Shown: piece after piece, positions 1 to 64,000 of the stretch | Layout: each line of letters begins with the position of its first letter | Position numbering within the stretch: position 1 is the stretch's first letter | Source of the DNA: Veillonella seminalis | GTDB lineage: Bacteria > Bacillota > Negativicutes > Veillonellales > Veillonellaceae | DNA: 64,000 nt | Assembly: GCF_003992065.1 (NCBI RefSeq) | Contig: NZ_RQUZ01000001.1 | Span: 62,001-126,000 of the forward strand | Reading direction: 5' to 3' | Program-made: the position numbers and the translations under genes | The notes under the pieces: model-generated | The model's input: only the letters and a program-made list of their open reading frames with translations | Databases searched by the model: none | What the model was told of the DNA's origin: nothing

Positions 1-418
1 CCCTCTAAATACATCTATTTGGTAATATCGATGAGTTGTATTATAAATCAATATCTTGTATACGATATTACTTATCACATACAAGATACACCTCATTATA
101 CTATTTTTCGACGGGCAAAAGAAAGAGGAGAATTACATTTTGTATTGAATATTTTGCATATGGTTAATATTGATTTTGCTTTTTGAAATTTTGCGGCTTG
201 ACAATGGAGGAGGGCAGGAATGTATAAGGGTGTAAGCAGGTTCACAAGAAATGGTGATTCGCTTATGACGTTTGCAAACGGTCAATGAGAATTGTGAGAA
301 TTCAAGAGTACATGTACTTTTTAGTAATAAGGGAAAAACGGTGCTGACACAGGTATGTATGCTTTTTAGTCATACATAGGCAGGGTACCGGGCAGATTTT
401 TTACTTCAGGAGGCAAAT
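1..418. other. AT-rich non-coding start of window
   Basis: No long gene is supported here. The stretch holds a 10-bp inverted repeat (TATCTTGTAT at 52-61, ATACAAGATA at 79-88), a possible 22-residue ORF at 220-288, and a small hairpin (TATGTATG at 354-361, CATACATA at 371-378) just before the first gene. None has a U-run typical of a terminator. The upstream gene context is outside the window, so the roles are open. Confidence 0.5.
220..288 (+). CDS. Possible 22-residue small ORF
   Basis: ATG at 220 is preceded by a strong purine-rich ribosome binding site (GGAGGAGGG at about 206-214) at suitable spacing. The reading frame gives a short basic peptide beginning MYKGVSRF and stops at 286-288. 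It lies about 130 bases upstream of the DUF2922 gene and could be a leader peptide. No family is recognised, and chance occurrence is possible. Confidence 0.25.
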   Translation: MYKGVSRFTRNGDSLMTFANGQ

Positions 419-661
419 ATGGCTACAGGAACTATGAATGTTTTGAAAAAAGAATTACAACTCGTATTTTTAGATGATACCAACAAAGAAACTACGGTGA
501 GAATCAGCGTTCCGAAAGAGGATGTGAGCTTGACTGCGGCTAAAACAGTGGCAGATATGATGCTGGCCAAACATTTTATGACCAGTGCTAAGGGGAAGGC
601 CTTGAGCGGCTTCAAAGGGGCGTATGTGGTAGAAAATACCAGCGCACCGTTGGTAGATTAA
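419..661 (+). CDS. DUF2922 family protein
   Basis: An 80-residue protein with the DUF2922 pattern: an N-terminal strand followed by the F-x-D-D-x-x-x-K-x-T-x-x-I-S-V-P pattern, a helix, and a C-terminal G-A-Y-V-V-E-N-T strand. The family is small, widespread in Firmicutes, and of unknown function. The start at 419 has an AGGAGGC site 7 bases upstream. The next gene encodes a DUF1659 protein, the usual partner of this family, so the two are probably one transcript. No signal peptide or membrane segment is seen, so it should be cytoplasmic. Confidence 0.8.
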   Translation: MATGTMNVLKKELQLVFLDDTNKETTVRISVPKEDVSLTAAKTVADMMLAKHFMTSAKGKALSGFKGAYVVENTSAPLVD

Positions 662-752
662 TTTTGGGGCAGAGTCGGAAACTGATTCCGGAGCAGCGTT
701 GGAGATTAAATCCGGCGTACTATTTAAAAGATAATATATTAGGAGGTTAATT

Positions 753-965
753 ATGGCAGACGCAACAGTAAAAGAAGTAGTAAAAATTCAGATTCGTTTA
801 GATTTGGGCGATAAAAAGGTAAAATCCATCAATATCGGTAATGTTAATCCGGAACTTGGTAACGCGGATTTTGAAGAAGTCGGTCAGGTTATGGCTAATC
901 TTTGTGCTTATCCTTATAAAGATGTGGTTCGTGTAGAAACAACAACCATGACGCCACAGGCGTAA
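753..965 (+). CDS. DUF1659 family protein
   Basis: A 70-residue protein preceded by AGGAGG at good spacing. It resembles DUF1659: an N-terminal strand ending in a D-x-G-D-K-K type turn, an N-I-x-N-V-N-P-E motif, then a helix that includes V-G-Q-V-M-A-N-L. It lies 91 bases after the DUF2922 gene and is followed by a strong terminator, so the two form a bicistronic unit. The function is unknown. In many Firmicutes the order is DUF1659 then DUF2922; here it is reversed. Confidence 0.75.
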   Translation: MADATVKEVVKIQIRLDLGDKKVKSINIGNVNPELGNADFEEVGQVMANLCAYPYKDVVRVETTTMTPQA

Positions 966-1000
966 TTAATAATTTGAATAAAAAGTAATAATTAAGAAGA

Positions 1001-1038
1001 GCGGTGTAATCTGTTGAAACAGGTTACACCGCTTTTTT
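1001..1038 (+). terminator. Rho-independent terminator of DUF2922/DUF1659 unit
   Basis: A 13-bp stem (GCGGTGTAATCTG with CAGGTTACACCGC, one G-U pair), loop TTGAAA and a T6 tract, 35 bases after the DUF1659 stop. Confidence 0.92.
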
Positions 1039-1174
1039 GTTGAATATTTTCGTAATAAAACGTGCCTGTGGTATAGGCAGTTTTTGTCAATTTAAGTTAT
1101 AATAAAAGTATATGGAAAAAGATAAAAATACTTTATCTGTCTGATGTTCTGTGTTTAATATGGGGGCATGATAT

Positions 1175-2098
1175 ATGACGATATTTAATATGAAAAAGAA
1201 GGCAATGCTTATTTTGGCCGGCTTGGCTTTGATATCCGGATCGGTATTCGCTGCCGGCAACAGCAATGTAACAACGGCCGACAATGCGGCAACTACAGGT
1301 GCGGATAAGGACTTGGCGGCGGTTGTTAATTACGCTGCTCAAGCTGCTGTTGATACAGGTTCGCCTTATGTAAAACGGGGAATTCCCAAACAAATTTTAG
1401 AAGCATTTTTACCGGCTTCGGGGGCAAAGACCGTTTTGACCAACGAAAGTAACTCCTTATATAAAGAACAGGCGTTACGCGTGGCCTTCCCGATGACGGA
1501 TGTTTCAAAATATGACTTGATTCCTCACTTTGACGGTTTTCCAAAGCAAATTCCGAGTTTTGCCAAAAATGTGTTCGTATTTTACATTCCTCAATTCATA
1601 AAAGCCGGCGGTGAGGCACAGGTTACCTTTACCGGCACGGCTTCTGAAATGGCACCGTACGTTGCAGAGGCGTTAAAACTGGCGGTTATGCAGACTAATT
1701 TGCAGGTCAGTCGTTCAGTATATGTGAAAATGGAACCGAATTCGGAAATGCAGTATGCCGATAGTTTGCGTGAATTAGTACCCGATTATAAAGTCGTCAG
1801 CACTACTGAGTTGAAAAACATGGGCCCATGGCGTGATTTCTGGGGTGATATTATTGATGTAAAGACCGTTAACGGCGGTAATTATGCGGATAACCAGCTC
1901 TTTGATTTATCTACGAATAAAAAAGCTCAGCAACAGCTGTTAGGCTATTATTCGTATAACTACAATATGGTTTCGTTAGATAATAATTATACCTATTATA
2001 TTTTTAATGTAGGCTCTACATTTAATCGTCCGTACGTCACCGGTGCGGCCGTGAATAAAGCAGGCACTGAAATTGTTTATTTTTATAAACAGAAGTAA
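1175..2098 (+). CDS. Secreted protein of unknown function
   Basis: A 307-residue protein with a clear N-terminal signal peptide: basic MKKK, a hydrophobic stretch, then cleavage near VFAAGNS. ATG at 1175 has GGGGG 8 bases upstream. The internal ATG at 1190 begins directly with MKKK and is an equally good start. The mature part is mixed alpha/beta with a Tyr/Asn-rich segment (YYSYNYN) and no transmembrane helix or lipobox, so it is probably periplasmic. I do not recognise the family. It stands alone after a terminator, in front of purB. Confidence 0.7.
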   Translation: MTIFNMKKKAMLILAGLALISGSVFAAGNSNVTTADNAATTGADKDLAAVVNYAAQAAVDTGSPYVKRGIPKQILEAFLPASGAKTVLTNESNSLYKEQALRVAFPMTDVSKYDLIPHFDGFPKQIPSFAKNVFVFYIPQFIKAGGEAQVTFTGTASEMAPYVAEALKLAVMQTNLQVSRSVYVKMEPNSEMQYADSLRELVPDYKVVSTTELKNMGPWRDFWGDIIDVKTVNGGNYADNQLFDLSTNKKAQQQLLGYYSYNYNMVSLDNNYTYYIFNVGSTFNRPYVTGAAVNKAGTEIVYFYKQK

Positions 2099-2161
2099 GT
2101 AGTGATGATATGAGAGGCGCTGTATCGGATCATAGATCACTAATAATGTACTATATATTGT

Positions 2162-2207
2162 GTTACAGATAAAAAATATTGTAACAGATAGGATATCGTA
2201 ACAGATA
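2162..2207. repeat. Three direct repeats GT(T/A)ACAGATA upstream of purB
   Basis: The 10-mer GTTACAGATA/GTAACAGATA occurs at 2162, 2181 and 2198, spaced 19 and 17 bases, about 60-100 bases upstream of the purB promoter. The near two-turn spacing is what a cooperative DNA-binding protein would use, but no regulator is identified. Confidence 0.45.
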
Positions 2208-2250
2208 GCAGTTGTACAAAATACGAATATTTTTAAGCAAAATTAACTTA

Positions 2251-2296
2251 ACGTTCGGATAGATTTATTGACCCTGTATTTTTACTATGATAGAAT
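2251..2296 (+). promoter_or_regulatory. purB promoter with a single PurR-box-like site
   Basis: TTGACC at 2268-2273, a 17-base spacer and TAGAAT at 2291-2296 form a good sigma-A promoter about 43 bases upstream of purB. Just upstream, ACGTTCGGATAG reads on the minus strand as CTATCCGAACGT, which matches the CCGAAC core of the Firmicute PurBox. Only one copy is seen, whereas PurR usually needs two, so purine control is an inference. Confidence 0.5.
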
Positions 2297-2338
2297 GAAA
2301 GAAGAATATTCAGTCATTTCGATGGAGGTTAAAGACAC

Positions 2339-3631
2339 ATGATTCAACGGTATACAAGAGAAAAAATGGGGCACATTTGGAGCGAACGCAACGAATTTGA
2401 CCAAATGTTGGAAGTGGAAATCTTAGCTTGTGAAGCACAGGCAGAATTGGGCGTTATTCCTAAAGAAGCGGCTAAGGTTATCCGTGAAAAAGCGAACTTT
2501 GATGTAGAACGAATTCATGAAATTGAAAAAGAAACAAACCATGATATTATTTCTTTCGTAACCGCTGTCGGTGAATATGTTGGCGAAGAAGCTAAATACA
2601 TTCACCTCGGCCTTACATCTACAGACGTAAAAGATACGGCTCTCGGTGCTATGATGAAACAGGCTTGCGACATCATTTTGGAAGATTTGCATCAATTCCG
2701 CGATGTACTTCGTCGCCGTGCCGCTGAATTCAAATATACGCCAATGGTTGGTCGTACCCATGGTATTCATGGCGAACCTACTACTTTCGGTTTGAAACTT
2801 TGCCTCTGGATGGCTGAAATTGAACGTGATATTGAACGTTTGGAACATGCAAAGAAAAACGTAGCCGTTGGTAAAATGTCCGGCGCTGTCGGTACCTACT
2901 CCGTAAACGATCCGTTCATTGAAAAATATGTTTGTGAAAAACTCGGTTTGGAACCGGTAAAAATTGCAACGCAGGTTATTCAACGTGACCGTCATGCCGA
3001 ACTCTGCAGTACTTTGGCAATCATTGCCAGCACTTTGGATAAAATTGCTTTGGAAATTCGTCATTTACAACGTACCGAAGTGCGTGAAGCGGAAGAATAT
3101 TTCAGCCCTAAACAAAAAGGCTCCTCCGCTATGCCACACAAACGTAATCCAATCACTTGTGAACGTATTTGCGGCTTAGCGCGTGTAGTACGCGGTAATG
3201 CGCAAGCTGCTTTGGAAGACGTAGCTTTATGGCATGAACGCGATATTTCCCACAGCTCCGTAGAACGCGTAATCTTACCTGACAGTACAATTACCGTTGA
3301 TTACATGTTGTCCTTGGCTATCAAAGTTATCGACAAATTGTTGGTATACCCTGATAACATGATGAAAAACCTCGAATTGACCGGTGGTTTAATCTTCAGT
3401 CAGCAAATCTTAACAGCTCTCGTAGATAAAGGCGCTGTTCGTGATGAAGCTTACCGTTGGGTACAACGTCATGCGATGGCTCGTTGGTTGGAAGGCAAAG
3501 ACTTCAAAGCCGGCTTAAAAGGTGATGCTGATATTAAAAAATACCTCACCGACGAAGAAATCGATCACCTCTTCGACCCACATCGTATGTTAAGTCATGT
3601 AGATACGATTATGGCAAGATTCGGATTATAA
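2339..3631 (+). CDS. purB: Adenylosuccinate lyase
   Basis: A 430-residue enzyme that removes fumarate from SAICAR and from adenylosuccinate, in de novo purine synthesis and AMP formation. The fumarase/aspartase signature SSAMPHKRNP is at about residues 262-271. The conserved TSTDVKDT (about 93) and GRTHGIHGEPTT (about 137-148) carry the active-site Thr and His residues. Length is normal for the short bacterial PurB. The start is set by GGAGG 11 bases upstream. Codon use (GAA, AAA, CGT, GGT) suggests high expression. The stop codon lies inside the left arm of a large palindrome. Confidence 0.97.
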   Translation: MIQRYTREKMGHIWSERNEFDQMLEVEILACEAQAELGVIPKEAAKVIREKANFDVERIHEIEKETNHDIISFVTAVGEYVGEEAKYIHLGLTSTDVKDTALGAMMKQACDIILEDLHQFRDVLRRRAAEFKYTPMVGRTHGIHGEPTTFGLKLCLWMAEIERDIERLEHAKKNVAVGKMSGAVGTYSVNDPFIEKYVCEKLGLEPVKIATQVIQRDRHAELCSTLAIIASTLDKIALEIRHLQRTEVREAEEYFSPKQKGSSAMPHKRNPITCERICGLARVVRGNAQAALEDVALWHERDISHSSVERVILPDSTITVDYMLSLAIKVIDKLLVYPDNMMKNLELTGGLIFSQQILTALVDKGAVRDEAYRWVQRHAMARWLEGKDFKAGLKGDADIKKYLTDEEIDHLFDPHRMLSHVDTIMARFGL

Positions 3632-3768
3632 TAAAATAGCGAGAATGTCTTCGTGATTTGAAGGCCGTGATGTAATTTCTAAGGCTTGGTTTTGCAAGCA
3701 AAAAAGACCCTTAGAAATCACAATCACGGCCTTCTTTGCGCATGGAACATTCTCGCCATTTTATTATA
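3627..3768. repeat. Large imperfect palindrome overlapping the purB stop codon
   Basis: About 142 bases with self-complementary arms. The outer arms are TATAATAAAATAGCGAGAATGT (3627-3648) and its near-complement ending at 3768. The middle arms are AAGGCCGTGAT / ATCACGGCCTT, the inner arms TTTCTAAGG / CCTTAGAAA, and the centre a GCTTG...CAAGC loop. The arms carry several mismatches. Its ends (TAAAATGGCGAG read inward) resemble those of the elements at 5388 and 7823. As RNA it would form a very long hairpin after purB. Confidence 0.7.
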
Positions 3769-3781
3769 GGAAGGGAGATAA

Positions 3782-4018
3782 TTAATCATTTTCGTGTTTA
3801 AAACCCCATACCATTATGGCGTAAAAGATTGGGAGGAGGTCACGTCCTTTGTCGGTAAAGGTGTATTCTACGCGCGGAGGAATTTCATTATATTGTTTTC
3901 GGCTTATGAATCCATCATATTCTAATTCACGTAACGAATTTGTTAGCATTGTATTTGTTATACCTGGTAATGCTTTACGGAGTTGGCTGTGGTGAAATAA
4001 GTAGAAAGAAGTGATTTC
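3782..4018 (-). pseudogene. Relic of an HxlR-family transcriptional regulator (3' part)
   Basis: Read on the minus strand, an uninterrupted frame ending at TAA (3784-3782) encodes about 70 residues with the HxlR winged-helix pattern: SQLRKALPGIT, MLTNSLRELE, DGFISRKQY, EIPPRVEYTFTDKGR and a final MVWGFKH. Similarity runs up to the edge of rarA, with no start codon and no upstream half of the domain. It is therefore the 3' remnant of a truncated regulator, cut where rarA begins. It is too short for ordinary ORF calling. Confidence 0.75.
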
Positions 4019-5320
4019 ATGGAACAGCAGTCATTGTTTGCGAATAATATAGCGAAACCATTGGCTGCACGTCTTAGGCCGGAAACGTTAGAAGAATATG
4101 TAGGGCAAACGCAACTTTTAGGTGAAAATCGTGTATTACGACGTTTGATTGAAAATGATCAAGTATCTTCCATGATATTATGGGGACCACCCGGTGTGGG
4201 GAAAACCACGCTAGCACGTATTATTGCGCATCATACCCAGGCTACTTTTATAGATTTTTCAGCGGTAACAAGTAGCATTAAAGATATTAGAAGTGTCATG
4301 CAGAAGGCTGAAAAAAATCGTCAATATGGCATTAAAACAATTGTTTTTGTAGATGAAATACATCGGTTTAATAAAGCTCAACAGGATGCTTTTTTGCCTT
4401 TTGTGGAAAATGGCAGTATTATTCTTATTGGTGCTACTACAGAAAATCCATCGTTTGAGGTTAATGGTGCATTGCTTTCACGATGCAAAGTATTTGTGCT
4501 TAAAATTTTGAAAACAGATGAATTGATGACATTGCTACAACGGGCTGTTCGGGATGAACGTGGGTTTGGTGGCAGAGATATTGAAATTTCAGAGGATATG
4601 TTATGGATTATCGCTGAATTTGCTAATGGTGATGCACGAATGGCACTTTCTACTTTAGAGATGGTTATACTTAATGGTCAAGTATTAGATGATGGTGCTA
4701 TAAAAGTTACACGGGAAACAATAGAACAGTGCACGGCTAAAAAATCGCTTCTTTATGATAAAAGTGGCGAAGAACATTATAATATTATTTCAGCACTTCA
4801 TAAGTCTATGCGAAATTCTGACCCTGATGCGGCTGTATATTGGTTAGCACGTATGTTGGAAGCTGGGGAAGAACCATTGTATGTGGCGCGGCGGCTTATA
4901 CGTTTTGCTAGTGAGGATATTGGTATGGCGGATCCGCATGCTTTGGGAATCTCAGTGGCGGCTTATCAGGCTTGTCATTTTATAGGGATGCCGGAATGTA
5001 ATGTGCACTTGACACAGGCAGTAGTTTATTTATCTTTGGCACCTAAATCCAATGCTATTTATAAGGCGTATGAAACTGCTAAGAATGATGCAATAGAGCT
5101 TTTGGCAGAACCTGTACCGATGCATTTTCGAAATGCACCTACTAAACTTATGAAAGACGTTGGCTATGGCAAAGGTTATCAATATGCTCATCATACACTT
5201 GATAAAATAACTAATATGAAGTGTCTGCCTGATTCACTTGTTGGAAAGGAATATTATGTGCCAACCAATCAAGGTATGGAAGAAAAATACAGAGAAAAAC
5301 TTAGGCGCATTAAACAATAG
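4019..5320 (+). CDS. rarA: Replication-associated recombination protein A (MgsA/RarA AAA+ ATPase)
   Basis: A 433-residue clamp-loader-like AAA+ ATPase acting at stalled or gapped replication forks. Walker A GPPGVGKTT is at about residues 57-65, Walker B VFVDEIHRF at about 108-116, and a sensor segment GATTENPSF at about 139. The C-terminal half has the family's LARMLEAGEEP and FASEDIGMADPHAL motifs. Length is typical. The ribosome binding site is weak (AGAAAGAAG). Codon use is visibly more AT-rich than in purB or purA. The gene abuts a truncated HxlR relic and sits between two palindromic elements, so this segment may have arrived by rearrangement or transfer. Confidence 0.95.
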   Translation: MEQQSLFANNIAKPLAARLRPETLEEYVGQTQLLGENRVLRRLIENDQVSSMILWGPPGVGKTTLARIIAHHTQATFIDFSAVTSSIKDIRSVMQKAEKNRQYGIKTIVFVDEIHRFNKAQQDAFLPFVENGSIILIGATTENPSFEVNGALLSRCKVFVLKILKTDELMTLLQRAVRDERGFGGRDIEISEDMLWIIAEFANGDARMALSTLEMVILNGQVLDDGAIKVTRETIEQCTAKKSLLYDKSGEEHYNIISALHKSMRNSDPDAAVYWLARMLEAGEEPLYVARRLIRFASEDIGMADPHALGISVAAYQACHFIGMPECNVHLTQAVVYLSLAPKSNAIYKAYETAKNDAIELLAEPVPMHFRNAPTKLMKDVGYGKGYQYAHHTLDKITNMKCLPDSLVGKEYYVPTNQGMEEKYREKLRRIKQ

Positions 5321-5340
5321 AAGAAAGAACATAATGGATA

Positions 5341-5387
5341 AAGAAGGAGTAGGAATCTGCAACGCAGATTCCTACTCCTTCTTTCTA
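5341..5387 (+). terminator. rarA terminator
   Basis: A perfect 20-bp stem (5341-5360 with 5364-5383), loop AAC, ending in CTTCTTTCT. It lies 20 bases after the rarA stop. The downstream T-run is short, but the stem is very stable. Confidence 0.85.
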
Positions 5388-5657
5388 ATTAAATAAATGC
5401 GGCGCGAGGTACGTAGCGTAGAAGTGTCGGGGATGTCAAAGTTCTTAGGCTATTAAGCTTTTTGTTGAGTGAATATGGCTGCGCTAGTTGAGAAAGGGGC
5501 AGGGTGTGGTGACCAAAAAGCCTTTTTCCAGCTTTTGGGGCGCGATACCCTGCCCCTTTTTTATTATCGCCGTGATTAGTTAACAAAAAGCTTTCCTTTA
5601 AGCCTTTGGATATAGTCCCCGACACTTCTCACTACTCCCTCCGCCGCTTTACTTAAT
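5388..5657. repeat. 270-bp palindromic element between rarA and niaP
   Basis: A nested imperfect palindrome centred near 5526. Outer arms: ATTAAATAAATGCGGCG (5388-5404) against CGCCGCTTTACTTAAT (5642-5657). Next arms: GAAGTGTCGGGGA (5421-5433) against the complement at 5616-5628. Inner arms: AAAGGGGCAGGGT (5493-5505) against ACCCTGCCCCTTT (5547-5559), followed by a T-run. The arms align along more than 100 bases with mismatches. The right end overlaps the niaP stop codon at 5649-5651. The inner part can serve as a bidirectional terminator between the convergent rarA and niaP. No convincing protein is encoded. Confidence 0.7.
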
Positions 5658-6971
5658 ACCTTCCAATGCTCTTTTTTTACTTTCCATTCCCATGCTCAAC
5701 ACTACAAGCGCAATGATTACAAAGACGGAGGCGAAGAGATAAAATATGGAGTCCATGAGCATTTGATGGGATAGGAGCACACCCACTAAAATAGGTGCTA
5801 TGATGCCGCCAATGCGACCGACACCGGCTGCCCAGCCGGAACCGAGACCGCGGATTTCGGTTGGATACAATTCCGGGGTGTAAGTATAAATAACGCCCCA
5901 AGCCCCTAAATTGAAGAATGACATGCAAATACCGGAAGCCAGTAGCATTGTTTCAGAGGTAGCATGGCCGAAGAAATAGCTGCTGATGCCACTGCATAAA
6001 AGATAGAGCGATAAAGTATAACGACGTCCGATCTTATCAACTAAATAGGCTGCTGAAATATAGCCGGGGAACTGAGCTAACGTCATAATTAACAGATATT
6101 CGAATGATTTTATAATGGTAAATCCTTGTTGGTAAATCAATGAAGGAAGCCACATGAAGATGCCGTAGTAGCTGAAAACGATACCGAACCAGGTAATCCA
6201 CAACATACAGGTGCGTAAGGCATACTGTTTGTTCCAAAGTGTCCCCAGTCCTTGAGGCGCGGAGTGGGCCGTTAAAGCGGCCAATTCTTCTTTGCTGCAG
6301 CGTGTCAGCGGCACTTTGGTGGCGGCTTCAAGTTGTGCAATGGTTGCATTTAATTGTTCCAGTTTTTGCTGTTTAATCAAATAACGTAAAGATTCCGGCA
6401 TGTGGGAACGAATTACACCGGTATAGAGGGCCGGTAAGGCACCGATTGCCAGGCTGATACGCCAGCCGTAGAGTGGGATGATAAGATAGGCAATAAGGGC
6501 AGCGAGCAGCCAACCGATAGCCCAGAAACTTTCCAACATTACGATGAAACGACCACGGGAATCCTGCGGTGAATATTCGGTGATCAAAGTAGCTACAACG
6601 GGGAGCTCACCGCCGAGCCCCAGACCAACCAATAAACGGCAAACTAATAAAAACTCATAGTTAGGTGCCAGTGACGATAAGGCTGTGGCAACCCCGTAAA
6701 GCAACATGGTCCAGGTAATTATTTTTTTACGACCGATATGATCGGCTAAAGCACCGGCCAATACGGCGCCGATGGCCATGCCCAAAAGGCCTATACTGCC
6801 GAGCATACCGATTTCCGTGCCGGTAAGATGCCATTCTTTAGTTAATAGCGGCATGATGAAAGAAATAATTCCAGTATCCATGGCATCAAAAGCCCAGCCG
6901 ATGCCGGCAATGAGCAGTAATTTGTAATGAAATCTATTCGGTTTCATTGTGTTCAATTCATTAATAATCAT
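5649..6971 (-). CDS. niaP: MFS transporter, probable niacin transporter NiaP
   Basis: A 440-residue major facilitator protein with 12 predicted membrane segments. It has the loop 2-3 signature LADHIGRKK, GLGLGGELPVV in helix 4-5, and RGRF in the following loop. These are typical of the AAHS/NiaP branch, which imports aromatic carboxylates such as nicotinate by proton symport. The call to niacin rests on its partner, the NiaR-type repressor gene directly upstream. The start at 6971 (MIINEL) is chosen for its AGGGGATGA site; the longer frame up to 7115 has no site and covers the intergenic dyad. Confidence 0.8.
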   Translation of the reverse strand: MIINELNTMKPNRFHYKLLLIAGIGWAFDAMDTGIISFIMPLLTKEWHLTGTEIGMLGSIGLLGMAIGAVLAGALADHIGRKKIITWTMLLYGVATALSSLAPNYEFLLVCRLLVGLGLGGELPVVATLITEYSPQDSRGRFIVMLESFWAIGWLLAALIAYLIIPLYGWRISLAIGALPALYTGVIRSHMPESLRYLIKQQKLEQLNATIAQLEAATKVPLTRCSKEELAALTAHSAPQGLGTLWNKQYALRTCMLWITWFGIVFSYYGIFMWLPSLIYQQGFTIIKSFEYLLIMTLAQFPGYISAAYLVDKIGRRYTLSLYLLCSGISSYFFGHATSETMLLASGICMSFFNLGAWGVIYTYTPELYPTEIRGLGSGWAAGVGRIGGIIAPILVGVLLSHQMLMDSIFYLFASVFVIIALVVLSMGMESKKRALEGIK

Positions 6972-7005
6972 CGAGTCATCCCCTAATTTTTCATACCTAA
7001 ACATA

Positions 7006-7040
7006 AAAAAGTATACAGAATAATGAAATGTATACTTTTT
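7006..7040. promoter_or_regulatory. Inverted repeat upstream of niaP, possible NiaR operator
   Basis: AAAAAGTATAC (7006-7016) and GTATACTTTTT (7030-7040) form an 11-bp inverted repeat with a 13-base gap in the 150-base space between niaR and niaP. On the minus strand it overlaps possible -10 sequences (TATACA, TATACT). It does not match the published Bacillus/Thermotoga NiaR motif, so assignment to NiaR is positional only. Confidence 0.4.
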
Positions 7041-7122
7041 TAATATAACGCAAGACTTTACGGATATCAAGAGATTTTTTGAAAAAAGACAATGGGGAAT
7101 GTGTGTAAAAAACACCGGACAG

Positions 7123-7647
7123 TTATTTGTCCGGTGTTACTAATATATGTAAATCTTGCAGTGTTTTTATAATTTGTTCCATAGCATCCATGGTGGGTGC
7201 CTCAATCAGATGTGTATGAAGACCGTCGTTTAATTTTGACAATAAGCCGCTGGCAGAATCTTTTTGTCTTTTTAAAAAATCTTCAATATCTGCTTCTGTT
7301 TTTATAGACAAGGGTGCGGTCAGATTACCGTATACGTCGTGGTTTACGGAGATGTTGTGAATCAGGCCGCCCAAGGCAATGATTGTGTGTAATTCAGTTC
7401 GTAGATCCTCCGCTTTATGACGACAAATTATACTTCGCAAAATACCCTGCGTCGCGGCTTTACTGATTTCGTAGCCTTTTACAGTTGAACGAATAGGATA
7501 ACCGGCAGAGCGAAGTGTGGCCATGTCATTTACAATAACTTGTCGAGTAACCCCGTAGGTCTTAGCTAATTCTTCACCGGTCAGCGGTGTTAAACTTTGA
7601 TTCAATATATTTAAAAGCTCTTGGCGTCGTTTTTCCTTTTTATTCAT
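7123..7647 (-). CDS. niaR: NiaR-type transcriptional repressor (HTH_11 plus 3H domain)
   Basis: A 174-residue niacin-responsive repressor of NAD salvage and niacin uptake. An N-terminal winged helix of the BirA/HTH_11 type spans about residues 6-60 (LTGEELAKTYGVTRQVIVNDM). It is followed by a 3H domain with the conserved metal-site pattern His77, Glu85, His144 and His146 (GLHTHLIEA), matching ligands known in the Thermotoga structure. AAGGTGA precedes the start. It is co-directional with niaP downstream and divergent from purA. The sequence TGTCTTATGTCA overlapping the start codon could be an autoregulatory site. Confidence 0.9.
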   Translation of the reverse strand: MNKKEKRRQELLNILNQSLTPLTGEELAKTYGVTRQVIVNDMATLRSAGYPIRSTVKGYEISKAATQGILRSIICRHKAEDLRTELHTIIALGGLIHNISVNHDVYGNLTAPLSIKTEADIEDFLKRQKDSASGLLSKLNDGLHTHLIEAPTMDAMEQIIKTLQDLHILVTPDK

Positions 7648-8056
7648 GTCTTATGTCACCTTGCTGTGATAATAAATAAGTCATTGTAAAAATGGGGGCA
7701 GTTAATGTACTTCCTTACCCCTTGTTAGTTTATGTGATGGAATTCTAATGATTTCAATTGTTTGCTCTTATTTTATCTCATTTTTAGATTCTGTGCACCT
7801 TTCTTTCTCATCCCTCCCGCGCGGTAAATACGGCGTGAGGTGCGGAAAGCACCCGCGCGCTCCTAGGCAGAAGTTTCAAGTGACACGTCCCCACTCTTCC
7901 GCCGTTTTACCTAATGCATACTTTTGATTCGTGTGGTATAATGAGGTGTATGAATGGCTCTATTTTGTTTTTTAGAAATGAAGCTCTAGGAATCAAGAAA
8001 CGGAGCAGGCCATACCACAACTGACACTATGTGATACAAATGGAGGTTTGAATATT
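7648..8056. other. niaR-purA divergent intergenic region
   Basis: This 409-base stretch holds the third palindromic element (7823-7911) and the purA promoter region with TATAAT at about 7936-7941. TGTGGTAT near 7932 and ATACCACA near 8012 are complementary in the leader, but the 80-base gap makes a function uncertain. No gene is seen. Confidence 0.5.
7823..7911. repeat. Short member of the palindromic element family
   Basis: Terminal inverted repeats GGTAAATACGGCG (7823-7835) and CGCCGTTTTACC (7900-7911). Internally GTCCCCACTCTTCCGCCG resembles GTCCCC...TCCCTCCGCCG of the 5388-5657 element, and TAAATACGGCGTGAGGTGCG resembles TAAATGCGGCGCGAGGTACG of its left arm. I read this as a shorter, degenerate copy of the same family. 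Confidence 0.55.
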
Positions 8057-9346
8057 ATGGCAACTAGTATGGTTATCGGAACCCAGTGGGGCGATGAAGG
8101 AAAAGGCAAGATCGTAGATTATTTAGCAGAACAGGCGGACGTGGTTGTTCGCAGTCAAGGCGGCAACAATGCAGGACATACCGTAGTAGTTGATGACGTA
8201 GCATTTGCGCTTCGTTTATTGCCTAGTGGGATTTTATACGACAATAAAATCAATGTGGTAGGCACCGGTACTGTTATTGATCCTAAAGTTATTTTAGCTG
8301 AAATTGAAAACTTGGAAAGCCAGGGTAAAAGTGCTAAAACATTGCAGATTTCCAATCGCGCTCATGTAATTTTGCCATATCATAATCGCTTGGATGAAGC
8401 GGAAGAAGCCTCTAAAGGTGCGTTATCCATCGGCACGACCAAAAATGGTATCGGCCCTTGCTATGCAGATAAAGTAAACCGTATCGGCATTCGCATTTGC
8501 GATTTGATGAATGAAGAAGTTTTCAAAGAAAAATTAGCATATAATGTTAAGATTAAAAATAAAATTTTGCGTGATGTATACGGCGTTGAACCGGTAGATT
8601 ACTATGAAATCTTGAAAGATTACTTAGAATATGCGGATCGCTTGCGTCAATATGTAACAGACACTAACTATAATGTAGTATCTTACATTAAAGACGGTAA
8701 AAAAGTATTGTTCGAAGGTGCTCAGGCCACTATGCTTGACCTCGATCATGGTACCTATCCGTTCGTTACCAGCTCGCATCCGATTTCCGGCGGTGCATCT
8801 GTTGGTGCCGGCGTAGGTCCTAATTATTTGAAAAACATCGTAGGTGTTGTTAAAGCTTATGCTACACGTGTTGGTGCCGGCCCGTTCCCATCTGAATTAT
8901 TGGATGAAACCGGTGATTTCCTTCGTGAAGCCGGTCATGAATTCGGTACTGTAACCGGTCGCCCTCGTCGTTGCGGTTGGTTGGACCTTGCTGTAGTAAG
9001 CTATGCTGCCGATTTGAACAGCCTTGATTATTTGGCAATCACTCGTCTTGATATTTTGGACAAATTGCCTGAAATCAAAATCTGCGTTGGTTATACCTTG
9101 AACGGTGAACCGGTAAAAGGTTTCCCTGCTGATTTGCAGGTGTTGGAACAGTGCAAACCTGTTTATGAAACTTTACCGGGTTGGCAGACTGATATCAGCG
9201 GTATTCGTCATTATGAAGATTTACCGGAAGCAGCTCGCCGCTATGTAGAACGTATTTCCGAAGTAACCGGTGTGCGTCTCGGTATTGTATCCGTAGGTCC
9301 TAATCGCAAACAGACTATCGTATTGCAGGATGTATTCGGCGCGTAA
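8057..9346 (+). CDS. purA: Adenylosuccinate synthetase
   Basis: A 429-residue GTP-dependent enzyme joining IMP and aspartate, the first step to AMP; PurB, also in this window, performs the next. N-terminal loop GTQWGDEGKGK, GGNNAGHT, the KNGIGPCYADK segment and a C-terminal NRKQTIVL are all present. Length is normal. ATG at 8057 is chosen (GGAGG at 8042-8046); an in-frame TTG at 8048 is too close to that site. Codon bias suggests strong expression. A TTCG-loop terminator follows. Confidence 0.97.
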   Translation: MATSMVIGTQWGDEGKGKIVDYLAEQADVVVRSQGGNNAGHTVVVDDVAFALRLLPSGILYDNKINVVGTGTVIDPKVILAEIENLESQGKSAKTLQISNRAHVILPYHNRLDEAEEASKGALSIGTTKNGIGPCYADKVNRIGIRICDLMNEEVFKEKLAYNVKIKNKILRDVYGVEPVDYYEILKDYLEYADRLRQYVTDTNYNVVSYIKDGKKVLFEGAQATMLDLDHGTYPFVTSSHPISGGASVGAGVGPNYLKNIVGVVKAYATRVGAGPFPSELLDETGDFLREAGHEFGTVTGRPRRCGWLDLAVVSYAADLNSLDYLAITRLDILDKLPEIKICVGYTLNGEPVKGFPADLQVLEQCKPVYETLPGWQTDISGIRHYEDLPEAARRYVERISEVTGVRLGIVSVGPNRKQTIVLQDVFGA

Positions 9347-9405
9347 GATTTATTTTCTCGTATAGTTTCTATGCATGGAAAGTAATGACTGAATTAGTCG
9401 TTAAG

Positions 9406-9441
9406 GCCACTGAATTGATTCGTCAATTCGGTGGCTTTTTT
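9406..9441 (+). terminator. purA terminator
   Basis: A 13-bp stem GCCACTGAATTGA / TCAATTCGGTGGC, with one G-U pair and a TTCG tetraloop, followed by T6, 60 bases after purA. Confidence 0.93.
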
Positions 9442-9685
9442 GTGTGATACCTTATCTTGAATAGGTATTTTAGCCGAATTGTCTGCTGTGTGAACGATTG
9501 TCGATTGAGGATAGGCGAATTTGTTTACAATATATTAAATTTTTATAAACTATGCATTTTAGTAATAACTTTGTATTAAAAACACAGAAACTATGGTAAA
9601 ATAGAAGATAATGTGAGAAATTGAAATGCTCTGCATGATAATTATAGTTTGATAGGTTGTAAACAATTAAAAGGAGATATTAACA

Positions 9686-10429
9686 GTGGATTATCTGATT
9701 TCGTTTTTGGAAACATATGGCTATGCGGCCATGTTTATTGCCATGGTACTGGAAAATGCCAATATACCGATTCCCAGTGAAATTGTACTCGGGTTCTCGG
9801 GCTATTTGATTGCTCAGGGCGTTTTTGAGATGAACATGACCATGATCGTAGCTACGGTTGCCGGTGTGGTAGGTTCCATTTTATCGTATTGGATGGGGGA
9901 ACATGGCGGACGTCCGTTGCTTAAAAAATACGGGGCCTACATTTTCTTCAACGAGCATAAGTTTGAAATGGCGGAAAAGCTGTTTAACAAATACGGCGGT
10001 GCCGCTGTTTTCTTCGGTCGTTTATTGCCGGGGATTCGAACTTTCATCTCTTTCCCTGCCGGTATTGCCCGTTATCCGATGAGTCGTTTCGTAATTTGGA
10101 CCTTGCTCGGCACGATTCCTTGGACTATTTTGCTTGTATGGTTGGGTGTTAAATTAGGTGAACATTGGCAGGATTTGATTGCCTATAATCACGAATTCTT
10201 AGTTATCATGTTGGTTGTGTTTGCTATTATAGCTGTATTTTTCGGAATCCGTTATTATCGGAATAAAAATCGTAAAAATACAGCCGTGAATACTGCGGAT
10301 GCCGCAACAGACAGTGCAGTTGTTAAGGCTGAAGAACAGACGGCTGATGCAGCAACTGACCGTACGAATGTTACGGCAACAACTGAAACAAAAGACAAAG
10401 CTGTGCAGGAGAATACCGTACAGCACTAA
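9686..10429 (+). CDS. DedA family membrane protein
   Basis: A 247-residue DedA/SNARE-associated protein with about five membrane segments. The family signature FFGRLLPGIRTFISFPAG is at about residues 112-129. DedA proteins are linked to lipid carrier (undecaprenyl phosphate or phosphatidylethanolamine) flipping and membrane homeostasis. The start is GTG with AAGGAG 10 bases upstream. The last 45 residues are a hydrophilic Ala/Thr/Asp/Glu-rich tail, which is not usual for the family. The ArnT-like transferase starts 11 bases downstream; the pair would fit lipid-linked sugar handling in the envelope. Confidence 0.88.
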   Translation: MDYLISFLETYGYAAMFIAMVLENANIPIPSEIVLGFSGYLIAQGVFEMNMTMIVATVAGVVGSILSYWMGEHGGRPLLKKYGAYIFFNEHKFEMAEKLFNKYGGAAVFFGRLLPGIRTFISFPAGIARYPMSRFVIWTLLGTIPWTILLVWLGVKLGEHWQDLIAYNHEFLVIMLVVFAIIAVFFGIRYYRNKNRKNTAVNTADAATDSAVVKAEEQTADAATDRTNVTATTETKDKAVQENTVQH

Positions 10430-10440
10430 GGAGGAATTAG

Positions 10441-12162
10441 ATGAGGCTTCATCGTTTAAGCGTCATTTGCTTTTTAATCGCCTTAGCTATGTTTGCTATC
10501 GGGAACGGCAGTTTGCCCATCACCGATCCGGTTGAGTCGAATTATGCGTTGACAGCTAAAGAAATGGTCATGTCAGGCGATTGGTTGTCGCCTCAAATTT
10601 ACCATATTTATTGGTATGATAAGCCGATAATGATTTATTGGCTCATTGCATTAAGTTATAAAATCTTCGGGTTCACCGATTTTGCCGCTCGTTTTCCGGC
10701 GGCTTTGTTCGGCGCTTTATCGGTAGGCTTTTTCTACCAGGTAGTGCGCAGCATTTCCGGCCGCCGCTTAGTGTCGCTCTGGAGTGCTATGATTCTCGGG
10801 TCATCACTTGAATTTTGGCTTTTGGCACGCGGTATTGTGACGGATATGGTGCTCTTATGGGCTACAATCGGGACACTGGCTTATGCTTATCGCGGACTAA
10901 TGGAAAAACGCACGTTGTTCATGTTGTGGGCTTACCTTTTTGCCGGCATCGGCGTGTTGACCAAAGGACCGGTGGCACTGGTGTTGCCGGGTATTTTGCT
11001 CCTGGTGTTTGCCGCATTTATGCGCTCGGCACGCATGCTTCGCTACATTTTTGCTTGGCAAGGCATTCTGGCATTTTTAATTGTTGTTATGCCTTGGTAC
11101 GGTTACATGTATATGACGCATGGCCAAGACTTTATTGATGCTTTCTTGGGACTGCATAATGTGGTGCGAGCAACGCAGTCGGAGCATCCCGAAGCCAATC
11201 ATTGGTGGTATTATTTAGTGTTGTTCCCATTGGCCTCATTGCCTTGGACCGGTGCTGTTTTGTACGGCATGTATTACGGTTGGCGGTTTAAACAACCGTT
11301 TTATATTTACTCCATGATTATGGGGTGGGGTACTTTAGTATTCTATACCTTAATGGCTACCAAGTATCCGACCTATACTTTTATCAGCTTAGTACCATTC
11401 AGCTTTTTAGGTGCGTTCGGGGTGGTTAAAATATTGCGTCCCGGCAGACCGCGTAAGCTTTCTTGGCTCATTATGGGGCCGGCTTTCTTCTTGTGGCTTG
11501 TGTTTGGGGTGGCCAGCTTCTATGTGCCATGGGGATTTTGGTATCTGCTATATGTATTGATTGTGGTTGGTTTTATCCTGACCGGTTTAATGTGTTGGAA
11601 TCAGAAACGGTATATGTTACCGGTAGTGGTGACCTTTATGACAATGGCCATTGCAGGGCTTGTTATTCATGAAGGGGTACAGCCTTTGATTGAACAACGT
11701 TCATCAGTGGCGTATGCACCAATTGTGGCGCAATATGACGGTGATATTTATTATTATGGTGATTACAGTGCATCGCTCGTGTATTATACCGATAAAGATA
11801 TTGTTAAGATTAATGATAGCTCGTTTCCAAGCGGTGAATCGGGGCGTAGTGATGCATGGAAGGGCAAAAATAAGATGCCTGTTCAGTCAGTAGCTGAGGT
11901 GACCAATAAATTTCAAGCTATGATAAATAACAGAGAACAAATTTTACAGGGGATGACGAACACTCATGGTCAGCCTACACGCTTGCCGATGGGCAAAGAA
12001 CCGACGGAACCGATGCCGATTGATAATCCGTTGCCGTTGCGTGCCATGATTCTCGTACCTGATAAATACAGGGCTTCGTTTGAAAACTCACCATTATATC
12101 CGATGGTACAATTACAGCGCGTTGTTAATAAAGTATATATTTTTGAAACACGATCAATTTAA
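10441..12162 (+). CDS. ArnT-like / PMT_2 family glycosyltransferase
   Basis: A 573-residue GT-C integral membrane transferase with about 11-12 hydrophobic segments and a C-terminal soluble part. The first extracytoplasmic loop has the catalytic acidic motif ITDPVESNYA (about residues 27-36), and KGPVALVLPG is in a later loop, as in ArnT and related transferases. These move a sugar from undecaprenyl phosphate to lipid A or another acceptor at the outer face of the inner membrane. TAAGGAGG precedes the ATG. It is probably in an operon with the upstream dedA. The substrate cannot be read from sequence. Confidence 0.85.
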   Translation: MRLHRLSVICFLIALAMFAIGNGSLPITDPVESNYALTAKEMVMSGDWLSPQIYHIYWYDKPIMIYWLIALSYKIFGFTDFAARFPAALFGALSVGFFYQVVRSISGRRLVSLWSAMILGSSLEFWLLARGIVTDMVLLWATIGTLAYAYRGLMEKRTLFMLWAYLFAGIGVLTKGPVALVLPGILLLVFAAFMRSARMLRYIFAWQGILAFLIVVMPWYGYMYMTHGQDFIDAFLGLHNVVRATQSEHPEANHWWYYLVLFPLASLPWTGAVLYGMYYGWRFKQPFYIYSMIMGWGTLVFYTLMATKYPTYTFISLVPFSFLGAFGVVKILRPGRPRKLSWLIMGPAFFLWLVFGVASFYVPWGFWYLLYVLIVVGFILTGLMCWNQKRYMLPVVVTFMTMAIAGLVIHEGVQPLIEQRSSVAYAPIVAQYDGDIYYYGDYSASLVYYTDKDIVKINDSSFPSGESGRSDAWKGKNKMPVQSVAEVTNKFQAMINNREQILQGMTNTHGQPTRLPMGKEPTEPMPIDNPLPLRAMILVPDKYRASFENSPLYPMVQLQRVVNKVYIFETRSI

Positions 12163-12181
12163 TTTAGAAGATTTCGGTTGC

Positions 12182-12209
12182 TCCCCCATATCTCATGAGA
12201 TATGGGGGA
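12182..12209. terminator. Perfect 28-bp palindrome after the ArnT-like gene
   Basis: TCCCCCATATCTCA and TGAGATATGGGGGA are exact complements, 19 bases after the ArnT-like stop. There is no T-run on the plus strand, so termination is uncertain. It could instead stabilise the 3' end or act as an operator for the next gene, whose start lies 35 bases on. Confidence 0.5.
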
Positions 12210-12243
12210 TTACGTTATTGACCGGTTGGCGCGTGGAGGTCGT

Positions 12244-12972
12244 ATGAAAACTAAAATTAATCAATTTATCGAGCATTTGGCGGCTTATGAAGGGTCCCCT
12301 ACCGTCTTTAATCCGTGGCGTGATTTCGATCCGCAACTGGATGTGTCAAAAGAGGCTCCGAAGTGGCGCCGTGAGCAGTTGGCGAAGTATTTAGAAACTC
12401 GTTTAGGCCAAAGTTCGTATGTTATTATAGCGGAAGCTATGGGTTACCAAGGCGGGCGTTTTTCGGGAATTGCCATTACTTGTGAGCGCATGCTTCTGGG
12501 ATTTCATAGTGAAGTAAAGCCTGACATGATTTTGCCGGATGGTTCAGCCAAGCGGACAAGTCGGGCTGATAGTCCGCTGGGACTTAACAATAAGCAGCGG
12601 ATTGAAGGCTTCAACGAACCGACCGATACAGTCGTTTGGTCAGCGTTATTGGAAAATGATATTTCGACTTATGAAGCTGTTTTGTGGAATATTTTTCCTT
12701 TCCATCCGCATGTGGCGAATGAGCCGTTGACGAACCGGACACCCTCCGAGGCAGAGCTTGTGGCAGGTGGTCAGTTTGCCAAAGAACTTTTGGCATTAAA
12801 TGAAGAATTTAAAACTGTGAAAAGCGGGCGTGAGCAAATTATCTGTGCCGTGGGACGTAAGTCGGCGGATATTTTGGCACGTCAGGGAATTACGGCTCAT
12901 GCGTTACGACATCCGGCCAATGGCGGTGCTAAACAATATCGTGAACAGTTCAAGGCTGTTGTGACCGGATAA
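12244..12972 (+). CDS. Uracil-DNA glycosylase superfamily protein
   Basis: A 242-residue protein of the UDG fold. It has an N-terminal strand VIIAEAMGYQGGRFSGIAIT equivalent to the water-activating loop region, WNIFPFHPH in the middle, and a C-terminal ALRHPANGG corresponding to the HPS-like minor-groove loop. This suggests base excision or a related nucleic-acid role, but the catalytic residues differ from family 1 UDG, so substrate specificity is unknown. The start at 12244 is chosen for GGAGG 6 bases upstream; the longer frame from 12202 begins inside the palindrome. Confidence 0.75.
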   Translation: MKTKINQFIEHLAAYEGSPTVFNPWRDFDPQLDVSKEAPKWRREQLAKYLETRLGQSSYVIIAEAMGYQGGRFSGIAITCERMLLGFHSEVKPDMILPDGSAKRTSRADSPLGLNNKQRIEGFNEPTDTVVWSALLENDISTYEAVLWNIFPFHPHVANEPLTNRTPSEAELVAGGQFAKELLALNEEFKTVKSGREQIICAVGRKSADILARQGITAHALRHPANGGAKQYREQFKAVVTG

Positions 12973-13058
12973 AACTATTAGATTAATGTAGTCGGTGGTA
13001 AGTGCTCGACGTAATGATATAATTAAAAGACATAGAACAAAAAAGTATTATATATAGA

Positions 13059-13090
13059 GAACCTTCGATTAATTTATCGGGGGTTCTTTT
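13059..13090 (+). terminator. Terminator after the UDG-fold gene
   Basis: An 11-bp stem GAACCTTCGAT / ATCGGGGGTTC with two G-U pairs, loop TAATTT, followed by TTTTCGTTTT. Confidence 0.8.
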
Positions 13091-13291
13091 CGTTTTATTC
13101 TTCTTATGTTATACTATTCATAAGATATTTGTTCGGCTTTGGTTAAATAGAATGTACAAAGAGTCATAGTCAGGCTCTTTTTTCAGGTAGGCAACTTATT
13201 TTATAGTGCTACGCTGTTTTAACATTTAACCCTTTAACTTTACAAAAGCAGCATGCAAATAAAGAGGCGTGTCTTATACAGAACGGTCCTT

Positions 13292-13378
13292 GCTTTTGTG
13301 TTGCATCAATACGCTTATGTTACATCCATATGTTTGTGTTACATTAATAGGCTTATGTTATATTAATAAGTTTATGGG
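13292..13378. repeat. Tandem 19-bp repeats in the RNase J leader
   Basis: Four and a half imperfect direct repeats: units start at 13292 (21 bases), 13313, 13332, 13351 (19 bases each) and 13370 (partial). The consensus is GCTTATGTTACATTAATAG. They lie 135-220 bases upstream of the RNase J start. Confidence 0.75.
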
Positions 13379-13511
13379 ATGACAAGTTAATAATGAACGA
13401 GTGAATCTTTTAAGGTACATCCGACAGGTAATGGTATAAGCTGGGGGCGGACGTACATGATTAAGGTATATAAATTTAGAACATGTAAGATTTAGGAGGA
13501 GTAAAACATAT

Positions 13512-15659
13512 ATGTTAAAAGAATTATTGAATCAATTGACAGGTCAAGGTAATCAAAATGCCAATGCGCCTAAAACGGCAGAAACAAAGGATGCTTCAGT
13601 AGCAAAAGAAGCAACTCCTGCGGAAACAACCGGCACTGACAATCGTCAAACTGCAAGCGGTGAAGGTGCACCACGCCGTACAACGCGTCGTACGACCAAT
13701 AATCGTAATACGAATAATGAACAACGTCGCACGGGTACTCGTCGTACAACAGTCGCTGCCGGTGAAGGCACTAAACAAGTTGCATCGCGCCGCAGAAATA
13801 CAAATAATGCCAATACAGCTAATTCTGCTGAAGGTACGGCTAAAACGCAGCGCAGCAATAATCGCACGAATAACCGCGGTAATTCAAACCGCAATACGTC
13901 CCGTAATGCAGCTGCAGGCAATAATGAGCGCGCCGGTAACGGTCGTCACGTTTCTCATGGCAATGGCGATGTACAGAACGAAAATCAACATCATTCGAGC
14001 AAAAAAGATAAGCTTATGATTATTCCGTTGGGCGGTCTTGGTGAAATCGGTAAGAACATGACCGTATTCCAATATGGCGATGACATTATCGTATTGGATG
14101 CAGGCCTCGCCTTCCCTGAAAACGATATGCCGGGCGTTGACATTGTCATTCCGGACATGAGCTATTTGATTGAAAACAAAGATAAAGTACGTGCTGTAGT
14201 TATCACTCACGGTCACGAAGACCATATCGGTTCTTTGGCTTATCTTTTAAAAGAAATCAATGTGCCTGTATATGCCACTAACTTGGTTTGTGGTTTGATT
14301 GAAGGCAAATTGAAAGAAAATAAAGTGGGCGGCGTTAAGTTGAATGTTGTAAAAGCAGGCGATGAAATTCGCGTCGGCTCTTTTAAAGTCGGTTTCATTC
14401 AAACTAACCACTCTATTCCTGATGCTTGTGCCGTTTATTTTGAAACCCCGGTTGGTACCGTTGTTCACACCGGTGACTTTAAGGTAGACCAGACACCGGT
14501 TGACGGTAAATTGATGGATGTTCATAAATTTGCCGAACTTGGCAACAAAGGCGTATTAGCCTTGATGTCGGACTCCACGAATGTGGAAAAACCTGGTTTC
14601 ACACCATCTGAAAGTACGGTAGGACCTGCTTTATTACGGGCGGTCGGCGAAGCTCGCGGTCGTGTTGTATTGGCTACCTTCGCATCCAACGTATCCCGTT
14701 TACAGCAGGCCGTTGATGCAGCGGTTGCGTTTAAACGCAAAGTTATTGTACTTGGCCGCAGTATGGTTAATGTAACGGAAATCGCGCAGGAACGCGGGTA
14801 CTTGAATGTTCCGGAAGGAACCTTAATTGATGTGGATGAAATGGGTCGTTACCGTGATGATCAAATCATGATTTTGACGACAGGCAGCCAGGGGGAACCT
14901 ATGGCCGGCTTATCCCGCATGGCAACCAACAATCATCGCACAATCGAAATTACACCGAATGATACAATTATTATCTCCGCAACTCCGATTCCGGGGAATG
15001 AAGCGGCGGTAGGTCGTACGATTGATAATTTATTGCGCCTCGGTGCCGATGTAATCTATGGTCGAGATCGCGGCATTCACGTATCCGGTCACGGTAGCCA
15101 GGAAGACTTGAAAACCATGCTCAACTTGGTTCGCCCTAAATTCTTCATTCCGGTACACGGTGAGTACCGTATGTTGAAAAAACACGGTGAACTCGCTGTA
15201 TCCATGGGCATTGTTAAACCAAATCACGTGCTTGTTGGCGATAACGGTCAGATTTTCGAATTCACCAGCCGTACGGGGCGTAAAGGCGCTCATGTAACGG
15301 CCGGCAAGGTATTTGTTGATGGCCTCGGCGTCGGTGACGTAGGCAATATCGTAATTCGCGATCGTCAGCAATTGGCTCAGGAAGGCATGGTTATCGTAGT
15401 TATGGCTATGGATCGTGCGAGCGGTCAGATTGTGGCCGGTCCTGATATTGTATCTCGCGGTTTCGTATATGTACGCGATGCGGAAGATCTCATGAACGAA
15501 GCACAAAAACGTATTGAACAAGTGATTGAGAAATGTGAAGCCAGCCAAATGAAAGATTGGGCAACCATTAAATCCCAAGTACGCGATACTTTAGGCAAGT
15601 TCTTATATGAAAAAACTCGTCGTCGTCCGATGATTTTGCCGATTATTCAAGATGTATAA
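13512..15659 (+). CDS. rnj: Ribonuclease J with a long basic disordered N-terminal extension
   Basis: A 715-residue metallo-beta-lactamase/beta-CASP ribonuclease with 5'-exo and endonuclease activity in mRNA decay and rRNA maturation. The catalytic core starts at about residue 165 (MIIPLGGLGEIGKN), with the zinc motif HGHEDHIG at about 234-241. Further motifs are HTGDFK and the beta-CASP/RMMBL segments with PVHGEYRML. A typical RNase J has about 555 residues. Here an extra 160 residues of Asn/Arg/Thr/Gly-rich low-complexity sequence precede the core, probably an RNA-binding disordered region. AGGAGG is 10 bases upstream of the ATG. The C-terminal domain is complete. Confidence 0.93.
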   Translation: MLKELLNQLTGQGNQNANAPKTAETKDASVAKEATPAETTGTDNRQTASGEGAPRRTTRRTTNNRNTNNEQRRTGTRRTTVAAGEGTKQVASRRRNTNNANTANSAEGTAKTQRSNNRTNNRGNSNRNTSRNAAAGNNERAGNGRHVSHGNGDVQNENQHHSSKKDKLMIIPLGGLGEIGKNMTVFQYGDDIIVLDAGLAFPENDMPGVDIVIPDMSYLIENKDKVRAVVITHGHEDHIGSLAYLLKEINVPVYATNLVCGLIEGKLKENKVGGVKLNVVKAGDEIRVGSFKVGFIQTNHSIPDACAVYFETPVGTVVHTGDFKVDQTPVDGKLMDVHKFAELGNKGVLALMSDSTNVEKPGFTPSESTVGPALLRAVGEARGRVVLATFASNVSRLQQAVDAAVAFKRKVIVLGRSMVNVTEIAQERGYLNVPEGTLIDVDEMGRYRDDQIMILTTGSQGEPMAGLSRMATNNHRTIEITPNDTIIISATPIPGNEAAVGRTIDNLLRLGADVIYGRDRGIHVSGHGSQEDLKTMLNLVRPKFFIPVHGEYRMLKKHGELAVSMGIVKPNHVLVGDNGQIFEFTSRTGRKGAHVTAGKVFVDGLGVGDVGNIVIRDRQQLAQEGMVIVVMAMDRASGQIVAGPDIVSRGFVYVRDAEDLMNEAQKRIEQVIEKCEASQMKDWATIKSQVRDTLGKFLYEKTRRRPMILPIIQDV

Positions 15660-15756
15660 TCGTTGTTTATGATTATTTGCACATCCTGATTAACGATTAT
15701 AAGGGTCATAACTTGCGATTTTGGGGTTAATGATATTCAAAAACAATACAAAATGT

Positions 15757-15790
15757 TATAATAGGCGTATGACCTCGGTCATACGTCTAT
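15757..15790 (+). promoter_or_regulatory. yybS promoter with an operator-like dyad
   Basis: TATAAT at 15757-15762 is followed at once by GTATGACC TC GGTCATAC (15767-15784), an 8+8-bp perfect dyad that covers the likely transcription start. The -35 region is weak. The wider stem (TAGGCGTATGACC with GGTCATACGTCTA) plus TTTT could alternatively terminate read-through from rnj. Confidence 0.5.
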
Positions 15791-15807
15791 TTTGTCAGGA
15801 GTAATTT

Positions 15808-16764
15808 ATGAAATATACAGATACGCGAGCCGTAGTGGAAACAGGTTTTTTGACGGCTCTTATTATGGTTTTTACCTTTGTTGGAGTAACGGTACCGTTT
15901 ATGGGGTTCCTTGCTTCCATCTTGATGCCCGCCGTACTTGTAGTATTGGGGGCCCGTCATGGGGGGCGATGGAGTATTTTAGCGACTGTCACCATGGGAT
16001 TGGTTATGTCGGTTGTATTGTCGCCGTTAGGTGCACTTATGCAGGTCATGACATCCGGTATTCCGGGTATTGTTTTAGCCTACGGTTATATACATCGTTG
16101 GTCGACGAGTCGCCTCTTGGTATTGCCGGCCGTTACGATGATGATTACCATCGGCATACAGCTCTTGGTAGCTCAGTACGTAATGCAGATGGATATTGTT
16201 ACAATGTGGCAGAATTTTCAGCAGGAAACATTGACTGTAATGGAAGCTGCTTATCGTGAACAGGGTCTCATGGATGAGCAAGTGACAGCTATGATGACGA
16301 GCATACAGAATATGCTTAAACAAATGGCGTATGTACTTTTGGCGGCACTGTTTATGTCATCTGTAGTTATCAGTTACTTTATTTGTGTAGTAGCCAATAT
16401 GATTATGCGCCGTACCGGCGGTGAAGGTGTTACTTTGCCACCGATGGAAGCCTGGCATGTACCGCAGTGGACACTTTACATGTTTGCTTTGGGTGTGTTG
16501 TTAACCTATTGGGGCAATGAGCTTCAATCGGAGCCGTTGAGTATTGTAGCGTATAATATGTACGCCCTCGGTTCGTATATGTTGGTTCTGCAAGGGATCG
16601 GTTGTTTATGGACCGTTTTTAAAAGTTACGGACTTTCAAGCGGTATCCGCTTGGTTTTAATATTTATTACTTTAATAATGCAATTTGCTATTTTGTGGAT
16701 TGGCATTTTAGATTTGATTTTAAATTTGCGTCGTCGTTTGTCCAAACGAATCGACGAAGAGTAA
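15808..16764 (+). CDS. yybS: YybS family membrane protein (DUF2232)
   Basis: A 318-residue integral membrane protein with about eight hydrophobic segments and the DUF2232 N-terminal pattern (TRAVVETGFLTALIM and GARHGGRWSI). Its place directly before gdpP, rplI and dnaB is the conserved Firmicute arrangement. The function is unknown; a transport or envelope role is often supposed. AGGAG lies 7 bases upstream of the ATG. gdpP follows after 24 bases, so co-transcription is likely. Confidence 0.88.
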   Translation: MKYTDTRAVVETGFLTALIMVFTFVGVTVPFMGFLASILMPAVLVVLGARHGGRWSILATVTMGLVMSVVLSPLGALMQVMTSGIPGIVLAYGYIHRWSTSRLLVLPAVTMMITIGIQLLVAQYVMQMDIVTMWQNFQQETLTVMEAAYREQGLMDEQVTAMMTSIQNMLKQMAYVLLAALFMSSVVISYFICVVANMIMRRTGGEGVTLPPMEAWHVPQWTLYMFALGVLLTYWGNELQSEPLSIVAYNMYALGSYMLVLQGIGCLWTVFKSYGLSSGIRLVLIFITLIMQFAILWIGILDLILNLRRRLSKRIDEE

Positions 16765-16788
16765 AGAGAAAATGTAGGGAGCGATCTT

Positions 16789-18804
16789 ATGAATGGGAAT
16801 GAAGGCTTTTTCGGAGCCTTTGAGAAAACCGCCATCTTTGTTATCATCGTTTTACTATTAGTGATTGCCTGGCTTAACTGGCAGATGGCGCTTTTTGGCT
16901 TATTGTTTGTTATAGTAGCCTATCTATACAGCAGTCGAGCGCTTTGTAAGCAGCGTCAGCAACGTTATGAACAGTTTAATACGATTGCCAAAGGGATTAC
17001 GCAGGCATCAAATTTTGCTTTGCAGAATTTGCCGACCGCCATCGTTATTATTGACAGTAAAGCCCGCGTTTGTTGGTACAACAGCGTATTCCGTGACTGG
17101 ATGCCACAAGACCCGGATAAAACACAGCGCCTTAACGGCTTTATTCCGAGTCTCCGTCTGGATAAAATTTGGGGCAAATCCGGCTATTTTAATGAAAAAA
17201 TTGAAAATAAATACTATCGTGTTATCTATAAGTTTATCGATGGCACGGATTATAAGAGCGCGTCTGATGCGGAAGTAGAATCGTACATGGCATTTTACTT
17301 TGATGATGTGACCGAATCGGAACAATTGCGTCATGAAGCGGAATCGATGGCACCTGTATTCGGATTTCTCATGATGGATAACATCGAAGATGTGACGAAG
17401 GGTCTCAGTGACGTTGAGTACACTAACCTTTGGGCGGAAATCAATAATGCCGTGGTGGAAGAAATCGACCGTTATGACGGCTTTGTTCGTAACTATGCAG
17501 ATGATTCGTATATTTTCTGCATTTCTAAAAAAGCTTTGATGAATATGATTGAACAAAACTTCCCGTTATTGGCGAAGGTTCATAATATTCCGACCAGTCG
17601 TCGTATTCCGGCTACCATCAGTATCGGTATTGCTGCCGGGGCAGCTACAATTAAAGAACAATCGGAACGTGCCCGTTCCGGTCTTGAGTTGGCACTCGGC
17701 CGTGGTGGTGACCAGGCCACTGTTTATATCGGCGAAGAATTGAAATTCTATGGCGGTAAGACACAGGGCGCTGAAAAAAATACGCGTGTACGTGCCCGTG
17801 TGGTAGCGCAGGCCATTAAGGAATTGATGGATGATGCGGATAATGTCATTGTAATGGGTCATGAACGTGAAGATTATGACAGTATAGGCGGCGCCATCGG
17901 TGTTGCGGCCATGGCCAGAGCAGCAGGTAAATCGGTGCATGTAGCGGTTAGCGATCAGACGGTGGCTATTAAGAAATTATCCGATTTATTCCCGACTGAA
18001 CCGGGTTTTGAAAGTTTATTAATAACGCCGCAAGCGGCTGAAGATTTTGTAACCGATACGACTCTCGTATTCGTAGTGGATGTTCACAGACCGGATATGG
18101 TGGCGGCACCTAAAGCGTTGCAAAAGGCAAAACGTCGTGTCGTTATCGATCATCACCGTCGGGCATCGGACTTTATTGAAAAGCCGCTCTTAACATATTT
18201 AGAACCGGCTTCGTCCTCAACCAGTGAGCTCGTAACGGAATTAATTCAGTATTTCGTAGACCCGATTTCACTCAATGTGGTGGAAGCGAGTGCTTTATAT
18301 GCCGGTATCGTAGTAGATACGAAGAACTTTGTGGTACAAACCGGATCCCGTACCTTTGATGCGGCCTCTTTCTTGCGCCGTTCCGGGGCGGATTTATCCA
18401 TTGTACGCCATTTGTTTATGGAAAGTTTTGACAGTATTAAACTACGTGCCCAAATGTTGGCTGATGCGGAACGTTTTGACGGTATGGCTATCACTATTTG
18501 TCCGGAAGGCATACAGAATGCAGCCATCGTATCGGCTCAGACGGCGGACAAACTTATTACCATCGAAGGCATTGAGGCCAGTTATGTGCTTTATAATCTG
18601 CTCGATGGAGGTATCGGTGTCAGTGCCCGCTCACAAGGGGCTATGAATATTCAACTTGTTATGGAAGCCTTGGGCGGCGGCGGTCATCGCACTGTAGCCG
18701 GCGCTCAACTTTACGATATAACCATGGAAGAAGCTGTGGAAGCTGTTAAAAAAGCGGCTAAAGCACAAGTGGGCACCATGAAGAAGGAGGAGAAAACAGA
18801 ATGA
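16789..18804 (+). CDS. gdpP: Cyclic-di-AMP phosphodiesterase GdpP
   Basis: A 671-residue membrane-bound DHH/DHHA1 phosphodiesterase that degrades c-di-AMP to pApA. Order: two N-terminal membrane helices (about 10-60), a PAS-like sensor (about 70-165), a degenerate GGDEF domain (about 170-310), DHH (about 350-500) and DHHA1 (about 590-665). The metal motifs [12 protein letters not shown] (about 357), DVHRPD, VIDHH (about 450) and [10 protein letters not shown] (about 628) are intact, so it should be active. The stop overlaps the rplI start (ATGA). The BusR-like repressor at 41.5 kb is a plausible downstream reader of the same nucleotide. Confidence 0.93.
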
Positions 18805-19247
18805 AAGTAATTTTGTTGGAAGATGTAAAAAAACTAGGTAAAAAAGGTGAAATCATTGAGGTTAGTGAAGGTTACGGTCGCAATGTATTGATTAAAAAAG
18901 GTCAGGCTTTAGAAGGTACGCCGGCTAACTTGAATAATGCCAAACAGCAACAAGCTTCGGCTGCTCATAAAAAACAGGTAAATGCTGATGAAGCTAAGAT
19001 CTTAGCCAGCCAATTGGCAAAAGTTGAAGTGCGCATTCCGGTAAAAATGGGTGATGCCGGTCGTGTATTCGGCTCTGTTACCGGTAAAGATATTTCTGAT
19101 GCGTTGGCATCTCAATTTGACGTAGCTGTTGATAAAAAGAAAATTGAACTTAAAGAACCACTCAAAACGTTGGGTGTTCATGATGTATTGATTCGCGTGC
19201 ACCCTGAAATTACTACTACCATTAAAGTTGAATTAGTGGAGGCATAA
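18801..19247 (+). CDS. rplI: 50S ribosomal protein L9
   Basis: A 148-residue two-domain L9. The N-terminal rRNA-binding part has the signature [14 protein letters not shown]; a connecting helix and a C-terminal domain ending [18 protein letters not shown] follow. It overlaps gdpP by four bases, with AGGAGGAG just upstream of the ATG. dnaB begins two bases after its stop, so translation of the three is tightly linked. Confidence 0.97.
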
Positions 19248-19248
19248 T

Positions 19249-20595
19249 ATGGCGGAAGCGCGCATTCCGCCTCATAGTATTGAAGCGGAGAAAGCCGTCC
19301 TCGGTGCTTTGTTGACTGAGAATGATATATATGATTCTGTCAGTAATATCGTAAATCGCAATGACTTTTATCGCGATGCTCATCGGATTATATATGAAGC
19401 TATTGAAAATATAGTGCGTCGCGGTAATCGCCGCGTTGATATGGTACTTTTAACCGAAGAGCTGACGCGCATGAAAAAGCTGGATGAAGTAGGCGGCATT
19501 AATTATATTGCCGAACTCACTAATGATTCCATGGCGGCTTTTAATGTGGAAGATCATGCTCGGATTGTGTATGAGAAGGCGACCTTGCGTCGCCTTATTG
19601 ATACGGGTAACCGCATTGTGGGCGAAAGCTATGAAGGGACTAAAACCGTGCCGGATATTTTGAATGATGCGGAAAGCAGCATTTTGAATGTGACCGGTGC
19701 GGTTAAAGGAGAAAAAGCCTTTGTCAGCCTTGGTGATGCACTGGTTGAGAAAGTGAAATATATCGGGGAATTGCAAAAGTACGGTGACAGTTTAATCGGG
19801 ATTTCTACGGGTTTTAAAGATTTGGACGAAATAACCAACGGGTTACAGCGATCAGATTTAATATTGATAGCCGCTCGTCCGGCTATGGGGAAAACGGCTT
19901 TCACTTTGAATTTAGCTTATAATGTGGCCATCAAAGGGAAAGGATCAGTTGCATTTTTCTCTCTGGAAATGTCGGCTGCTCAGTTAGTTGGTCGTATATT
20001 GTCTTCGGCTACGGGCATTCCTTCCGAACGCTTGAAAACCGGGCGCTTGTTACCGGATGATTGGCCAAAATTAATTAGTAAAGTGGAAGAATTAGGTGAA
20101 TCTAAGTTATTTATTGATGATACACCGGGACTTACTGTTCAAATGATGCGTTCGAAACTGCGACGGTTGAAGGTGGAACAGGGTCTGGATCTTATTATTG
20201 TCGATTATGTGCAGCTCATGACGGGTCGCAATGGCGGAAATAGTGATAATCGTCAGCAGGAGATTTCCGAGATTTCGCGAAATCTTAAATTAATAGCCCG
20301 TGAGATGGATGTACCTTTGATTGCTTTGTCACAGCTCAGTCGCGGTGTTGAATCGCGTACCGACAAACGACCGGTGCTTAGTGACTTGCGTGAATCGGGG
20401 TCATTGGAACAGGACGCGGATATTGTAGTCTTTTTATATCGTGATAAGTACTACAGTAAAGATGAAAATCAAGAAGACGTAACGGAAGTTATCATTCGTA
20501 AACATCGTAACGGCGCATTAGGCACGGTTAACTTGTTATTCCAAGGGGAATATACACGATTCCGCGATATCACTATGCGTACCGACGAGATGTAG
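19249..20595 (+). CDS. dnaB: Replicative DNA helicase DnaB
   Basis: A 448-residue hexameric 5'-3' helicase of the replication fork. The N-terminal domain begins RIPPHSIEAEKAVLGALL. The RecA-like core has Walker A ARPAMGKTAF (about 208-217), FFSLEMSA, the LIIVDYVQLM Walker B region, and SQLSRGVE with SDLRESGSLEQDAD near the C terminus. Length is normal and no intein is present. AGGCATA lies just upstream; the start is coupled to the rplI stop. Confidence 0.97.
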   Translation: MAEARIPPHSIEAEKAVLGALLTENDIYDSVSNIVNRNDFYRDAHRIIYEAIENIVRRGNRRVDMVLLTEELTRMKKLDEVGGINYIAELTNDSMAAFNVEDHARIVYEKATLRRLIDTGNRIVGESYEGTKTVPDILNDAESSILNVTGAVKGEKAFVSLGDALVEKVKYIGELQKYGDSLIGISTGFKDLDEITNGLQRSDLILIAARPAMGKTAFTLNLAYNVAIKGKGSVAFFSLEMSAAQLVGRILSSATGIPSERLKTGRLLPDDWPKLISKVEELGESKLFIDDTPGLTVQMMRSKLRRLKVEQGLDLIIVDYVQLMTGRNGGNSDNRQQEISEISRNLKLIAREMDVPLIALSQLSRGVESRTDKRPVLSDLRESGSLEQDADIVVFLYRDKYYSKDENQEDVTEVIIRKHRNGALGTVNLLFQGEYTRFRDITMRTDEM

Positions 20596-20606
20596 GGAGG
20601 AACTGT

Positions 20607-21761
20607 ATGAAACGCTGGGGACGAACTGTATTGGCAATGGCTATTGGGGTAACGTTGGCAGGCGGTACCGGCCTTACCGGAACGCAAGGCTTTAGAGCTG
20701 ATGCAGCCGGTGTAGTTGATATATTATTGGGCGGTACGTTGGCTATGGTGGAGGTTAATTCAGAGTTATCACGTATGGATGATACGGCTGAAGGTCAACA
20801 GCAAATGCTTCAAGAACGTCAGAAAAGTACCGGGTACTATGATAATTATTCTTATCAGGATCGAGCTAAGCGAATTTTTGAAAGCTTGACTGATACCCCG
20901 GATGTAAAACGTACCTATGTTGTGTATGTAACGCCGGAAGAAGATGCTAATGCGGCTATGAGTCTTGGTCGTGTTATGTCTATCAATAAAGGGCTTATGG
21001 ATATGATGGATGATGCAGCCATTGCGTCCGTAGTAGGTCATGAAATCGGTCATGGAGAAAATAAGGATGCTATTCGCGGCCTTCGCAAAAGCGTGGCTTT
21101 GCAGACTGCGGTCGGTGCAGCTACCGCTAATTCAGGCGGTCTTAGTGTACTCCTCGGCAATGTGGCCGGTAACTATGTAAATCAGCAGGTTTTCAGTGTA
21201 ACGCAGGAAAAAAATGCCGATGAATGGGGCTTTAAACTCTTGGCGGATGCCGGTTATAACGTAGGTGCCGCCGCTGTAGCCATGGCTGTCTTGCGCGATA
21301 AGTACGGTGATTTGTATACGGATGGTTTGGGTCAGATTGTGAATCCGAATAATCATCCTAAGATGAGTCAGCGTATTTTGGATCATTTAAAGCGTTTGGA
21401 AGAATTCTCCGGTAAGCATGTGAGTGTTACCGATGATGTAGTATATGTAAATAAGAAGCCGGTGTATACCGGGGAACCGATAGGTCAATATACGGGCGCT
21501 ATGCGTGCGTATTTGGTAGCGGGCAAATTGGCACGTTATTATCATGACAATAACGTCAATACACCAACGGTCCAAGAAAATCAGGTCTGGATGAACGGTT
21601 CGTCCTTGGTCACATTGAGTTCGTCTGAAAAAGCGGCTGAAATGGAACAAGCTTTAGCGACGGCGATTGATTCTAAGAGCAGTAAGAAAGTAAAAGCTGA
21701 CGATAAGAAGAATAAAGTCGACAGCAAAGCTAAAGTTGATAAAGAAAATAAAACTAAATAA
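20607..21761 (+). CDS. M48 family secreted zinc metalloprotease
   Basis: A 384-residue protein with an N-terminal signal peptide (MKRWGRTVLAMAIGVTLAGG; cleavage is possible near TQGFRADA). The zinc motif is HEIGHGENKDA at about residue 147, with the third ligand region QEKNADEWG near 200. Related enzymes (BepA/YfgC, LoiP) act in the periplasm on envelope proteins. The C-terminal 30 residues are Lys/Asp-rich and probably disordered. GGGAGG precedes the ATG. It lies 11 bases after dnaB, followed by a terminator, so it closes the yybS-gdpP-rplI-dnaB run. Confidence 0.88.
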   Translation: MKRWGRTVLAMAIGVTLAGGTGLTGTQGFRADAAGVVDILLGGTLAMVEVNSELSRMDDTAEGQQQMLQERQKSTGYYDNYSYQDRAKRIFESLTDTPDVKRTYVVYVTPEEDANAAMSLGRVMSINKGLMDMMDDAAIASVVGHEIGHGENKDAIRGLRKSVALQTAVGAATANSGGLSVLLGNVAGNYVNQQVFSVTQEKNADEWGFKLLADAGYNVGAAAVAMAVLRDKYGDLYTDGLGQIVNPNNHPKMSQRILDHLKRLEEFSGKHVSVTDDVVYVNKKPVYTGEPIGQYTGAMRAYLVAGKLARYYHDNNVNTPTVQENQVWMNGSSLVTLSSSEKAAEMEQALATAIDSKSSKKVKADDKKNKVDSKAKVDKENKTK

Positions 21762-21783
21762 TATTAATAAAAGTTGTAACCGG

Positions 21784-21819
21784 CACGCCTGTCAAACATA
21801 GTTTGGCAGGCGTGTTTTT
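21784..21819 (+). terminator. Terminator of the dnaB-M48 operon
   Basis: A 14-bp stem CACGCCTGTCAAAC / GTTTGGCAGGCGTG with one G-U pair, loop ATA and T5. Confidence 0.93.
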
Positions 21820-22312
21820 ATACAATAAAATGCAAAAAAAAACTAAAATCAGGCTGAAAAATACTAAAAATATTATGAGAAATGCCATAAAATAAGGGGT
21901 GCAATTTCGACCTGAAATATGAAAAATGTTTGATTTATACGTTTTAGAGTAGACAAATATAGTAATAAAACAGAAAAATTATGGAAAAAATAGCGTAAAA
22001 TTTTAAAAAATTCATCGTTCCTATTAGTAAAACGCATTCATGGATAAGACTAGTGATAACTAGCAGTTATGGCCTCCTATACCGTCAATTATTCGTCAAA
22101 AATGCCTTATCTATGCAGATTAAGTAATGGATTTTGGACGTTTTTAAGGCTTTGGAGTATTCAACAATCAAAAACCCTGTGCTATAATGAACTTGTCTTT
22201 AAAAGGGAATAAGCGATTTGAGAAGGGGACCAAAAAACGTCAGTAATTAGGATTAAGGATTTCTTGAAGAGCTTGTTTCAGGTATATGTTTTCGGAAAAG
22301 AGGATTAGACAA
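21820..22312. promoter_or_regulatory. Long upstream region and promoter of the Ldh2-type gene
   Basis: Nearly 500 bases of AT-rich sequence without a gene. The promoter is TTCAAC (22160-22165), 17 bases, and the extended -10 TGCTATAAT (22180-22188). This gives a leader of about 115 bases. The sequence upstream of the promoter is A-tract rich, as in UP elements of highly expressed genes. Confidence 0.6.
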
Positions 22313-23443
22313 ATGGGAAACGTAGTAAAATTTAAGTATGAACAACTTGACCAACTTTTATTGGATGCTTTCATGAAATTTGGTTTCTCTGAAAAAGATT
22401 CTAAAATTATTCGTGACGTATTGTTGATGTCCGATATGTATGGTATTCAGAGCCATGGTATGCAACGTCTTGTTCGTTACCACAAAGGTATCGAAAAAGG
22501 TACAATCAAAGTTGATGCTCAACCTGAAGTTGTTTTCGAAACTCCTGTATCCGCAGTTATCGACGGTCATGACGGCATGGGTCAATTAAACGGCCACTAT
22601 GCAATGGAATTAGCTATTAAAAAAGCTAAAGAATCCGGTGTAGGTATCGTTTCCGTACGTAACTCCAACCACTACGGTATTGCCGGTTACTACGCTAACA
22701 TGGCTGTAGAAGAAGGCTTAATCGGCTTCTCCTGCACAAACTCTGAAGCTATCATGGTTCCTACATACGCTCGTAAAGCTATGTTAGGTTCTAACCCTCA
22801 AGCTTGGGCAGCTCCTGCTGAACCTTACAATTTCTTCTTTGACGCTTCTACTACAGTAGTAACTCGCGGTAAATTGGAAATGTACAACAAATTGGGTAAA
22901 CAGTTACCTGATGGCTGGGCATTGAATAAAGATGGTAACCCATCTACTGATGCAGCCGACGTATTGAAAAACATCTCCGCTCATGTAGGCGGCGGTATCA
23001 TGCCACTCGGTGGTAACACTGAACAATTAGGTTCCCACAAAGGTTATGGTAATGGTATGGTTGTTGAATTATTCGCAGCTATCCTTTCCATGGGCGGTAC
23101 TTCCAACCATTGCATGAAAGACGGCAAATCCAATATCTGCCACGGCTTCATGGCAATCAACCCTGCATTCTTCGGCGATGCTGACGCTATTAAAAAACAT
23201 TTCTCCACTTTCTTAACTGAACTTCGTGAAGCTCCTAAAGCTGAAGGCGAACCACGCATCTACACTCATGGTGAAAAAGAAGTAGAAGCAGTTAAAGACC
23301 GTGAAGAAAACGGTATCCCTGTAATCGACAAAACTATGACTGAAGTTTATGAACTTTGCGAATACTTAGGCCTTGACTTCAGCAAATACTTCGGCGATTA
23401 CAAACCACCTGTAGCAGGCGATATGTTCACAGGCAACTATTAA
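22313..23443 (+). CDS. Ldh2-type malate/L-lactate (2-hydroxyacid) dehydrogenase
   Basis: A 376-residue NAD(P)-dependent dehydrogenase of the Ldh_2 family (malate, lactate, sulfolactate or ureidoglycolate). It has the N-terminal SDMYGIQSHGMQRL helix, the SNHYGIAGYY segment with the catalytic His, LGSNPQAWAAP, and GGNTEQLGSHKGYGNGMVVELF. The substrate is not certain; malate or lactate would fit the fermentation of Veillonella-like bacteria. The start at 22313 (MGNVVKF) follows AAGAGG; an in-frame ATG at 22286 lacks a site. Codon use is extremely biased (GCT, CCT, ACT, GAA, AAA), pointing to one of the most highly expressed genes here. Confidence 0.88.
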   Translation: MGNVVKFKYEQLDQLLLDAFMKFGFSEKDSKIIRDVLLMSDMYGIQSHGMQRLVRYHKGIEKGTIKVDAQPEVVFETPVSAVIDGHDGMGQLNGHYAMELAIKKAKESGVGIVSVRNSNHYGIAGYYANMAVEEGLIGFSCTNSEAIMVPTYARKAMLGSNPQAWAAPAEPYNFFFDASTTVVTRGKLEMYNKLGKQLPDGWALNKDGNPSTDAADVLKNISAHVGGGIMPLGGNTEQLGSHKGYGNGMVVELFAAILSMGGTSNHCMKDGKSNICHGFMAINPAFFGDADAIKKHFSTFLTELREAPKAEGEPRIYTHGEKEVEAVKDREENGIPVIDKTMTEVYELCEYLGLDFSKYFGDYKPPVAGDMFTGNY

Positions 23444-23518
23444 TAGACGGCCACCGGCCCCTGTTAATACGAGCCACCAACTCTCAGACTCTTAGTAATA
23501 ATGCACCTAGCACATATA

Positions 23519-23578
23519 GCGCAATGTTTGACATTGTGCAGTTTAATAGGAAGGGCATAGCCTATTAAGCAGCAAGAA
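23519..23578 (+). other. Two consecutive 3'-UTR hairpins
   Basis: GCGCAATGT TTG ACATTGTGC (23519-23539) and TTAATAGG...CCTATTAA (23543-23578) follow the Ldh2-type gene and precede its terminator. They may protect the abundant mRNA from 3' decay. Confidence 0.5.
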
Positions 23579-23583
23579 TACAG

Positions 23584-23620
23584 CAGCCCGCACTCTAATC
23601 AGTGCGGGCTGTTTTGTTTG
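23584..23620 (+). terminator. Terminator of the Ldh2-type gene
   Basis: An 11-bp stem CAGCCCGCACT / AGTGCGGGCTG with loop CTAATC, then TTTTGTTTG. Confidence 0.9.
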
Positions 23621-23844
23621 CTACTTGAAAAGAAAGCCTAAAATGAATACAATAATAAAATAGTTTTTAACCACATCATGGCAGATCGTGTTATGGGCTG
23701 TTGCAAGTGATATATGCAACAACCAAGGATTTGAATTGAGTTTACAATAATAAAGTGAACAGGTTTAATTAATAACTCTACATGATTATAATCTATTTGG
23801 TTATTGTGAAGTTGAGGCAAATATTGGAAGAAGGAGAGATTTGT

Positions 23845-25854
23845 ATGAGTAAACAAGAAATCAACGGCGTATGTCCGTTTGATTGCCCCGATGCGTGTGG
23901 GCTTGTTTTGACAGTCGAAAACAATAAAGTTTTAAAAGTTAACGGCAATCCGAAACATGCGTTTACACGGGGAACTTTATGTCCGAAAATGGTTCATTAT
24001 GAAGATACCATCCATTCACCGGAACGTTTACAAACACCTTTGAAACGCGTCGGCCCTAAGGGGAGCGGCGAGTTCGTGCCTATCAGCTGGGACGAAGCGG
24101 TGAAAACAATTGCACAGCGTTTTAAAGAAAGTATTGAAAAATACGGTGGTCACAGCATCATGCCGTATTCGTATGCGGGGACGATGGGGCTTATTCAAAA
24201 GGCGGCCGCTTTTCCGCTCTTTGCCCGTTTGGGTGCGGTGCGACATAATCGGGGGATATGTTCACCGGCTAAAACCTATGGTTGGCAAATGGTTATGGGT
24301 GATACATTCGGTACACGTCCGCAAGAAATGAGCCACAGCGATTTTGTAATTTTGTGGAGCCTTAATGCCTTGGCCACGGATATCCACATCATGTATGATG
24401 TAAATGCCGCTAAAGCTCGCGGTGCCAAGGTTTGGGTTGTCGACATTTATAATACCACTACTTGTACGCAAGCCGACGAAGTCATTATTACCAAGCCGGG
24501 AACAGACGGTGCGTTGGCATTGGGCATACTTCATATTTTAGAACGAGATAATTTGGTGAATCGTCAATTTATCGACAATTATGTTGTTGGTTTTGATGAA
24601 TTAACCAAGGAAATATTACCGCAATATACGCCCGAAAAAGTATCGGCCATTACGGGTGTGCCGGCTGAACAGATTGAAAAATTGGCCCGTGCATACGGCA
24701 TGGCGAAAGCTCCGTTTATCCGCTTGGGCAGCGGCCTTTCACGTTATGGCAACGGTGCTGCTACGGTAAGGGCTATTACTTGTTTGCCGGCTGTTGTCGG
24801 TGCCTATAAAAAATTGGGCGGCGGCCTTTTAAGTGATGCGAAGGGCAGTTTTTATGTGAACGATAAAATCATGTCTTGGGATGTTCACGCCGGTAAGGTG
24901 GTACCAACCTTTCCAATGGTGAAGCTGGGCGAAGTTCTTACAAAATCGGAAGAACCGATTCGCTGCCTCTATGTGTATTCATCGAATCCGGCCATTACGG
25001 CACCGGATCAGAACTTAGTGCGTCGCGGCTTGGCTCGGGAAGATTTATTCACGGTGGTACACGAACGATTTATGACAGATACCGCCAAATACGCGGATAT
25101 TGTGTTGCCGGCTACGTCATCGGTTGAAGCGGATGATATTTATAATTCGTACGGTCATTATACGAGCGGTATCGGCTACAAAGCGATTGAACCGGTTGGT
25201 GAAAGTAAATCAAATTGGGATACGATTCGTTTGCTTGCCAAAGCCATGGGCATTACAGATCCGTTTTTTGACAAAACGGCCTTGGATTTAATTCATGATT
25301 TGTTGGATCAGTCGCCGAATGTACCGGACGAACTAAAAACGAAATTATTCAGCGGTGAACCGGTGGAAATGCCGGTGCCTGAAAATTATAAAATGAATTT
25401 CAAAACACGCTCCCGTAAGATTGAAATCTTGAATCCGGAACTTGCGGAACCTTTGCCTGTCTTTACGGCACCACACAGTGATACGGTGGCTCACGGCGAG
25501 TTTTCACTCATTAATGCACCGGATCTTCGCATTCTCGATTCATCGTTTAATGAACGGATTTTTGATAAAAATAAAACACTCATGGGTGCGTGGCTTAATC
25601 CGGCTGATGCGGCCTCTATCGGTGTTAAGCCCGGTGATATGGTAAAACTTTACAACGAGCAGGGCAGTTTGCAAATGCCGGTTCATATCGATGACGGTAT
25701 TAGCCCGAAAACAGTGGTTTCCTATGGTGTATGGTGGCAACGCTATTCTTCGGATCCGAAGCACAGCATTAATGCATTAACCTCATCAAGACTCACTGAT
25801 TATGCGGAAGGCAGCACTTTTTATGACGTAAAAGTGGATATTACACCGCTATAG
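23845..25854 (+). CDS. Molybdopterin oxidoreductase (DMSO reductase family), cytoplasmic
   Basis: A 669-residue molybdo-bis-PGD enzyme. The N-terminal [4Fe-4S] motif is Cys10, Cys14, Cys18 and Cys46 (VCPFDCPDAC, TLCPKM). The Mo-binding domain has RHNRGICSPA where the metal-ligand loop is expected. The later PGD-binding segments run to a C-terminal dinucleotide-binding domain (NPADAASIGVKPGD). There is no Tat signal, so it is cytoplasmic. No electron-transfer or membrane-anchor subunit is adjacent, so partner and substrate are unknown. The start at 23845 follows AAGGAGAG; the longer frame from 23782 is not supported. Confidence 0.88.
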   Translation: MSKQEINGVCPFDCPDACGLVLTVENNKVLKVNGNPKHAFTRGTLCPKMVHYEDTIHSPERLQTPLKRVGPKGSGEFVPISWDEAVKTIAQRFKESIEKYGGHSIMPYSYAGTMGLIQKAAAFPLFARLGAVRHNRGICSPAKTYGWQMVMGDTFGTRPQEMSHSDFVILWSLNALATDIHIMYDVNAAKARGAKVWVVDIYNTTTCTQADEVIITKPGTDGALALGILHILERDNLVNRQFIDNYVVGFDELTKEILPQYTPEKVSAITGVPAEQIEKLARAYGMAKAPFIRLGSGLSRYGNGAATVRAITCLPAVVGAYKKLGGGLLSDAKGSFYVNDKIMSWDVHAGKVVPTFPMVKLGEVLTKSEEPIRCLYVYSSNPAITAPDQNLVRRGLAREDLFTVVHERFMTDTAKYADIVLPATSSVEADDIYNSYGHYTSGIGYKAIEPVGESKSNWDTIRLLAKAMGITDPFFDKTALDLIHDLLDQSPNVPDELKTKLFSGEPVEMPVPENYKMNFKTRSRKIEILNPELAEPLPVFTAPHSDTVAHGEFSLINAPDLRILDSSFNERIFDKNKTLMGAWLNPADAASIGVKPGDMVKLYNEQGSLQMPVHIDDGISPKTVVSYGVWWQRYSSDPKHSINALTSSRLTDYAEGSTFYDVKVDITPL

Positions 25855-25904
25855 GATACAAATGTCTCCATTTACAAAATAAAATGATGAGATAGTAAAA
25901 TGTT

Positions 25905-25941
25905 AATGAGAATTGTCATCTTTATGAAAAAACGACAATTA
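25905..25941. other. Inverted repeat after the molybdoenzyme gene
   Basis: AATTGTC at 25911-25917 pairs with GACAATT at 25934-25940 across a 16-base loop. TTAATGAGAATTGTCAT here is loosely Fur-box-like. Weak terminator or operator; no stronger evidence. Confidence 0.3.
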
Positions 25942-26071
25942 CAAAGAATATTCAATTAAAATGGGCATTCACAGGAATTTATTGGTTAGATTTTTTGATA
26001 GACATATTATGTTTGATATAAATTTATGCGAAAAAGTAATAGATAAATGAGGATAAATTTTAAGAATATAT

Positions 26072-26100
26072 TTGTACAATATATAAAAACGTTGTATAAT
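26072..26100 (+). promoter_or_regulatory. brnQ promoter
   Basis: TTGTAC (26072-26077), a 17-base spacer and TATAAT (26095-26100), 40 bases upstream of the brnQ start. Confidence 0.7.
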
Positions 26101-26139
26101 CTATGGCAAACCTATTTTAATTGAGAGAGGATGGGGACT

Positions 26140-27501
26140 ATGAATACAGAAAATGTAAAATTAAGTAATCGGGCTTATATAGCTATAGGCTTGATGTTGT
26201 TCGCATTATTCTTTGGTGCGGGCAATCTGATCTTCCCGGCATCATTGGGACAACAGGCCGGGGTTAACGTGTGGTGGGCTGTCTTGGGCTTCATTGTGAC
26301 AGGCGTAGGTTTACCGCTCCTCGGTGTTATGGCAATGGGCTATTCCGGCGCCAAAGATTTGCAGGCATTGGCCGGTCGAGTTCATCCGGCATATGGCTTT
26401 TTCTTCACGGTATTATTATATTTAACCATCGGACCGGCCTTCGCTATTCCGCGTACCGGTACCGTATCCTATGAAATTGCTATTCGTCCGTTCTTAGCAA
26501 ACGGCGGTACTGACATGTCACAGATGATTTTCTTAGTAGTGTTCTTCGCATTATCGCTTTGGTTGTCCATCAACCCTGCCAAATTGGTAGACCGTATCGG
26601 TAAAGTGTTGACACCATTACTGTTACTCAGTATCTGTGCTTTGATTGTTAAATCCTTGGTTACACCAATGGGTGCTTACATGGGCGCTACCAAAGCGTAC
26701 AGCACAGCCGGTGTGGCCGTAGTTCAAGGTATCCTCGACGGTTATAACACAATGGACGCCTTGGCTTCCTTGGTATTTGCTATTCTTGTAATCGACTTTG
26801 TAAAATTATCCGGTGCCAAAACTAAAGAAGAAGTAACAAGTGCTACTTTCAAAGCGGGCATCATCGCCGTTGCATGTCTTGGTTTTGTATACGTTTTCGT
26901 AGCAAATTTGGGGGCTACCAGTGTACAGCAACTTGGCCTTTTAGAAACAGGCGCACCGGTTTTGGCTGAAAGTGCCAAATATCTTTTCGGTGATATCGGT
27001 GCTTTAATTTTGGCCGTTATCGTACTATTGGCTTGTTTGACAACCAGTATCGGTTTGATCACATCTTGTGCTAAATACTTCCAACGTGTATTCCCGGCAA
27101 TCGGTTACAAATCCTATGTCGTAATATTTACCGTTGTATCGTTCTTGATCGGTTTGTATGGTTTGAAAACAATCATCGTTGCCGCTATTCCGGTATTAAT
27201 GTTCTTGTATCCGTTGACGATTGCCATCATTGCTTTGGCATTCTTGAATAATACATTCCAAGGTCGTCAGTGTGTATATGCTTGGACAATCGGTTTAACT
27301 TGTGTAGCTGCTTTTGTCAGCGGTGCTGAAACTGCCGGTGTCAGTCTTGGTGCTTTCGGTGAATGGTTCGCTACGTATGTACCGTTTCATGCGCAAGGTA
27401 TGGGTTGGATCAGCTTCACTGTAGTCGGTTTCATTATTGGTTTCGTTCATAAAGCTTTGGTATCTAAACCTGAAGTAAATGGCGAAGAAAAAACTGCATA
27501 A
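26140..27501 (+). CDS. brnQ: Branched-chain amino acid transporter BrnQ (LIVCS family)
   Basis: A 453-residue, 12-helix symporter for leucine, isoleucine and valine. The family N-terminus GLMLFALFFGAGNLIFP is present, as are IGPAFAIPRTG and GYNTMDALASLVF. ATG at 26140 is chosen because AGAGGATGGGG lies 4-14 bases upstream; the ATG at 26131 would sit inside that site. A strong terminator follows. The ilv biosynthesis operon lies 2 kb downstream, so supply by uptake and by synthesis are encoded close together. Confidence 0.94.
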   Translation: MNTENVKLSNRAYIAIGLMLFALFFGAGNLIFPASLGQQAGVNVWWAVLGFIVTGVGLPLLGVMAMGYSGAKDLQALAGRVHPAYGFFFTVLLYLTIGPAFAIPRTGTVSYEIAIRPFLANGGTDMSQMIFLVVFFALSLWLSINPAKLVDRIGKVLTPLLLLSICALIVKSLVTPMGAYMGATKAYSTAGVAVVQGILDGYNTMDALASLVFAILVIDFVKLSGAKTKEEVTSATFKAGIIAVACLGFVYVFVANLGATSVQQLGLLETGAPVLAESAKYLFGDIGALILAVIVLLACLTTSIGLITSCAKYFQRVFPAIGYKSYVVIFTVVSFLIGLYGLKTIIVAAIPVLMFLYPLTIAIIALAFLNNTFQGRQCVYAWTIGLTCVAAFVSGAETAGVSLGAFGEWFATYVPFHAQGMGWISFTVVGFIIGFVHKALVSKPEVNGEEKTA

Positions 27502-27552
27502 GTGTTAGCGATTGATAGTGGGTCTTAACAGATTCGTAATAATCACATAGTG

Positions 27553-27583
27553 AAAGGCAGTTCCTGCGGGAACTGCCTTTTTT
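27553..27583 (+). terminator. brnQ terminator
   Basis: A 12-bp perfect stem AAAGGCAGTTCC / GGAACTGCCTTT, loop TGCG, then TTTGTTTTTA. Confidence 0.93.
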
Positions 27584-27683
27584 GTTTTTATTGCCGGCTT
27601 ATCGGTTAAGAAGAACGGCATGCCGAAAGGTTTTTGTTATCCTTGTAAATAGTGTATAATAAACAGGTAAAGCCTGTGTCAAA

Positions 27684-27726
27684 ATTGCATGAAGGAAGGT
27701 TTTAGCCTTTTAAAGTAGGATGCAAT
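27684..27726 (+). other. Leader inverted repeat before the APC permease
   Basis: ATTGCAT (27684-27690) and ATGCAAT (27720-27726) enclose an inner AAGG...CCTT hairpin, 45 bases upstream of the permease start. It could fold in the 5' leader. No known riboswitch consensus is recognised. Confidence 0.3.
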
Positions 27727-27771
27727 GTGCTGACATCGGGCAAGTAGCGTAAGTAGTATAGGAGGATATTT

Positions 27772-29187
27772 GTGATTTCGTTGCGTAGGAAGCCGTTGGC
27801 TGATTTGACAGCAGCGGCGGCGGAGAAAAAACTAACCAAAGCATTAAGTGCTTTGGATGTAACCTTATTGGGATTGGGTGTTATTATCGGGACCGGCATT
27901 TTTGTGCTTACCGGTATCGGAGCCGCTAATTATGCGGGGCCGGGTCTTATGTTATCGTTCGTTTTGGCTGCTATTACCTGTGCCTTTGTATGTTTGGCCT
28001 ACGCGGAATTGGTAGCTATGTTACCTGTTTCGGGTAGTGCCTATACCTATACCTATGCGTCACTGGGTGAGTTCTTCGGCTGGTGGGTCGGCTGGGGACT
28101 GGTGCTGGAATATTCAGTCGGAGCCAGTGCGGTAGCCGGCGGTTGGTCGGCGTATTTGGTAGGCATCCTACATGCGGCCGGTATCGATTTGCCGAAAGCT
28201 CTGACGGCGGTGCCGTACGAAGGCGGTATCGTGAATTTGCCGGCTATGTTGGTCGTGTTGTTTGCCACAGCTCTTTTAGTACTCGGTATTCGCGAAAGTG
28301 CGAAAGTTAACCGTGTGCTGGTTTTAATTAAGGTCGGCACTATTTTCTTGTTCCTGTTCTTGGCAGCCCCTCATGTGGATCCGATTAATTGGGATCCGTT
28401 TTTACCATATGGTTGGCAAGGGGTAGCAGCCGGTACGGGGATTTTATTCTTCGCTTATCTCGGGGTTGACTCCATCGCTACGGCGGCGGAAGAAACAAAG
28501 AATCCAAAGGTGGATATGCCGGTGGGCATAATAGCCTCACTCGTTATCTGCACCGTTTTATATATTGCGGTCAGTGTTGTTATGACCGGCGTGGTACCGT
28601 ATCAACAACTCGATACGGCGGCGCCGGCGTCCTATGTGCTGGAATATGTGGGCATGCGAGCCGGCTCGGCTATCGTCGGTACCGGTGCTCTTTGCGGTTT
28701 ATCTACAGTACTTCTGGTTATGATTTACGCGCAGACACGTGCGTTCTATGCCATGAGCCGTGACGGTTTGATTCCGCGAAGCTTGTGTCGCATTCATAAA
28801 AAATTCCACACGCCGCATATTATCACCATGATTGTTGGTGTGGTGGTGTCACTGATTGCGGGTTTCACACCGATTCATATCGTAGCCGAAATGTGTTCCG
28901 CCGGTACCTTGTTTGCCTTCATGTGCTCCGCCCTCGGTATCATGGTACTGCGCCGTGTATATCCGGATATGAAACGCGATTTCCGCTGTCCGGCTGTGTA
29001 TGTGGTAGCACCGCTCGCTATTATTTTCTGCGGTTTGGTGTTTTCACAATTGTCGGCTCATACAATTCAGCTTTTCGTCGGCTGGAGTATCCTCGGCTTC
29101 TTAATTTATATGGGGTACAGCCGTAAACACAGCGTGTTGGCAAAAAGCCGTCATGCCGGTGAGGAAGTAGCTGAAGGTGCTGTGTAA
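27772..29187 (+). CDS. APC family amino acid permease (YfnA-like cationic amino acid transporter type)
   Basis: A 471-residue, 12-14-helix permease. The family loop between helices 1 and 2 (GLGVIIGTGIFVLTG) and the helix-6 region FFAYLGVDSIATAAEETKNP are clear, which places it with the CAT/YfnA branch. The substrate is not defined. The start is GTG at 27772, with GGAGG 6 bases upstream. It is monocistronic, ending in a terminator at about 29254. Confidence 0.88.
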   Translation: MISLRRKPLADLTAAAAEKKLTKALSALDVTLLGLGVIIGTGIFVLTGIGAANYAGPGLMLSFVLAAITCAFVCLAYAELVAMLPVSGSAYTYTYASLGEFFGWWVGWGLVLEYSVGASAVAGGWSAYLVGILHAAGIDLPKALTAVPYEGGIVNLPAMLVVLFATALLVLGIRESAKVNRVLVLIKVGTIFLFLFLAAPHVDPINWDPFLPYGWQGVAAGTGILFFAYLGVDSIATAAEETKNPKVDMPVGIIASLVICTVLYIAVSVVMTGVVPYQQLDTAAPASYVLEYVGMRAGSAIVGTGALCGLSTVLLVMIYAQTRAFYAMSRDGLIPRSLCRIHKKFHTPHIITMIVGVVVSLIAGFTPIHIVAEMCSAGTLFAFMCSALGIMVLRRVYPDMKRDFRCPAVYVVAPLAIIFCGLVFSQLSAHTIQLFVGWSILGFLIYMGYSRKHSVLAKSRHAGEEVAEGAV

Positions 29188-29253
29188 TCTTTAGCCGTAA
29201 AGGTAAATGCGTTTGGCATCGGACTGATTGATACAATAAAATAGAGGATTTGA

Positions 29254-29290
29254 AGGTGCGCTGTGAGGATTTATGCTCATGGCGCATTTT
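29254..29290 (+). terminator. APC permease terminator
   Basis: Stem GTGCGCTGTGAG with CTCATGGCGCAT (two wobble pairs), followed by TTTTT. Confidence 0.75.
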
Positions 29291-29352
29291 TGCATTGTGT
29301 ATTAGATATGGATGTTTGTCTGTAAATTTTTAAAAAATTGAAAATTAGTGCT

Positions 29353-29384
29353 TGCAATTAAAAAAATGTAGTGCTATTATAATG
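29353..29384 (+). promoter_or_regulatory. ilv operon promoter
   Basis: TTGCAA at 29353-29358 with TATTAT at 29376-29381 (17-base spacer) or the overlapping TATAAT at 29379-29384. It is placed to transcribe the leader peptide, the attenuator and ilvDBNC. Confidence 0.65.
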
Positions 29385-29487
29385 TACAACAATACGGAGT
29401 CAATGGACATGTATCGGAGAGATTTTCAGATATCGATTTTAATTAAGTGCGTGGCACTGAGAAATACTGTGGAAAGGAGGACGCATC

Positions 29488-29640
29488 ATGTTAGGTTTTG
29501 TCGTGATTATTATTAGCTTGCTCATTATTATTGACATTATTATCGTCATTAGCCGTGAACAAAACTTAACAGACGTCGTCTTAAAAGTTTCCACAAATCA
29601 TGGCCCTGAGCTCCCCTTGCTGAAAGGGTTGGCAAGCTAA
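29488..29640 (+). CDS. ilvL: ilv operon leader peptide
   Basis: A 50-residue ORF too short for standard calling, with GGAGG 7 bases before its ATG. Residues 5-21 read VVIIISLLIIIDIIIVI, so 15 of 17 codons are for Ile, Val or Leu, the end products of the operon behind it. This is the hallmark of a transcription-attenuation leader. Translation rate through this run would sense charged tRNA-Ile, tRNA-Val and tRNA-Leu. The rest (residues 22-50) covers the antiterminator and pausing RNA elements. It is also hydrophobic enough to insert into the membrane, but a sensor role explains the context better. Confidence 0.85.
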   Translation: MLGFVVIIISLLIIIDIIIVISREQNLTDVVLKVSTNHGPELPLLKGLAS

Positions 29641-29756
29641 TAAAGAGCTTGGGCCGTAAACCGTATACCGTATACCGTATTTCGTATATTTGTGAGAGAC
29701 AAAGAGAACATTTAGTTGGATATTTTTAAGACGATTCTTCGGAATCGTCTTTTTTT
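29576..29756 (+). promoter_or_regulatory. ilv attenuator (antiterminator, pause stems and terminator)
   Basis: Terminator: AAGACGATTC TTCG GAATCGTCTT plus a T-run (29728-29756). Antiterminator: TCGTCTTAAAAG (29576-29587), inside the leader ORF, is complementary over 12 nt (one G-U) to TTTTTAAGACGA (29723-29734), which includes the terminator's left arm. Two further mutually exclusive stems surround the leader stop: GGCCC..AGCTC (29602-29613) with GAGCT.GGGCC (29645-29655), and CAAGC (29633-29637) with GCTTG (29647-29651). A ribosome stalled on the Ile run would leave 29576-29587 free. A ribosome that completes the leader would cover or pass it and let the terminator form. Confidence 0.8.
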
Positions 29757-29863
29757 ATTACAATCATCGAAGATTGACAATTTAACGGCAATTACAAATT
29801 GACATCATCATTTTTAATTAATTACCGAAAACTGAGATTTGGTTGGGAAAAGGAGCGAGAAAC

Positions 29864-31522
29864 ATGCGAAGTGATAATTTTTCAAAAGGTGTGGCGAGAG
29901 CACCGCATCGTTCATTGCTGAAGGCTTTGGGATTTGTGAACGAAGAAATCGGTAAACCGGTCATTGGCATTGCCAATTCGTTCAATGAGATTATTCCGGG
30001 GCACATGCATCTGCTCAATTTGGTGCAGGCCGTAAAAGACGGCATTCGCGAAGCCGGCGGAATTCCCATGGAGTTCAACACAATCGGGATTTGCGACGGC
30101 ACAGCCATGAACCACATCGGCATGAAGTACTCGTTGGTGACACGGCAAATTGTAGCGGATTCCATTGAAGCTACGGCGATGGCTACACCGTTTGACGGTT
30201 TGGTATTCATTCCGAATTGCGACAAAATCGTACCGGGCATGTTGATGGCGGCGGCCAGATTGAATCTCCCAAGCGTATTCGTCAGCGGTGGGGCGATGCT
30301 GGCCGGTAAACATCAAGGTAAACGGATAGGCCTCAGCGATGTGTTCGAAGCGGTCGGTAAAGTTGAAGCGGGGCTAATGACAGAAGAAGAGCTCGCACAG
30401 CTTGAAGATGCGGCGTGTCCGACTTGCGGCTCCTGTTCCGGTATGTATACGGCGAACACCATGAACTGTTTAACGGAAGCACTTGGTATGGCGCTACCGG
30501 GTAACGGTACAATCCCGGCCGTATATTCCGAACGACTCCGCTTAGCAAAACGAGCGGGGCTTCAAGTGATGGAAGTGCTTAAAGCAGATTTAAGACCGCG
30601 CGATGTACTCACCAAGGGCGCTTTTGAAAACGCTGTAGCCGTCGACATGGTCTTGGGCGGATCGACGAATACGGCTTTGCATTTGCCGGCTGTAGCCCAC
30701 GAAGCAGGCGTACCGCTCAGCTTGGATGATTTTAATCGCGTTGCCGAAAACACACCGCAGCTTGCTAAACTATCGCCGTCCGGTTCCTATTTCATTGAAG
30801 ATTTGTATGCAGCCGGTGGTATTCCTGCCGTGCTTCATCGCTTGCAGGAAGCCGGGAAGTTACATGAAGAGGCTAAATCGGTAACATTGGTTACGCAAGG
30901 AGAACTCGCCAAGGTAGCCAAGGTGCTCGATGAAGATGTGGTGCATCCATGGTCGAATCCGGTATATGAAACCGGCGGTATTGCCGTTTTAAAAGGTAAT
31001 TTGGCTCCGGACGGTTCAGTTGTCAAAGCGGGGGCCGTTGATCCGGAAATGCTGGTTCACAGCGGTCCGGCCAGAGTGTTTGATTCTGAAGAAGCTGCCT
31101 GCGAGGCTATTACGGGAAATCAAATTAAGAAGGGCGATGTGGTGGTTATCCGCTATGCCGGTCCGAAAGGCGGACCGGGGATGCCGGAAATGCTTACACC
31201 AACATCCACGATTACCGGCATGGGGTTCGGTAAGGATGTGGCTCTCATCACGGATGGTCGTTTTTCGGGAGCTACGCGAGGCGCTTCCATCGGACACATT
31301 TCACCGGAAGCGGCGGCCGGTGGACCGTTGGCACTGGTGCAGGAAGGCGATGTGATTGACATCGACATTCCAAACCGCAGCTTATCGGTTCGCTTGAGCG
31401 AAGCCGAAATGGCTAAGCGTCGAGCACAGCTTAAACCGCATGACTCCGGAGCTACCGGATATTTGAAGAAATATGCAACCTTCGTATCATCGACGGCTGA
31501 AGGCGCCATAGAAAAATATTAA
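29864..31522 (+). CDS. ilvD: Dihydroxy-acid dehydratase
   Basis: A 552-residue Fe-S dehydratase making the 2-keto acids of valine and isoleucine. Conserved segments: [40 protein letters not shown] with the cluster cysteines, GGSTNTALH, and GRFSGATRG near the C terminus. ATG at 29864 follows AAGGAG; an in-frame TTG at 29843 is ignored. First gene of ilvDBNC, about 110 bases after the attenuator terminator. A 313-base gap with hairpin repeats separates it from ilvB. Confidence 0.97.
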
Positions 31523-31595
31523 GCACGGTGGTCGTGGGAAGCTACTGAGGCAGCAAGTTATTAAGTAGAGTTTTACAAAATTGCCGGCTGGTCGA

Positions 31596-31784
31596 CAAGA
31601 GGTGAGAGACCTTGTGGATCGGTACCGGAGTTAGAGAATAAACGAAGAGAGAACATTAAAAAAGGTTTGAGAAGCCTTGATAGAGAGAAAAAACCGAGAG
31701 AGAACATTTTTTACAAGGTCTGGGAAGCCTTGATAGAGAGAAAAAAACGAGAGAGAACATTTTTACAAGGCGTGAGAAACCTTG
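31596..31784 (+). repeat. Four-copy hairpin array between ilvD and ilvB
   Basis: Four 19-nt hairpins of consensus CAAGnnnTGnGAnnCCTTG at 31596, 31661, 31714 and 31766, spaced 65, 53 and 52 bases. The last three are part of a longer tandem repeat of about 52 bases that also contains GAGAGAACATT (starts 31647, 31698, 31751) and TTGATAGAGAGAAAAAA. A degenerate fourth unit (GAGAGAACTG at 31796) runs into the ilvB ribosome binding site. No coding potential is evident. Confidence 0.8.
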
Positions 31785-31835
31785 ATAGCAAAAATGAGAG
31801 AACTGTTTGAGAAAATAGAGAGAGGAAGTGAGCGA

Positions 31836-33599
31836 ATGGGGGACGCCATGATAAACGGGGCGCACATCGTATTGGAAACGTTACATCGCTTGGGAGTTAC
31901 CGATTTCTTCGGGTATCCCGGCGGTGCCGTTATTCCGATTTACGATGAGATTTATAAGTACCCGAAGTTGAATCATTACTTTGCAAGGCATGAACAAGGG
32001 GCTGCTCATGAAGCGGACGGTTATGCCAGAGCGACAGGTAAATGCGGTGTTTGCTTGGCTACATCGGGACCGGGGGCCACGAATTTGGTGACAGGCCTTA
32101 TGACGGCCCATATGGATTCCGTGCCGGTGTTGGCAATTACGGGGCAGGTCGGTTGTGCGCTCCTCGGTAAGGACGCCTTCCAAGAGTCCGATATCGTGGG
32201 TATTACGATGCCGATTACTAAGAACAATTACCTTGTTAAGTCTGTGCGCGATTTACCCCGTATCCTACGCGAAGCCTATTACATCGCCACGACGGGGCGA
32301 CCGGGACCGGTACTTGTGGATATTCCGAAAGATGTACAGCTGACGGAAATAACGCGTAAAGAATTTGACCGACTCTATGAGGAACCGTTTGAGCTCGAAG
32401 GTTATGAACCCAATTACAAAGGTCATTCGAAGCAAGTCAAAAAAGCGGCCAAAGTTCTTAAAACTGCAAAACGTCCGCTTATCATTGCCGGTGCCGGTGT
32501 TTTGAAAAGTCGGGCTTCCGCGGAGCTTTTGGAACTGGCTGAAAAGATGCGGATTCCGGTGACGAATACATTGCTGGGCTTGGGATCTTTCCCGGGAGAG
32601 CACGAACTCTTCCTCGGTATGCTGGGGATGCACGGTACGGCGGCTGCGAACTTTGCTACCGATGAAGCGGATGTGGTATTGGCGGCCGGTATTCGCTTCG
32701 ATGACCGTATTGCCGGAAATCCGGATGCGTTTTGCAAAAATGCCACCATCATTCACATCGATATCGACCCTGCGGAAATTGAGAAAAACCGCAAGGTGGA
32801 TGTGCCGATTGTAGGCGATGTGAAACAGGTGTTGCAGTCACTTAATAAAGAATTGGGCTTAAGTGCAAATGCTTCTAAAGATGGGGCTAAAGAGGCCTTG
32901 AAAACATCGCATGAAGCATGGCTGGCGCAGGTAGGTGCTTGGAAAGAAGAGTATGCACTGAGATACAACAAGCAACCGGACGGCACGTTACCGCCGCAAC
33001 AAGTATTGGCAGAGCTCAACGATTTACTCAAAGGCGATGCCATTATTGTTACTGACGTAGGTCAACATCAAATGTGGGCCGCTCAGTATTTTACTTACAG
33101 TACACCGAATAGCATTGTTACTTCCGGTGGAGCCGGTACGATGGGCTTTGGTTTGCCGGCGGCTATCGGTGCTCAAGTGGGAATGCCCGAACGCAAAGTC
33201 GTATTGGTTGTGGGCGATGGCGGTTTTCAAATGACAGCTCACGAATTAATGCTCATCAAGCAGTATAAGTTGCCGGTCAAAATCGCCCTCCTCAACAATT
33301 CCTATTTGGGGATGGTGCGGCAGTGGCAAGAGCTTTTTAACGATAAGCGTTATTCCTATGTAGACTTATCCTGTAATCCGGATTTTCAAACATTGGCAGC
33401 GGCCTATGGCGTGCGCAGTGTGAAAATCGAAGGCGAAACAGATTTAAAAGCAAAGCTGAAAGCGTCGCTTGATGCGAATGAAGGCATGCTCATCGAATGC
33501 GTAGTAGCTCGCGAAGAAAATGTGTATCCTATGATTCCGGCCGGCATGACCGTGGCGGATATGCGCGGTAAGGAAGGGGTGGCTGACGATGTCGAATGA
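31836..33599 (+). CDS. ilvB: Acetolactate synthase large (catalytic) subunit
   Basis: A 587-residue ThDP enzyme making acetolactate or acetohydroxybutyrate, the committed step to Val/Leu/Ile. N-terminal GYPGGAVIPIYD, the ThDP Glu region RHEQGAAHEADGYAR (about 48-62), a central FAD-binding region and the C-terminal ThDP motif GDGGFQM with NNSYLGMVRQWQ are all present. Start 31836 is chosen for GAGGAAG 7 bases upstream; ATG at 31848 (MINGAH) is a possible alternative, and the frame extends to a TTG at 31782 without support. It overlaps ilvN by 11 bases. Confidence 0.96.
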   Translation: MGDAMINGAHIVLETLHRLGVTDFFGYPGGAVIPIYDEIYKYPKLNHYFARHEQGAAHEADGYARATGKCGVCLATSGPGATNLVTGLMTAHMDSVPVLAITGQVGCALLGKDAFQESDIVGITMPITKNNYLVKSVRDLPRILREAYYIATTGRPGPVLVDIPKDVQLTEITRKEFDRLYEEPFELEGYEPNYKGHSKQVKKAAKVLKTAKRPLIIAGAGVLKSRASAELLELAEKMRIPVTNTLLGLGSFPGEHELFLGMLGMHGTAAANFATDEADVVLAAGIRFDDRIAGNPDAFCKNATIIHIDIDPAEIEKNRKVDVPIVGDVKQVLQSLNKELGLSANASKDGAKEALKTSHEAWLAQVGAWKEEYALRYNKQPDGTLPPQQVLAELNDLLKGDAIIVTDVGQHQMWAAQYFTYSTPNSIVTSGGAGTMGFGLPAAIGAQVGMPERKVVLVVGDGGFQMTAHELMLIKQYKLPVKIALLNNSYLGMVRQWQELFNDKRYSYVDLSCNPDFQTLAAAYGVRSVKIEGETDLKAKLKASLDANEGMLIECVVAREENVYPMIPAGMTVADMRGKEGVADDVE

Positions 33600-34077
33600 A
33601 CATCAAATCTTGGTGATAACCAAAAATACATCCGGTATCGGTGCACGTGTGCTGGCCCTTTTTAATCGGCGCGGCTATTCCGTGAAAAAGATGACATCCG
33701 GCATAACGGTTCAAGCCGGTTATGCCCGTATGACACTCACGGTGGATGCCGATCCGGATACATTAGATCAGATTCAAAAACAGATTTACAAAATTATCGA
33801 CGTAGTTAAAGTTAAAATATTCCCGAAAACCGATGTGGTACGGTGTGAGTTGATGCTCATCAAGGTGAAGGCCGATGATTCAACCCGTTTCCAAATCGTA
33901 CAAATTGCCAATATATATCGCGGCAATATACTCGATGTGGCGCCGACCTCGCTCATTATTGAGCTTACGGGGGACGAAGAAAAACTACGCGGTTTTATCG
34001 ATATTATGAAGCCCTACGGGGTGCTTGAAATGGTTAAAACGGGCGTGACGGCAATGAGCCGGGGCGAACGATTATAA
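33589..34077 (+). CDS. ilvN: Acetolactate synthase regulatory (small) subunit
   Basis: A 162-residue subunit with an N-terminal ACT domain (about 5-78; TKNTSGIGARVLALFNRRGY) that binds valine for feedback inhibition, and a C-terminal ALS_ss_C domain. Normal length. It overlaps the end of ilvB, implying translational coupling and one-to-one synthesis with the catalytic subunit. Confidence 0.96.
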   Translation: MSNEHQILVITKNTSGIGARVLALFNRRGYSVKKMTSGITVQAGYARMTLTVDADPDTLDQIQKQIYKIIDVVKVKIFPKTDVVRCELMLIKVKADDSTRFQIVQIANIYRGNILDVAPTSLIIELTGDEEKLRGFIDIMKPYGVLEMVKTGVTAMSRGERL

Positions 34078-34125
34078 GCAATAGATTAGGTTAGCCGGGG
34101 AGCCGGCGGAGAGAGAGGAATTATT

Positions 34126-35136
34126 ATGGCAGGAACAATCTATGGAGCAACAGTTTATTATGATGAAGATTGCAATTTGAATGCGTTAAAGGGTAAAAAA
34201 GTGACCGTGTTGGGGTACGGTTCACAAGGTCATGCTCATGCGCTTAATTTGAAAGAAAACGGCATGGATGTTACCGTTGGTCTTCGTGAAGGCTCTAAAT
34301 CATGGCAGGTAGTCGAAAAAGACGGATTACCGGTTAAAGTAACGGCTGATGCGGTTAAAGATGCGGATGTTGTTATGGTACTTATCCCTGATGAATTGCA
34401 GGCGGAAACGTATAAAAAAGACATCGAACCGAATCTTAAAAAAAGCGTTTATCTCGGTTTTGCTCACGGTTTTAATGTTCACTTCAAAAAAATTGTGCCA
34501 CCGGCTGATGCGAATGTATTCATGGTAGCGCCTAAAGGACCGGGCCACCTCGTTCGTCGTACTTTCCAAGAAGGCAGCGGTGTACCAAGTCTTTATGCGG
34601 TAGAAAAAGATCCGTCCGGTGATACGAAAGAATTGGCGTTGGCTTGGGCAGCCGGTATCGGTGCCGGACGTGCCGGTATCTTGGGAACGACTTTCCGTGA
34701 AGAAACCGAAACCGATTTGTTCGGTGAACAAGCCGTTCTTTGCGGCGGTATCTGCGAATTGATGCAGGCAGGTTTTGAAACCTTGACGAAAGCTGGTTAT
34801 CATCCGGTAAATGCGTACTTCGAATGCGTTCACGAAATGAAACTTATCGTAGATCTTATCTATGAAGGCGGTTTTCATACAATGCGTAACTCTATTTCCA
34901 ATACGGCTGAATATGGCGACTATGCAACCGGCACCAAGTTGATTACCGCTGAAACGCGTAAGACCATGGAGCAAATTTTGAAAGATATTCAATCCGGCGC
35001 TTTTGCGGATGAATTCTTGGCGGACTACAACGACGGCTTCAAAAAACTCTATGCTCGTCGTGAAAAAGCGGCTAACCATGAATCCGAAAAAGTAGGGGCC
35101 GAACTTCGCGGCTTGATGAGTTGGATTAAGAAATAA
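34126..35136 (+). CDS. ilvC: Ketol-acid reductoisomerase
   Basis: A 336-residue class I enzyme converting acetolactate to dihydroxyisovalerate with NAD(P)H and Mg. The Rossmann motif [13 protein letters not shown] is at about residues 29-41, followed by HGFNVHF and the catalytic [30 protein letters not shown] precedes the ATG. Last gene of ilvDBNC. Leucine-specific genes (leuABCD) and the transaminase are not in the window. Confidence 0.97.
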
Positions 35137-35174
35137 GAATTTATTACTCCTTTAGAGCATATAAAATCCTATGA

Positions 35175-35219
35175 AAGCGATTTGCGTCCCGTTTCGTTTG
35201 GAACGCAAATTGCTTTTTT
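35175..35219 (+). terminator. ilv operon terminator
   Basis: AAGCGATTTGCGTCC pairs with GGAACGCAAATTGCTT (one bulge, one G-U) and is followed by TTTTTG, 40 bases after ilvC. Confidence 0.88.
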
Positions 35220-35312
35220 GTTATAAAAAGTATTTATTTTTGCCCTCTTATGTTACAATAAAAAAAGCGAAACAATGAGTTTAATTCTTAATCACAACTT
35301 ATGGGAGGTCGT

Positions 35313-35555
35313 ATGCACGAAATCGTAGTAGGTGGCTTGTACCGCCATTTCAAAGGCATGTATTATTACGTAAAAGACATCGCCATTCATTCGGAAACGG
35401 GTGAACCTTTCGTTGTGTATCAGCAGTTATATGGTGAACGCAAGACGTATATTCGTCCATTGTCGATGTTTGCGAGTCCGGTAGATCATGAAAAATATCC
35501 CGATGTAAAACAGAAAGAACGTTTTAAACTTATGTCGGGCCGTGACAAAGCATAA
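35313..35555 (+). CDS. DUF1653 family protein
   Basis: An 80-residue protein with the DUF1653 pattern G-x-Y-R-H-F-K-G-x-x-Y, then S-E-T-G-E-P-F-V-V-Y-Q-x-L-Y-G and a final I-R-P-L-x-M-F. The family is small, common in bacteria and of unknown function. ATG at 35313 is chosen because GGGAGG lies just upstream; the ATG at 35301 overlaps that site. Confidence 0.85.
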   Translation: MHEIVVGGLYRHFKGMYYYVKDIAIHSETGEPFVVYQQLYGERKTYIRPLSMFASPVDHEKYPDVKQKERFKLMSGRDKA

Positions 35556-35609
35556 AAACACATTTAGCTGTATAATTATATGAAAATATTAATGTGATGG
35601 GAGGCATTG

Positions 35610-36383
35610 ATGAAAAAGAAATTCTTCTTTTTTGACATTGATAACACGTTGGCAGTTTGGCCGGACGGCATTATTCCCGATAGTGCACAAACAACTTTGG
35701 ATACTTTAAAGGCAAACGGACACCGGGTAGCTTTGGCTACGGGGCGTTTACAAATAGATGCAAAACGCTTTGCCGATATGGCTAATGTTCATGATTTTGT
35801 CGCGGATGGCGGTAAAAGTGTAACTATTAATGATGAAATTCTTTTTATGGAAGGTTTGAATCGCGAAGCCTGTCTGAACTATTTGGCTCAGTTAGACAGA
35901 TTGGGGCTCCACTGGGCTGTGACGGATGTAAATGAATTGGTCCGTGTTACGCCATATGAAGACGTGCTTAGCTGGCATCCTGTTTGGGATGTTTGTACGA
36001 CCAAATATGATCCGAATTTTGACTACCGTCAGGTGGAGCATTTCTATAAAATTTATGCCTACATGACACCGGAACAAGAAGCTGCCACCGGTGTAGTTCA
36101 TATGTCGAATGACATCATTCGCTACGGCAATGACTGTATTTTGTTTGAGCCCATGGTTAAAGGGGAAGGCGTGCGTCGTATGATTGCTCATTACGGTGTG
36201 GAACCGGCCGATGTGGTTGTATTCGGCGACGGGTACAATGACTTATCCATGTTTAGTCCGGATTGGCTCAATATCGCCATGGGAAATGCCCGTGAAGAAC
36301 TTAAAGTGGCGGCTGATTATATTACTTCCGACTGTAAAAAAGACGGCATTTACGAAGCTTGTAAAAATTTCGGCTGGATTTAA
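35610..36383 (+). CDS. Cof-type HAD family hydrolase
   Basis: A 257-residue phosphatase of the HAD superfamily, type IIB cap. Motif I is FFDIDNTLA (nucleophile Asp near residue 8), motif II LATGRLQ, motif III uses the Lys of VKGEGVRRM, and motif IV is FGDGYNDLSMF. Substrates of these enzymes are usually sugar phosphates or cofactor phosphates and cannot be read here. GGGAGG precedes the ATG at 35610. Confidence 0.88.
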   Translation: MKKKFFFFDIDNTLAVWPDGIIPDSAQTTLDTLKANGHRVALATGRLQIDAKRFADMANVHDFVADGGKSVTINDEILFMEGLNREACLNYLAQLDRLGLHWAVTDVNELVRVTPYEDVLSWHPVWDVCTTKYDPNFDYRQVEHFYKIYAYMTPEQEAATGVVHMSNDIIRYGNDCILFEPMVKGEGVRRMIAHYGVEPADVVVFGDGYNDLSMFSPDWLNIAMGNAREELKVAADYITSDCKKDGIYEACKNFGWI

Positions 36384-36471
36384 GTTGATGGTCCGTTAAA
36401 GTCCATACGACCGCCCTTTACGAATGAAACCGAAAAATTTAAAATTACCTCTAGCCTAATTAAATACTCTA

Positions 36472-36523
36472 TGCTATAATGAAATGTCAAAAGTACCGCT
36501 CATATTGTTTGTGAGCGGTTTTT
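36472..36523 (+). promoter_or_regulatory. Promoter and leader hairpin of the cyclophilin gene
   Basis: Extended -10 TGCTATAAT at 36472-36480. The leader then carries ACCGCTCA...TGAGCGGT (36495-36519) followed by TTTTC, ending 10 bases before the ribosome binding site. It resembles a small terminator placed in a 5' UTR. Confidence 0.5.
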
Positions 36524-36541
36524 CATATATTGGAGGTACAG

Positions 36542-37207
36542 ATGAAGATGACGCATATTTATACAAATTGGCGACGTTTGTGCTCGGTCGGTTTATTGGG
36601 GATGACCATGCTCGTAACAGCCGCTTGCGGTACGGTAGCGGGCAGCTCGGCCGATCAAAATGCAGCACAAAACAATAGTCAAACCGGTACCTTACAAGCA
36701 CCGACGCTTGATAACACGCCGGTTAAAGATCACTACGCGGTTTTTAATACTACGGAAGGAACCTTTAAAGTTCGTTTATATGGTACTAAAACACCGATTA
36801 CAGTTAAAAACTTTGATTACTTGGTAAAACAAGGCTATTATAATGATTTAACATTCCATCGCGTTATCGACGGTTTTATGATTCAAGGCGGCGATGATGG
36901 TAAAGGTGGCCCGGGATATACGATTCCTGATGAATTTGTCAATGACTTACATTTTAATAAAATGGGTCTTTTGGCTATGGCAAATCGCGGTCCGAACACC
37001 GGCGGGGCACAGTTCTTTATTACTTTGGGACCTACGCCTTGGCTCGATAATAAACATACCATCTTTGGTGTTGTTACGCAGGGTATGGATGTAGTAGCCA
37101 AAATCGGTAAGGTGGGTACGGATAAAAACGATAAACCGCTGACTCCGGTTGTAATTAAATCTATTACCTTAGAGCCGATTACGGATACGCAAGGCGGCAG
37201 CAAGTAA
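36542..37207 (+). CDS. Lipoprotein peptidyl-prolyl cis-trans isomerase, cyclophilin type
   Basis: A 221-residue cyclophilin exported as a lipoprotein: a basic N-terminus, a hydrophobic segment and lipobox VTAAC (Cys near residue 29). The catalytic domain follows a low-complexity linker and holds FHRVIDGFMIQGGD, GGAQFFI and PWLDNKHTIFG. It should fold envelope proteins on the periplasmic side. ATG at 36542 is chosen (GGAGG 5 bases upstream); ATG at 36548 is possible. Confidence 0.92.
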   Translation: MKMTHIYTNWRRLCSVGLLGMTMLVTAACGTVAGSSADQNAAQNNSQTGTLQAPTLDNTPVKDHYAVFNTTEGTFKVRLYGTKTPITVKNFDYLVKQGYYNDLTFHRVIDGFMIQGGDDGKGGPGYTIPDEFVNDLHFNKMGLLAMANRGPNTGGAQFFITLGPTPWLDNKHTIFGVVTQGMDVVAKIGKVGTDKNDKPLTPVVIKSITLEPITDTQGGSK

Positions 37208-37301
37208 GTTATCGGCCGGTTAACGGTCGGATATAAATTTGATAAGAATATAAAAGTTGATTGTGAAGCTTGTACAATCAGCTGTATGAGGGGAGGCAGT
37301 T

Positions 37302-37601
37302 ATGAGTCAATTTTACACATACATGGTAGAATGTGCGGATGGGTCTTTATACACCGGTTGGACGGTTGATTTGAAACAACGCGTGGCGGCTCATAACGGT
37401 GAGATCCCGGGCGGTGCCAAATACACCAGAACTCGTCGACCGGTGAGTTTGGTGTGGTTTACGGCCTTTGACCGTAAGCAGGATGCGCAGTCCATGGAAT
37501 ACCAGGTAAAGCGCATGCCGCGAGAGCAAAAAAGGGCTCTTGTAGCGGCTTTTGCCAAGGCAAATCCTACGCTGATTGACGACATTCTTCAAGGCGTTTA
37601 A
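37302..37601 (+). CDS. GIY-YIG nuclease superfamily protein (YhbQ/YazA type)
   Basis: A 99-residue single-domain protein with FYTYMVECADGSLYTGWT at the N-terminus (the YxY...YxG motif), catalytic-type Arg in KQRVAAHN, GGAKYTRTRRPV and Glu in SMEYQVKRM. The UPF0213 family is small and its cellular role is unsettled. GGGGAGG precedes the ATG. A hairpin (TTGATTGT...ACAATCA, about 37257-37281) lies in its leader. Confidence 0.9.
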   Translation: MSQFYTYMVECADGSLYTGWTVDLKQRVAAHNGEIPGGAKYTRTRRPVSLVWFTAFDRKQDAQSMEYQVKRMPREQKRALVAAFAKANPTLIDDILQGV

Positions 37602-37712
37602 GCAAAGAATTTTCTTAAAATTCAGCTGTTTCTATGGTATAATTAACTGATGTATAGTTTAATAAAATTTTTGATAACAAATTAATATAAAAAACGAGAA
37701 AGGAGGACTTCG

Positions 37713-38171
37713 ATGAAACGCGTTTTAGTTGGCGTAAAGAGTATTCAACGTGATGCTGACGGGCAAGATACGGTCATTGAAATGGTTTCTCCCGGCGAAT
37801 ATCATGAAAAAAACGATACAAAATATATTATGTATAATGAAACTGAATTATCCGGTATGGAAGGGTCACACACAACAATTAAGTTGAAACCCCGTTCAAT
37901 CGTATTAATTCGTAACGGTAAAGTATCCATGAGACATGAATACGTGTTGGGCGAGACCCGACAGACGGTGTATGAAACACCATTCGGGGAGCTTCATATG
38001 GCGTTTAAAACACATGAATTGGAGTCCGCTTTGCAGGATGGAATCGGTAAAATACATTTAGGCTACGACATTTCGGTTAGTGGCGAATGGCAATATTACA
38101 ATCAGTTGGATATCGTATTACAGGAGGATTTAGAGTATGGAACTAAAGGACAAGCTCAAGCAAGGAATTGA
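37713..38171 (+). CDS. ywiB: DUF1934 family protein (YwiB-like)
   Basis: A 152-residue beta-rich (calycin-like) protein of the DUF1934 family, function unknown. An extended -10 (TGGTATAAT, about 37634-37642) and AAAGGAGG precede it. It overlaps the start of argS by 35 bases, the same ywiB-argS arrangement as in Bacillus. Confidence 0.85.
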   Translation: MKRVLVGVKSIQRDADGQDTVIEMVSPGEYHEKNDTKYIMYNETELSGMEGSHTTIKLKPRSIVLIRNGKVSMRHEYVLGETRQTVYETPFGELHMAFKTHELESALQDGIGKIHLGYDISVSGEWQYYNQLDIVLQEDLEYGTKGQAQARN

Positions 38172-39801
38172 GGCGGCAGTAGCAAAGGCATTGGCTGACG
38201 GCAAATTACCGGAAGGGGCGTACCCTGAAGTTGTTTTAGAAGTACCGCCACAGAAAGAATTCGGTGATTTTTCCACCAATATTGCCATGCAATCGGCGCG
38301 CGTAGCGCACATGAGTCCGGCGGCTATTGCCGATATCATCATTGCCAACATGGATTATGATTGGCTTGAGAAGGCGGAAAAAGCCGGTGCCGGATTTATC
38401 AATTTCTTTGTAAAAAACGATATGGTATATGATACATTGAAAACTGTATTGGAACAGGGTGTTTGCTACGGTACGCAACCGGTTCGTGAAGACGATACGA
38501 TTCAGGTTGAATATGTCAGTGCCAATCCGACGGGCCCGCTTCATGTAGGTCACGGTCGCGGTGCGGCTTATGGCAGTGCGCTTGTTAATTTATTGCGTGC
38601 TGCGGGCTACAAAGTAGAATCGGAATACTACATCAATGACGCCGGTAATCAGATTGATAACTTGGCTAAATCTATTGATGCCCGTTACATGGAGCTCCTC
38701 GATATGAAGAGTGAATTTCCTGAAAACGGCTATCACGGTCAAGACATTGTGGAAACAGCCCAAAGCATCATCAACTGGCGCGGCGATTTCTTTGCTGTGT
38801 TGAGTGAAGAAGAACGCTTGCCGTTCTTCAAAGAATTCGGTTTGACCGAAAAACTTAACGCCTTGCGTGTAAGCCTTCGCAATTTCAATGTAGACTTCGA
38901 TCATTGGTTCAGTGAACGTTCCTTGCATAGAAGCGGTGAAGTAACGAAAGCAATTCAGTTTTTGAAAGACACCGGTGATGTGTATGAAAAAGACGGCGCT
39001 TTATGGTTTGCATCTACCCGTTACGGCGATGATAAAGACCGCGTAGTTATTCGTGAAAACGGTGAACCTACTTACTTGGCATCGGACATTGCATACCATC
39101 GCAATAAATTTGAACGCGGTTTTAAAAAGATGATTAACATCTGGGGTGCCGATCATCACGGTTATGTGACACGTGTTAAAGCGTCCATGCAAGCTCTCGG
39201 ATATAATCCGGATCGCTTGGAAATCTTGTTATTACAAATGGTGGCCTTATATCGTGACGGCGAACTTGTTAAAATGTCGAAACGTACCGGTCAATCCGTT
39301 ACTTTAGATGAATTGATTGAAGAAGTAGGCGTTGATGCAGCTCGTTACTTCTTCCTCATGCGTTCCTTGGACAGCCAGTTGGATTTTGATATTAACTTGG
39401 CAGCCTCAAAGAGCAATGACAACCCGGTATATTACATCCAATATGCCCATGCACGTATTCACAGCATCTTCAATCAGGTGAAAGAAGCGGGCATCGCCTA
39501 TGGCGATTGGGCCAATGTTAAATTTGATACCTTAACGAGTGAATTGGAACTCGATATTATTAAAAAATTGGGCGCTTACCCTGAAGAAATTCGTCAGGCG
39601 GCCGAACATCGTGCGCCACATCGTATTGCTCGTTACTTATACGACTTGGCCGGTTTGTTCCATTCGTTCTATAAACAAGGTCGTATTATGGGCGTAGACA
39701 GCGACTTGCAACAGGCTCGTTTGGGTCTCATTACGGCAATCGCCGATGTATTGCGTAACGGCCTTAGTATTTTAGGTATTTCCGCACCGGAAAAAATGTA
39801 A
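38137..39801 (+). CDS. argS: Arginyl-tRNA synthetase
   Basis: A 554-residue class I synthetase. The N-terminal Add-1 domain precedes the HIGH-like motif in SANPTGPLHVGHGRG (about 128-142). The KMSKS-like motif is VKMSKRTGQ (about 377-385), and the C-terminal anticodon-binding domain carries YDLAGLFHSFYKQGRI. Length is normal. AGGAGG lies within the end of ywiB, upstream of the ATG. Confidence 0.97.
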   Translation: MELKDKLKQGIEAAVAKALADGKLPEGAYPEVVLEVPPQKEFGDFSTNIAMQSARVAHMSPAAIADIIIANMDYDWLEKAEKAGAGFINFFVKNDMVYDTLKTVLEQGVCYGTQPVREDDTIQVEYVSANPTGPLHVGHGRGAAYGSALVNLLRAAGYKVESEYYINDAGNQIDNLAKSIDARYMELLDMKSEFPENGYHGQDIVETAQSIINWRGDFFAVLSEEERLPFFKEFGLTEKLNALRVSLRNFNVDFDHWFSERSLHRSGEVTKAIQFLKDTGDVYEKDGALWFASTRYGDDKDRVVIRENGEPTYLASDIAYHRNKFERGFKKMINIWGADHHGYVTRVKASMQALGYNPDRLEILLLQMVALYRDGELVKMSKRTGQSVTLDELIEEVGVDAARYFFLMRSLDSQLDFDINLAASKSNDNPVYYIQYAHARIHSIFNQVKEAGIAYGDWANVKFDTLTSELELDIIKKLGAYPEEIRQAAEHRAPHRIARYLYDLAGLFHSFYKQGRIMGVDSDLQQARLGLITAIADVLRNGLSILGISAPEKM

Positions 39802-39834
39802 GCGTTTTTAAAGACTGTCGTGGAATTGCGATAG

Positions 39835-41481
<1,647 letters not shown>

Positions 41482-41483
41482 TA

Positions 41484-42125
41484 GTGAGTAAAACTGTACG
41501 TACAGCTCGTTATCAACAAATTGCAGCCGATGTGGCCGGCAAGATAGTATCCGGCGGTTATAAGGAAGGTGAGCGTATTTTTGCTCGTTCCACCTTATCC
41601 GTTCACTACGGTGTATCTCCTGAAACTTCTCGACGAGCCATTGCTTTATTGGCAGATTTAGGCATTGTAGAAGTAACTAAAGGGAGTGGCTGTACAGTTT
41701 TATCCAAAGAGAAAGCTGAACAATTCCGAATACAATTTAACGACTTTGATTCGGTGGACTCTTTGCGGCAAGAGCTAACACAGCAGATTGAGAATCAAAC
41801 AAAATCCCTGCAGGTGTTAAAAGAGACGATTAAAAAATTAACTGATTCTGTCGGTCATTACCAATATAAAAATCCCTTGCAACCTATGAAGATGTCCATT
41901 ACAGAGGATTGCCGTTATTTAGGGCAGTCAATAGGATCGATTCAGTTATGGCAGCATGCCGGTGTTACAATTGTGGCGATTGAAAATCAAGATAACACTA
42001 TGATCATATCGCCGGGGCCATATGCTACATTTACAGCGGGCGAAGAAATATATTTTATTGGTCCTGCTGACAGTTGGTTACGATTGGAACGATTTTTGTA
42101 CAATACCGATGAAAACGAGGCTTAA
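41484..42125 (+). CDS. busR: BusR-like GntR/RCK_C regulator (probable c-di-AMP-responsive repressor)
   Basis: A 213-residue protein with a GntR winged helix (about 5-72), a coiled-coil linker (about 85-130) and a C-terminal RCK_C/TrkA_C domain (about 140-213; VTIVAIENQDNTMIISPG). This is the architecture of BusR, which binds c-di-AMP through RCK_C and represses an osmolyte ABC transporter. Such a transporter is the next operon, with a long dyad over its promoter. The start is GTG at 41484, with AAAGGA inside the pyrG end. A terminator follows, so pyrG-busR are probably co-transcribed. Function is by family and context. Confidence 0.82.
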   Translation: MSKTVRTARYQQIAADVAGKIVSGGYKEGERIFARSTLSVHYGVSPETSRRAIALLADLGIVEVTKGSGCTVLSKEKAEQFRIQFNDFDSVDSLRQELTQQIENQTKSLQVLKETIKKLTDSVGHYQYKNPLQPMKMSITEDCRYLGQSIGSIQLWQHAGVTIVAIENQDNTMIISPGPYATFTAGEEIYFIGPADSWLRLERFLYNTDENEA

Positions 42126-42214
42126 CAGCCTGTACCAGATAATCGGTAATGCTTTAAGGTTGACTAAAGGTTGACCATATAATTTAATAATTTTATTTAC
42201 AATATAACGCAATA

Positions 42215-42243
42215 AGCGCCTGACATGAGTCGGGTGCTTTTTT
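42215..42243 (+). terminator. Terminator after busR
   Basis: GCGCCTGAC / GTCGGGTGC stem with two wobble pairs, loop ATGA, then T6. Confidence 0.88.
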
Positions 42244-42307
42244 GTATTATATGGGCTATTATGAAACAAAGTAATGTATAGTATTCTATATTTATAAAAG
42301 TCGATAT

Positions 42308-42353
42308 TTGACTAAAGTAACAACCTAATGTTATAATTAAGTTGTTACTTTAG
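42308..42353 (+). promoter_or_regulatory. Promoter and operator dyad of the osmolyte ABC operon
   Basis: TTGACT (42308-42313), an 18-base spacer and TATAAT (42332-42337). A perfect 13-bp inverted repeat brackets the -10: CTAAAGTAACAAC (42312-42324) over the -35 and GTTGTTACTTTAG (42341-42353) over the start site, with 29 bases between arm starts. A bound tetrameric repressor would occlude the polymerase. The ribosome binding site follows directly. Confidence 0.8.
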
Positions 42354-42364
42354 GGAGGTATTGC

Positions 42365-43492
42365 ATGATAGAAATAAAAAACGTAAAGAAAAGATATGGA
42401 AAAAAAGAAGTATTACATGATATTAGTTTGACTATTCCTGATGGTGAAATTGTTTCACTCATCGGCGGTAGTGGATGTGGTAAATCCACATTGCTTAAAA
42501 TGATTAATCGCTTGATTCCGATTACAGGCGGCGATATTTATGTTAACGGTGAAAATATTCATGATATGGAACCGGTAGCGTTGCGCCGTAAGATTGGCTA
42601 CGTCATCCAGCAAACGGGCTTATTCCCGCATATGACAATTCGTAAAAATCTGGAATTAGTCATGGACCTTCATAATATGCCGCAAGAAGGTCGGAGTGAG
42701 AAAATCAATGAAATGATGGATTTGGTTGATTTATCGCGAGATTTACTGGAACGGTATCCCATTGAATTATCCGGTGGTCAGCAACAACGTGTTGGTGTGG
42801 CGCGGGCACTTATTGTAGACCCGGATGTTATTTTGATGGATGAACCTTTCTCCGCGATTGATCCCATTACGCGCGTGTCCTTACAAGATGAGCTGCACAG
42901 TTTACAAGAAACATTAAAGAAAACCATTGTTTTTGTAACGCATGATATGGATGAAGCTATTAAAATTTCGGATCGTATATGTTTGATGCGTGAAGGTCAT
43001 GTAGAACAATATGATACACCGGAACAAATTTTAAGAAATCCGGCTACGGAATATGTGGAAAGTTTCATTGGTAAAAACCGTATTTGGAATTCACCGGAGT
43101 TCATCAAAGCGGAAGATATTATGATTGATGCAACCAATATTGCCTATCCGAGTGACAGTTTATTCCGTTGTATGAAAAAAATCAAAGATATTCCTCAGGA
43201 TTTTCTTATTATAGTTGAGCGTGGCACTCGCCGTTTCAGAGGCTTAATTAATGCCCGCATGATTCGTGAACAGGCAAGCTTACAAGGGCCGGTTAGTGAA
43301 ATCATGGCACAGCCGAAGAAGTTGGCTCATGTGGGGGATTCATTATTAGATGTGGTAGAAACAATTCAGACCTTGCATCGTCCGTACATGATTGTTTTGG
43401 ACGATTCTGAACGCCTGGCCGGGGTCATTACACAAAGTAGTTTGATTACCACACTGGGAAGTCAGTATGTCGATGATGCGGAGGTAATATAA
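42365..43492 (+). CDS. Osmoprotectant-type ABC transporter ATP-binding protein with CBS domains
   Basis: A 375-residue ATPase of the OpuCA/ProV type. Walker A GGSGCGKST (about 34-42), signature LSGGQQQRVG, Walker B VILMDEPFSAID and the switch His in VFVTHD are intact. The C-terminal 120 residues form a CBS pair (about 250-372), which in relatives senses ionic strength or nucleotides. GGGAGG precedes the ATG. It is followed without a gap by the fused permease/binding protein. Substrate: glycine betaine, carnitine or choline by family. Confidence 0.93.
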   Translation: MIEIKNVKKRYGKKEVLHDISLTIPDGEIVSLIGGSGCGKSTLLKMINRLIPITGGDIYVNGENIHDMEPVALRRKIGYVIQQTGLFPHMTIRKNLELVMDLHNMPQEGRSEKINEMMDLVDLSRDLLERYPIELSGGQQQRVGVARALIVDPDVILMDEPFSAIDPITRVSLQDELHSLQETLKKTIVFVTHDMDEAIKISDRICLMREGHVEQYDTPEQILRNPATEYVESFIGKNRIWNSPEFIKAEDIMIDATNIAYPSDSLFRCMKKIKDIPQDFLIIVERGTRRFRGLINARMIREQASLQGPVSEIMAQPKKLAHVGDSLLDVVETIQTLHRPYMIVLDDSERLAGVITQSSLITTLGSQYVDDAEVI

Positions 43493-45067
43493 TTGGGTAT
43501 ATTTAGTTATATGTTTGAAAATATAGATCAGATTATGCGTCTTTTGTTGGAGCATATTCAGCTAACCGCTATTGCGGTGGGTTTAGCTATTATAGTCGGT
43601 TTGCCGTTGGGGATTTTAATCAGCTACGTAAAGCCGCTAAATAAGCCGGTCATGGGAGCAACTAATTTAATTCAAGCCGTTCCCAGCATGGCTTTACTGG
43701 GGTTTGCCATTCCGCTTCTTGGGATTGGCACCTTGCCATCGGTAATTGTAGTATTTTTATATTCCCTTTTGCCGATTGTTAAAAATACCTATATCGGTAT
43801 TAGTCAAATTTCACCGGGCACCATTGAGGCGGCTCGCGGGATTGGCTTAACTCGTCAACAAATATTGTGGAAGGTGCAGTTGCCGTTAACTTTACCGATG
43901 TTAATGGCAGGTGTGCGAATTTCGGCTGTTACAGCCGTAGGGCTTATGACAATTGCCGCATTTATCGGAGCCGGCGGTTTGGGATTTCTGGTTTTTAGCG
44001 GTATCAGCTCCGTTAATAACGGTATGATTTTGGCCGGTGCCATTCCTGCATGTATATTGGCGTTAGTTATTGATTGGGTGCTCTCTCAAGTAGAGTCGTT
44101 GGTAACACCGGTCAGTTTACAACCTGAGTTGCTAAAAACTCGCTCTACACTTAAGGCTAAACGACGCCGTCAAAAATGGAGTGTCGGTATTGTAGCTGCT
44201 TTGCTGATTCTTATGTTTGGCCAGAATGTATATGCCAATTTGGTCAGAGACCCTAATACGATTCGCATTGGGAGTAAACAATATACTGAACAATTAATAC
44301 TGGGTAATATGCTGGCTGAAATGATTGAAAAGAATACAAATATTAAAGTAGAAAATCATTTAGGTGCCGGCGGTACGCAAGTGCTGTTTAGTGCAATGGG
44401 AAAAGGTGACCTGGATGCCTATATTGATTATACCGGCACGGCGTATGTAGATATTTTAAAACATGAACCGGTAAGTGATGAGCAAGAAGTATACGATAAA
44501 ACAAAACAGGAATTGGCAGAGAAATATGATGTTGCTTTATTAGCGGCGGCACCGTTCAGTAATACCTATACGTTAGCGGTAGATCCGGCTGTGGCACAGA
44601 CCTATAATTTGCATACAATGAGGGATTTAAGCCAAGTTGCTTCATCCTTAAAGGCAGGTACTACACTTGAATTTTTGAATCGCCAAGATGGTTTAAGAGG
44701 CGTTCAAAAAGCGTATGGTTTTAACTTTAAAGATGCTAAAGGTATTGACGGGGCAACTCGCTATGTAGCATTGGCAAGCGGTGATGTACAGGTAGTTGAT
44801 GCCTTTTCTACGGATGGGCTGTTGAAGAAATATAATTTAACTATTCTTTCAGATGATAAAGGTTTCTTTCCGCCATATTACGGTGTGCCGTTAGTTCGTC
44901 AAAAAACATTAGAAGATCACCCTGAATTGCAGGATGTTATTAATCGCATGATGGCAAATTTAGATACAGATACAATGCGTGAGTTAAATTATCAAGTCGA
45001 TGTGGAACATAAGAGCCCTAAAGAAGTAGCGCATGACTATTTAGTTGCTAAAGGCTTGGTAAAATAA
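43493..45067 (+). CDS. Fused ABC permease / substrate-binding protein (quaternary amine type)
   Basis: A 524-residue fusion. Residues 1-215 are a permease with about six helices and the EAA-like loop EAARGIGLTRQQILW. After one more helix (about 225-245), residues 255-524 are the binding domain, starting IRIGSKQYTEQLILGNMLAE and containing DAYIDYTGTAY. This OsmF/OpuC/EgtU-type receptor binds betaine-like compounds or, in some relatives, ergothioneine, so the substrate is open; the BusR-like control favours a compatible solute. The start is TTG with GGAGG 8 bases upstream. Confidence 0.9.
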   Translation: MGIFSYMFENIDQIMRLLLEHIQLTAIAVGLAIIVGLPLGILISYVKPLNKPVMGATNLIQAVPSMALLGFAIPLLGIGTLPSVIVVFLYSLLPIVKNTYIGISQISPGTIEAARGIGLTRQQILWKVQLPLTLPMLMAGVRISAVTAVGLMTIAAFIGAGGLGFLVFSGISSVNNGMILAGAIPACILALVIDWVLSQVESLVTPVSLQPELLKTRSTLKAKRRRQKWSVGIVAALLILMFGQNVYANLVRDPNTIRIGSKQYTEQLILGNMLAEMIEKNTNIKVENHLGAGGTQVLFSAMGKGDLDAYIDYTGTAYVDILKHEPVSDEQEVYDKTKQELAEKYDVALLAAAPFSNTYTLAVDPAVAQTYNLHTMRDLSQVASSLKAGTTLEFLNRQDGLRGVQKAYGFNFKDAKGIDGATRYVALASGDVQVVDAFSTDGLLKKYNLTILSDDKGFFPPYYGVPLVRQKTLEDHPELQDVINRMMANLDTDTMRELNYQVDVEHKSPKEVAHDYLVAKGLVK

Positions 45068-45159
45068 ACGAGTGCGTAAAATCTAAGATGCAAAATTGTA
45101 TCGCCTTTTTTCATAAATCGCATAATTGAAACTCGATTTCATATTGATTTTTTCGTTCC

Positions 45160-45248
45160 GTGGTGTATAATAAATACATAATCAATATAGATTATCCGTT
45201 ATTAATAACTATCAATTAGAGGCGATCAATTATCAAATGATCCTCTCC
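45160..45248 (+). promoter_or_regulatory. ahpC promoter and leader
   Basis: TATAAT at 45166-45171, then the dyad ATAATC-N6-GATTAT (45178-45195) over the likely start site, then a leader hairpin GAGGCGATCA...TGATCCTCTC (45219-45247, one mismatch). A peroxide-responsive regulator (PerR or OxyR) is expected by analogy, but neither consensus is clearly met. Confidence 0.45.
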
Positions 45249-45310
45249 ATGATGTGATGGTTTTTAAGAATAGTATAGTATTTATAAAAGACACAAGGAG
45301 TGACTCACAA

Positions 45311-45874
45311 ATGGCAATTATCGGCAAAGAATTACCTGATTTTTCCTTACAGGGTTTCCGTAATCCGGAAGTAGTAACAGTAACTAAAGCAGATGTAGTC
45401 GGTAAATGGAGCGTATTCGTATTCTATCCGGCCGATTTCACATTTGTATGCCCTACAGAATTGGAAGATTTGCAGTCCCACTATGCAGAATTACAGGAAA
45501 TGGGCGTAGAAGTATTCTCCGTATCCGTTGACTCTGAATTTGTACATAAAGCATGGGCTGATGCATCCCCTAACATCGCTAAAATTCAGTATACTATGTT
45601 GGCTGACCAGAAGCATGAATTGGCTGATTTCTTCGAAACTTTCTCCGAAGAAGAAGGTCGTGCTTACCGCGGTTCTTTCGTAGTAAATCCGGAAGGCAAA
45701 GTAGAAACTGCTGAAATCCACAACATGGGTATCGGTCGTTCTGCCGATGAATTGGTTCGCAAAGTTCAGGCAGCTCAATTCGTTGCTAAAAACGGTGATC
45801 AGGTATGCCCTGCTAAGTGGAAACCGGGAGCTGACACTTTAAAACCGGGTCTTGATCTTGTAGGCAAATTATAA
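45311..45874 (+). CDS. ahpC: Alkyl hydroperoxide reductase subunit C (2-Cys peroxiredoxin)
   Basis: A 187-residue typical 2-Cys peroxiredoxin. The peroxidatic Cys near residue 47 is in FYPADFTFVCPTELED, and the resolving Cys near 167 in QVCPAKWKPG. It reduces hydrogen peroxide and organic peroxides in the cytoplasm. AAGGAGTGA precedes ATG 45311; the longer in-frame ATG at 45254 lacks a site. ahpF, the usual reductase partner, is not next to it. Codon use suggests strong expression. Confidence 0.97.
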   Translation: MAIIGKELPDFSLQGFRNPEVVTVTKADVVGKWSVFVFYPADFTFVCPTELEDLQSHYAELQEMGVEVFSVSVDSEFVHKAWADASPNIAKIQYTMLADQKHELADFFETFSEEEGRAYRGSFVVNPEGKVETAEIHNMGIGRSADELVRKVQAAQFVAKNGDQVCPAKWKPGADTLKPGLDLVGKL

Positions 45875-45986
45875 GATTTATAAGATTTATAAGATAATCC
45901 TTGTTTTAACCTGCTAATAAATGAACAGCAAGTCCCTCCCTACATTAGGCTGTTCATTGACATATTTAGGAGATCCCTTTTCTTGA

Positions 45987-46025
45987 AATCGGCGGCACGA
46001 GCGAGTCTCGGCCGCTGATTTTTTT
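45987..46025 (+). terminator. ahpC terminator
   Basis: AATCGGCGGC pairs with GCCGCTGATT (one G-U) around an inner GAG/CTC stem and is followed by T7. It is 110 bases after ahpC. Confidence 0.82.
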
Positions 46026-46453
46026 GTTTGCGTGAAATTGTTTATTTATGAATATTTTGTGAATATTTTATGATTTGTATATAATCTTTTTTGCTTCGAA
46101 TTGGCTATTTATTCGTTTTTTTGAGGACGATATTCAACATTGGTCAATAAGTTTTACCGAGTTTGTTTTCGTTAAAGTAGAATTCAAGATAATTATTAAG
46201 GATGTATAATGAAAGGTTACTTTTGTATATTCTTGCAAAGTGGTTTTTGTCAAGCTTTAGCAGACTAAAATAAGGCAAAAACACAGTAAAATTGATTGAC
46301 TTTTGTGCTCGAACTTATTCAAAATAATTAATAATTATTAATTAACAAAGCGTGTAAACCTTTGTCGAATAGGTGTTTGTAACTTAGCACTTTTTTTCAT
46401 GGATTCAGAAAAAACTTGAAATATTGAAATTATTAGATTTATCGACCGATATA

Positions 46454-46468
46454 GTATATAATATATAC
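46454..46468. promoter_or_regulatory. Dyad at the arsR promoter
   Basis: GTATATA-A-TATATAC, a perfect 7-1-7 dyad, contains the likely -10 (TATAAT) 50 bases upstream of the arsR start. Autoregulation by the ArsR-type protein is the simple reading. Confidence 0.45.
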
Positions 46469-46519
46469 ATAGAATAAGGCGAAAGGGCATTAGCTAAGGT
46501 TAAAAAAGGAGTATTGGGC

Positions 46520-46855
46520 ATGGAAGTATCATATGAAAGATTGGCAAGTATTTTTAAAGCATTGAGTGATGAGACGAGATTGCATATTATCGACATGTTG
46601 TCGTGTAATGAATTGTGCGCTTGTGACATTTTGGCAAGCTTCAATTTATCGCAATCTACATTGAGCTATCACATGAAGATTTTGATTGATGCCGGTGTTG
46701 TTAACTCGCAGCGTAACGGGTTATGGACACGCTACTCAATCAACGAAGAAACTTTTGACGAGTTGGTTAAGATTTTACCTGACTTGTACAAAACCAAAGA
46801 TGAATGTATCTGTGCTCAGATTAAGTATTGTCGTTTAGAGGACAAACCTGAATAA
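46520..46855 (+). CDS. ArsR family metal-responsive regulator
   Basis: A 111-residue winged-helix repressor. LASIFKALSDETRLHII and the recognition helix region LSQSTLSYHMKIL are typical. The ELCACD motif (Cys33, Cys35, with Cys29 nearby) matches the As/Sb-binding site of ArsR, and more Cys (CICAQ, YC) lie at the C-terminus. No arsenic or metal transporter gene is adjacent, so the target may be elsewhere or may be the downstream dinB. AAGGAG lies 7 bases before ATG 46520. Confidence 0.88.
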   Translation: MEVSYERLASIFKALSDETRLHIIDMLSCNELCACDILASFNLSQSTLSYHMKILIDAGVVNSQRNGLWTRYSINEETFDELVKILPDLYKTKDECICAQIKYCRLEDKPE

Positions 46856-46872
46856 GAATCGTAGGAGTTAAG

Positions 46873-48069
46873 ATGAGACGTTGGATTATGCATGTGGATA
46901 TGGATGCTTTTTATGCATCGGTGGAGCAACGTGATAATCCCGAGTATAGAGGCCGCCCGGTAATCGTTGGTGGCCTTTCTTCGCGTGGCGTGGTAGCAAC
47001 GGCGTCGTATGAAGCTCGCAAACTGGGCGTTCACTCGGCTATGAGTATGGCGAAGGCGCGGCAACTCTGCCCAGACGGTATTTATTTGAGACCTCGATTT
47101 GAAGTATATCATGCAATTTCGGAACAGGTTCATGCCATCATGGAACGGTATACGCCATATATTGAGCCCTTGTCGCTGGATGAGGCCTTTTTAGATGTAA
47201 CGGGCCTTCATAATCGCTTTGCGGGCCCCTATGCGGTCGGTAAGGCGATTAAAGTGGATATATTAGAGGCAACCGGCCTGGTGGCGTCTGTGGGACTCGC
47301 ACCGAATAAGTATTTGGCAAAATTGGCTTCGGATATTAAGAAGCCCGATGGCTTGGTGGTGATTCCGTACGGACAGGAAGCACGGTTCATTGCTAACTTG
47401 CCGGTTAAACGCTTGTGGGGGGTAGGGCGACAGACGGAAAAACGTCTTAACGAAGCGGGTTTTTATAAAATAGGTCAAATTGCGGCCTTACCGGATGAAT
47501 CAAAACTGCACCCGGTGGCCGGGAATCAAGCTAAACGGCTCTATGATTTGGCACGGGGAATCGATGAACGCCCAGTTGAATATGAGCGCATGATTCATTC
47601 TATCGGTAATGAACTGACCTACGAAACTGATTTGACCGATGAGGTTGTGATTGACCGGGAATGGCACTATTTTGCCCATAAAGTAGCGAAACGGTTACGC
47701 CGGCAAGGCTTGAAGGGGCATACCGTAGCTATTAAGGTACGGTTCAACGATTTTAAGACCATAAGTCGGCAAAAACGCTTAGATATGCCTACGGACAACG
47801 AAGAAACACTATACCGTATAGGATTGTTGTTGTATAATAAACTAAACATTGATAAACCGATACGCCTTTTGGGGCTTACGGTCAGTGATTTTGCCGGTGA
47901 CTGGGGGCAGATATCTTTATTTGAGAACGAGGTGTCGCAAGATGAATTGGCAAAGACCGTAGATGACTTGGAGGCTAAATTCGGCGAAGGAATTGTTATG
48001 AAAGGGGCTCTTTGGGAAAGAGCTGCCGGGCAAAAGAGAGAGGAAGAGAATCAAGATGAAACATTTTAA
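46873..48069 (+). CDS. dinB: DNA polymerase IV
   Basis: A 398-residue Y-family translesion polymerase. HVDMDAFYASVEQRDNPE (metal Asp), YEARKLGVHSAMSM and SLDEAFLDVT carry the catalytic residues. A little-finger domain and a C-terminal tail ending in SLFENE-like sequence follow, the latter probably the beta-clamp motif. Start with TAGGAG upstream. It is 17 bases from arsR and overlaps larA by 14 bases, so the three may share a transcript. No LexA box was identified. Confidence 0.95.
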   Translation: MRRWIMHVDMDAFYASVEQRDNPEYRGRPVIVGGLSSRGVVATASYEARKLGVHSAMSMAKARQLCPDGIYLRPRFEVYHAISEQVHAIMERYTPYIEPLSLDEAFLDVTGLHNRFAGPYAVGKAIKVDILEATGLVASVGLAPNKYLAKLASDIKKPDGLVVIPYGQEARFIANLPVKRLWGVGRQTEKRLNEAGFYKIGQIAALPDESKLHPVAGNQAKRLYDLARGIDERPVEYERMIHSIGNELTYETDLTDEVVIDREWHYFAHKVAKRLRRQGLKGHTVAIKVRFNDFKTISRQKRLDMPTDNEETLYRIGLLLYNKLNIDKPIRLLGLTVSDFAGDWGQISLFENEVSQDELAKTVDDLEAKFGEGIVMKGALWERAAGQKREEENQDETF

Positions 48070-49351
48070 ATTAAAGTATGGCAACGGTGAAGTAGAGTTT
48101 GATTTACCGACTCAGGAAGTATTGAATGTGGTAGAAGGCGCTGAATATCCGGCTATTGAAGATATTCCGGCGGCTCTTCTTGAAGTATTGGATAATCCGA
48201 CAGGCACAGCACCTTTAAGAGATATAGTGCAGCATGATGAAACGGTATGTATCGTTGTATCCGATATTACTCGTGCGTGGATTCGTTACGATGCCTATTT
48301 GCCGACTTTGCTTAACTATTTGAATGAAGCCGGGGTACCGGATAAAAATATTTTTCTCTTAATCGCCTATGGAGCACATCGCTTACAGAGTGAAGTGGAA
48401 TCACGCGCTGAATTCGGCGATGAAGTAGTAAATCGCGTTCGCATTGAGCACAGCAGCGGTATTAATCCGGACAATCATTTCCGTCATATCGGCGAAACTT
48501 CGCACGGTGTGCCAATCGAAGTGAATGAGCTCGCATTGGATGCGGATCGCCTCATTTTAACCGGCGGTATTGTATACCATCTGATTGCCGGTTTCGGCGG
48601 TGGTCGTAAAGCTATTTTACCGGGCATTTCATCATATCGGACGATTCAGAAAAACCATAATCTTTGTTTGTCCGATGAAATCGGCGGCGGTACTAAACCT
48701 GAAATCGTGAGCGGTAATATTACGAACAATATTATGCATGATGACCAAATGCAACATGGCCGTGCGGTTGAAGCAGACTTTTTAATTAACTCCGTAGCCA
48801 ATACGGAAGGTAAGGTTGCCAAACTCGTGGCCGGACATTGGGAAGATGCTTGGCTCGAAGGGACTAAGCTGGTTGAAAAAATCTACGGTGTACCGATTGA
48901 AGGCTTAGCTGACTGTGTTATCGCTTCGGCCGGCGGTTATCCGAAAGATATCAACTTGTATCAAGGTGTTAAGACACAGGTTAATGCCGTGTTGGCATGT
49001 AAAACGGGTGGGGTTGTAATCCTTCTCATGGAATTGCCGGATATTCACGAACCGGAAGAATTCCTCGGTTGGTTTGATACACGTGATTTGCAGGAACGCG
49101 AAATTAAATTGCGTAACGGCTTTACCGTACCGGGCTTTATTGCCTTCCATTTAGGCGAAGATTTTCAGAAATATCGTCATATCTTGGTGACTAAGCCGGA
49201 AAATAAAGCAATCTGTGACCGTGTCGGCATTGATGTGGTAACATCGATTGATGAAGCTTTGGAACTTGCCGGTAAATTACTGGGGCGTGATGACTATTCC
49301 GTCACCGTTATGCCTTTAGCCAGCAATACGGTGCCGTTAGTAAATAAATAA
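48056..49351 (+). CDS. larA: LarA-like nickel-dependent lactate racemase family protein
   Basis: A 431-residue protein of the LarA (DUF2088) family. VVSDITRAW starts the N-terminal domain. AYGAHRLQSEVE corresponds to the catalytic His loop, and GGGRKAILPGISSYRTI holds the Lys that tethers the nickel-pincer cofactor. Racemisation of D/L-lactate would let both isomers enter a lactate-based fermentation, but many homologues act on other 2-hydroxyacids. The cofactor genes larB, larC and larE are not in the window. GAGAGAGGAAG precedes the ATG within dinB. Confidence 0.85.
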   Translation: MKHFKLKYGNGEVEFDLPTQEVLNVVEGAEYPAIEDIPAALLEVLDNPTGTAPLRDIVQHDETVCIVVSDITRAWIRYDAYLPTLLNYLNEAGVPDKNIFLLIAYGAHRLQSEVESRAEFGDEVVNRVRIEHSSGINPDNHFRHIGETSHGVPIEVNELALDADRLILTGGIVYHLIAGFGGGRKAILPGISSYRTIQKNHNLCLSDEIGGGTKPEIVSGNITNNIMHDDQMQHGRAVEADFLINSVANTEGKVAKLVAGHWEDAWLEGTKLVEKIYGVPIEGLADCVIASAGGYPKDINLYQGVKTQVNAVLACKTGGVVILLMELPDIHEPEEFLGWFDTRDLQEREIKLRNGFTVPGFIAFHLGEDFQKYRHILVTKPENKAICDRVGIDVVTSIDEALELAGKLLGRDDYSVTVMPLASNTVPLVNK

Positions 49352-49416
49352 TGCTGTTTTACTGTTTTTAGCTTAAGTATTAATACCAAAGGTATTGGAA
49401 GATGGGAGCTGGAAGT

Positions 49417-51225
49417 ATGCATAATCGTCATGGCATCATTGGTAAGTCTGTTATTGAATCGGTTCGTCGTTCGTTACAGAATAAGTATGCTGAGGATTGT
49501 CATATTCAGCAATTGATTGAAGAGCTGGATAGCACGGAAGACTTAACGTATGAAGAACTTCATATTACACGTCAGGCCTATGAAGAAGTGAAAGCGCGCT
49601 TATTCTATACAGCGTTATTGGACAGTTTATGGCAGGAAATCGATGAGACGCAGGATTTGTTGGAACAGCTTCATGTATACGATTCCTTGGAAGATGAATT
49701 TGATACTCAAGGCGAAGAATTAACCAGTGAAGAAATGAATATAGATGAAGTTGATTTGGCGGATGTGGATGTGTCAGATCGACCTGTAGCATTACGCCAA
49801 AGCGGTGCGGTGGCGGCACGCCAGGACGGCACCGTAGTAGCTCGTCGGGACGGTTCGGTAGTGAGCCGTCAAGAGGGGGCTGTGGCTAATCGCCAAGATG
49901 GTTCGGTAGTACTGCGTCAAGAGGGTACATTGGTAGCTGAACCGATGGTGGCTAAAACGCAGGCAGTGGCAGCTGATGCCATTACTGATAGAGATATTCC
50001 GTGGGCGAACTTAACACAGGGCGCCGATGCGGATGATAATTTATTGGCAGGAACAAATGCTGTATTGAATTCGGAGGTGGTAACAGCCAATTCGGCGGCA
50101 ACTGCAGAAGAAGATGATAATGACGATGATACGAATACAGTGTTCCCGGCATCAGAAATCTTTTTGCAAGACATTTTGGATATGTTGAGCCAAAATTTGC
50201 CGGATGGCAAAGAGGGACCGATGACGATTGAAGATTTGATGCTCCATACGGAGTGGAAAGAATTTAAAAAACTTGCTAAACAGGCTAAAAAGTCTATTAA
50301 GAAAGCCCATAAAGCAGCCAAAAAAGAAGCTAAAAAAGTCGCCAAGGAAGCTGAAAAAGCGGCTAAGGCGGCTGAAAAAGAAACCAAAAAAGCATTGAAA
50401 AAAGCGAAACACGCCAAAAAAGGAGTGCAAGAACGCAGCGAAGAATGGTATCAAAATTTGGAAGAGTTGACTGATGATGTAGCAGACACCGCAGCTGACA
50501 AAACAAAAGAGATTTCCAAAGCAGCTGGCAGTGTAGCAACAGCAGTGCAGTCAAAAGTGAATGATGTCAAAGAAAGGGTGGTAGACGAAATGAGCAATCA
50601 AGAAGAACTAACCAATCGTTTGAATCAAGCAACTGATGGCAAAGCTGAAGAAGTTGTTGAAAAAGTTTCTGATAAAGCCGAAGAAGTAGCCGGCAAAGCT
50701 GAAGAGTTGAAAGACCAAGCTGTTGATAAAGCACAAGAATTAAAAGACCAAGCAACTGATAAAGCGGAAGAAATAAAAGATAAAGCATCCGATAAAGTGG
50801 ATGAATTGGCAGACAAAGCCCAAGATTTGAAAGATCAAGTAGCCGATAAAGTTGATGAACTTGCCGATAAAGCCGGTGAGTTAAAAGATCAAGCAGCTGA
50901 TAAAGCTCAGGAATTGAAAGAGCAAGCATCCGACAAAGTGGATGAATTGGCGGATAAAGCCCAGGACTTAAAAGAACAGGCAGCCGATAAAGTTGATGAA
51001 CTTGCCGATAAAGCCGGTGAGTTAAAAGATCAAGATGCTGAAAAGGCTGATGAAGTGGCTGAACGTGCTAAAGAAGTAGCCGGTCAAGTAGCCGATCAAA
51101 TTTCTGAAGTAGCTGATAATGTAAAAGAAGGTGCTCGCGGTGCAGCGATTAAAGTCTTAGATTTCATCGAAGACGCCCTTCAAAAAGCTAAGAGCAATTC
51201 GGATGATAAAAATCCAAAAAAATAA
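49417..51225 (+). CDS. Large repetitive coiled-coil protein (octapeptide plus undecapeptide repeats)
   Basis: A 602-residue protein of no recognised family. Residues 1-85 are helical and acidic. Residues 124-171 are six perfect 8-residue repeats (type R-Q-D-G-S-V-V-x, starting VALRQSGA). Residues about 280-340 are a Lys/Ala-rich helix. Residues about 400-590 are LEA/apolipoprotein-like 11-residue amphipathic repeats (DKVDELADKAQ, DLKDQVADKVD). There is no signal peptide or anchor, so it may be cytoplasmic and membrane- or DNA-associated. Start 49417 (MHNRHG) has GGGAG 8 bases upstream; 49402 is an alternative. The zero frame stops at 51223-51225, immediately after a slippery A7. Confidence 0.8.
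   Translation: MHNRHGIIGKSVIESVRRSLQNKYAEDCHIQQLIEELDSTEDLTYEELHITRQAYEEVKARLFYTALLDSLWQEIDETQDLLEQLHVYDSLEDEFDTQGEELTSEEMNIDEVDLADVDVSDRPVALRQSGAVAARQDGTVVARRDGSVVSRQEGAVANRQDGSVVLRQEGTLVAEPMVAKTQAVAADAITDRDIPWANLTQGADADDNLLAGTNAVLNSEVVTANSAATAEEDDNDDDTNTVFPASEIFLQDILDMLSQNLPDGKEGPMTIEDLMLHTEWKEFKKLAKQAKKSIKKAHKAAKKEAKKVAKEAEKAAKAAEKETKKALKKAKHAKKGVQERSEEWYQNLEELTDDVADTAADKTKEISKAAGSVATAVQSKVNDVKERVVDEMSNQEELTNRLNQATDGKAEEVVEKVSDKAEEVAGKAEELKDQAVDKAQELKDQATDKAEEIKDKASDKVDELADKAQDLKDQVADKVDELADKAGELKDQAADKAQELKEQASDKVDELADKAQDLKEQAADKVDELADKAGELKDQDAEKADEVAERAKEVAGQVADQISEVADNVKEGARGAAIKVLDFIEDALQKAKSNSDDKNPKK
50842..51034. repeat. Internal 52-base direct repeat in the coiled-coil gene
   Basis: A 52-base segment beginning GCCGATAAAGTTGATGAACT at 50842 recurs identically at 50983, an offset of 141 bases (47 codons). 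This indicates recent duplication or gene conversion within the 11-residue repeat block. Copy number here may vary between strains. Confidence 0.75.
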
Positions 51226-51392
51226 AACGCCTTGGTAAGAAATTACCGGATCTGCACGAGACGACCAAGGCGGAAAAGAAAGCCTTGCTGACCGACAGCA
51301 AAGGTCGTTGTCAAGTGTGCGGCAATCATTGCCGACCGGTAAAAGATAAATGCAAAAAACGACAACGAGCATTGGCCAAACTATTACAATAA
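51216..51392 (+). CDS. -1-frame extension of the coiled-coil protein (Cys-rich basic tail)
   Basis: The -1 frame is open from 51210 to TAA at 51390-51392 with no usable start codon. Entered at the A_AAA_AAA heptamer (51216-51222), it adds 56 residues after NPKK: IKRLGKKLPDLHETTK..., then CQVCGNHCRPVKDKC (C-x2-C-x3-C-x6-C, zinc-binding type), then a basic helix KKRQRALAKLLQ. A 9-bp stem (CGCCTTGGT 51228-51236 with ACCAAGGCG 51264-51272) starts 5 bases after the heptamer. The layout fits programmed -1 frameshifting; a plain frameshift mutation or an A-run sequencing error would look the same. Confidence 0.6.
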   Translation, partial: KKIKRLGKKLPDLHETTKAEKKALLTDSKGRCQVCGNHCRPVKDKCKKRQRALAKLLQ

Positions 51393-51425
51393 TATATTGT
51401 GTGAGTTTCCATCGCTAATTAAAAT

Positions 51426-51460
51426 ACCCCCTTACAGCAGTTACTGTAAGGGGGTTATTT
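51426..51460. terminator. Bidirectional terminator between the coiled-coil gene and cidR
   Basis: A 12-bp perfect stem ACCCCCTTACAG / CTGTAAGGGGGT with loop CAGTTA; TTATTT follows on plus and AATTTT-like sequence on minus. It separates convergent genes. Confidence 0.9.
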
Positions 51461-51489
51461 GTGTGTACCATTATTTTTGCCCGACGATT

Positions 51490-52437
51490 TTATTTTTTTG
51501 CATCGCCAAAAATGGTGGGTCCCGGATCCTCACCATGAACTAAACGTTCTTCCACGACATGGGAGCGGAAATAGTTGACCCAGAGTCGAATAGCCGGCAC
51601 AATCATGGACTGTTCGTTCCAAATCATACCGAGTACCCAGTTGATGCGCGGCTCAATCGGAATCGACACTATTTGATCCGGATTCAAACGCTCGCAAATT
51701 GTCTGCGGTAAAATCGCCGTGCCGAGGCCGCTTTTTACGAGTTCCGTAATGAAGTCCCAGTTATTGCTTTGTGCTACGATTTGCGGCACAACGCCGATTT
51801 CCTGGAAACGACCCAGAATAATGTCGTATAACGAAAAGGACGGATGGAAAAATACCAAAGGCTCCTTGCGAATTTCATGGAGCGTAACGGATTCGTAATC
51901 GGCAAACGGTGAATCGGGTTGCATTACATAGTATAGCGGCTGATGGTTAAAAATATAGGTTTGCGTATCCGGATTGGTGAAGTCCGATACCGGTAGCGTG
52001 ACGAAGCCTACCTGTAACTGATTATCCTGAACAAGTTGAGCGATTTGCGGCGAACCATGCTCACTTACTTTCAATGAAATCTGCGGATAAGCGGCCATGA
52101 AATCGCGGATAATCGGTGATAAGAAGGAAGAGCCGATCATCGGCGGGATACCGAGGCTTAATTCGCCCGATTCCGTATCATTCGTGTGGTGCATTTGATG
52201 CTCCAGTACTTCAAATTGCCTCACTAAGGCTTCAATCTGCGGTAATACGGCACAAGCTTCGTTGGTGAGCTCGATGCGATGCCCACGGCGACGGAATAAC
52301 TGCTTGTTCCATTCCCCTTCCAACAGGCGTACCGCTTTACTTAAAGACGGTTGGCTTACATGTAAAGTTTGGGCCGCTTTGGTAAAACTTTTCTGGCGAG
52401 CCACTTCTACAAAGTATTTTAAATGGGTAATATCCAT
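51490..52437 (-). CDS. LysR family regulator, probable CidR-like activator of lrgAB
   Basis: A 315-residue LysR protein. The N-terminal HTH is MDITHLKYFVEVARQKSFTK with VSQPSLSKAVRLLE, and an effector-binding domain follows (about 90-295). It is divergent from the lrgA/lrgB-type genes, the arrangement of CidR (YwbI) with cidAB/ywbHG, where the regulator responds to acetate or pyruvate status. ATG 52437 is chosen because AGGAGG lies 5 bases upstream; the frame extends to 52452. Confidence 0.82.
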   Translation of the reverse strand: MDITHLKYFVEVARQKSFTKAAQTLHVSQPSLSKAVRLLEGEWNKQLFRRRGHRIELTNEACAVLPQIEALVRQFEVLEHQMHHTNDTESGELSLGIPPMIGSSFLSPIIRDFMAAYPQISLKVSEHGSPQIAQLVQDNQLQVGFVTLPVSDFTNPDTQTYIFNHQPLYYVMQPDSPFADYESVTLHEIRKEPLVFFHPSFSLYDIILGRFQEIGVVPQIVAQSNNWDFITELVKSGLGTAILPQTICERLNPDQIVSIPIEPRINWVLGMIWNEQSMIVPAIRLWVNYFRSHVVEERLVHGEDPGPTIFGDAKK

Positions 52438-52550
52438 ATAATCCTCCTGCAATATAATCTCTATCTATTATAGCTAAAAAGAATACGGTCGTATAGGGAA
52501 AAAATATTATTTTTTTAAGAAAAAATGAGATACAATAAGTCATGACAACG

Positions 52551-52568
52551 GGGATATCGAAAAATCCC
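52551..52568. promoter_or_regulatory. Candidate LysR binding dyad upstream of lrgA
   Basis: GGGAT-N8-ATCCC (52551-52568) in the 226-base divergent region. Interrupted dyads of this size are usual for LysR regulators. A second weaker dyad ATTC-N7-GAAT is near 52594. Confidence 0.4.
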
Positions 52569-52663
52569 TATTTGATTAAACAATAATTATCACATTCGTT
52601 TAATGAATGAACATAAAGTATTTTGTCATAGGTAATTAGTCGGTTTGTAGGAGGCATTAAGGA

Positions 52664-53041
52664 ATGAAACGTGTGGCGATTGTAGTAGGTCAGATTCTAT
52701 TGCTCGCCTTCATAGGAGTGTTGGGCGGCTACCTGAAAGAATGGTTGCACCTGCCATTACCGGGGACTTTGGTGGGCATGATTTTGTTATTTTTGTTGCT
52801 CTGCTCGGGGATTATCAAACTTAACTGGGTGGAACAAGGGGCGGCCGTTTTAATTGGGGAATTGTTGTTATTCTTCATTCCGTCCGCTATAGGGGTTATT
52901 CAATATACACAACTGTTCGGCAGCACGGGGGCTATGTTGTTGGGGGTTATCGTAACGAGTATTGTAACATTGCTCATTTCCGTTACGATTATTACTTTGA
53001 GCGTTATGAAATTACGTAGAAAGGGGTACAAATTATGGTAA
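52664..53041 (+). CDS. lrgA: CidA/LrgA family holin-like protein
   Basis: A 125-residue membrane protein with four hydrophobic segments and the family pattern LGGYLKEWLHLPLPGTLVGMILLFLLL. CidA/LrgA proteins influence autolysis and, with LrgB, transport of pyruvate or related small acids. TAGGAGG precedes the ATG. It overlaps lrgB by 7 bases. Whether it is the Cid or the Lrg paralogue cannot be told from sequence alone; the LysR neighbour favours a Cid-type system. Confidence 0.88.
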   Translation: MKRVAIVVGQILLLAFIGVLGGYLKEWLHLPLPGTLVGMILLFLLLCSGIIKLNWVEQGAAVLIGELLLFFIPSAIGVIQYTQLFGSTGAMLLGVIVTSIVTLLISVTIITLSVMKLRRKGYKLW

Positions 53042-53754
53042 ATTATTCACCGTTTCAGATGATTAGTATTCATATCATCGAATCGTTAGTGGGCACTGTA
53101 GTTTTGTATTTTCTTTTCAAAAAATTATATGAACGTTCCGGCAAAAAGCTTTATTTCACTCCTTTATTGGGTGTGCCGGTAGTTATCGGTTTATTCCTCG
53201 TAACCATGAATATTCCGTATCAGGTATATCAGGAAGGCAGTCAGTACATCACCATGATGTTGCAACCGGCTACCGTGGCCTTTGCAGTGCCTTTATATAA
53301 ATTCCGTAATGTAGTTAAAGAATATTTTATTCCTTTGGTAGTCGTTATCGGTATGGGGTGTTCCGTTGCGTTCTTGGGTTCTATGGGACTTGCTGAACTC
53401 ATCGGTTTGAGCCCTGAACTCGTTCACAGCATTGCACCACGTTCCGTAACTACGCCGTTGGCTTTGGCCGCTTCCGACACAATGGGCGGTGATCCTACAA
53501 TTACGGCTATCCTTGTAATTGCAACAGGTCTTATCGGTATGATTATGACGACCATGATGATTAAACGTGCCCACATTCATAACCGTTTGTTAAAAGGTAT
53601 GCTTTACGGCATTTCCGCTCATGGTACAGGCACTGCCAAAGCGTATGAAGACGGACCTAAAACCGGCGCCATTGCCTCTTTGGCTATGATTTTTATGGGA
53701 ATTATGACGACCGTTATTGCGCCTATCGTAACAGCCGTATCAGCCGTATTATAG
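53035..53754 (+). CDS. lrgB: LrgB/CidB family membrane protein
   Basis: A 239-residue membrane protein with 6-8 segments. The conserved IAPRSVTTPLALAASDTMGG and GISAHGTGTAKAYED are the family hallmarks. It acts with LrgA. A GAAAGGGG site lies inside the end of lrgA. A large hairpin terminator follows at 53862. Confidence 0.93.
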   Translation: MVNYSPFQMISIHIIESLVGTVVLYFLFKKLYERSGKKLYFTPLLGVPVVIGLFLVTMNIPYQVYQEGSQYITMMLQPATVAFAVPLYKFRNVVKEYFIPLVVVIGMGCSVAFLGSMGLAELIGLSPELVHSIAPRSVTTPLALAASDTMGGDPTITAILVIATGLIGMIMTTMMIKRAHIHNRLLKGMLYGISAHGTGTAKAYEDGPKTGAIASLAMIFMGIMTTVIAPIVTAVSAVL

Positions 53755-53861
53755 CTGAAAATAATTAAATATACCTATTTAAAGGTAGTTCCTTGATTGG
53801 CACGACCAGTCAGTTAACTATATACGTATTTACACACACTTACACAAACTTACGTAAACAA

Positions 53862-53940
53862 AAACGCCATCATTTGCGGGTTTATAGCTGAGTCACGAAC
53901 AGCTATAACCAGGAAGTGATGGCGTTTCTGTTTATTTTGC
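53862..53940 (+). terminator. Large two-part hairpin terminator after lrgB
   Basis: Outer stem AAACGCCATCA / TGATGGCGTTT (53862-53872, 53917-53927) and inner stem GGTTTATAGCTG / CAGCTATAACC, followed by CTGTTTATTTTG. Confidence 0.75.
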
Positions 53941-54030
53941 GATATACTGAATTAAAATGTAGATGTAATCAAATGTATAGTGTATTTGAAGTGTATGTTT
54001 TGAAAAAAGAGAAATGAGGTTGAGTCAGCT

Positions 54031-54846
54031 ATGGATGGGGCAACAGGATTGATTTTAGGCATGTCGGTGGGCATGTTATTGCAATTTATTGTGTTGGGCA
54101 TTGGCGTTGGTGCTTTCGGGACACTCATAGGTGCCGGCGGTGGTTTGGTATTCGTGCCGGTATTCTTATATACCTTTACCGATTGGACGCCGGCTATGGT
54201 GGTTGGTACATCACTGACTATCGTTATGTTTAATGCCATGTCGGCTTCAACCGCGTTTATTAAGCAAAAGAAGATTCTGTATAGCGCAGCGATTTGGTTT
54301 ACCTTGGCGACAATTCCGGGCTCTTATCTCGGTGCTGTGGCTTCAGAAGGTTTTGACGTATCCATGCTGAAATTCTGGTTCGGCCTCTTTTTACTTTGTA
54401 TGTCTACGTTTATCGGTTATAAAAACTGGACTAAAGGGCAGCGTAAGGAAGAATCTTTGCAGCTCCATGAACTGACCTACAGTAAGACAATCGGTTGTTT
54501 AATCAGTGTGGTGGTTGGTTTCATTTCCAGTGTGTTCGGTATCGGCGGCGGTTTGATTCATGTGGCGGCGCTCGTATATCTCTTGGGTTTCCCGACTCAT
54601 ATAGCAACAGCTACCAGTCAGTTTATTTTGTTCCTGTCCACGATTATGGGTGTGACAACTCACTATTTCTTAGGTCATATTCAGTGGAACATTGCCATTG
54701 CCTGCGGTATCGGAGCTGTTATCGGGGCACAGCTTGGCGCGGCTATTGCTAAACGATTGAAGGCAACCAGTATCCTAATGGTATTCTCGGTGGGTGTAGG
54801 CATCTTGGCGCTGCAACTTATTCATTCTTCGGGAAAATTATGGTAG
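54031..54846 (+). CDS. TSUP (TauE/SafE) family transporter
   Basis: A 271-residue membrane protein with about eight helices in two internal halves, each with the family's Gly-rich motif: GTLIGAGGGLVFVP in the first and SSVFGIGGGLIHVA in the second. Members export sulfite, sulfoacetate or related organic anions. The substrate is unknown here. The gene is monocistronic; the site upstream is a moderate GAGG. Confidence 0.88.
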   Translation: MDGATGLILGMSVGMLLQFIVLGIGVGAFGTLIGAGGGLVFVPVFLYTFTDWTPAMVVGTSLTIVMFNAMSASTAFIKQKKILYSAAIWFTLATIPGSYLGAVASEGFDVSMLKFWFGLFLLCMSTFIGYKNWTKGQRKEESLQLHELTYSKTIGCLISVVVGFISSVFGIGGGLIHVAALVYLLGFPTHIATATSQFILFLSTIMGVTTHYFLGHIQWNIAIACGIGAVIGAQLGAAIAKRLKATSILMVFSVGVGILALQLIHSSGKLW

Positions 54847-54898
54847 GATGCTTTGATTTTAGTGAATGTTAATTAAATATTGAGGACCTCGAATCTTT

Positions 54899-54948
54899 GA
54901 ACCGTTACAAGGCAATTGTTGTTAGTTGCTTTGGGCGGTTCTTTTTTT
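54899..54948 (+). terminator. Terminator of the TSUP gene
   Basis: GAACCG / CGGTTC outer pairing with an inner AAGGCAA / TTGCTTT stem, then T7. Confidence 0.85.
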
Positions 54949-55274
54949 GTTGTTAAAAAGAAATTTACTGAAATTTTATCAATAGATTATCGCAAAAATT
55001 TAATAACTATTGATGCTTTGGTTATAGTTTGAGTTTGCTAAAACTTTATAGATATAATGAAGTGTTATTACCGCGTTTTTTTATACAGTTTCTATAATAT
55101 CAATTTTTATATTAAGTAAAGATATTAACTGAAGTAATGACTATATTGACCCGATATGGTAAAAATGTTAGCATTTAATCATAAGTGAAGCATAGATGAA
55201 TTTAAAAGGGGAATCAATCAAGTTCATCGAGCTGTAAAAGTGTTAGCAGTATAAGGATTTGAGAGGTGTATAGT
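54949..55274. other. Upstream region of the trimeric autotransporter
   Basis: About 325 bases, very AT-rich, without a gene or strong dyad. It must hold the adhesin promoter; I could not single out one -35/-10 pair with confidence. GAGAGG lies 8 bases before the ATG. Confidence 0.5.
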
Positions 55275-58200
55275 ATGGAAACTAAGAAACACGGTTGTCA
55301 TCGAGTAGTTAAGGCTTCTTTGAGTAGTGCAGTCTTATTGAGTTTATTATTAGGCGGACAGGTTTTTGCGGCGGATAATATCATTGTAGACAGTGGTACC
55401 GCTACGGGTACAACAAATACCGTGACTGATGATAAAACAGCTCGTGTCGTGGGGACAGAAAACTCTGTAACCGGCAGTGAAGATGCCAATGTTATTGGCG
55501 ATACCAATACGGTTGAAAACACCAATGGCGTTAATATTGTAGGTAATGATAATAAGATAACAAAGAGCTACCTATGGCAGGGTGGAACAAGATATGAAGC
55601 CAGCGTTGATACTCGTGTTTTTGGTAATAACAATGAAGTACGAGGTAGTCGTAAACAAAACGTTATCGGTGATAATAATAAAATAATCGGTCGAGATGTT
55701 GGCACCGTTACTGACTATGGTCATCCTGAAGGTCGTGAACCTAATATTTCCGACTTAACTATTGGTCGTGGTAATGTACTTACCGGTAATGATACGTATC
55801 GTAATGAATGGGATGCTTTAACGGTTATTGGTAATAACAACGAAATTAGAGGAGTATCTGCAGGTATTATTATTGGTGATAATCAAAAAGGAAACAATAT
55901 TAAGGATTCCGTCATTATCGGTTCTTTATCTCCTGAAGAAAAGAAGATTATCGGCGAAGGTAATAGAAATGTCGTTGTCGTTGGCTATCATACGATAGCA
56001 GGTGATGGTAGTACGGCAGTAGGTCAAAGAACGCAGAATTTGGGGCTAACAAGTACAGCGGTGGGAGTTCGTTCAACTATCAAAGATACAAATATCTATG
56101 GTTCTGTTTACGGTATCGATAATAAACTTAGTTACGAAAGTCAAAGTGAAAATGGGCCTGGGGGCTCGATAGCAACTGGTGCTTATGGGATGCTTAATAA
56201 GGTTGACTCCTCACTGACCTCCATGGCTTTCGGTACAGGAAACCGTATAACAAATGCATATGGTAATGTAAACGAGGGCATTGAAGGCGGGTTCCTTTCA
56301 GGTCGTTGGGGTGAAGTCTATTTCCACACTCCTGATGATTTCGGCTATACCGATCATCTTTCTGAAATAATGGGCGATTTTGCGGCACTTAACGGCGGGT
56401 CCGTATTTGCCATGGGGAACGGCAACGTATCGGATTATGCAAGACGCTCGGCCATCTTTGGGACGGGCAACACTTTAAACGGCACCGAAGCGGCTGTCAG
56501 TGATTATAATCTGGTTACCGGTTATCAAAATAAATCTACCAATGTGAATAACGTGTCTGTTATGGGGACCGGTAATAAGCTGAGTGATGCTACAAGAGAT
56601 GTTGTTATTGGTGATTACCATACTTTAACCGGTGGTAGTAACAATGTTATTTTGGGGACGATGGGAACGAAAGAGGGATATGAAGAACAAACATATACTC
56701 CGCAAAGTTATGACCACACAACCCCTGATAAATATTGGGTAGGAGATACGCTGTACTATGCGGTAAAGGTACAAAAACCGTTACGCGAACATACGGAAAA
56801 TATCAGTAATGCCGTTATGCTCGGCTATAATACGGACGTACAGCATGATGGCGGTGTGGCTATCGGTAGTAATTCCGTAGCATCTGTTGATAAAGGGGCT
56901 TTTGGATATAACCCGGTTAGCGGCAAAGCTTTTGAAAGTGAAGCGGCCATTGTTGCCTATGTCGGTAAGGCGGATAGATTAGCTGAGCTAAATAACAGTA
57001 TCCCTGATTTGGAATCCGCTCTTTCGACAGCTAAAGCTGATTATGAAACTAAGGTTTCTGATTATCTGGCCAAGAATGCTGATTATGTTCAAGCCGTACA
57101 TGAGTATAACCAGATTGACCATGATTCGGATCAAGGTAAAAAAATTAAAGAGCAGATGGATGCCGCTAAGACTGCAAATGATAAAGCGAGAGCCGCTATG
57201 AATACGTCCGAAACAGCTATGAATGATGCCAATAAAGCCTATACGGCAGCTGTATCGGAAAAAACTCAGATTACATCTGCTTGGCAATCCGGTGCGGCGG
57301 CTGTTTCCGTTGGTGATAGTGAAACCAGTTTAACTCGCCAAATTACTAATGTAGCAGCCGGTACCAATGATACTGATGCGGTCAACGTAGCTCAGCTTAA
57401 AGCGGCTGTGGATGCTGTAGGTACAGGCTTACAAGAAAGTACGGATGCTTTGAGTTTTAAAGACAATAAATTAGGTCTGTCAATTAAGAATTCCGATGGA
57501 AAAGAAATCATTTCAGGGAGTGTTAATTTATCTACTATAGCCTCAGCTATCGATACGAGAAATACCATTGCCAATGCCGATGGTGATACTTCCATTATTA
57601 TCGACAGCACAGAAAAGAATAATATTGGCGGAACTAATTACAAAATCAAAGTGAATACTGACGGTAAAGTTGAATCCGGCAATAAAGGCATCGTTACCGG
57701 CGGCACTGTTTACAACGAAACTCGCGTAGCTAAAGACGGCACGTATGTTAAACAGTCTAAATCTGCGGCAGATAACTTGACTGCTTTAGATAGCCAGGTA
57801 GCTGCCAATACAACTCAGATTACTCAGAACACCAATAATATTACTTCTATTTCCAACGAAGTAAGCAATATTACCAATAATGTAACCAGCTTAAACAGTC
57901 AAGTTAATAAATTGGACAATCGCGTTAATCGTGTCGGTGCCGGTGCGGCCGCTTTAGCAGCCTTACATCCGCAAGATTACGATCCGACTGCTAAATGGGA
58001 CTTTGCCGCCGGTTACGGTAACTACAAATCAGCTAATGCCGTAGCTCTCGGTGCGTTCTATCGTCCGACGAATGACTTGCTATTCTCCGTTGGTACTAGC
58101 ATGGGCGGTGGTGAAAACATGTTTAATGCAGGCGTTAGTGTTAAATTCGGTAGCAGTAACGAATATTCGAATTACTCGAAATCTGCCTTAGCCGAAGTTG

Positions 58201-58340
58201 TATCTGAACAGTCTAAGAAATTAGAATCTCAGAATTCAACGATTGAAGAATTACGCACTCAAGTTCAACAACAGGCACAGGAAAACGCCGAATTACGTAC
58301 ACAAGTACAGGAAATCATGCGTCAGTTGGCTAATAAATAA
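55275..58340 (+). CDS. YadA-like trimeric autotransporter adhesin
   Basis: A 1021-residue type Vc autotransporter. The signal peptide (about 1-31) ends in GGQVFAADN. A passenger head of YadA-like left-handed beta-roll repeats (about 35-560; patterns such as NVIGDTNTV, NIVGNDNKI) follows, then a helical stalk (about 570-670) and a YadA neck (AVNVAQLKAAV at about 705). A coiled coil leads to the membrane anchor (about 880-958; RVGAGAAALAAL...GVSVKF). Unusually, 63 more residues follow the barrel, forming a heptad-rich coiled coil. This adhesin shows that the cell has an outer membrane. Confidence 0.93.
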   Translation: METKKHGCHRVVKASLSSAVLLSLLLGGQVFAADNIIVDSGTATGTTNTVTDDKTARVVGTENSVTGSEDANVIGDTNTVENTNGVNIVGNDNKITKSYLWQGGTRYEASVDTRVFGNNNEVRGSRKQNVIGDNNKIIGRDVGTVTDYGHPEGREPNISDLTIGRGNVLTGNDTYRNEWDALTVIGNNNEIRGVSAGIIIGDNQKGNNIKDSVIIGSLSPEEKKIIGEGNRNVVVVGYHTIAGDGSTAVGQRTQNLGLTSTAVGVRSTIKDTNIYGSVYGIDNKLSYESQSENGPGGSIATGAYGMLNKVDSSLTSMAFGTGNRITNAYGNVNEGIEGGFLSGRWGEVYFHTPDDFGYTDHLSEIMGDFAALNGGSVFAMGNGNVSDYARRSAIFGTGNTLNGTEAAVSDYNLVTGYQNKSTNVNNVSVMGTGNKLSDATRDVVIGDYHTLTGGSNNVILGTMGTKEGYEEQTYTPQSYDHTTPDKYWVGDTLYYAVKVQKPLREHTENISNAVMLGYNTDVQHDGGVAIGSNSVASVDKGAFGYNPVSGKAFESEAAIVAYVGKADRLAELNNSIPDLESALSTAKADYETKVSDYLAKNADYVQAVHEYNQIDHDSDQGKKIKEQMDAAKTANDKARAAMNTSETAMNDANKAYTAAVSEKTQITSAWQSGAAAVSVGDSETSLTRQITNVAAGTNDTDAVNVAQLKAAVDAVGTGLQESTDALSFKDNKLGLSIKNSDGKEIISGSVNLSTIASAIDTRNTIANADGDTSIIIDSTEKNNIGGTNYKIKVNTDGKVESGNKGIVTGGTVYNETRVAKDGTYVKQSKSAADNLTALDSQVAANTTQITQNTNNITSISNEVSNITNNVTSLNSQVNKLDNRVNRVGAGAAALAALHPQDYDPTAKWDFAAGYGNYKSANAVALGAFYRPTNDLLFSVGTSMGGGENMFNAGVSVKFGSSNEYSNYSKSALAEVVSEQSKKLESQNSTIEELRTQVQQQAQENAELRTQVQEIMRQLANK

Positions 58341-58351
58341 TAAAACAAAAG

Positions 58352-58395
58352 CAAAACGGGACTACCCAAGGTATAACCTGGGCAGTCCCGTTTTG
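58352..58395. terminator. Bidirectional terminator between the adhesin and ABC genes
   Basis: A 12-bp perfect stem CAAAACGGGACT / AGTCCCGTTTTG with an inner CCCA/TGGG pairing. A-rich flank on the left and T-rich on the right; it serves convergent transcription units. Confidence 0.88.
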
Positions 58396-58459
58396 TATTA
58401 CTTCGTTTTTGATTTTAGTTTTATTGCTTTTTTTTAGGGGATGAAGTCTATGAACAAGC

Positions 58460-60214
58460 TTACACCGCCATCCCCTTGGCATAGTTTTCATACAACTCCT
58501 TGTAATAACCACCTTTAGCCAAGAGTTCATGATGGGTACCTTGTTCAACAATCTGACCGTTATTCACGACGAGCAATAAATCGGCATCGCGAATGGTAGA
58601 TAAGCGATGAGCAATTACGATGCCGGTACGTCCTTTTAAGAGCTGATTCATAGCTTTCTGTACTTCCACTTCCGTACGCGTATCAACATTTGCGGTGGCT
58701 TCATCGAGCACTAAAATGCTCGGGTTAACCAAGAAGGCACGAGCGATGGTTAGTAGCTGGCGTTGACCTTGTGACAGGTCATCGGCACCGTTTTTTAATA
58801 CCGTATCGTAGCCATGCGGTAAGGTGCGGATAAAATGGTCAGCCATGGCCAGTTTGGCAACATGGATGATTTCTTCACGTGTTGCATTCGGTTTGCCGTA
58901 GGCAATATTTTCCGCAATCGTCCCTGTGAAAATCCAAGTATCCTGCAATACCATGCCGATTTGGCGATGTAAGGTCTCGCGGCTTAATTCACGAATGTCC
59001 GTGCCGTGAACCGTAATGGTACCGCCGGAAATTTCGTAAAAACGCATGAGCAGGTTAATAATCGTGGTTTTGCCGGCACCTGTCGGACCGACAATGGCTA
59101 CAACGTGACCGCTCGGAATTTCAAAATTAACATCTGTCATGAGCGGTTTATCTTCGCTATAACCGAAGTTTACATGCTTAAATTCAATGGCATTGCCGTT
59201 TGATGCGGTCGAAAGTTCGCCTTTTCCCGAGTCATCTTCCATGGGTGCGTCCAGAATCTCATAAATACGGCCCAAGGCAGCATGAGTTTCCTGGAATTTT
59301 GTTAAAATGTAGGAGCTTCGGGAAATTGGGTCGGATACCTGAGTTACATAGAGGAAGAAGGCCTGAATATCACCGAGGGTAATTTGACCGCGCAAAACGA
59401 GAAGACCACCCTGAATAGCAACGAGTACATAGCCGATTTGGTTGATGAAGTTAACTAACGGCATGATAAGTTGGCCCATAAAGCCGGATTGTCGTTCGCG
59501 CGTGAAAAGTTGCGTGTTCAAGTCCGTCATATGGTCAGTGGAGACTTTTTCAAAACCGAAAGACTGAATGATTTGCTTACCGGAGATCAACTCTTCAATC
59601 CCACCATTTACGGCACCTAAAGCCTGCTGATTGCGCAGGTAGATGGCGCGGGCTTTTTTAGATGTAAAGGTTAAACCGAAAACGCCGACGATAATTACGC
59701 CAAGAATTATGAGTGCCAGACTCGGGCTGATCCAAAGCATCATGGCTACGGCACCGACGATGCCGATAAAGGAAGAAATGAGGCCCGGAATGCCTTCTCG
59801 GAGCGTTTCCCCGACAGAGTCAAGGTCACTGGTGAGACGGCTCAGCATATCGCCACGATTATGTTGATTGAAATAGGACATTGGTAAATGGTGAATCTGA
59901 TGACTTACACGACTGCGTAAAGCCAATACCATGTGTTGTGCACTGCCGGCGATGATGAACTCGCTTACATAGGTAAATACAGCATGGCAAGAGTAGAAAA
60001 TAATAAGGAGTACAACCGTATCGGTGGTGCCATCTAGAATTGCATTAATTTCTCGATGTTCTTCCAGACCATGGACGATGGCATCCACAATCTGACCCAA
60101 CAGGCGCGGCGCGATGATTTCAAAGCTGGCCGCCAAGATGAGGGCTATGGTTAGAAAACCGAGGCGCCACCACTGACTGCGTGAATCCAGGAGGAATCGT
60201 TTGACTAGTTTCAT
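58460..60214 (-). CDS. ABC exporter half-transporter, catalytically competent partner
   Basis: A 584-residue type IV ABC exporter: six-helix membrane domain (about 1-320) and ATPase domain. Walker A is GPTGAGKTT, signature LSQGQRQ, Walker B ILVLDEATANVD with the catalytic Glu, and IAHRLST has the switch His. Its start overlaps the stop of the partner gene by four bases (ATGA), so the two make a heterodimeric multidrug- or lipid-type exporter like LmrCD or BmrCD. The substrate is unknown. Confidence 0.92.
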   Translation of the reverse strand: MKLVKRFLLDSRSQWWRLGFLTIALILAASFEIIAPRLLGQIVDAIVHGLEEHREINAILDGTTDTVVLLIIFYSCHAVFTYVSEFIIAGSAQHMVLALRSRVSHQIHHLPMSYFNQHNRGDMLSRLTSDLDSVGETLREGIPGLISSFIGIVGAVAMMLWISPSLALIILGVIIVGVFGLTFTSKKARAIYLRNQQALGAVNGGIEELISGKQIIQSFGFEKVSTDHMTDLNTQLFTRERQSGFMGQLIMPLVNFINQIGYVLVAIQGGLLVLRGQITLGDIQAFFLYVTQVSDPISRSSYILTKFQETHAALGRIYEILDAPMEDDSGKGELSTASNGNAIEFKHVNFGYSEDKPLMTDVNFEIPSGHVVAIVGPTGAGKTTIINLLMRFYEISGGTITVHGTDIRELSRETLHRQIGMVLQDTWIFTGTIAENIAYGKPNATREEIIHVAKLAMADHFIRTLPHGYDTVLKNGADDLSQGQRQLLTIARAFLVNPSILVLDEATANVDTRTEVEVQKAMNQLLKGRTGIVIAHRLSTIRDADLLLVVNNGQIVEQGTHHELLAKGGYYKELYENYAKGMAV

Positions 60215-61995
60215 AGTGCCACCTCCTGTGATGTTACGATCTGTTGATAAATAGGGCAGTGGGCTAACAGTTCCTCATGCGTGCCCACACCGGCCGATTC
60301 ACCTTGATTGATGACTAGGATTTTATCCGCTTTTTGAGCGGCGCTGACTTTCTGTTCAATGGATATGAAAGCACGGCCGTCCGGTTCTGTTTGGCTGATT
60401 TCCAGGGCTACCGCTTTACGCACTTGCTGTTCCGTAATGCCGTCCAAGGCAGAAAAACTATCGTCAAAAATTAAGAGACGCGGCTTGCGCACTAAGGCTC
60501 GAGCCATAGCTAAACGTTGACGTTGTCCGCCGGACAGGTTGGTGCCGCCCTGTGCCAGTTCATGAACGTAACCGTCTTCGAAGCGACTGATAAATTCATG
60601 GGCACCCGCTAATTTAGCTGCTTCTTCCAGATCTTCACGTGTCAGCGATGCATCGGATAATTGGCTTTTGCCGAATTCTAAATTCATGGCGATGGTACCG
60701 GTGAAAAGATAGGCCGTTTGCGGTACATAGCCGATTTGTGAACGAACAGCTTCAATAGGTTGGCTAAAAATTGACTGACCGTTGAAAAGAATATCGCCGG
60801 ACTCGATGGGATATAGGCCCAAAATGAGTTTTGCCAAGGTACTCTTACCGGAACCGATATCGCCCATAATAGCCAGCGTTTCGCCGGCGTTGAGGGTGAA
60901 GGAAATGTCTTTTAACGCCGCTTCTTCCGCGTCGTCATAACGGAAGGTAACGTTGCGGAATTCTAACAGCGGTACATGGTTGGAGCTGGCAACCGGTTCA
61001 TGTGAAACGGAATTTTCAGCCGCTATATTTAGCTTAGAAGTATCGGTTGGGTTTTCAGAATGAACCAATAATTCCCGAATACGGCGATAGCAGATAATGG
61101 CTTCCGGCACATCGAGAAGCACGAACACGGCCATAATGAGGTTCATCAAAATAAGGGTGGCGTATTCGATGATGGCCATAATATCACCGATTTGGAGCAC
61201 GCCGGAGTCAATCTGATAACCGCCGAGCCAGAGGATAACTACCGTACTCATGTTAAAGATGATGAGGATACTCGGCAAACCGATGGCGTAGGTACGTGCC
61301 AATTTAGTTTCTTTGGCGGATAAATTGGAGAACATGCTGATTTCAGCGGCTTTTTCATCGTCAGTACGATTAAACGCACGAATAACGGACATGCCGATAA
61401 TATGGTCGCGCACGAGGTCGGTGAGCTTATCCAGTTGTTGCTGAACTGCCATAACTATAGAGAGGGCTCGTTTTTGAATCATAACCATGAGCATTACCAT
61501 GATGACCATGAGACTTAAGATGATAAGCCCCATTTCAAAACTTTTGTAAAAAGTAAGCCCCAGGCCGACTATAATCATGAGCGGCATAGGGAGAATCATA
61601 TTGATGCCTTCGGAGAGGACGGACTGGATTTTTTCAACGTCACGAGTGGCACGCATGAGCAATGTGCCGGTGCCGTATTTTGAAAAATCCGACAAAGAGA
61701 AGTCCTGTAACGCCTGTACGAGTTGTTGGCGCATGTTGAGACTTACGCGTGATGCAATATGGGAGGCCAGATATACAGCACTTAAAGAGCCGATAACGGT
61801 CACCAAAGAGGCTGCGAGCATGGCAATGCTGAGCCGGCTGATGGCGTCCAAGTCGCCGTGCAAAACGCCTTCGTTAATGATACTGGCCGTTAAGGTCGGT
61901 ACAGTGAGCGCACTGACTACATGAATCAAGGAGAGCAGGCTGGCGCTTAAAAAAGCCCATTTTACGGGGCTTAAATATGTTGAGATAAATTTCAT
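60211..61995 (-). CDS. ABC exporter half-transporter with a degenerate ATPase site
   Basis: A 594-residue ABC exporter subunit, first gene of the pair. Walker A GDIGSGKST and signature NLSGGQRQR are intact, but the Walker B reads LLIFDDSFSALD (Asp in place of the catalytic Glu), and the switch-His position is Gln in FISIEQKVS. This is the usual asymmetry of heterodimeric exporters, where one of two ATP sites is non-hydrolytic. AAGGAAC precedes the ATG. Confidence 0.92.
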   Translation of the reverse strand: MKFISTYLSPVKWAFLSASLLSLIHVVSALTVPTLTASIINEGVLHGDLDAISRLSIAMLAASLVTVIGSLSAVYLASHIASRVSLNMRQQLVQALQDFSLSDFSKYGTGTLLMRATRDVEKIQSVLSEGINMILPMPLMIIVGLGLTFYKSFEMGLIILSLMVIMVMLMVMIQKRALSIVMAVQQQLDKLTDLVRDHIIGMSVIRAFNRTDDEKAAEISMFSNLSAKETKLARTYAIGLPSILIIFNMSTVVILWLGGYQIDSGVLQIGDIMAIIEYATLILMNLIMAVFVLLDVPEAIICYRRIRELLVHSENPTDTSKLNIAAENSVSHEPVASSNHVPLLEFRNVTFRYDDAEEAALKDISFTLNAGETLAIMGDIGSGKSTLAKLILGLYPIESGDILFNGQSIFSQPIEAVRSQIGYVPQTAYLFTGTIAMNLEFGKSQLSDASLTREDLEEAAKLAGAHEFISRFEDGYVHELAQGGTNLSGGQRQRLAMARALVRKPRLLIFDDSFSALDGITEQQVRKAVALEISQTEPDGRAFISIEQKVSAAQKADKILVINQGESAGVGTHEELLAHCPIYQQIVTSQEVAL

Positions 61996-62034
61996 ATATA
62001 TCGTTCCTTTTCAATATACTATATATCTCTATTG

Positions 62035-62051
62035 TATCACAATTAGTGATA
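62035..62051. promoter_or_regulatory. Operator-like dyad upstream of the ABC exporter operon
   Basis: TATCAC-AATTA-GTGATA, a perfect 6-5-6 dyad 40 bases upstream of the first ABC gene on the minus strand, close to TACAAT, a likely -10. A MarR- or TetR-type repressor would suit, but none is encoded next to it. Confidence 0.5.
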
Positions 62052-62098
62052 TGTCGTTATTTTATTTTGATACGTCATACGAAATTTATTGTATGAAA

Positions 62099-62139
62099 AA
62101 CCCCTTACTGTTAGGTTTAAAATCTAACAATAAGGGGTT
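62099..62139 (-). terminator. Terminator of the beta-helix protein gene
   Basis: AACCCCTTA/TAAGGGGTT and TGTTAG/CTAACA stems with one internal mismatch. On the minus strand it is followed by TTTTTC. It sits 87 bases after the 62226 stop. Confidence 0.88.
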
Positions 62140-62225
62140 ATCCGATGAGTTAGGACACTGATTCGAGATGAACTGATTCGGGATGATGTGTAATTTTTGG
62201 TTCTATGCCACCGGATTCATGACGG

Positions 62226-63647
62226 TTATTTCAATATTTTCACCGTATGACCATTGGTATGAATATTGCTATTCGTTGCATCGTCATTGTTGAGTTCGGT
62301 TAAATACGAGTCGCCGGTTACATTCCAAACCGAGTCCTTGCTAAGACTGAGCGAGGACTGTTTGGCACTGTTATTTGGATTAATGGCACCGGTGAAAGTC
62401 GAGTTTTGTGCAAGCTTAATATCTAATTTACTGCCGCGGTCGGCTAAGATATCGCCGTTAATGGCTTGTTGGTTAGCCTGCAGTTTCACTTGGCTGTTAG
62501 TGTTTCCTGTATTGTTGATAGCCGCCGGTGCAAAGGTTAGGTCGGATGAATCGCCCGCACCGGATAGAACCTGCATGAGTGGGGCATTGCTGGATTTATT
62601 AATTGTATTACCTTGCAACTTTAGCTGTGCTTTAGTACCGATAACGATGAAAAGTGGTGCTGTGCCGGTTTCCGTAATTTGGCTTTGATTGATGGTTAGC
62701 TTCGAAGTACCTTTTTCAGCTGTGCCTAAATCTGTCTGATATAGGTAAAAACCATTGGCTGCTTTTAATTGGGAATTAGTGAAGGTTACATCCGTATTAC
62801 CTTCCAAAAGTCCTAAGGTTCCGTTCGTAGCTTCGCCGTTAACAGCATTTAACTTCATCGTGCCGGTAGAGCTGATGAGGGGGCTGTTTTTGCCATAGGT
62901 GCGTAACGTTACATTATCCGCGGTGAGAATGCTGTTAGTCTTCGTAGCCGTGGCAATGGCCGGACTTTGGAAGCCGTAGGTACTGATACTACTTTGTTTT
63001 AAGTTGATTTCGGCACCGTAAGCGGCACCGATACCTTGGGAGACACGGTTATTTGTGTGAACCGTTAAATCTTTGGCGGTGATTTTTACCTTTTTGCCGC
63101 TGCCGACTACGCCTGACGCACCATCGCCGGTGGTGGTAATCGTGCTGCTTTCAATCGTTGCTTCACTGTAAGGTGCGACTAAGAGAGCCGCGTTTTGACC
63201 GCGCCAAAGGCTGAGACCTTCGCTGTCGCTATTACCGGTTTTGATGAGTTCGGCTTTTTTCAACTTTGCTTTGCCGGTTTTCTGAACCAAGATTACATTT
63301 TGGTTATTCTGATTGTTGCTGAGGGACTTTTTAAAAGTCTGATTACCGTTGGCTGTTTTAGTGGCTTTAAACTTATAGTTGCTGTCTACTTTTTTGCCTT
63401 TTTTCACCGCATCGTCGGAATCACTTACAAGTCCGAGCAGTTGACCGGCCGCTTTAATCGGGTTGAGTGACGGTAACGAGAAGGACGGGATGATTTTTGC
63501 GGCGATATAAGCACTAAGCGGATCGGCCGCGTGTGCGGTGCTAACCGGATAGGCTGATGCGGAAAACGCCAAAGTAACGGTCATTATGGCCGTTAATGTG
63601 ATGCGTTTAGTGGATTTACGGGATTTGTTTCTATTTAAATGTTTCAT
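62226..63647 (-). CDS. Secreted beta-helix surface protein
   Basis: A 473-residue protein with a long signal peptide (basic region, then a hydrophobic segment ending near STAHAADP). From about residue 125 it is built of repeated short strands with Thr/Asn/Gly turns (ATIESSTITTTGDGAS, KITAKDLTVHTNN), typical of a right-handed parallel beta-helix as in autotransporter passengers. It ends with SVWNVTGDSYLTELNN and a short strand, and has no beta-barrel or LPXTG anchor. It is probably a periplasmic or released adhesin-like protein. AAGGAG precedes the ATG. Function unknown. Confidence 0.75.
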   Translation of the reverse strand: MKHLNRNKSRKSTKRITLTAIMTVTLAFSASAYPVSTAHAADPLSAYIAAKIIPSFSLPSLNPIKAAGQLLGLVSDSDDAVKKGKKVDSNYKFKATKTANGNQTFKKSLSNNQNNQNVILVQKTGKAKLKKAELIKTGNSDSEGLSLWRGQNAALLVAPYSEATIESSTITTTGDGASGVVGSGKKVKITAKDLTVHTNNRVSQGIGAAYGAEINLKQSSISTYGFQSPAIATATKTNSILTADNVTLRTYGKNSPLISSTGTMKLNAVNGEATNGTLGLLEGNTDVTFTNSQLKAANGFYLYQTDLGTAEKGTSKLTINQSQITETGTAPLFIVIGTKAQLKLQGNTINKSSNAPLMQVLSGAGDSSDLTFAPAAINNTGNTNSQVKLQANQQAINGDILADRGSKLDIKLAQNSTFTGAINPNNSAKQSSLSLSKDSVWNVTGDSYLTELNNDDATNSNIHTNGHTVKILK

Positions 63648-63885
63648 GGTACTCCTTTATAGTTTGAGTGGCTGTATATTATTTGTATTAATCTCGCAAG
63701 TTATTTCGCGAGACACTATGTTCATTATAACGTAGTGGGTGAGTGAGTACAAAAGAAAGTTTGATGAAGTCGGCTGTATAGCCGGATAGAGACTGTGATT
63801 TACGGAGCTTTTCGGAGGAAAGTTTGGCTAAGGGCTTGATTTGTTGGACAAAACACGGTAATATATTAAGGTAATAGTTTAATTT

Positions 63886-63974
63886 GGAGAGGTGTCCGAG
63901 TGGTTTAAGGAGCTGGTCTTGAAAACCAGTGACTCCGCAAGGGGCCGTGGGTTCGAATCCCACCCTCTCCGCCA
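63886..63974 (+). tRNA. tRNA-Ser (anticodon UGA)
   Basis: An 89-base class II tRNA. The acceptor GGAGAGG (63886-63892) pairs with CCTCTCC (63964-63970), followed by G and an encoded CCA. The anticodon loop CTTGAAA gives anticodon TGA within the CTGGT/ACCAG stem. There is a long variable arm (CTCCGCAAGGGGC) and a T-loop GTTCGAATC. Confidence 0.97.
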
Positions 63975-64000
63975 TGCTAAAAAGCGACTTTTCGTAATGA

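Follow-up and report, generated by a model that had tools for sequence, protein, structure and literature searches.

Does a gene whose stop codon directly follows a run of adenines, with a second reading frame open behind it, make one protein or two? This question is raised by a locus in the window, the whole stretch of 64,000 nucleotides from Veillonella seminalis analysed here. The initial annotation had read the locus as a programmed -1 frameshift, a reading now supported by a conserved signal and by protein-level selection on the cysteine-rich part. On the sequence evidence laid out below, the gene very probably uses programmed -1 ribosomal frameshifting, and the arrangement looks like deliberate recoding and not like sequencing error. 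The gene is apparently undescribed; the mechanism is already known.

The host gene and its surroundings

The zero frame is laid out as a conserved N-terminal helical domain, a variable middle and a repetitive, charged C-terminal part.

49402-51225, + strand: zero-frame open reading frame, 607 amino acids, C-terminus ..NPKK before the stop
49417-49716, + strand: conserved N-terminal domain, predicted two-helix hairpin (H10-38 and H45-98, numbered from the Met at 49417)
50602-51003, + strand: amphipathic repeat region, composition YtxH/LEA_4/apolipoprotein-like (Pfam and NCBIfam matches)
51426-51455, + strand: terminator-like hairpin, 33 bases past the -1-frame stop and 200 past the zero-frame stop, with 12 pairs on the + strand and 13 on the - strand

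Of 28 genomes from the family, 21 hold an orthologue of the N-terminal domain, whose AlphaFold2 model has a mean pLDDT of 86.9 and a pTM of 0.69. A Foldseek search of the PDB with the hairpin returned no match at E<=0.001 and 348 at E<=10, and the 50 listed of these 348 resemble unrelated helical proteins. The N-terminal profile likewise gave three matches among PDB sequences (best E 0.11), none of them credible.

The repeat region of the window protein is matched by the NCBIfam heptad repeat TIGR03057 (20.7 bits, cut-off 18.6) and by YtxH (PF12732; 7e-10, 39.6 bits, cut-off 37.5, residues 416-462; window protein only). The YtxH match sits within repetitive charged sequence that the Pfam models Apolipoprotein (1.6e-13) and LEA_4 (6e-9) also match, both under their cut-offs. 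The terminator-like hairpin is a weak call by itself, because the scan gave six such sites where 3.2 were expected.

A slippery heptamer at the zero-frame stop

Checked base by base, the zero frame ends in CCA (51214-51216), AAA (51217-51219), AAA (51220-51222) and TAA (51223-51225), which bears out the initial description of this end and of a seven-adenine heptamer in the register for slippage.

51216-51222, + strand: slippery heptamer A_AAA_AAA (A7 run), in the register that fits the zero frame
51223-51225, + strand: zero-frame stop TAA, immediately 3' of the heptamer

An alignment across relatives, the check set beforehand, shows that 19 of the 22 orthologous loci have retained heptamer, nearby stop, stem and -1 tail: the stop lies 0-3 codons past an in-register A_AAA_AAR, and a four-cysteine tail follows in the -1 frame. 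These 19 loci include nine matched to named Veillonella records, plus V. agrestimuris. Every one of them has A_AAA_AAR within the overlap of the two frames, with the stop 0, 1 or 3 codons past the last heptamer. For comparison, the last 300 bases of all 19 bodies, pooled and with the overlap excluded, hold 11 other X_XXY_YYZ heptamers in total. The stop adjoins the heptamer in V. parvula SKV38 and G022 and comes three codons later in five close relatives; heptamer and stem positions are unchanged in the ungapped alignment.

How unexpected is such a heptamer in lysine-rich proteins? When codon order was shuffled within each body, P was 0.018-0.171 per locus, and the product for a heptamer in all nine lineage groups was 2.8e-11. 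When only synonymous codons were shuffled and the Lys-Lys pair stayed in place, P was 0.13-0.84 per locus (product 0.0084); much of the heptamer signal thus resides in the conserved Lys-Lys, and this control is weak support.

Upstream, a putative Shine-Dalgarno-like stimulator scores in the top 10% of body positions at 10 of the 19 loci, and in G001, G002, G006, G016 and G021 the signal is not above most body positions. A tRNA-Lys(CUU) is present in addition to tRNA-Lys(UUU) and could reduce slippage on AAG codons.

A stem downstream of the heptamer

The 5-base spacer (TAAAA, 51223-51227) and the perfect 9-bp stem reported initially are both there.

51228-51236, + strand: 5' arm of the stem, CGCCTTGGT; 41 of 45 cells still pair across five distinct g1 sequences, g1 being the clade of the window
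51264-51272, + strand: 3' arm of the stem, ACCAAGGCG; perfect complement of the 5' arm, 9 bp

Folded in 50 bases the window stem is unusual (z -4.2), and in 70 bases less so (z -2.7); many loci fold weakly over 70 bases, with z up to +0.5. When the stretch from +3 to +24 after the heptamer was scanned against the sequence beyond, every one of the 19 loci had the first paired base of its strongest duplex between +5 and +8. Published stimulators mostly begin 5-8 nt downstream, according to the passages of PMC4066793 on this point. Duplex energy and position together give a Fisher P of 7e-5 over nine lineage groups, for a position window (+4..+8) picked after the positions had been seen; per locus the values are modest (P 0.01-0.21). 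Ranked against dinucleotide and synonymous shuffles, the duplex ranks 5 and 0 of 300 in the best loci, 134 and 131 of 300 in the worst.

All 98 of 98 cells of the main helix are paired in the V. parvula group; there are no two-sided pair changes (covariation) in this stem, and pairing is no higher than in the shuffle control. Rfam searches of 51000-51500 of the window and of 5050-5450 of L077 returned no frameshift family at E<=5, and the weak matches to other families (four and one, respectively) are all under cut-off.

A tail encoded in the -1 frame

Behind the heptamer the -1 frame runs on for 56 codons before a stop, exactly as first noted, and a shift at the heptamer would yield a product of 663 amino acids.

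51222-51392, + strand: -1-frame tail, 56 sense codons (51222-51389) and stop (51390-51392), with third-position-biased substitution
51309-51353, + strand: cysteine motif C-x2-C-x3-C-x6-C, CQVCGNHCRPVKDKC, then the basic stretch KKRQRALAK; the four cysteines are invariant in six g1 loci

Across the 19 loci the tail extends 31-122 codons past the stop, and its four cysteines are invariant within each of two clades. Substitutions in the -1 frame fall mostly on third positions in four comparisons. By codon position, they number 0/2/18 in pairwise comparisons among the window and the two relatives closest to it, 51/34/174 at the Cys end of the six g1 loci and 100/164/574 in that of 13 loci of the second clade (g4). 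By this measure, purifying selection acts on the Cys end as a protein in the -1 frame. The linker ahead of it in the V. parvula group, encoded by a 60-base loop, has no coding signal, because its variable sites are spread evenly over the codon positions (5, 5 and 6 of 20).

The tail resembles no catalogued family, zinc fingers and zinc ribbons included, in the searches made: two g1 tails (E<=1) and the V. parvula tail, of g4 type, match no Pfam family, the window tail matches none in NCBIfam, and a g1 profile has a single match among PDB sequences (E 2.1), which is not credible. Its structure model, with a mean pLDDT of 64, is too poor for a fold search. The earlier label 'zinc/nucleic-acid-type' is thus best kept as a guess.

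Distribution among relatives

Window-type tails occur in 6 of 28 genomes of the family and g4-type tails in 12 of 61 genomes of the order. All 18 tail-bearing genomes have the body, and in the genomes searched the tail is found only alongside it. Among 200 genomes sampled from the class, a tail search returned 12 matches at E<=0.01, six of them true g1 loci; of the other six, all weak, three (L151-L153) were considered as tails outside the clade and look by eye like chance.

The N-terminal domains of the g4 loci are 40-44% identical to that of the window, which marks two deep clades. Their Cys tails align only loosely with those of g1, and the tree, in which the positions of G003, G020 and G007 are unsure, is compatible with one origin or two. 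G003 and G020 are distant orthologues with a Cys-rich end in the zero frame, where the surrounding sequence differs; the remaining non-conforming orthologue of the 22 has no Cys-rich end. The initial annotation had set against frameshifting any relative with the two frames fused by a change to A6 or A8. No relative has the same two frames joined in this way, but G003 and G020 could be read as fused. In V. ratti the tail is still in the -1 frame despite a run of A8, because a C-to-A substitution keeps the length. Taken together, most Veillonella species examined carry a gene whose end should make a fraction of ribosomes slip to -1 and so add a conserved Cys-rich tail.

Alternative explanations

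The rival raised at the outset was an indel or base-calling error in the A-run that splits one gene in this genome alone. Homopolymer runs are prone to error, but the identical break, in direction and place, recurs in 19 loci, five of them in single-contig genomes (G018, G021, G022, G023 and G026, the last matching the complete sequence of V. parvula SKV38). Relatives sharing the same break thus refute this rival, and its probability is vanishingly small. The chance that the -1 frame is simply open in A-rich sequence, and the tail no protein, is just as close to nil: lysine-rich bodies readily form A-rich heptamers, as the synonymous shuffle illustrates, and the V. parvula-group linker lacks codon-position bias, but the codon-position test of the Cys end contradicts this explanation in both clades, and the four cysteines are invariant within each. 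Alternatively, re-initiation or coupling past the zero-frame stop could translate the tail from a small gene of its own. Some ATG, GTG or TTG precedes the Cys motif in the -1 frame of 12 of 19 loci: an ATG 5 bases past the stop (G017, G023), a GTG at the stop or 5 bases past it (G006, L078), an ATG 32-47 bases past it (G021, G022, V. parvula) or a more distant TTG (window, V. ratti, G005, G001, V. intestinalis). The claim that the window tail has no start of its own holds for ATG and GTG before the motif and fails for one TTG at 51285-51287, which lies 59 bases beyond the stop and, as judged by eye, lacks a good ribosome-binding site. Seven of the 19 loci have none of the three codons there and no start is common to all, for which reason an independent start is rejected as a general explanation; in G003 and G020, moreover, a Cys-rich end lies in the zero frame. 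We regard a separate gene as highly improbable.

Programmed transcriptional slippage, in which RNA polymerase miscopies the A-run and mRNAs minus one A (or plus two) encode the fusion, is distinctly unlikely, if less so than a separate gene. Every site is an A-run, and polymerase slippage may contribute in V. ratti (A8) and G016 (A9). Runs of more than seven adenines have been linked to it, with the 9-10 A of dnaX genes named, and shorter ones, down to seven, have been argued to be possibly sufficient (PMC3711429). Transcriptional slippage is made less likely by the 17 of 19 runs that are only 6-7 A long (six in eight of these) and so fall short of the long-run mark of more than seven. What is conserved is the A_AAA_AAR register and the place of the stem, not the run length. 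Slipping in both directions should also allow +1 tails, but 19 of 19 are -1.

How the tail may be made and what it may do

Under programmed -1 ribosomal frameshifting, the majority of ribosomes would terminate at the TAA at 51223 and release the 607-aa protein. The two tRNA-Lys that occupy the P and A sites on A_AAA_AAA could re-form their pairs one base back; the stem that begins after 5 bases would aid this, as would, in part of the genus, a Shine-Dalgarno-like AAGGA on the upstream side. Slipped ribosomes would translate 56 further codons to give the 663-aa form with its basic four-Cys tail. Both the occurrence and the rate of the shift we infer. The tail may bind a metal ion or nucleic acid, and the tailed minority could anchor or regulate the untailed coiled-coil protein. 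A bolder version, which we think unlikely, is a regulated switch instead of a fixed ratio: synthesis of the tail, or its binding of metal or of the stem in its own mRNA, would feed back on slippage, and the tailed share would be set by metal, redox or lysyl-tRNA state. If true, this would be a bacterial frameshift that controls the anchoring of a structural protein.

To our knowledge, conserved cases of -1 frameshifting outside insertion sequences are few; the present one reaches across two or more deep clades of Veillonella. The natural variants, with the stop moved, the stem changed or, in two orthologues, a Cys-rich end in the zero frame, therefore form a ready comparative system, and V. 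parvula SKV38 offers a direct test of what benefit lies in tailing only part of a protein pool. The tail is probably lost in automatic annotation, so that the proteins in databases for this abundant human oral and gut genus would miss a conserved C-terminal feature. In the titles and abstract beginnings listed, our literature search met no report on programmed ribosomal frameshifting of this kind in Veillonella.

Comparison with known frameshifting systems

In the IS3 family (IS911 type), a structured stem behind an A-rich heptamer stimulates the shift into a second ORF, and IS911 reportedly has a three-way junction. The Veillonella locus likewise has an A-rich heptamer followed by a stem, but shows no transposase, and instead of a catalytic domain its second ORF encodes a tail that reaches 31-122 codons past the stop. 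Insertion sequences account for most of the bacterial genes believed to use -1 frameshifting (PMC4066793).

Among chromosomal genes, E. coli dnaX combines A_AAA_AAG with a downstream hairpin and an upstream Shine-Dalgarno-like element, as outlined in PMC3711429, and the present gene shares the type of heptamer and the downstream hairpin and, in part of the genus, may share the upstream element. The window heptamer is A_AAA_AAA, however, the two proteins look unrelated, and the dnaX frameshift product is the shorter one, whereas the Veillonella shift would lengthen the protein with a Cys-rich tail. E. coli copA, in the portions of PMC5009743 that describe it, uses -1 frameshifting to make two products from a single start, the shift giving a putative copper chaperone of 70 aa. 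Here, too, a cellular gene would give two products from one start, and copA is metal-related; the Veillonella shift, in contrast, would lengthen the protein, and its link to metal is guessed from the cysteines alone. Veillonella is absent from the main text of Antonov et al. 2013 (PMC3711429), whose supplementary cluster tables may list it. With the GeneTack clusters of that study, as its main text presents them, our case shares the comparative approach, the A-rich heptamers and what may be a fused protein in other species.

Layout of the proposed frameshift site

Judged from its sequence, the layout of the site is that of simultaneous-slippage -1 frameshifting. The initial annotation had claimed a slippery heptamer, a 5-base spacer, a stem and a 56-codon -1 frame at the 3' end of the gene, and all of these elements are present in the window:

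49402-51225: zero-frame ORF (the body), with the 3' end CCA AAA AAA TAA
51216-51222: slippery heptamer A_AAA_AAA (A7), in register
directly after the heptamer: spacer TAAAA
51228-51236 and 51264-51272: stem arms, CGCCTTGGT pairing with ACCAAGGCG
51222-51392: -1 frame (the tail), open from 51222, with 56 sense codons and its stop at 51390-51392
51426-51455: terminator-like hairpin, 33 bases 3' of the -1-frame stop

The tail reads IKRLGKKLPDLHETTKAEKKALLTDSKGRCQVCGNHCRPVKDKCKKRQRALAKLLQ. Frameshifting at this site would yield tailed molecules as a minority of the protein.

Distribution among relatives

The window-type tail was found by searches (E<=0.01) in six of 28 family genomes, all in the clade of the window (g1), with identities of 59-100%. 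In every one of these genomes the ORF upstream has its zero-frame stop at the A-run, with the tail in -1. The N-terminal domain of the body occurs in 21 of the 28 family genomes; a search of the order has it in 21 of 61 genomes and three of 13 genera, none outside the family. Together with L078 of V. agrestimuris these 21 matches make up 22 orthologous loci, whose 3' ends were all read. Alignment across these Veillonella relatives supports the proposed recoding: the heptamer register and the -1 tail are kept in 19 of the 22, six in g1, 12 in the other deep clade (g4, which includes the V. parvula group), and L078. The g4 tail follows a pattern that is different from that of g1 but similar, typically GCGKCKRCKGPKCKKYP, and searches with g4 tails matched 12 of the 61 order genomes, the very ones of g4 in which the tail lies in -1. 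Within the genomes searched the tail never occurred without the body, except for weak matches at chance level in the class sample; one assembly of 240 contigs (G014) matched neither.

In two of the 22 loci, L033 (genome G003; CKGCKTKCNPCKKDKK) and L034 (G020; CVCKKKKDRCTC), the Cys-rich 3' end lies in the zero frame. These may be in-frame equivalents of the product that frameshifting would give, and their zero-frame cysteines suggest that a Cys end is useful in itself. In one further locus (G007) the body terminates in poly-basic sequence that has no cysteines. In the tail of V. intestinalis (L069:5314-5778) about 60 additional residues separate the slip site from the Cys motif, and the tail runs 122 codons past the stop; the five remaining g1 loci have 55-58.

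Conservation of the heptamer

An in-register A_AAA_AAR lies inside the 0/-1 overlap in all 19 loci with a -1 tail. Outside this overlap, the last 300 bases contain 11 further slippery-type heptamers, summed over the 19 bodies. The window, V. ratti and V. sp. KGMB01456 have A_AAA_AAA, the other three g1 loci a tandem pair of A_AAA_AAG, and the g4 loci A_AAA_AAG, in one case (G016) with A_AAA_AAA besides. Over nine lineage groups, the product of chance probabilities is 2.8e-11 when codon order is shuffled and only 0.0084 under synonymous shuffling, a weak value owing to conservation of the Lys-Lys pair itself. The position of the stop varies. In V. parvula SKV38 and G022 a TAG directly follows the heptamer; the other five V. 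parvula-group loci carry CAG or CAA there and stop three codons past the heptamer. In an ungapped alignment of the group, heptamer and stem positions are unchanged despite this shift.

Downstream stem and upstream element

For each of the 19 loci, the strongest duplex was sought between bases +3 to +24 and up to 125 bases of the sequence that follows. This duplex always starts +5 to +8 after the heptamer; stimulators of bacterial frameshifting generally start 5-8 nucleotides downstream, according to PMC4066793. The g1 stem pairs CCTTGGT with ACCAAGG plus extensions (41 of 45 cells paired; slid controls at most 58%), and two of its pairs have changed on both sides. Shuffles reached its pairing and covariation score in 11 of 500 cases and its number of two-sided changes in 99 of 500. 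The V. parvula-group stem has 14 bp and a loop of about 60 bases, with 98 of 98 cells paired; ten pairs are invariant, four vary on one side and none on both, and the pairing is no higher than in shuffles. Its inner hairpin is paired in 80% of cells.

Taken singly, the 19 duplexes are of modest significance: they rank between 5 and 134 among 300 dinucleotide shuffles, and between 0 and 131 among 300 synonymous ones. Codon-shuffle P per locus, for energy plus position, is 0.01-0.21 (weakest in G017, which is V. denticariosi, in G023 and in V. agrestimuris). Combined over nine groups, each represented by its worst member, P is 0.003 for energy alone and 7e-5 for energy with position, the position window (+4..+8) having been set after the positions were seen. 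In 10 of 19 loci an upstream SD-like element ranks in the top 10% of positions along the body; several others lack one. In the V. parvula group, an SD-like AAGGAT ends 8 bases 5' of the heptamer in six of seven loci (G018, L038; G019, L037; G022, L045; G024, L041; G025, L036; G026, L044), G021 being without it.

Selection on the tail

Pairwise differences were counted by position in the -1 codon (1st, 2nd, 3rd).

Pairwise differences by -1-codon position
Tails of the window, V. ratti and V. sp. KGMB01456: 0, 2, 18
Whole tail, seven V. parvula-group loci: 64, 56, 147
Cys end, six g1 loci: 51, 34, 174
Cys end, 13 g4 loci: 100, 164, 574

The codon differences among the seven V. parvula-group tails comprise 126 synonymous and 115 amino-acid-changing ones. 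Within the 60-base linker of this group, variable sites show no preference for a codon position (5, 5 and 6 of 20); the group's protein signal thus stems from the remainder of the tail, chiefly the Cys end. Four cysteines are invariant inside each clade. A metal or nucleic acid is the putative ligand of the basic Cys tail.

Mechanism and alternatives

Could the fusion arise otherwise? Transcriptional slippage at the A-run is less likely, since the runs are only 6-7 A long in 17 of the 19 loci, although the GeneTack authors (PMC3711429) allow it at 7 A. Coupled re-initiation, by which the tail would be made separately, fails as a general explanation because seven of the 19 loci have no start codon ahead of the Cys motif.

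For E. coli the argument is that one tRNA serves both Lys codons. The tRNA loci scanned in the genome of the window include two tRNA-Lys(UUU) genes and one tRNA-Lys(CUU), and the presence of the latter means that the E. coli argument is not directly transferable. The tRNA-Lys(CUU) gene has a DNA match in 28 of 28 family genomes; among the 27 others, the best locus carries CUU in 26 and UUU in one. This one is V. ratti (G004, L137), which may decode AAG by UUU alone.

The protein and its gene context

The N-terminal 100 residues form a predicted two-helix hairpin (mean pLDDT 86.9) with no credible match in Pfam, PDB sequences or PDB folds. The C-terminal half of the body consists of amphipathic repeats matching Apolipoprotein, YtxH and LEA_4 models in the window, and is low-complexity and Lys/Asp/Ser-rich in g4. 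Body length is 607 aa in the window, 647 in V. ratti and 621 in V. sp. KGMB01456; by eye, the change is mainly one of amphipathic repeat units gained or lost before the slip site.

As read from the neighbouring sequences, the gene is preceded by dinB-like and larA-like genes in both the window and V. intestinalis. In V. parvula its upstream neighbour is methyltransferase-like and its downstream one sulfatase/LTA-synthase-like. Neighbours thus differ between loci, and the context does not indicate function. Elsewhere in the window, a large ORF (55266-58340) with a repetitive passenger and a C-terminal anchor looks like a trimeric autotransporter adhesin.

Evolution and relation to known cases

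The N-terminal tree places frameshift loci in both deep clades, with G003, G020 and G007 on long branches of unsure placement. One ancestral frameshift followed by in-frame or tailless forms is possible, as are two separate origins. Two relevant surveys (PMC3711429, PMC5009743) do not mention Veillonella in the main-text portions consulted, and a report of this case is absent among the open-access titles listed; an earlier automatic listing in the surveys' supplementary cluster tables is possible. This gene family looks like a new instance of a known mechanism.
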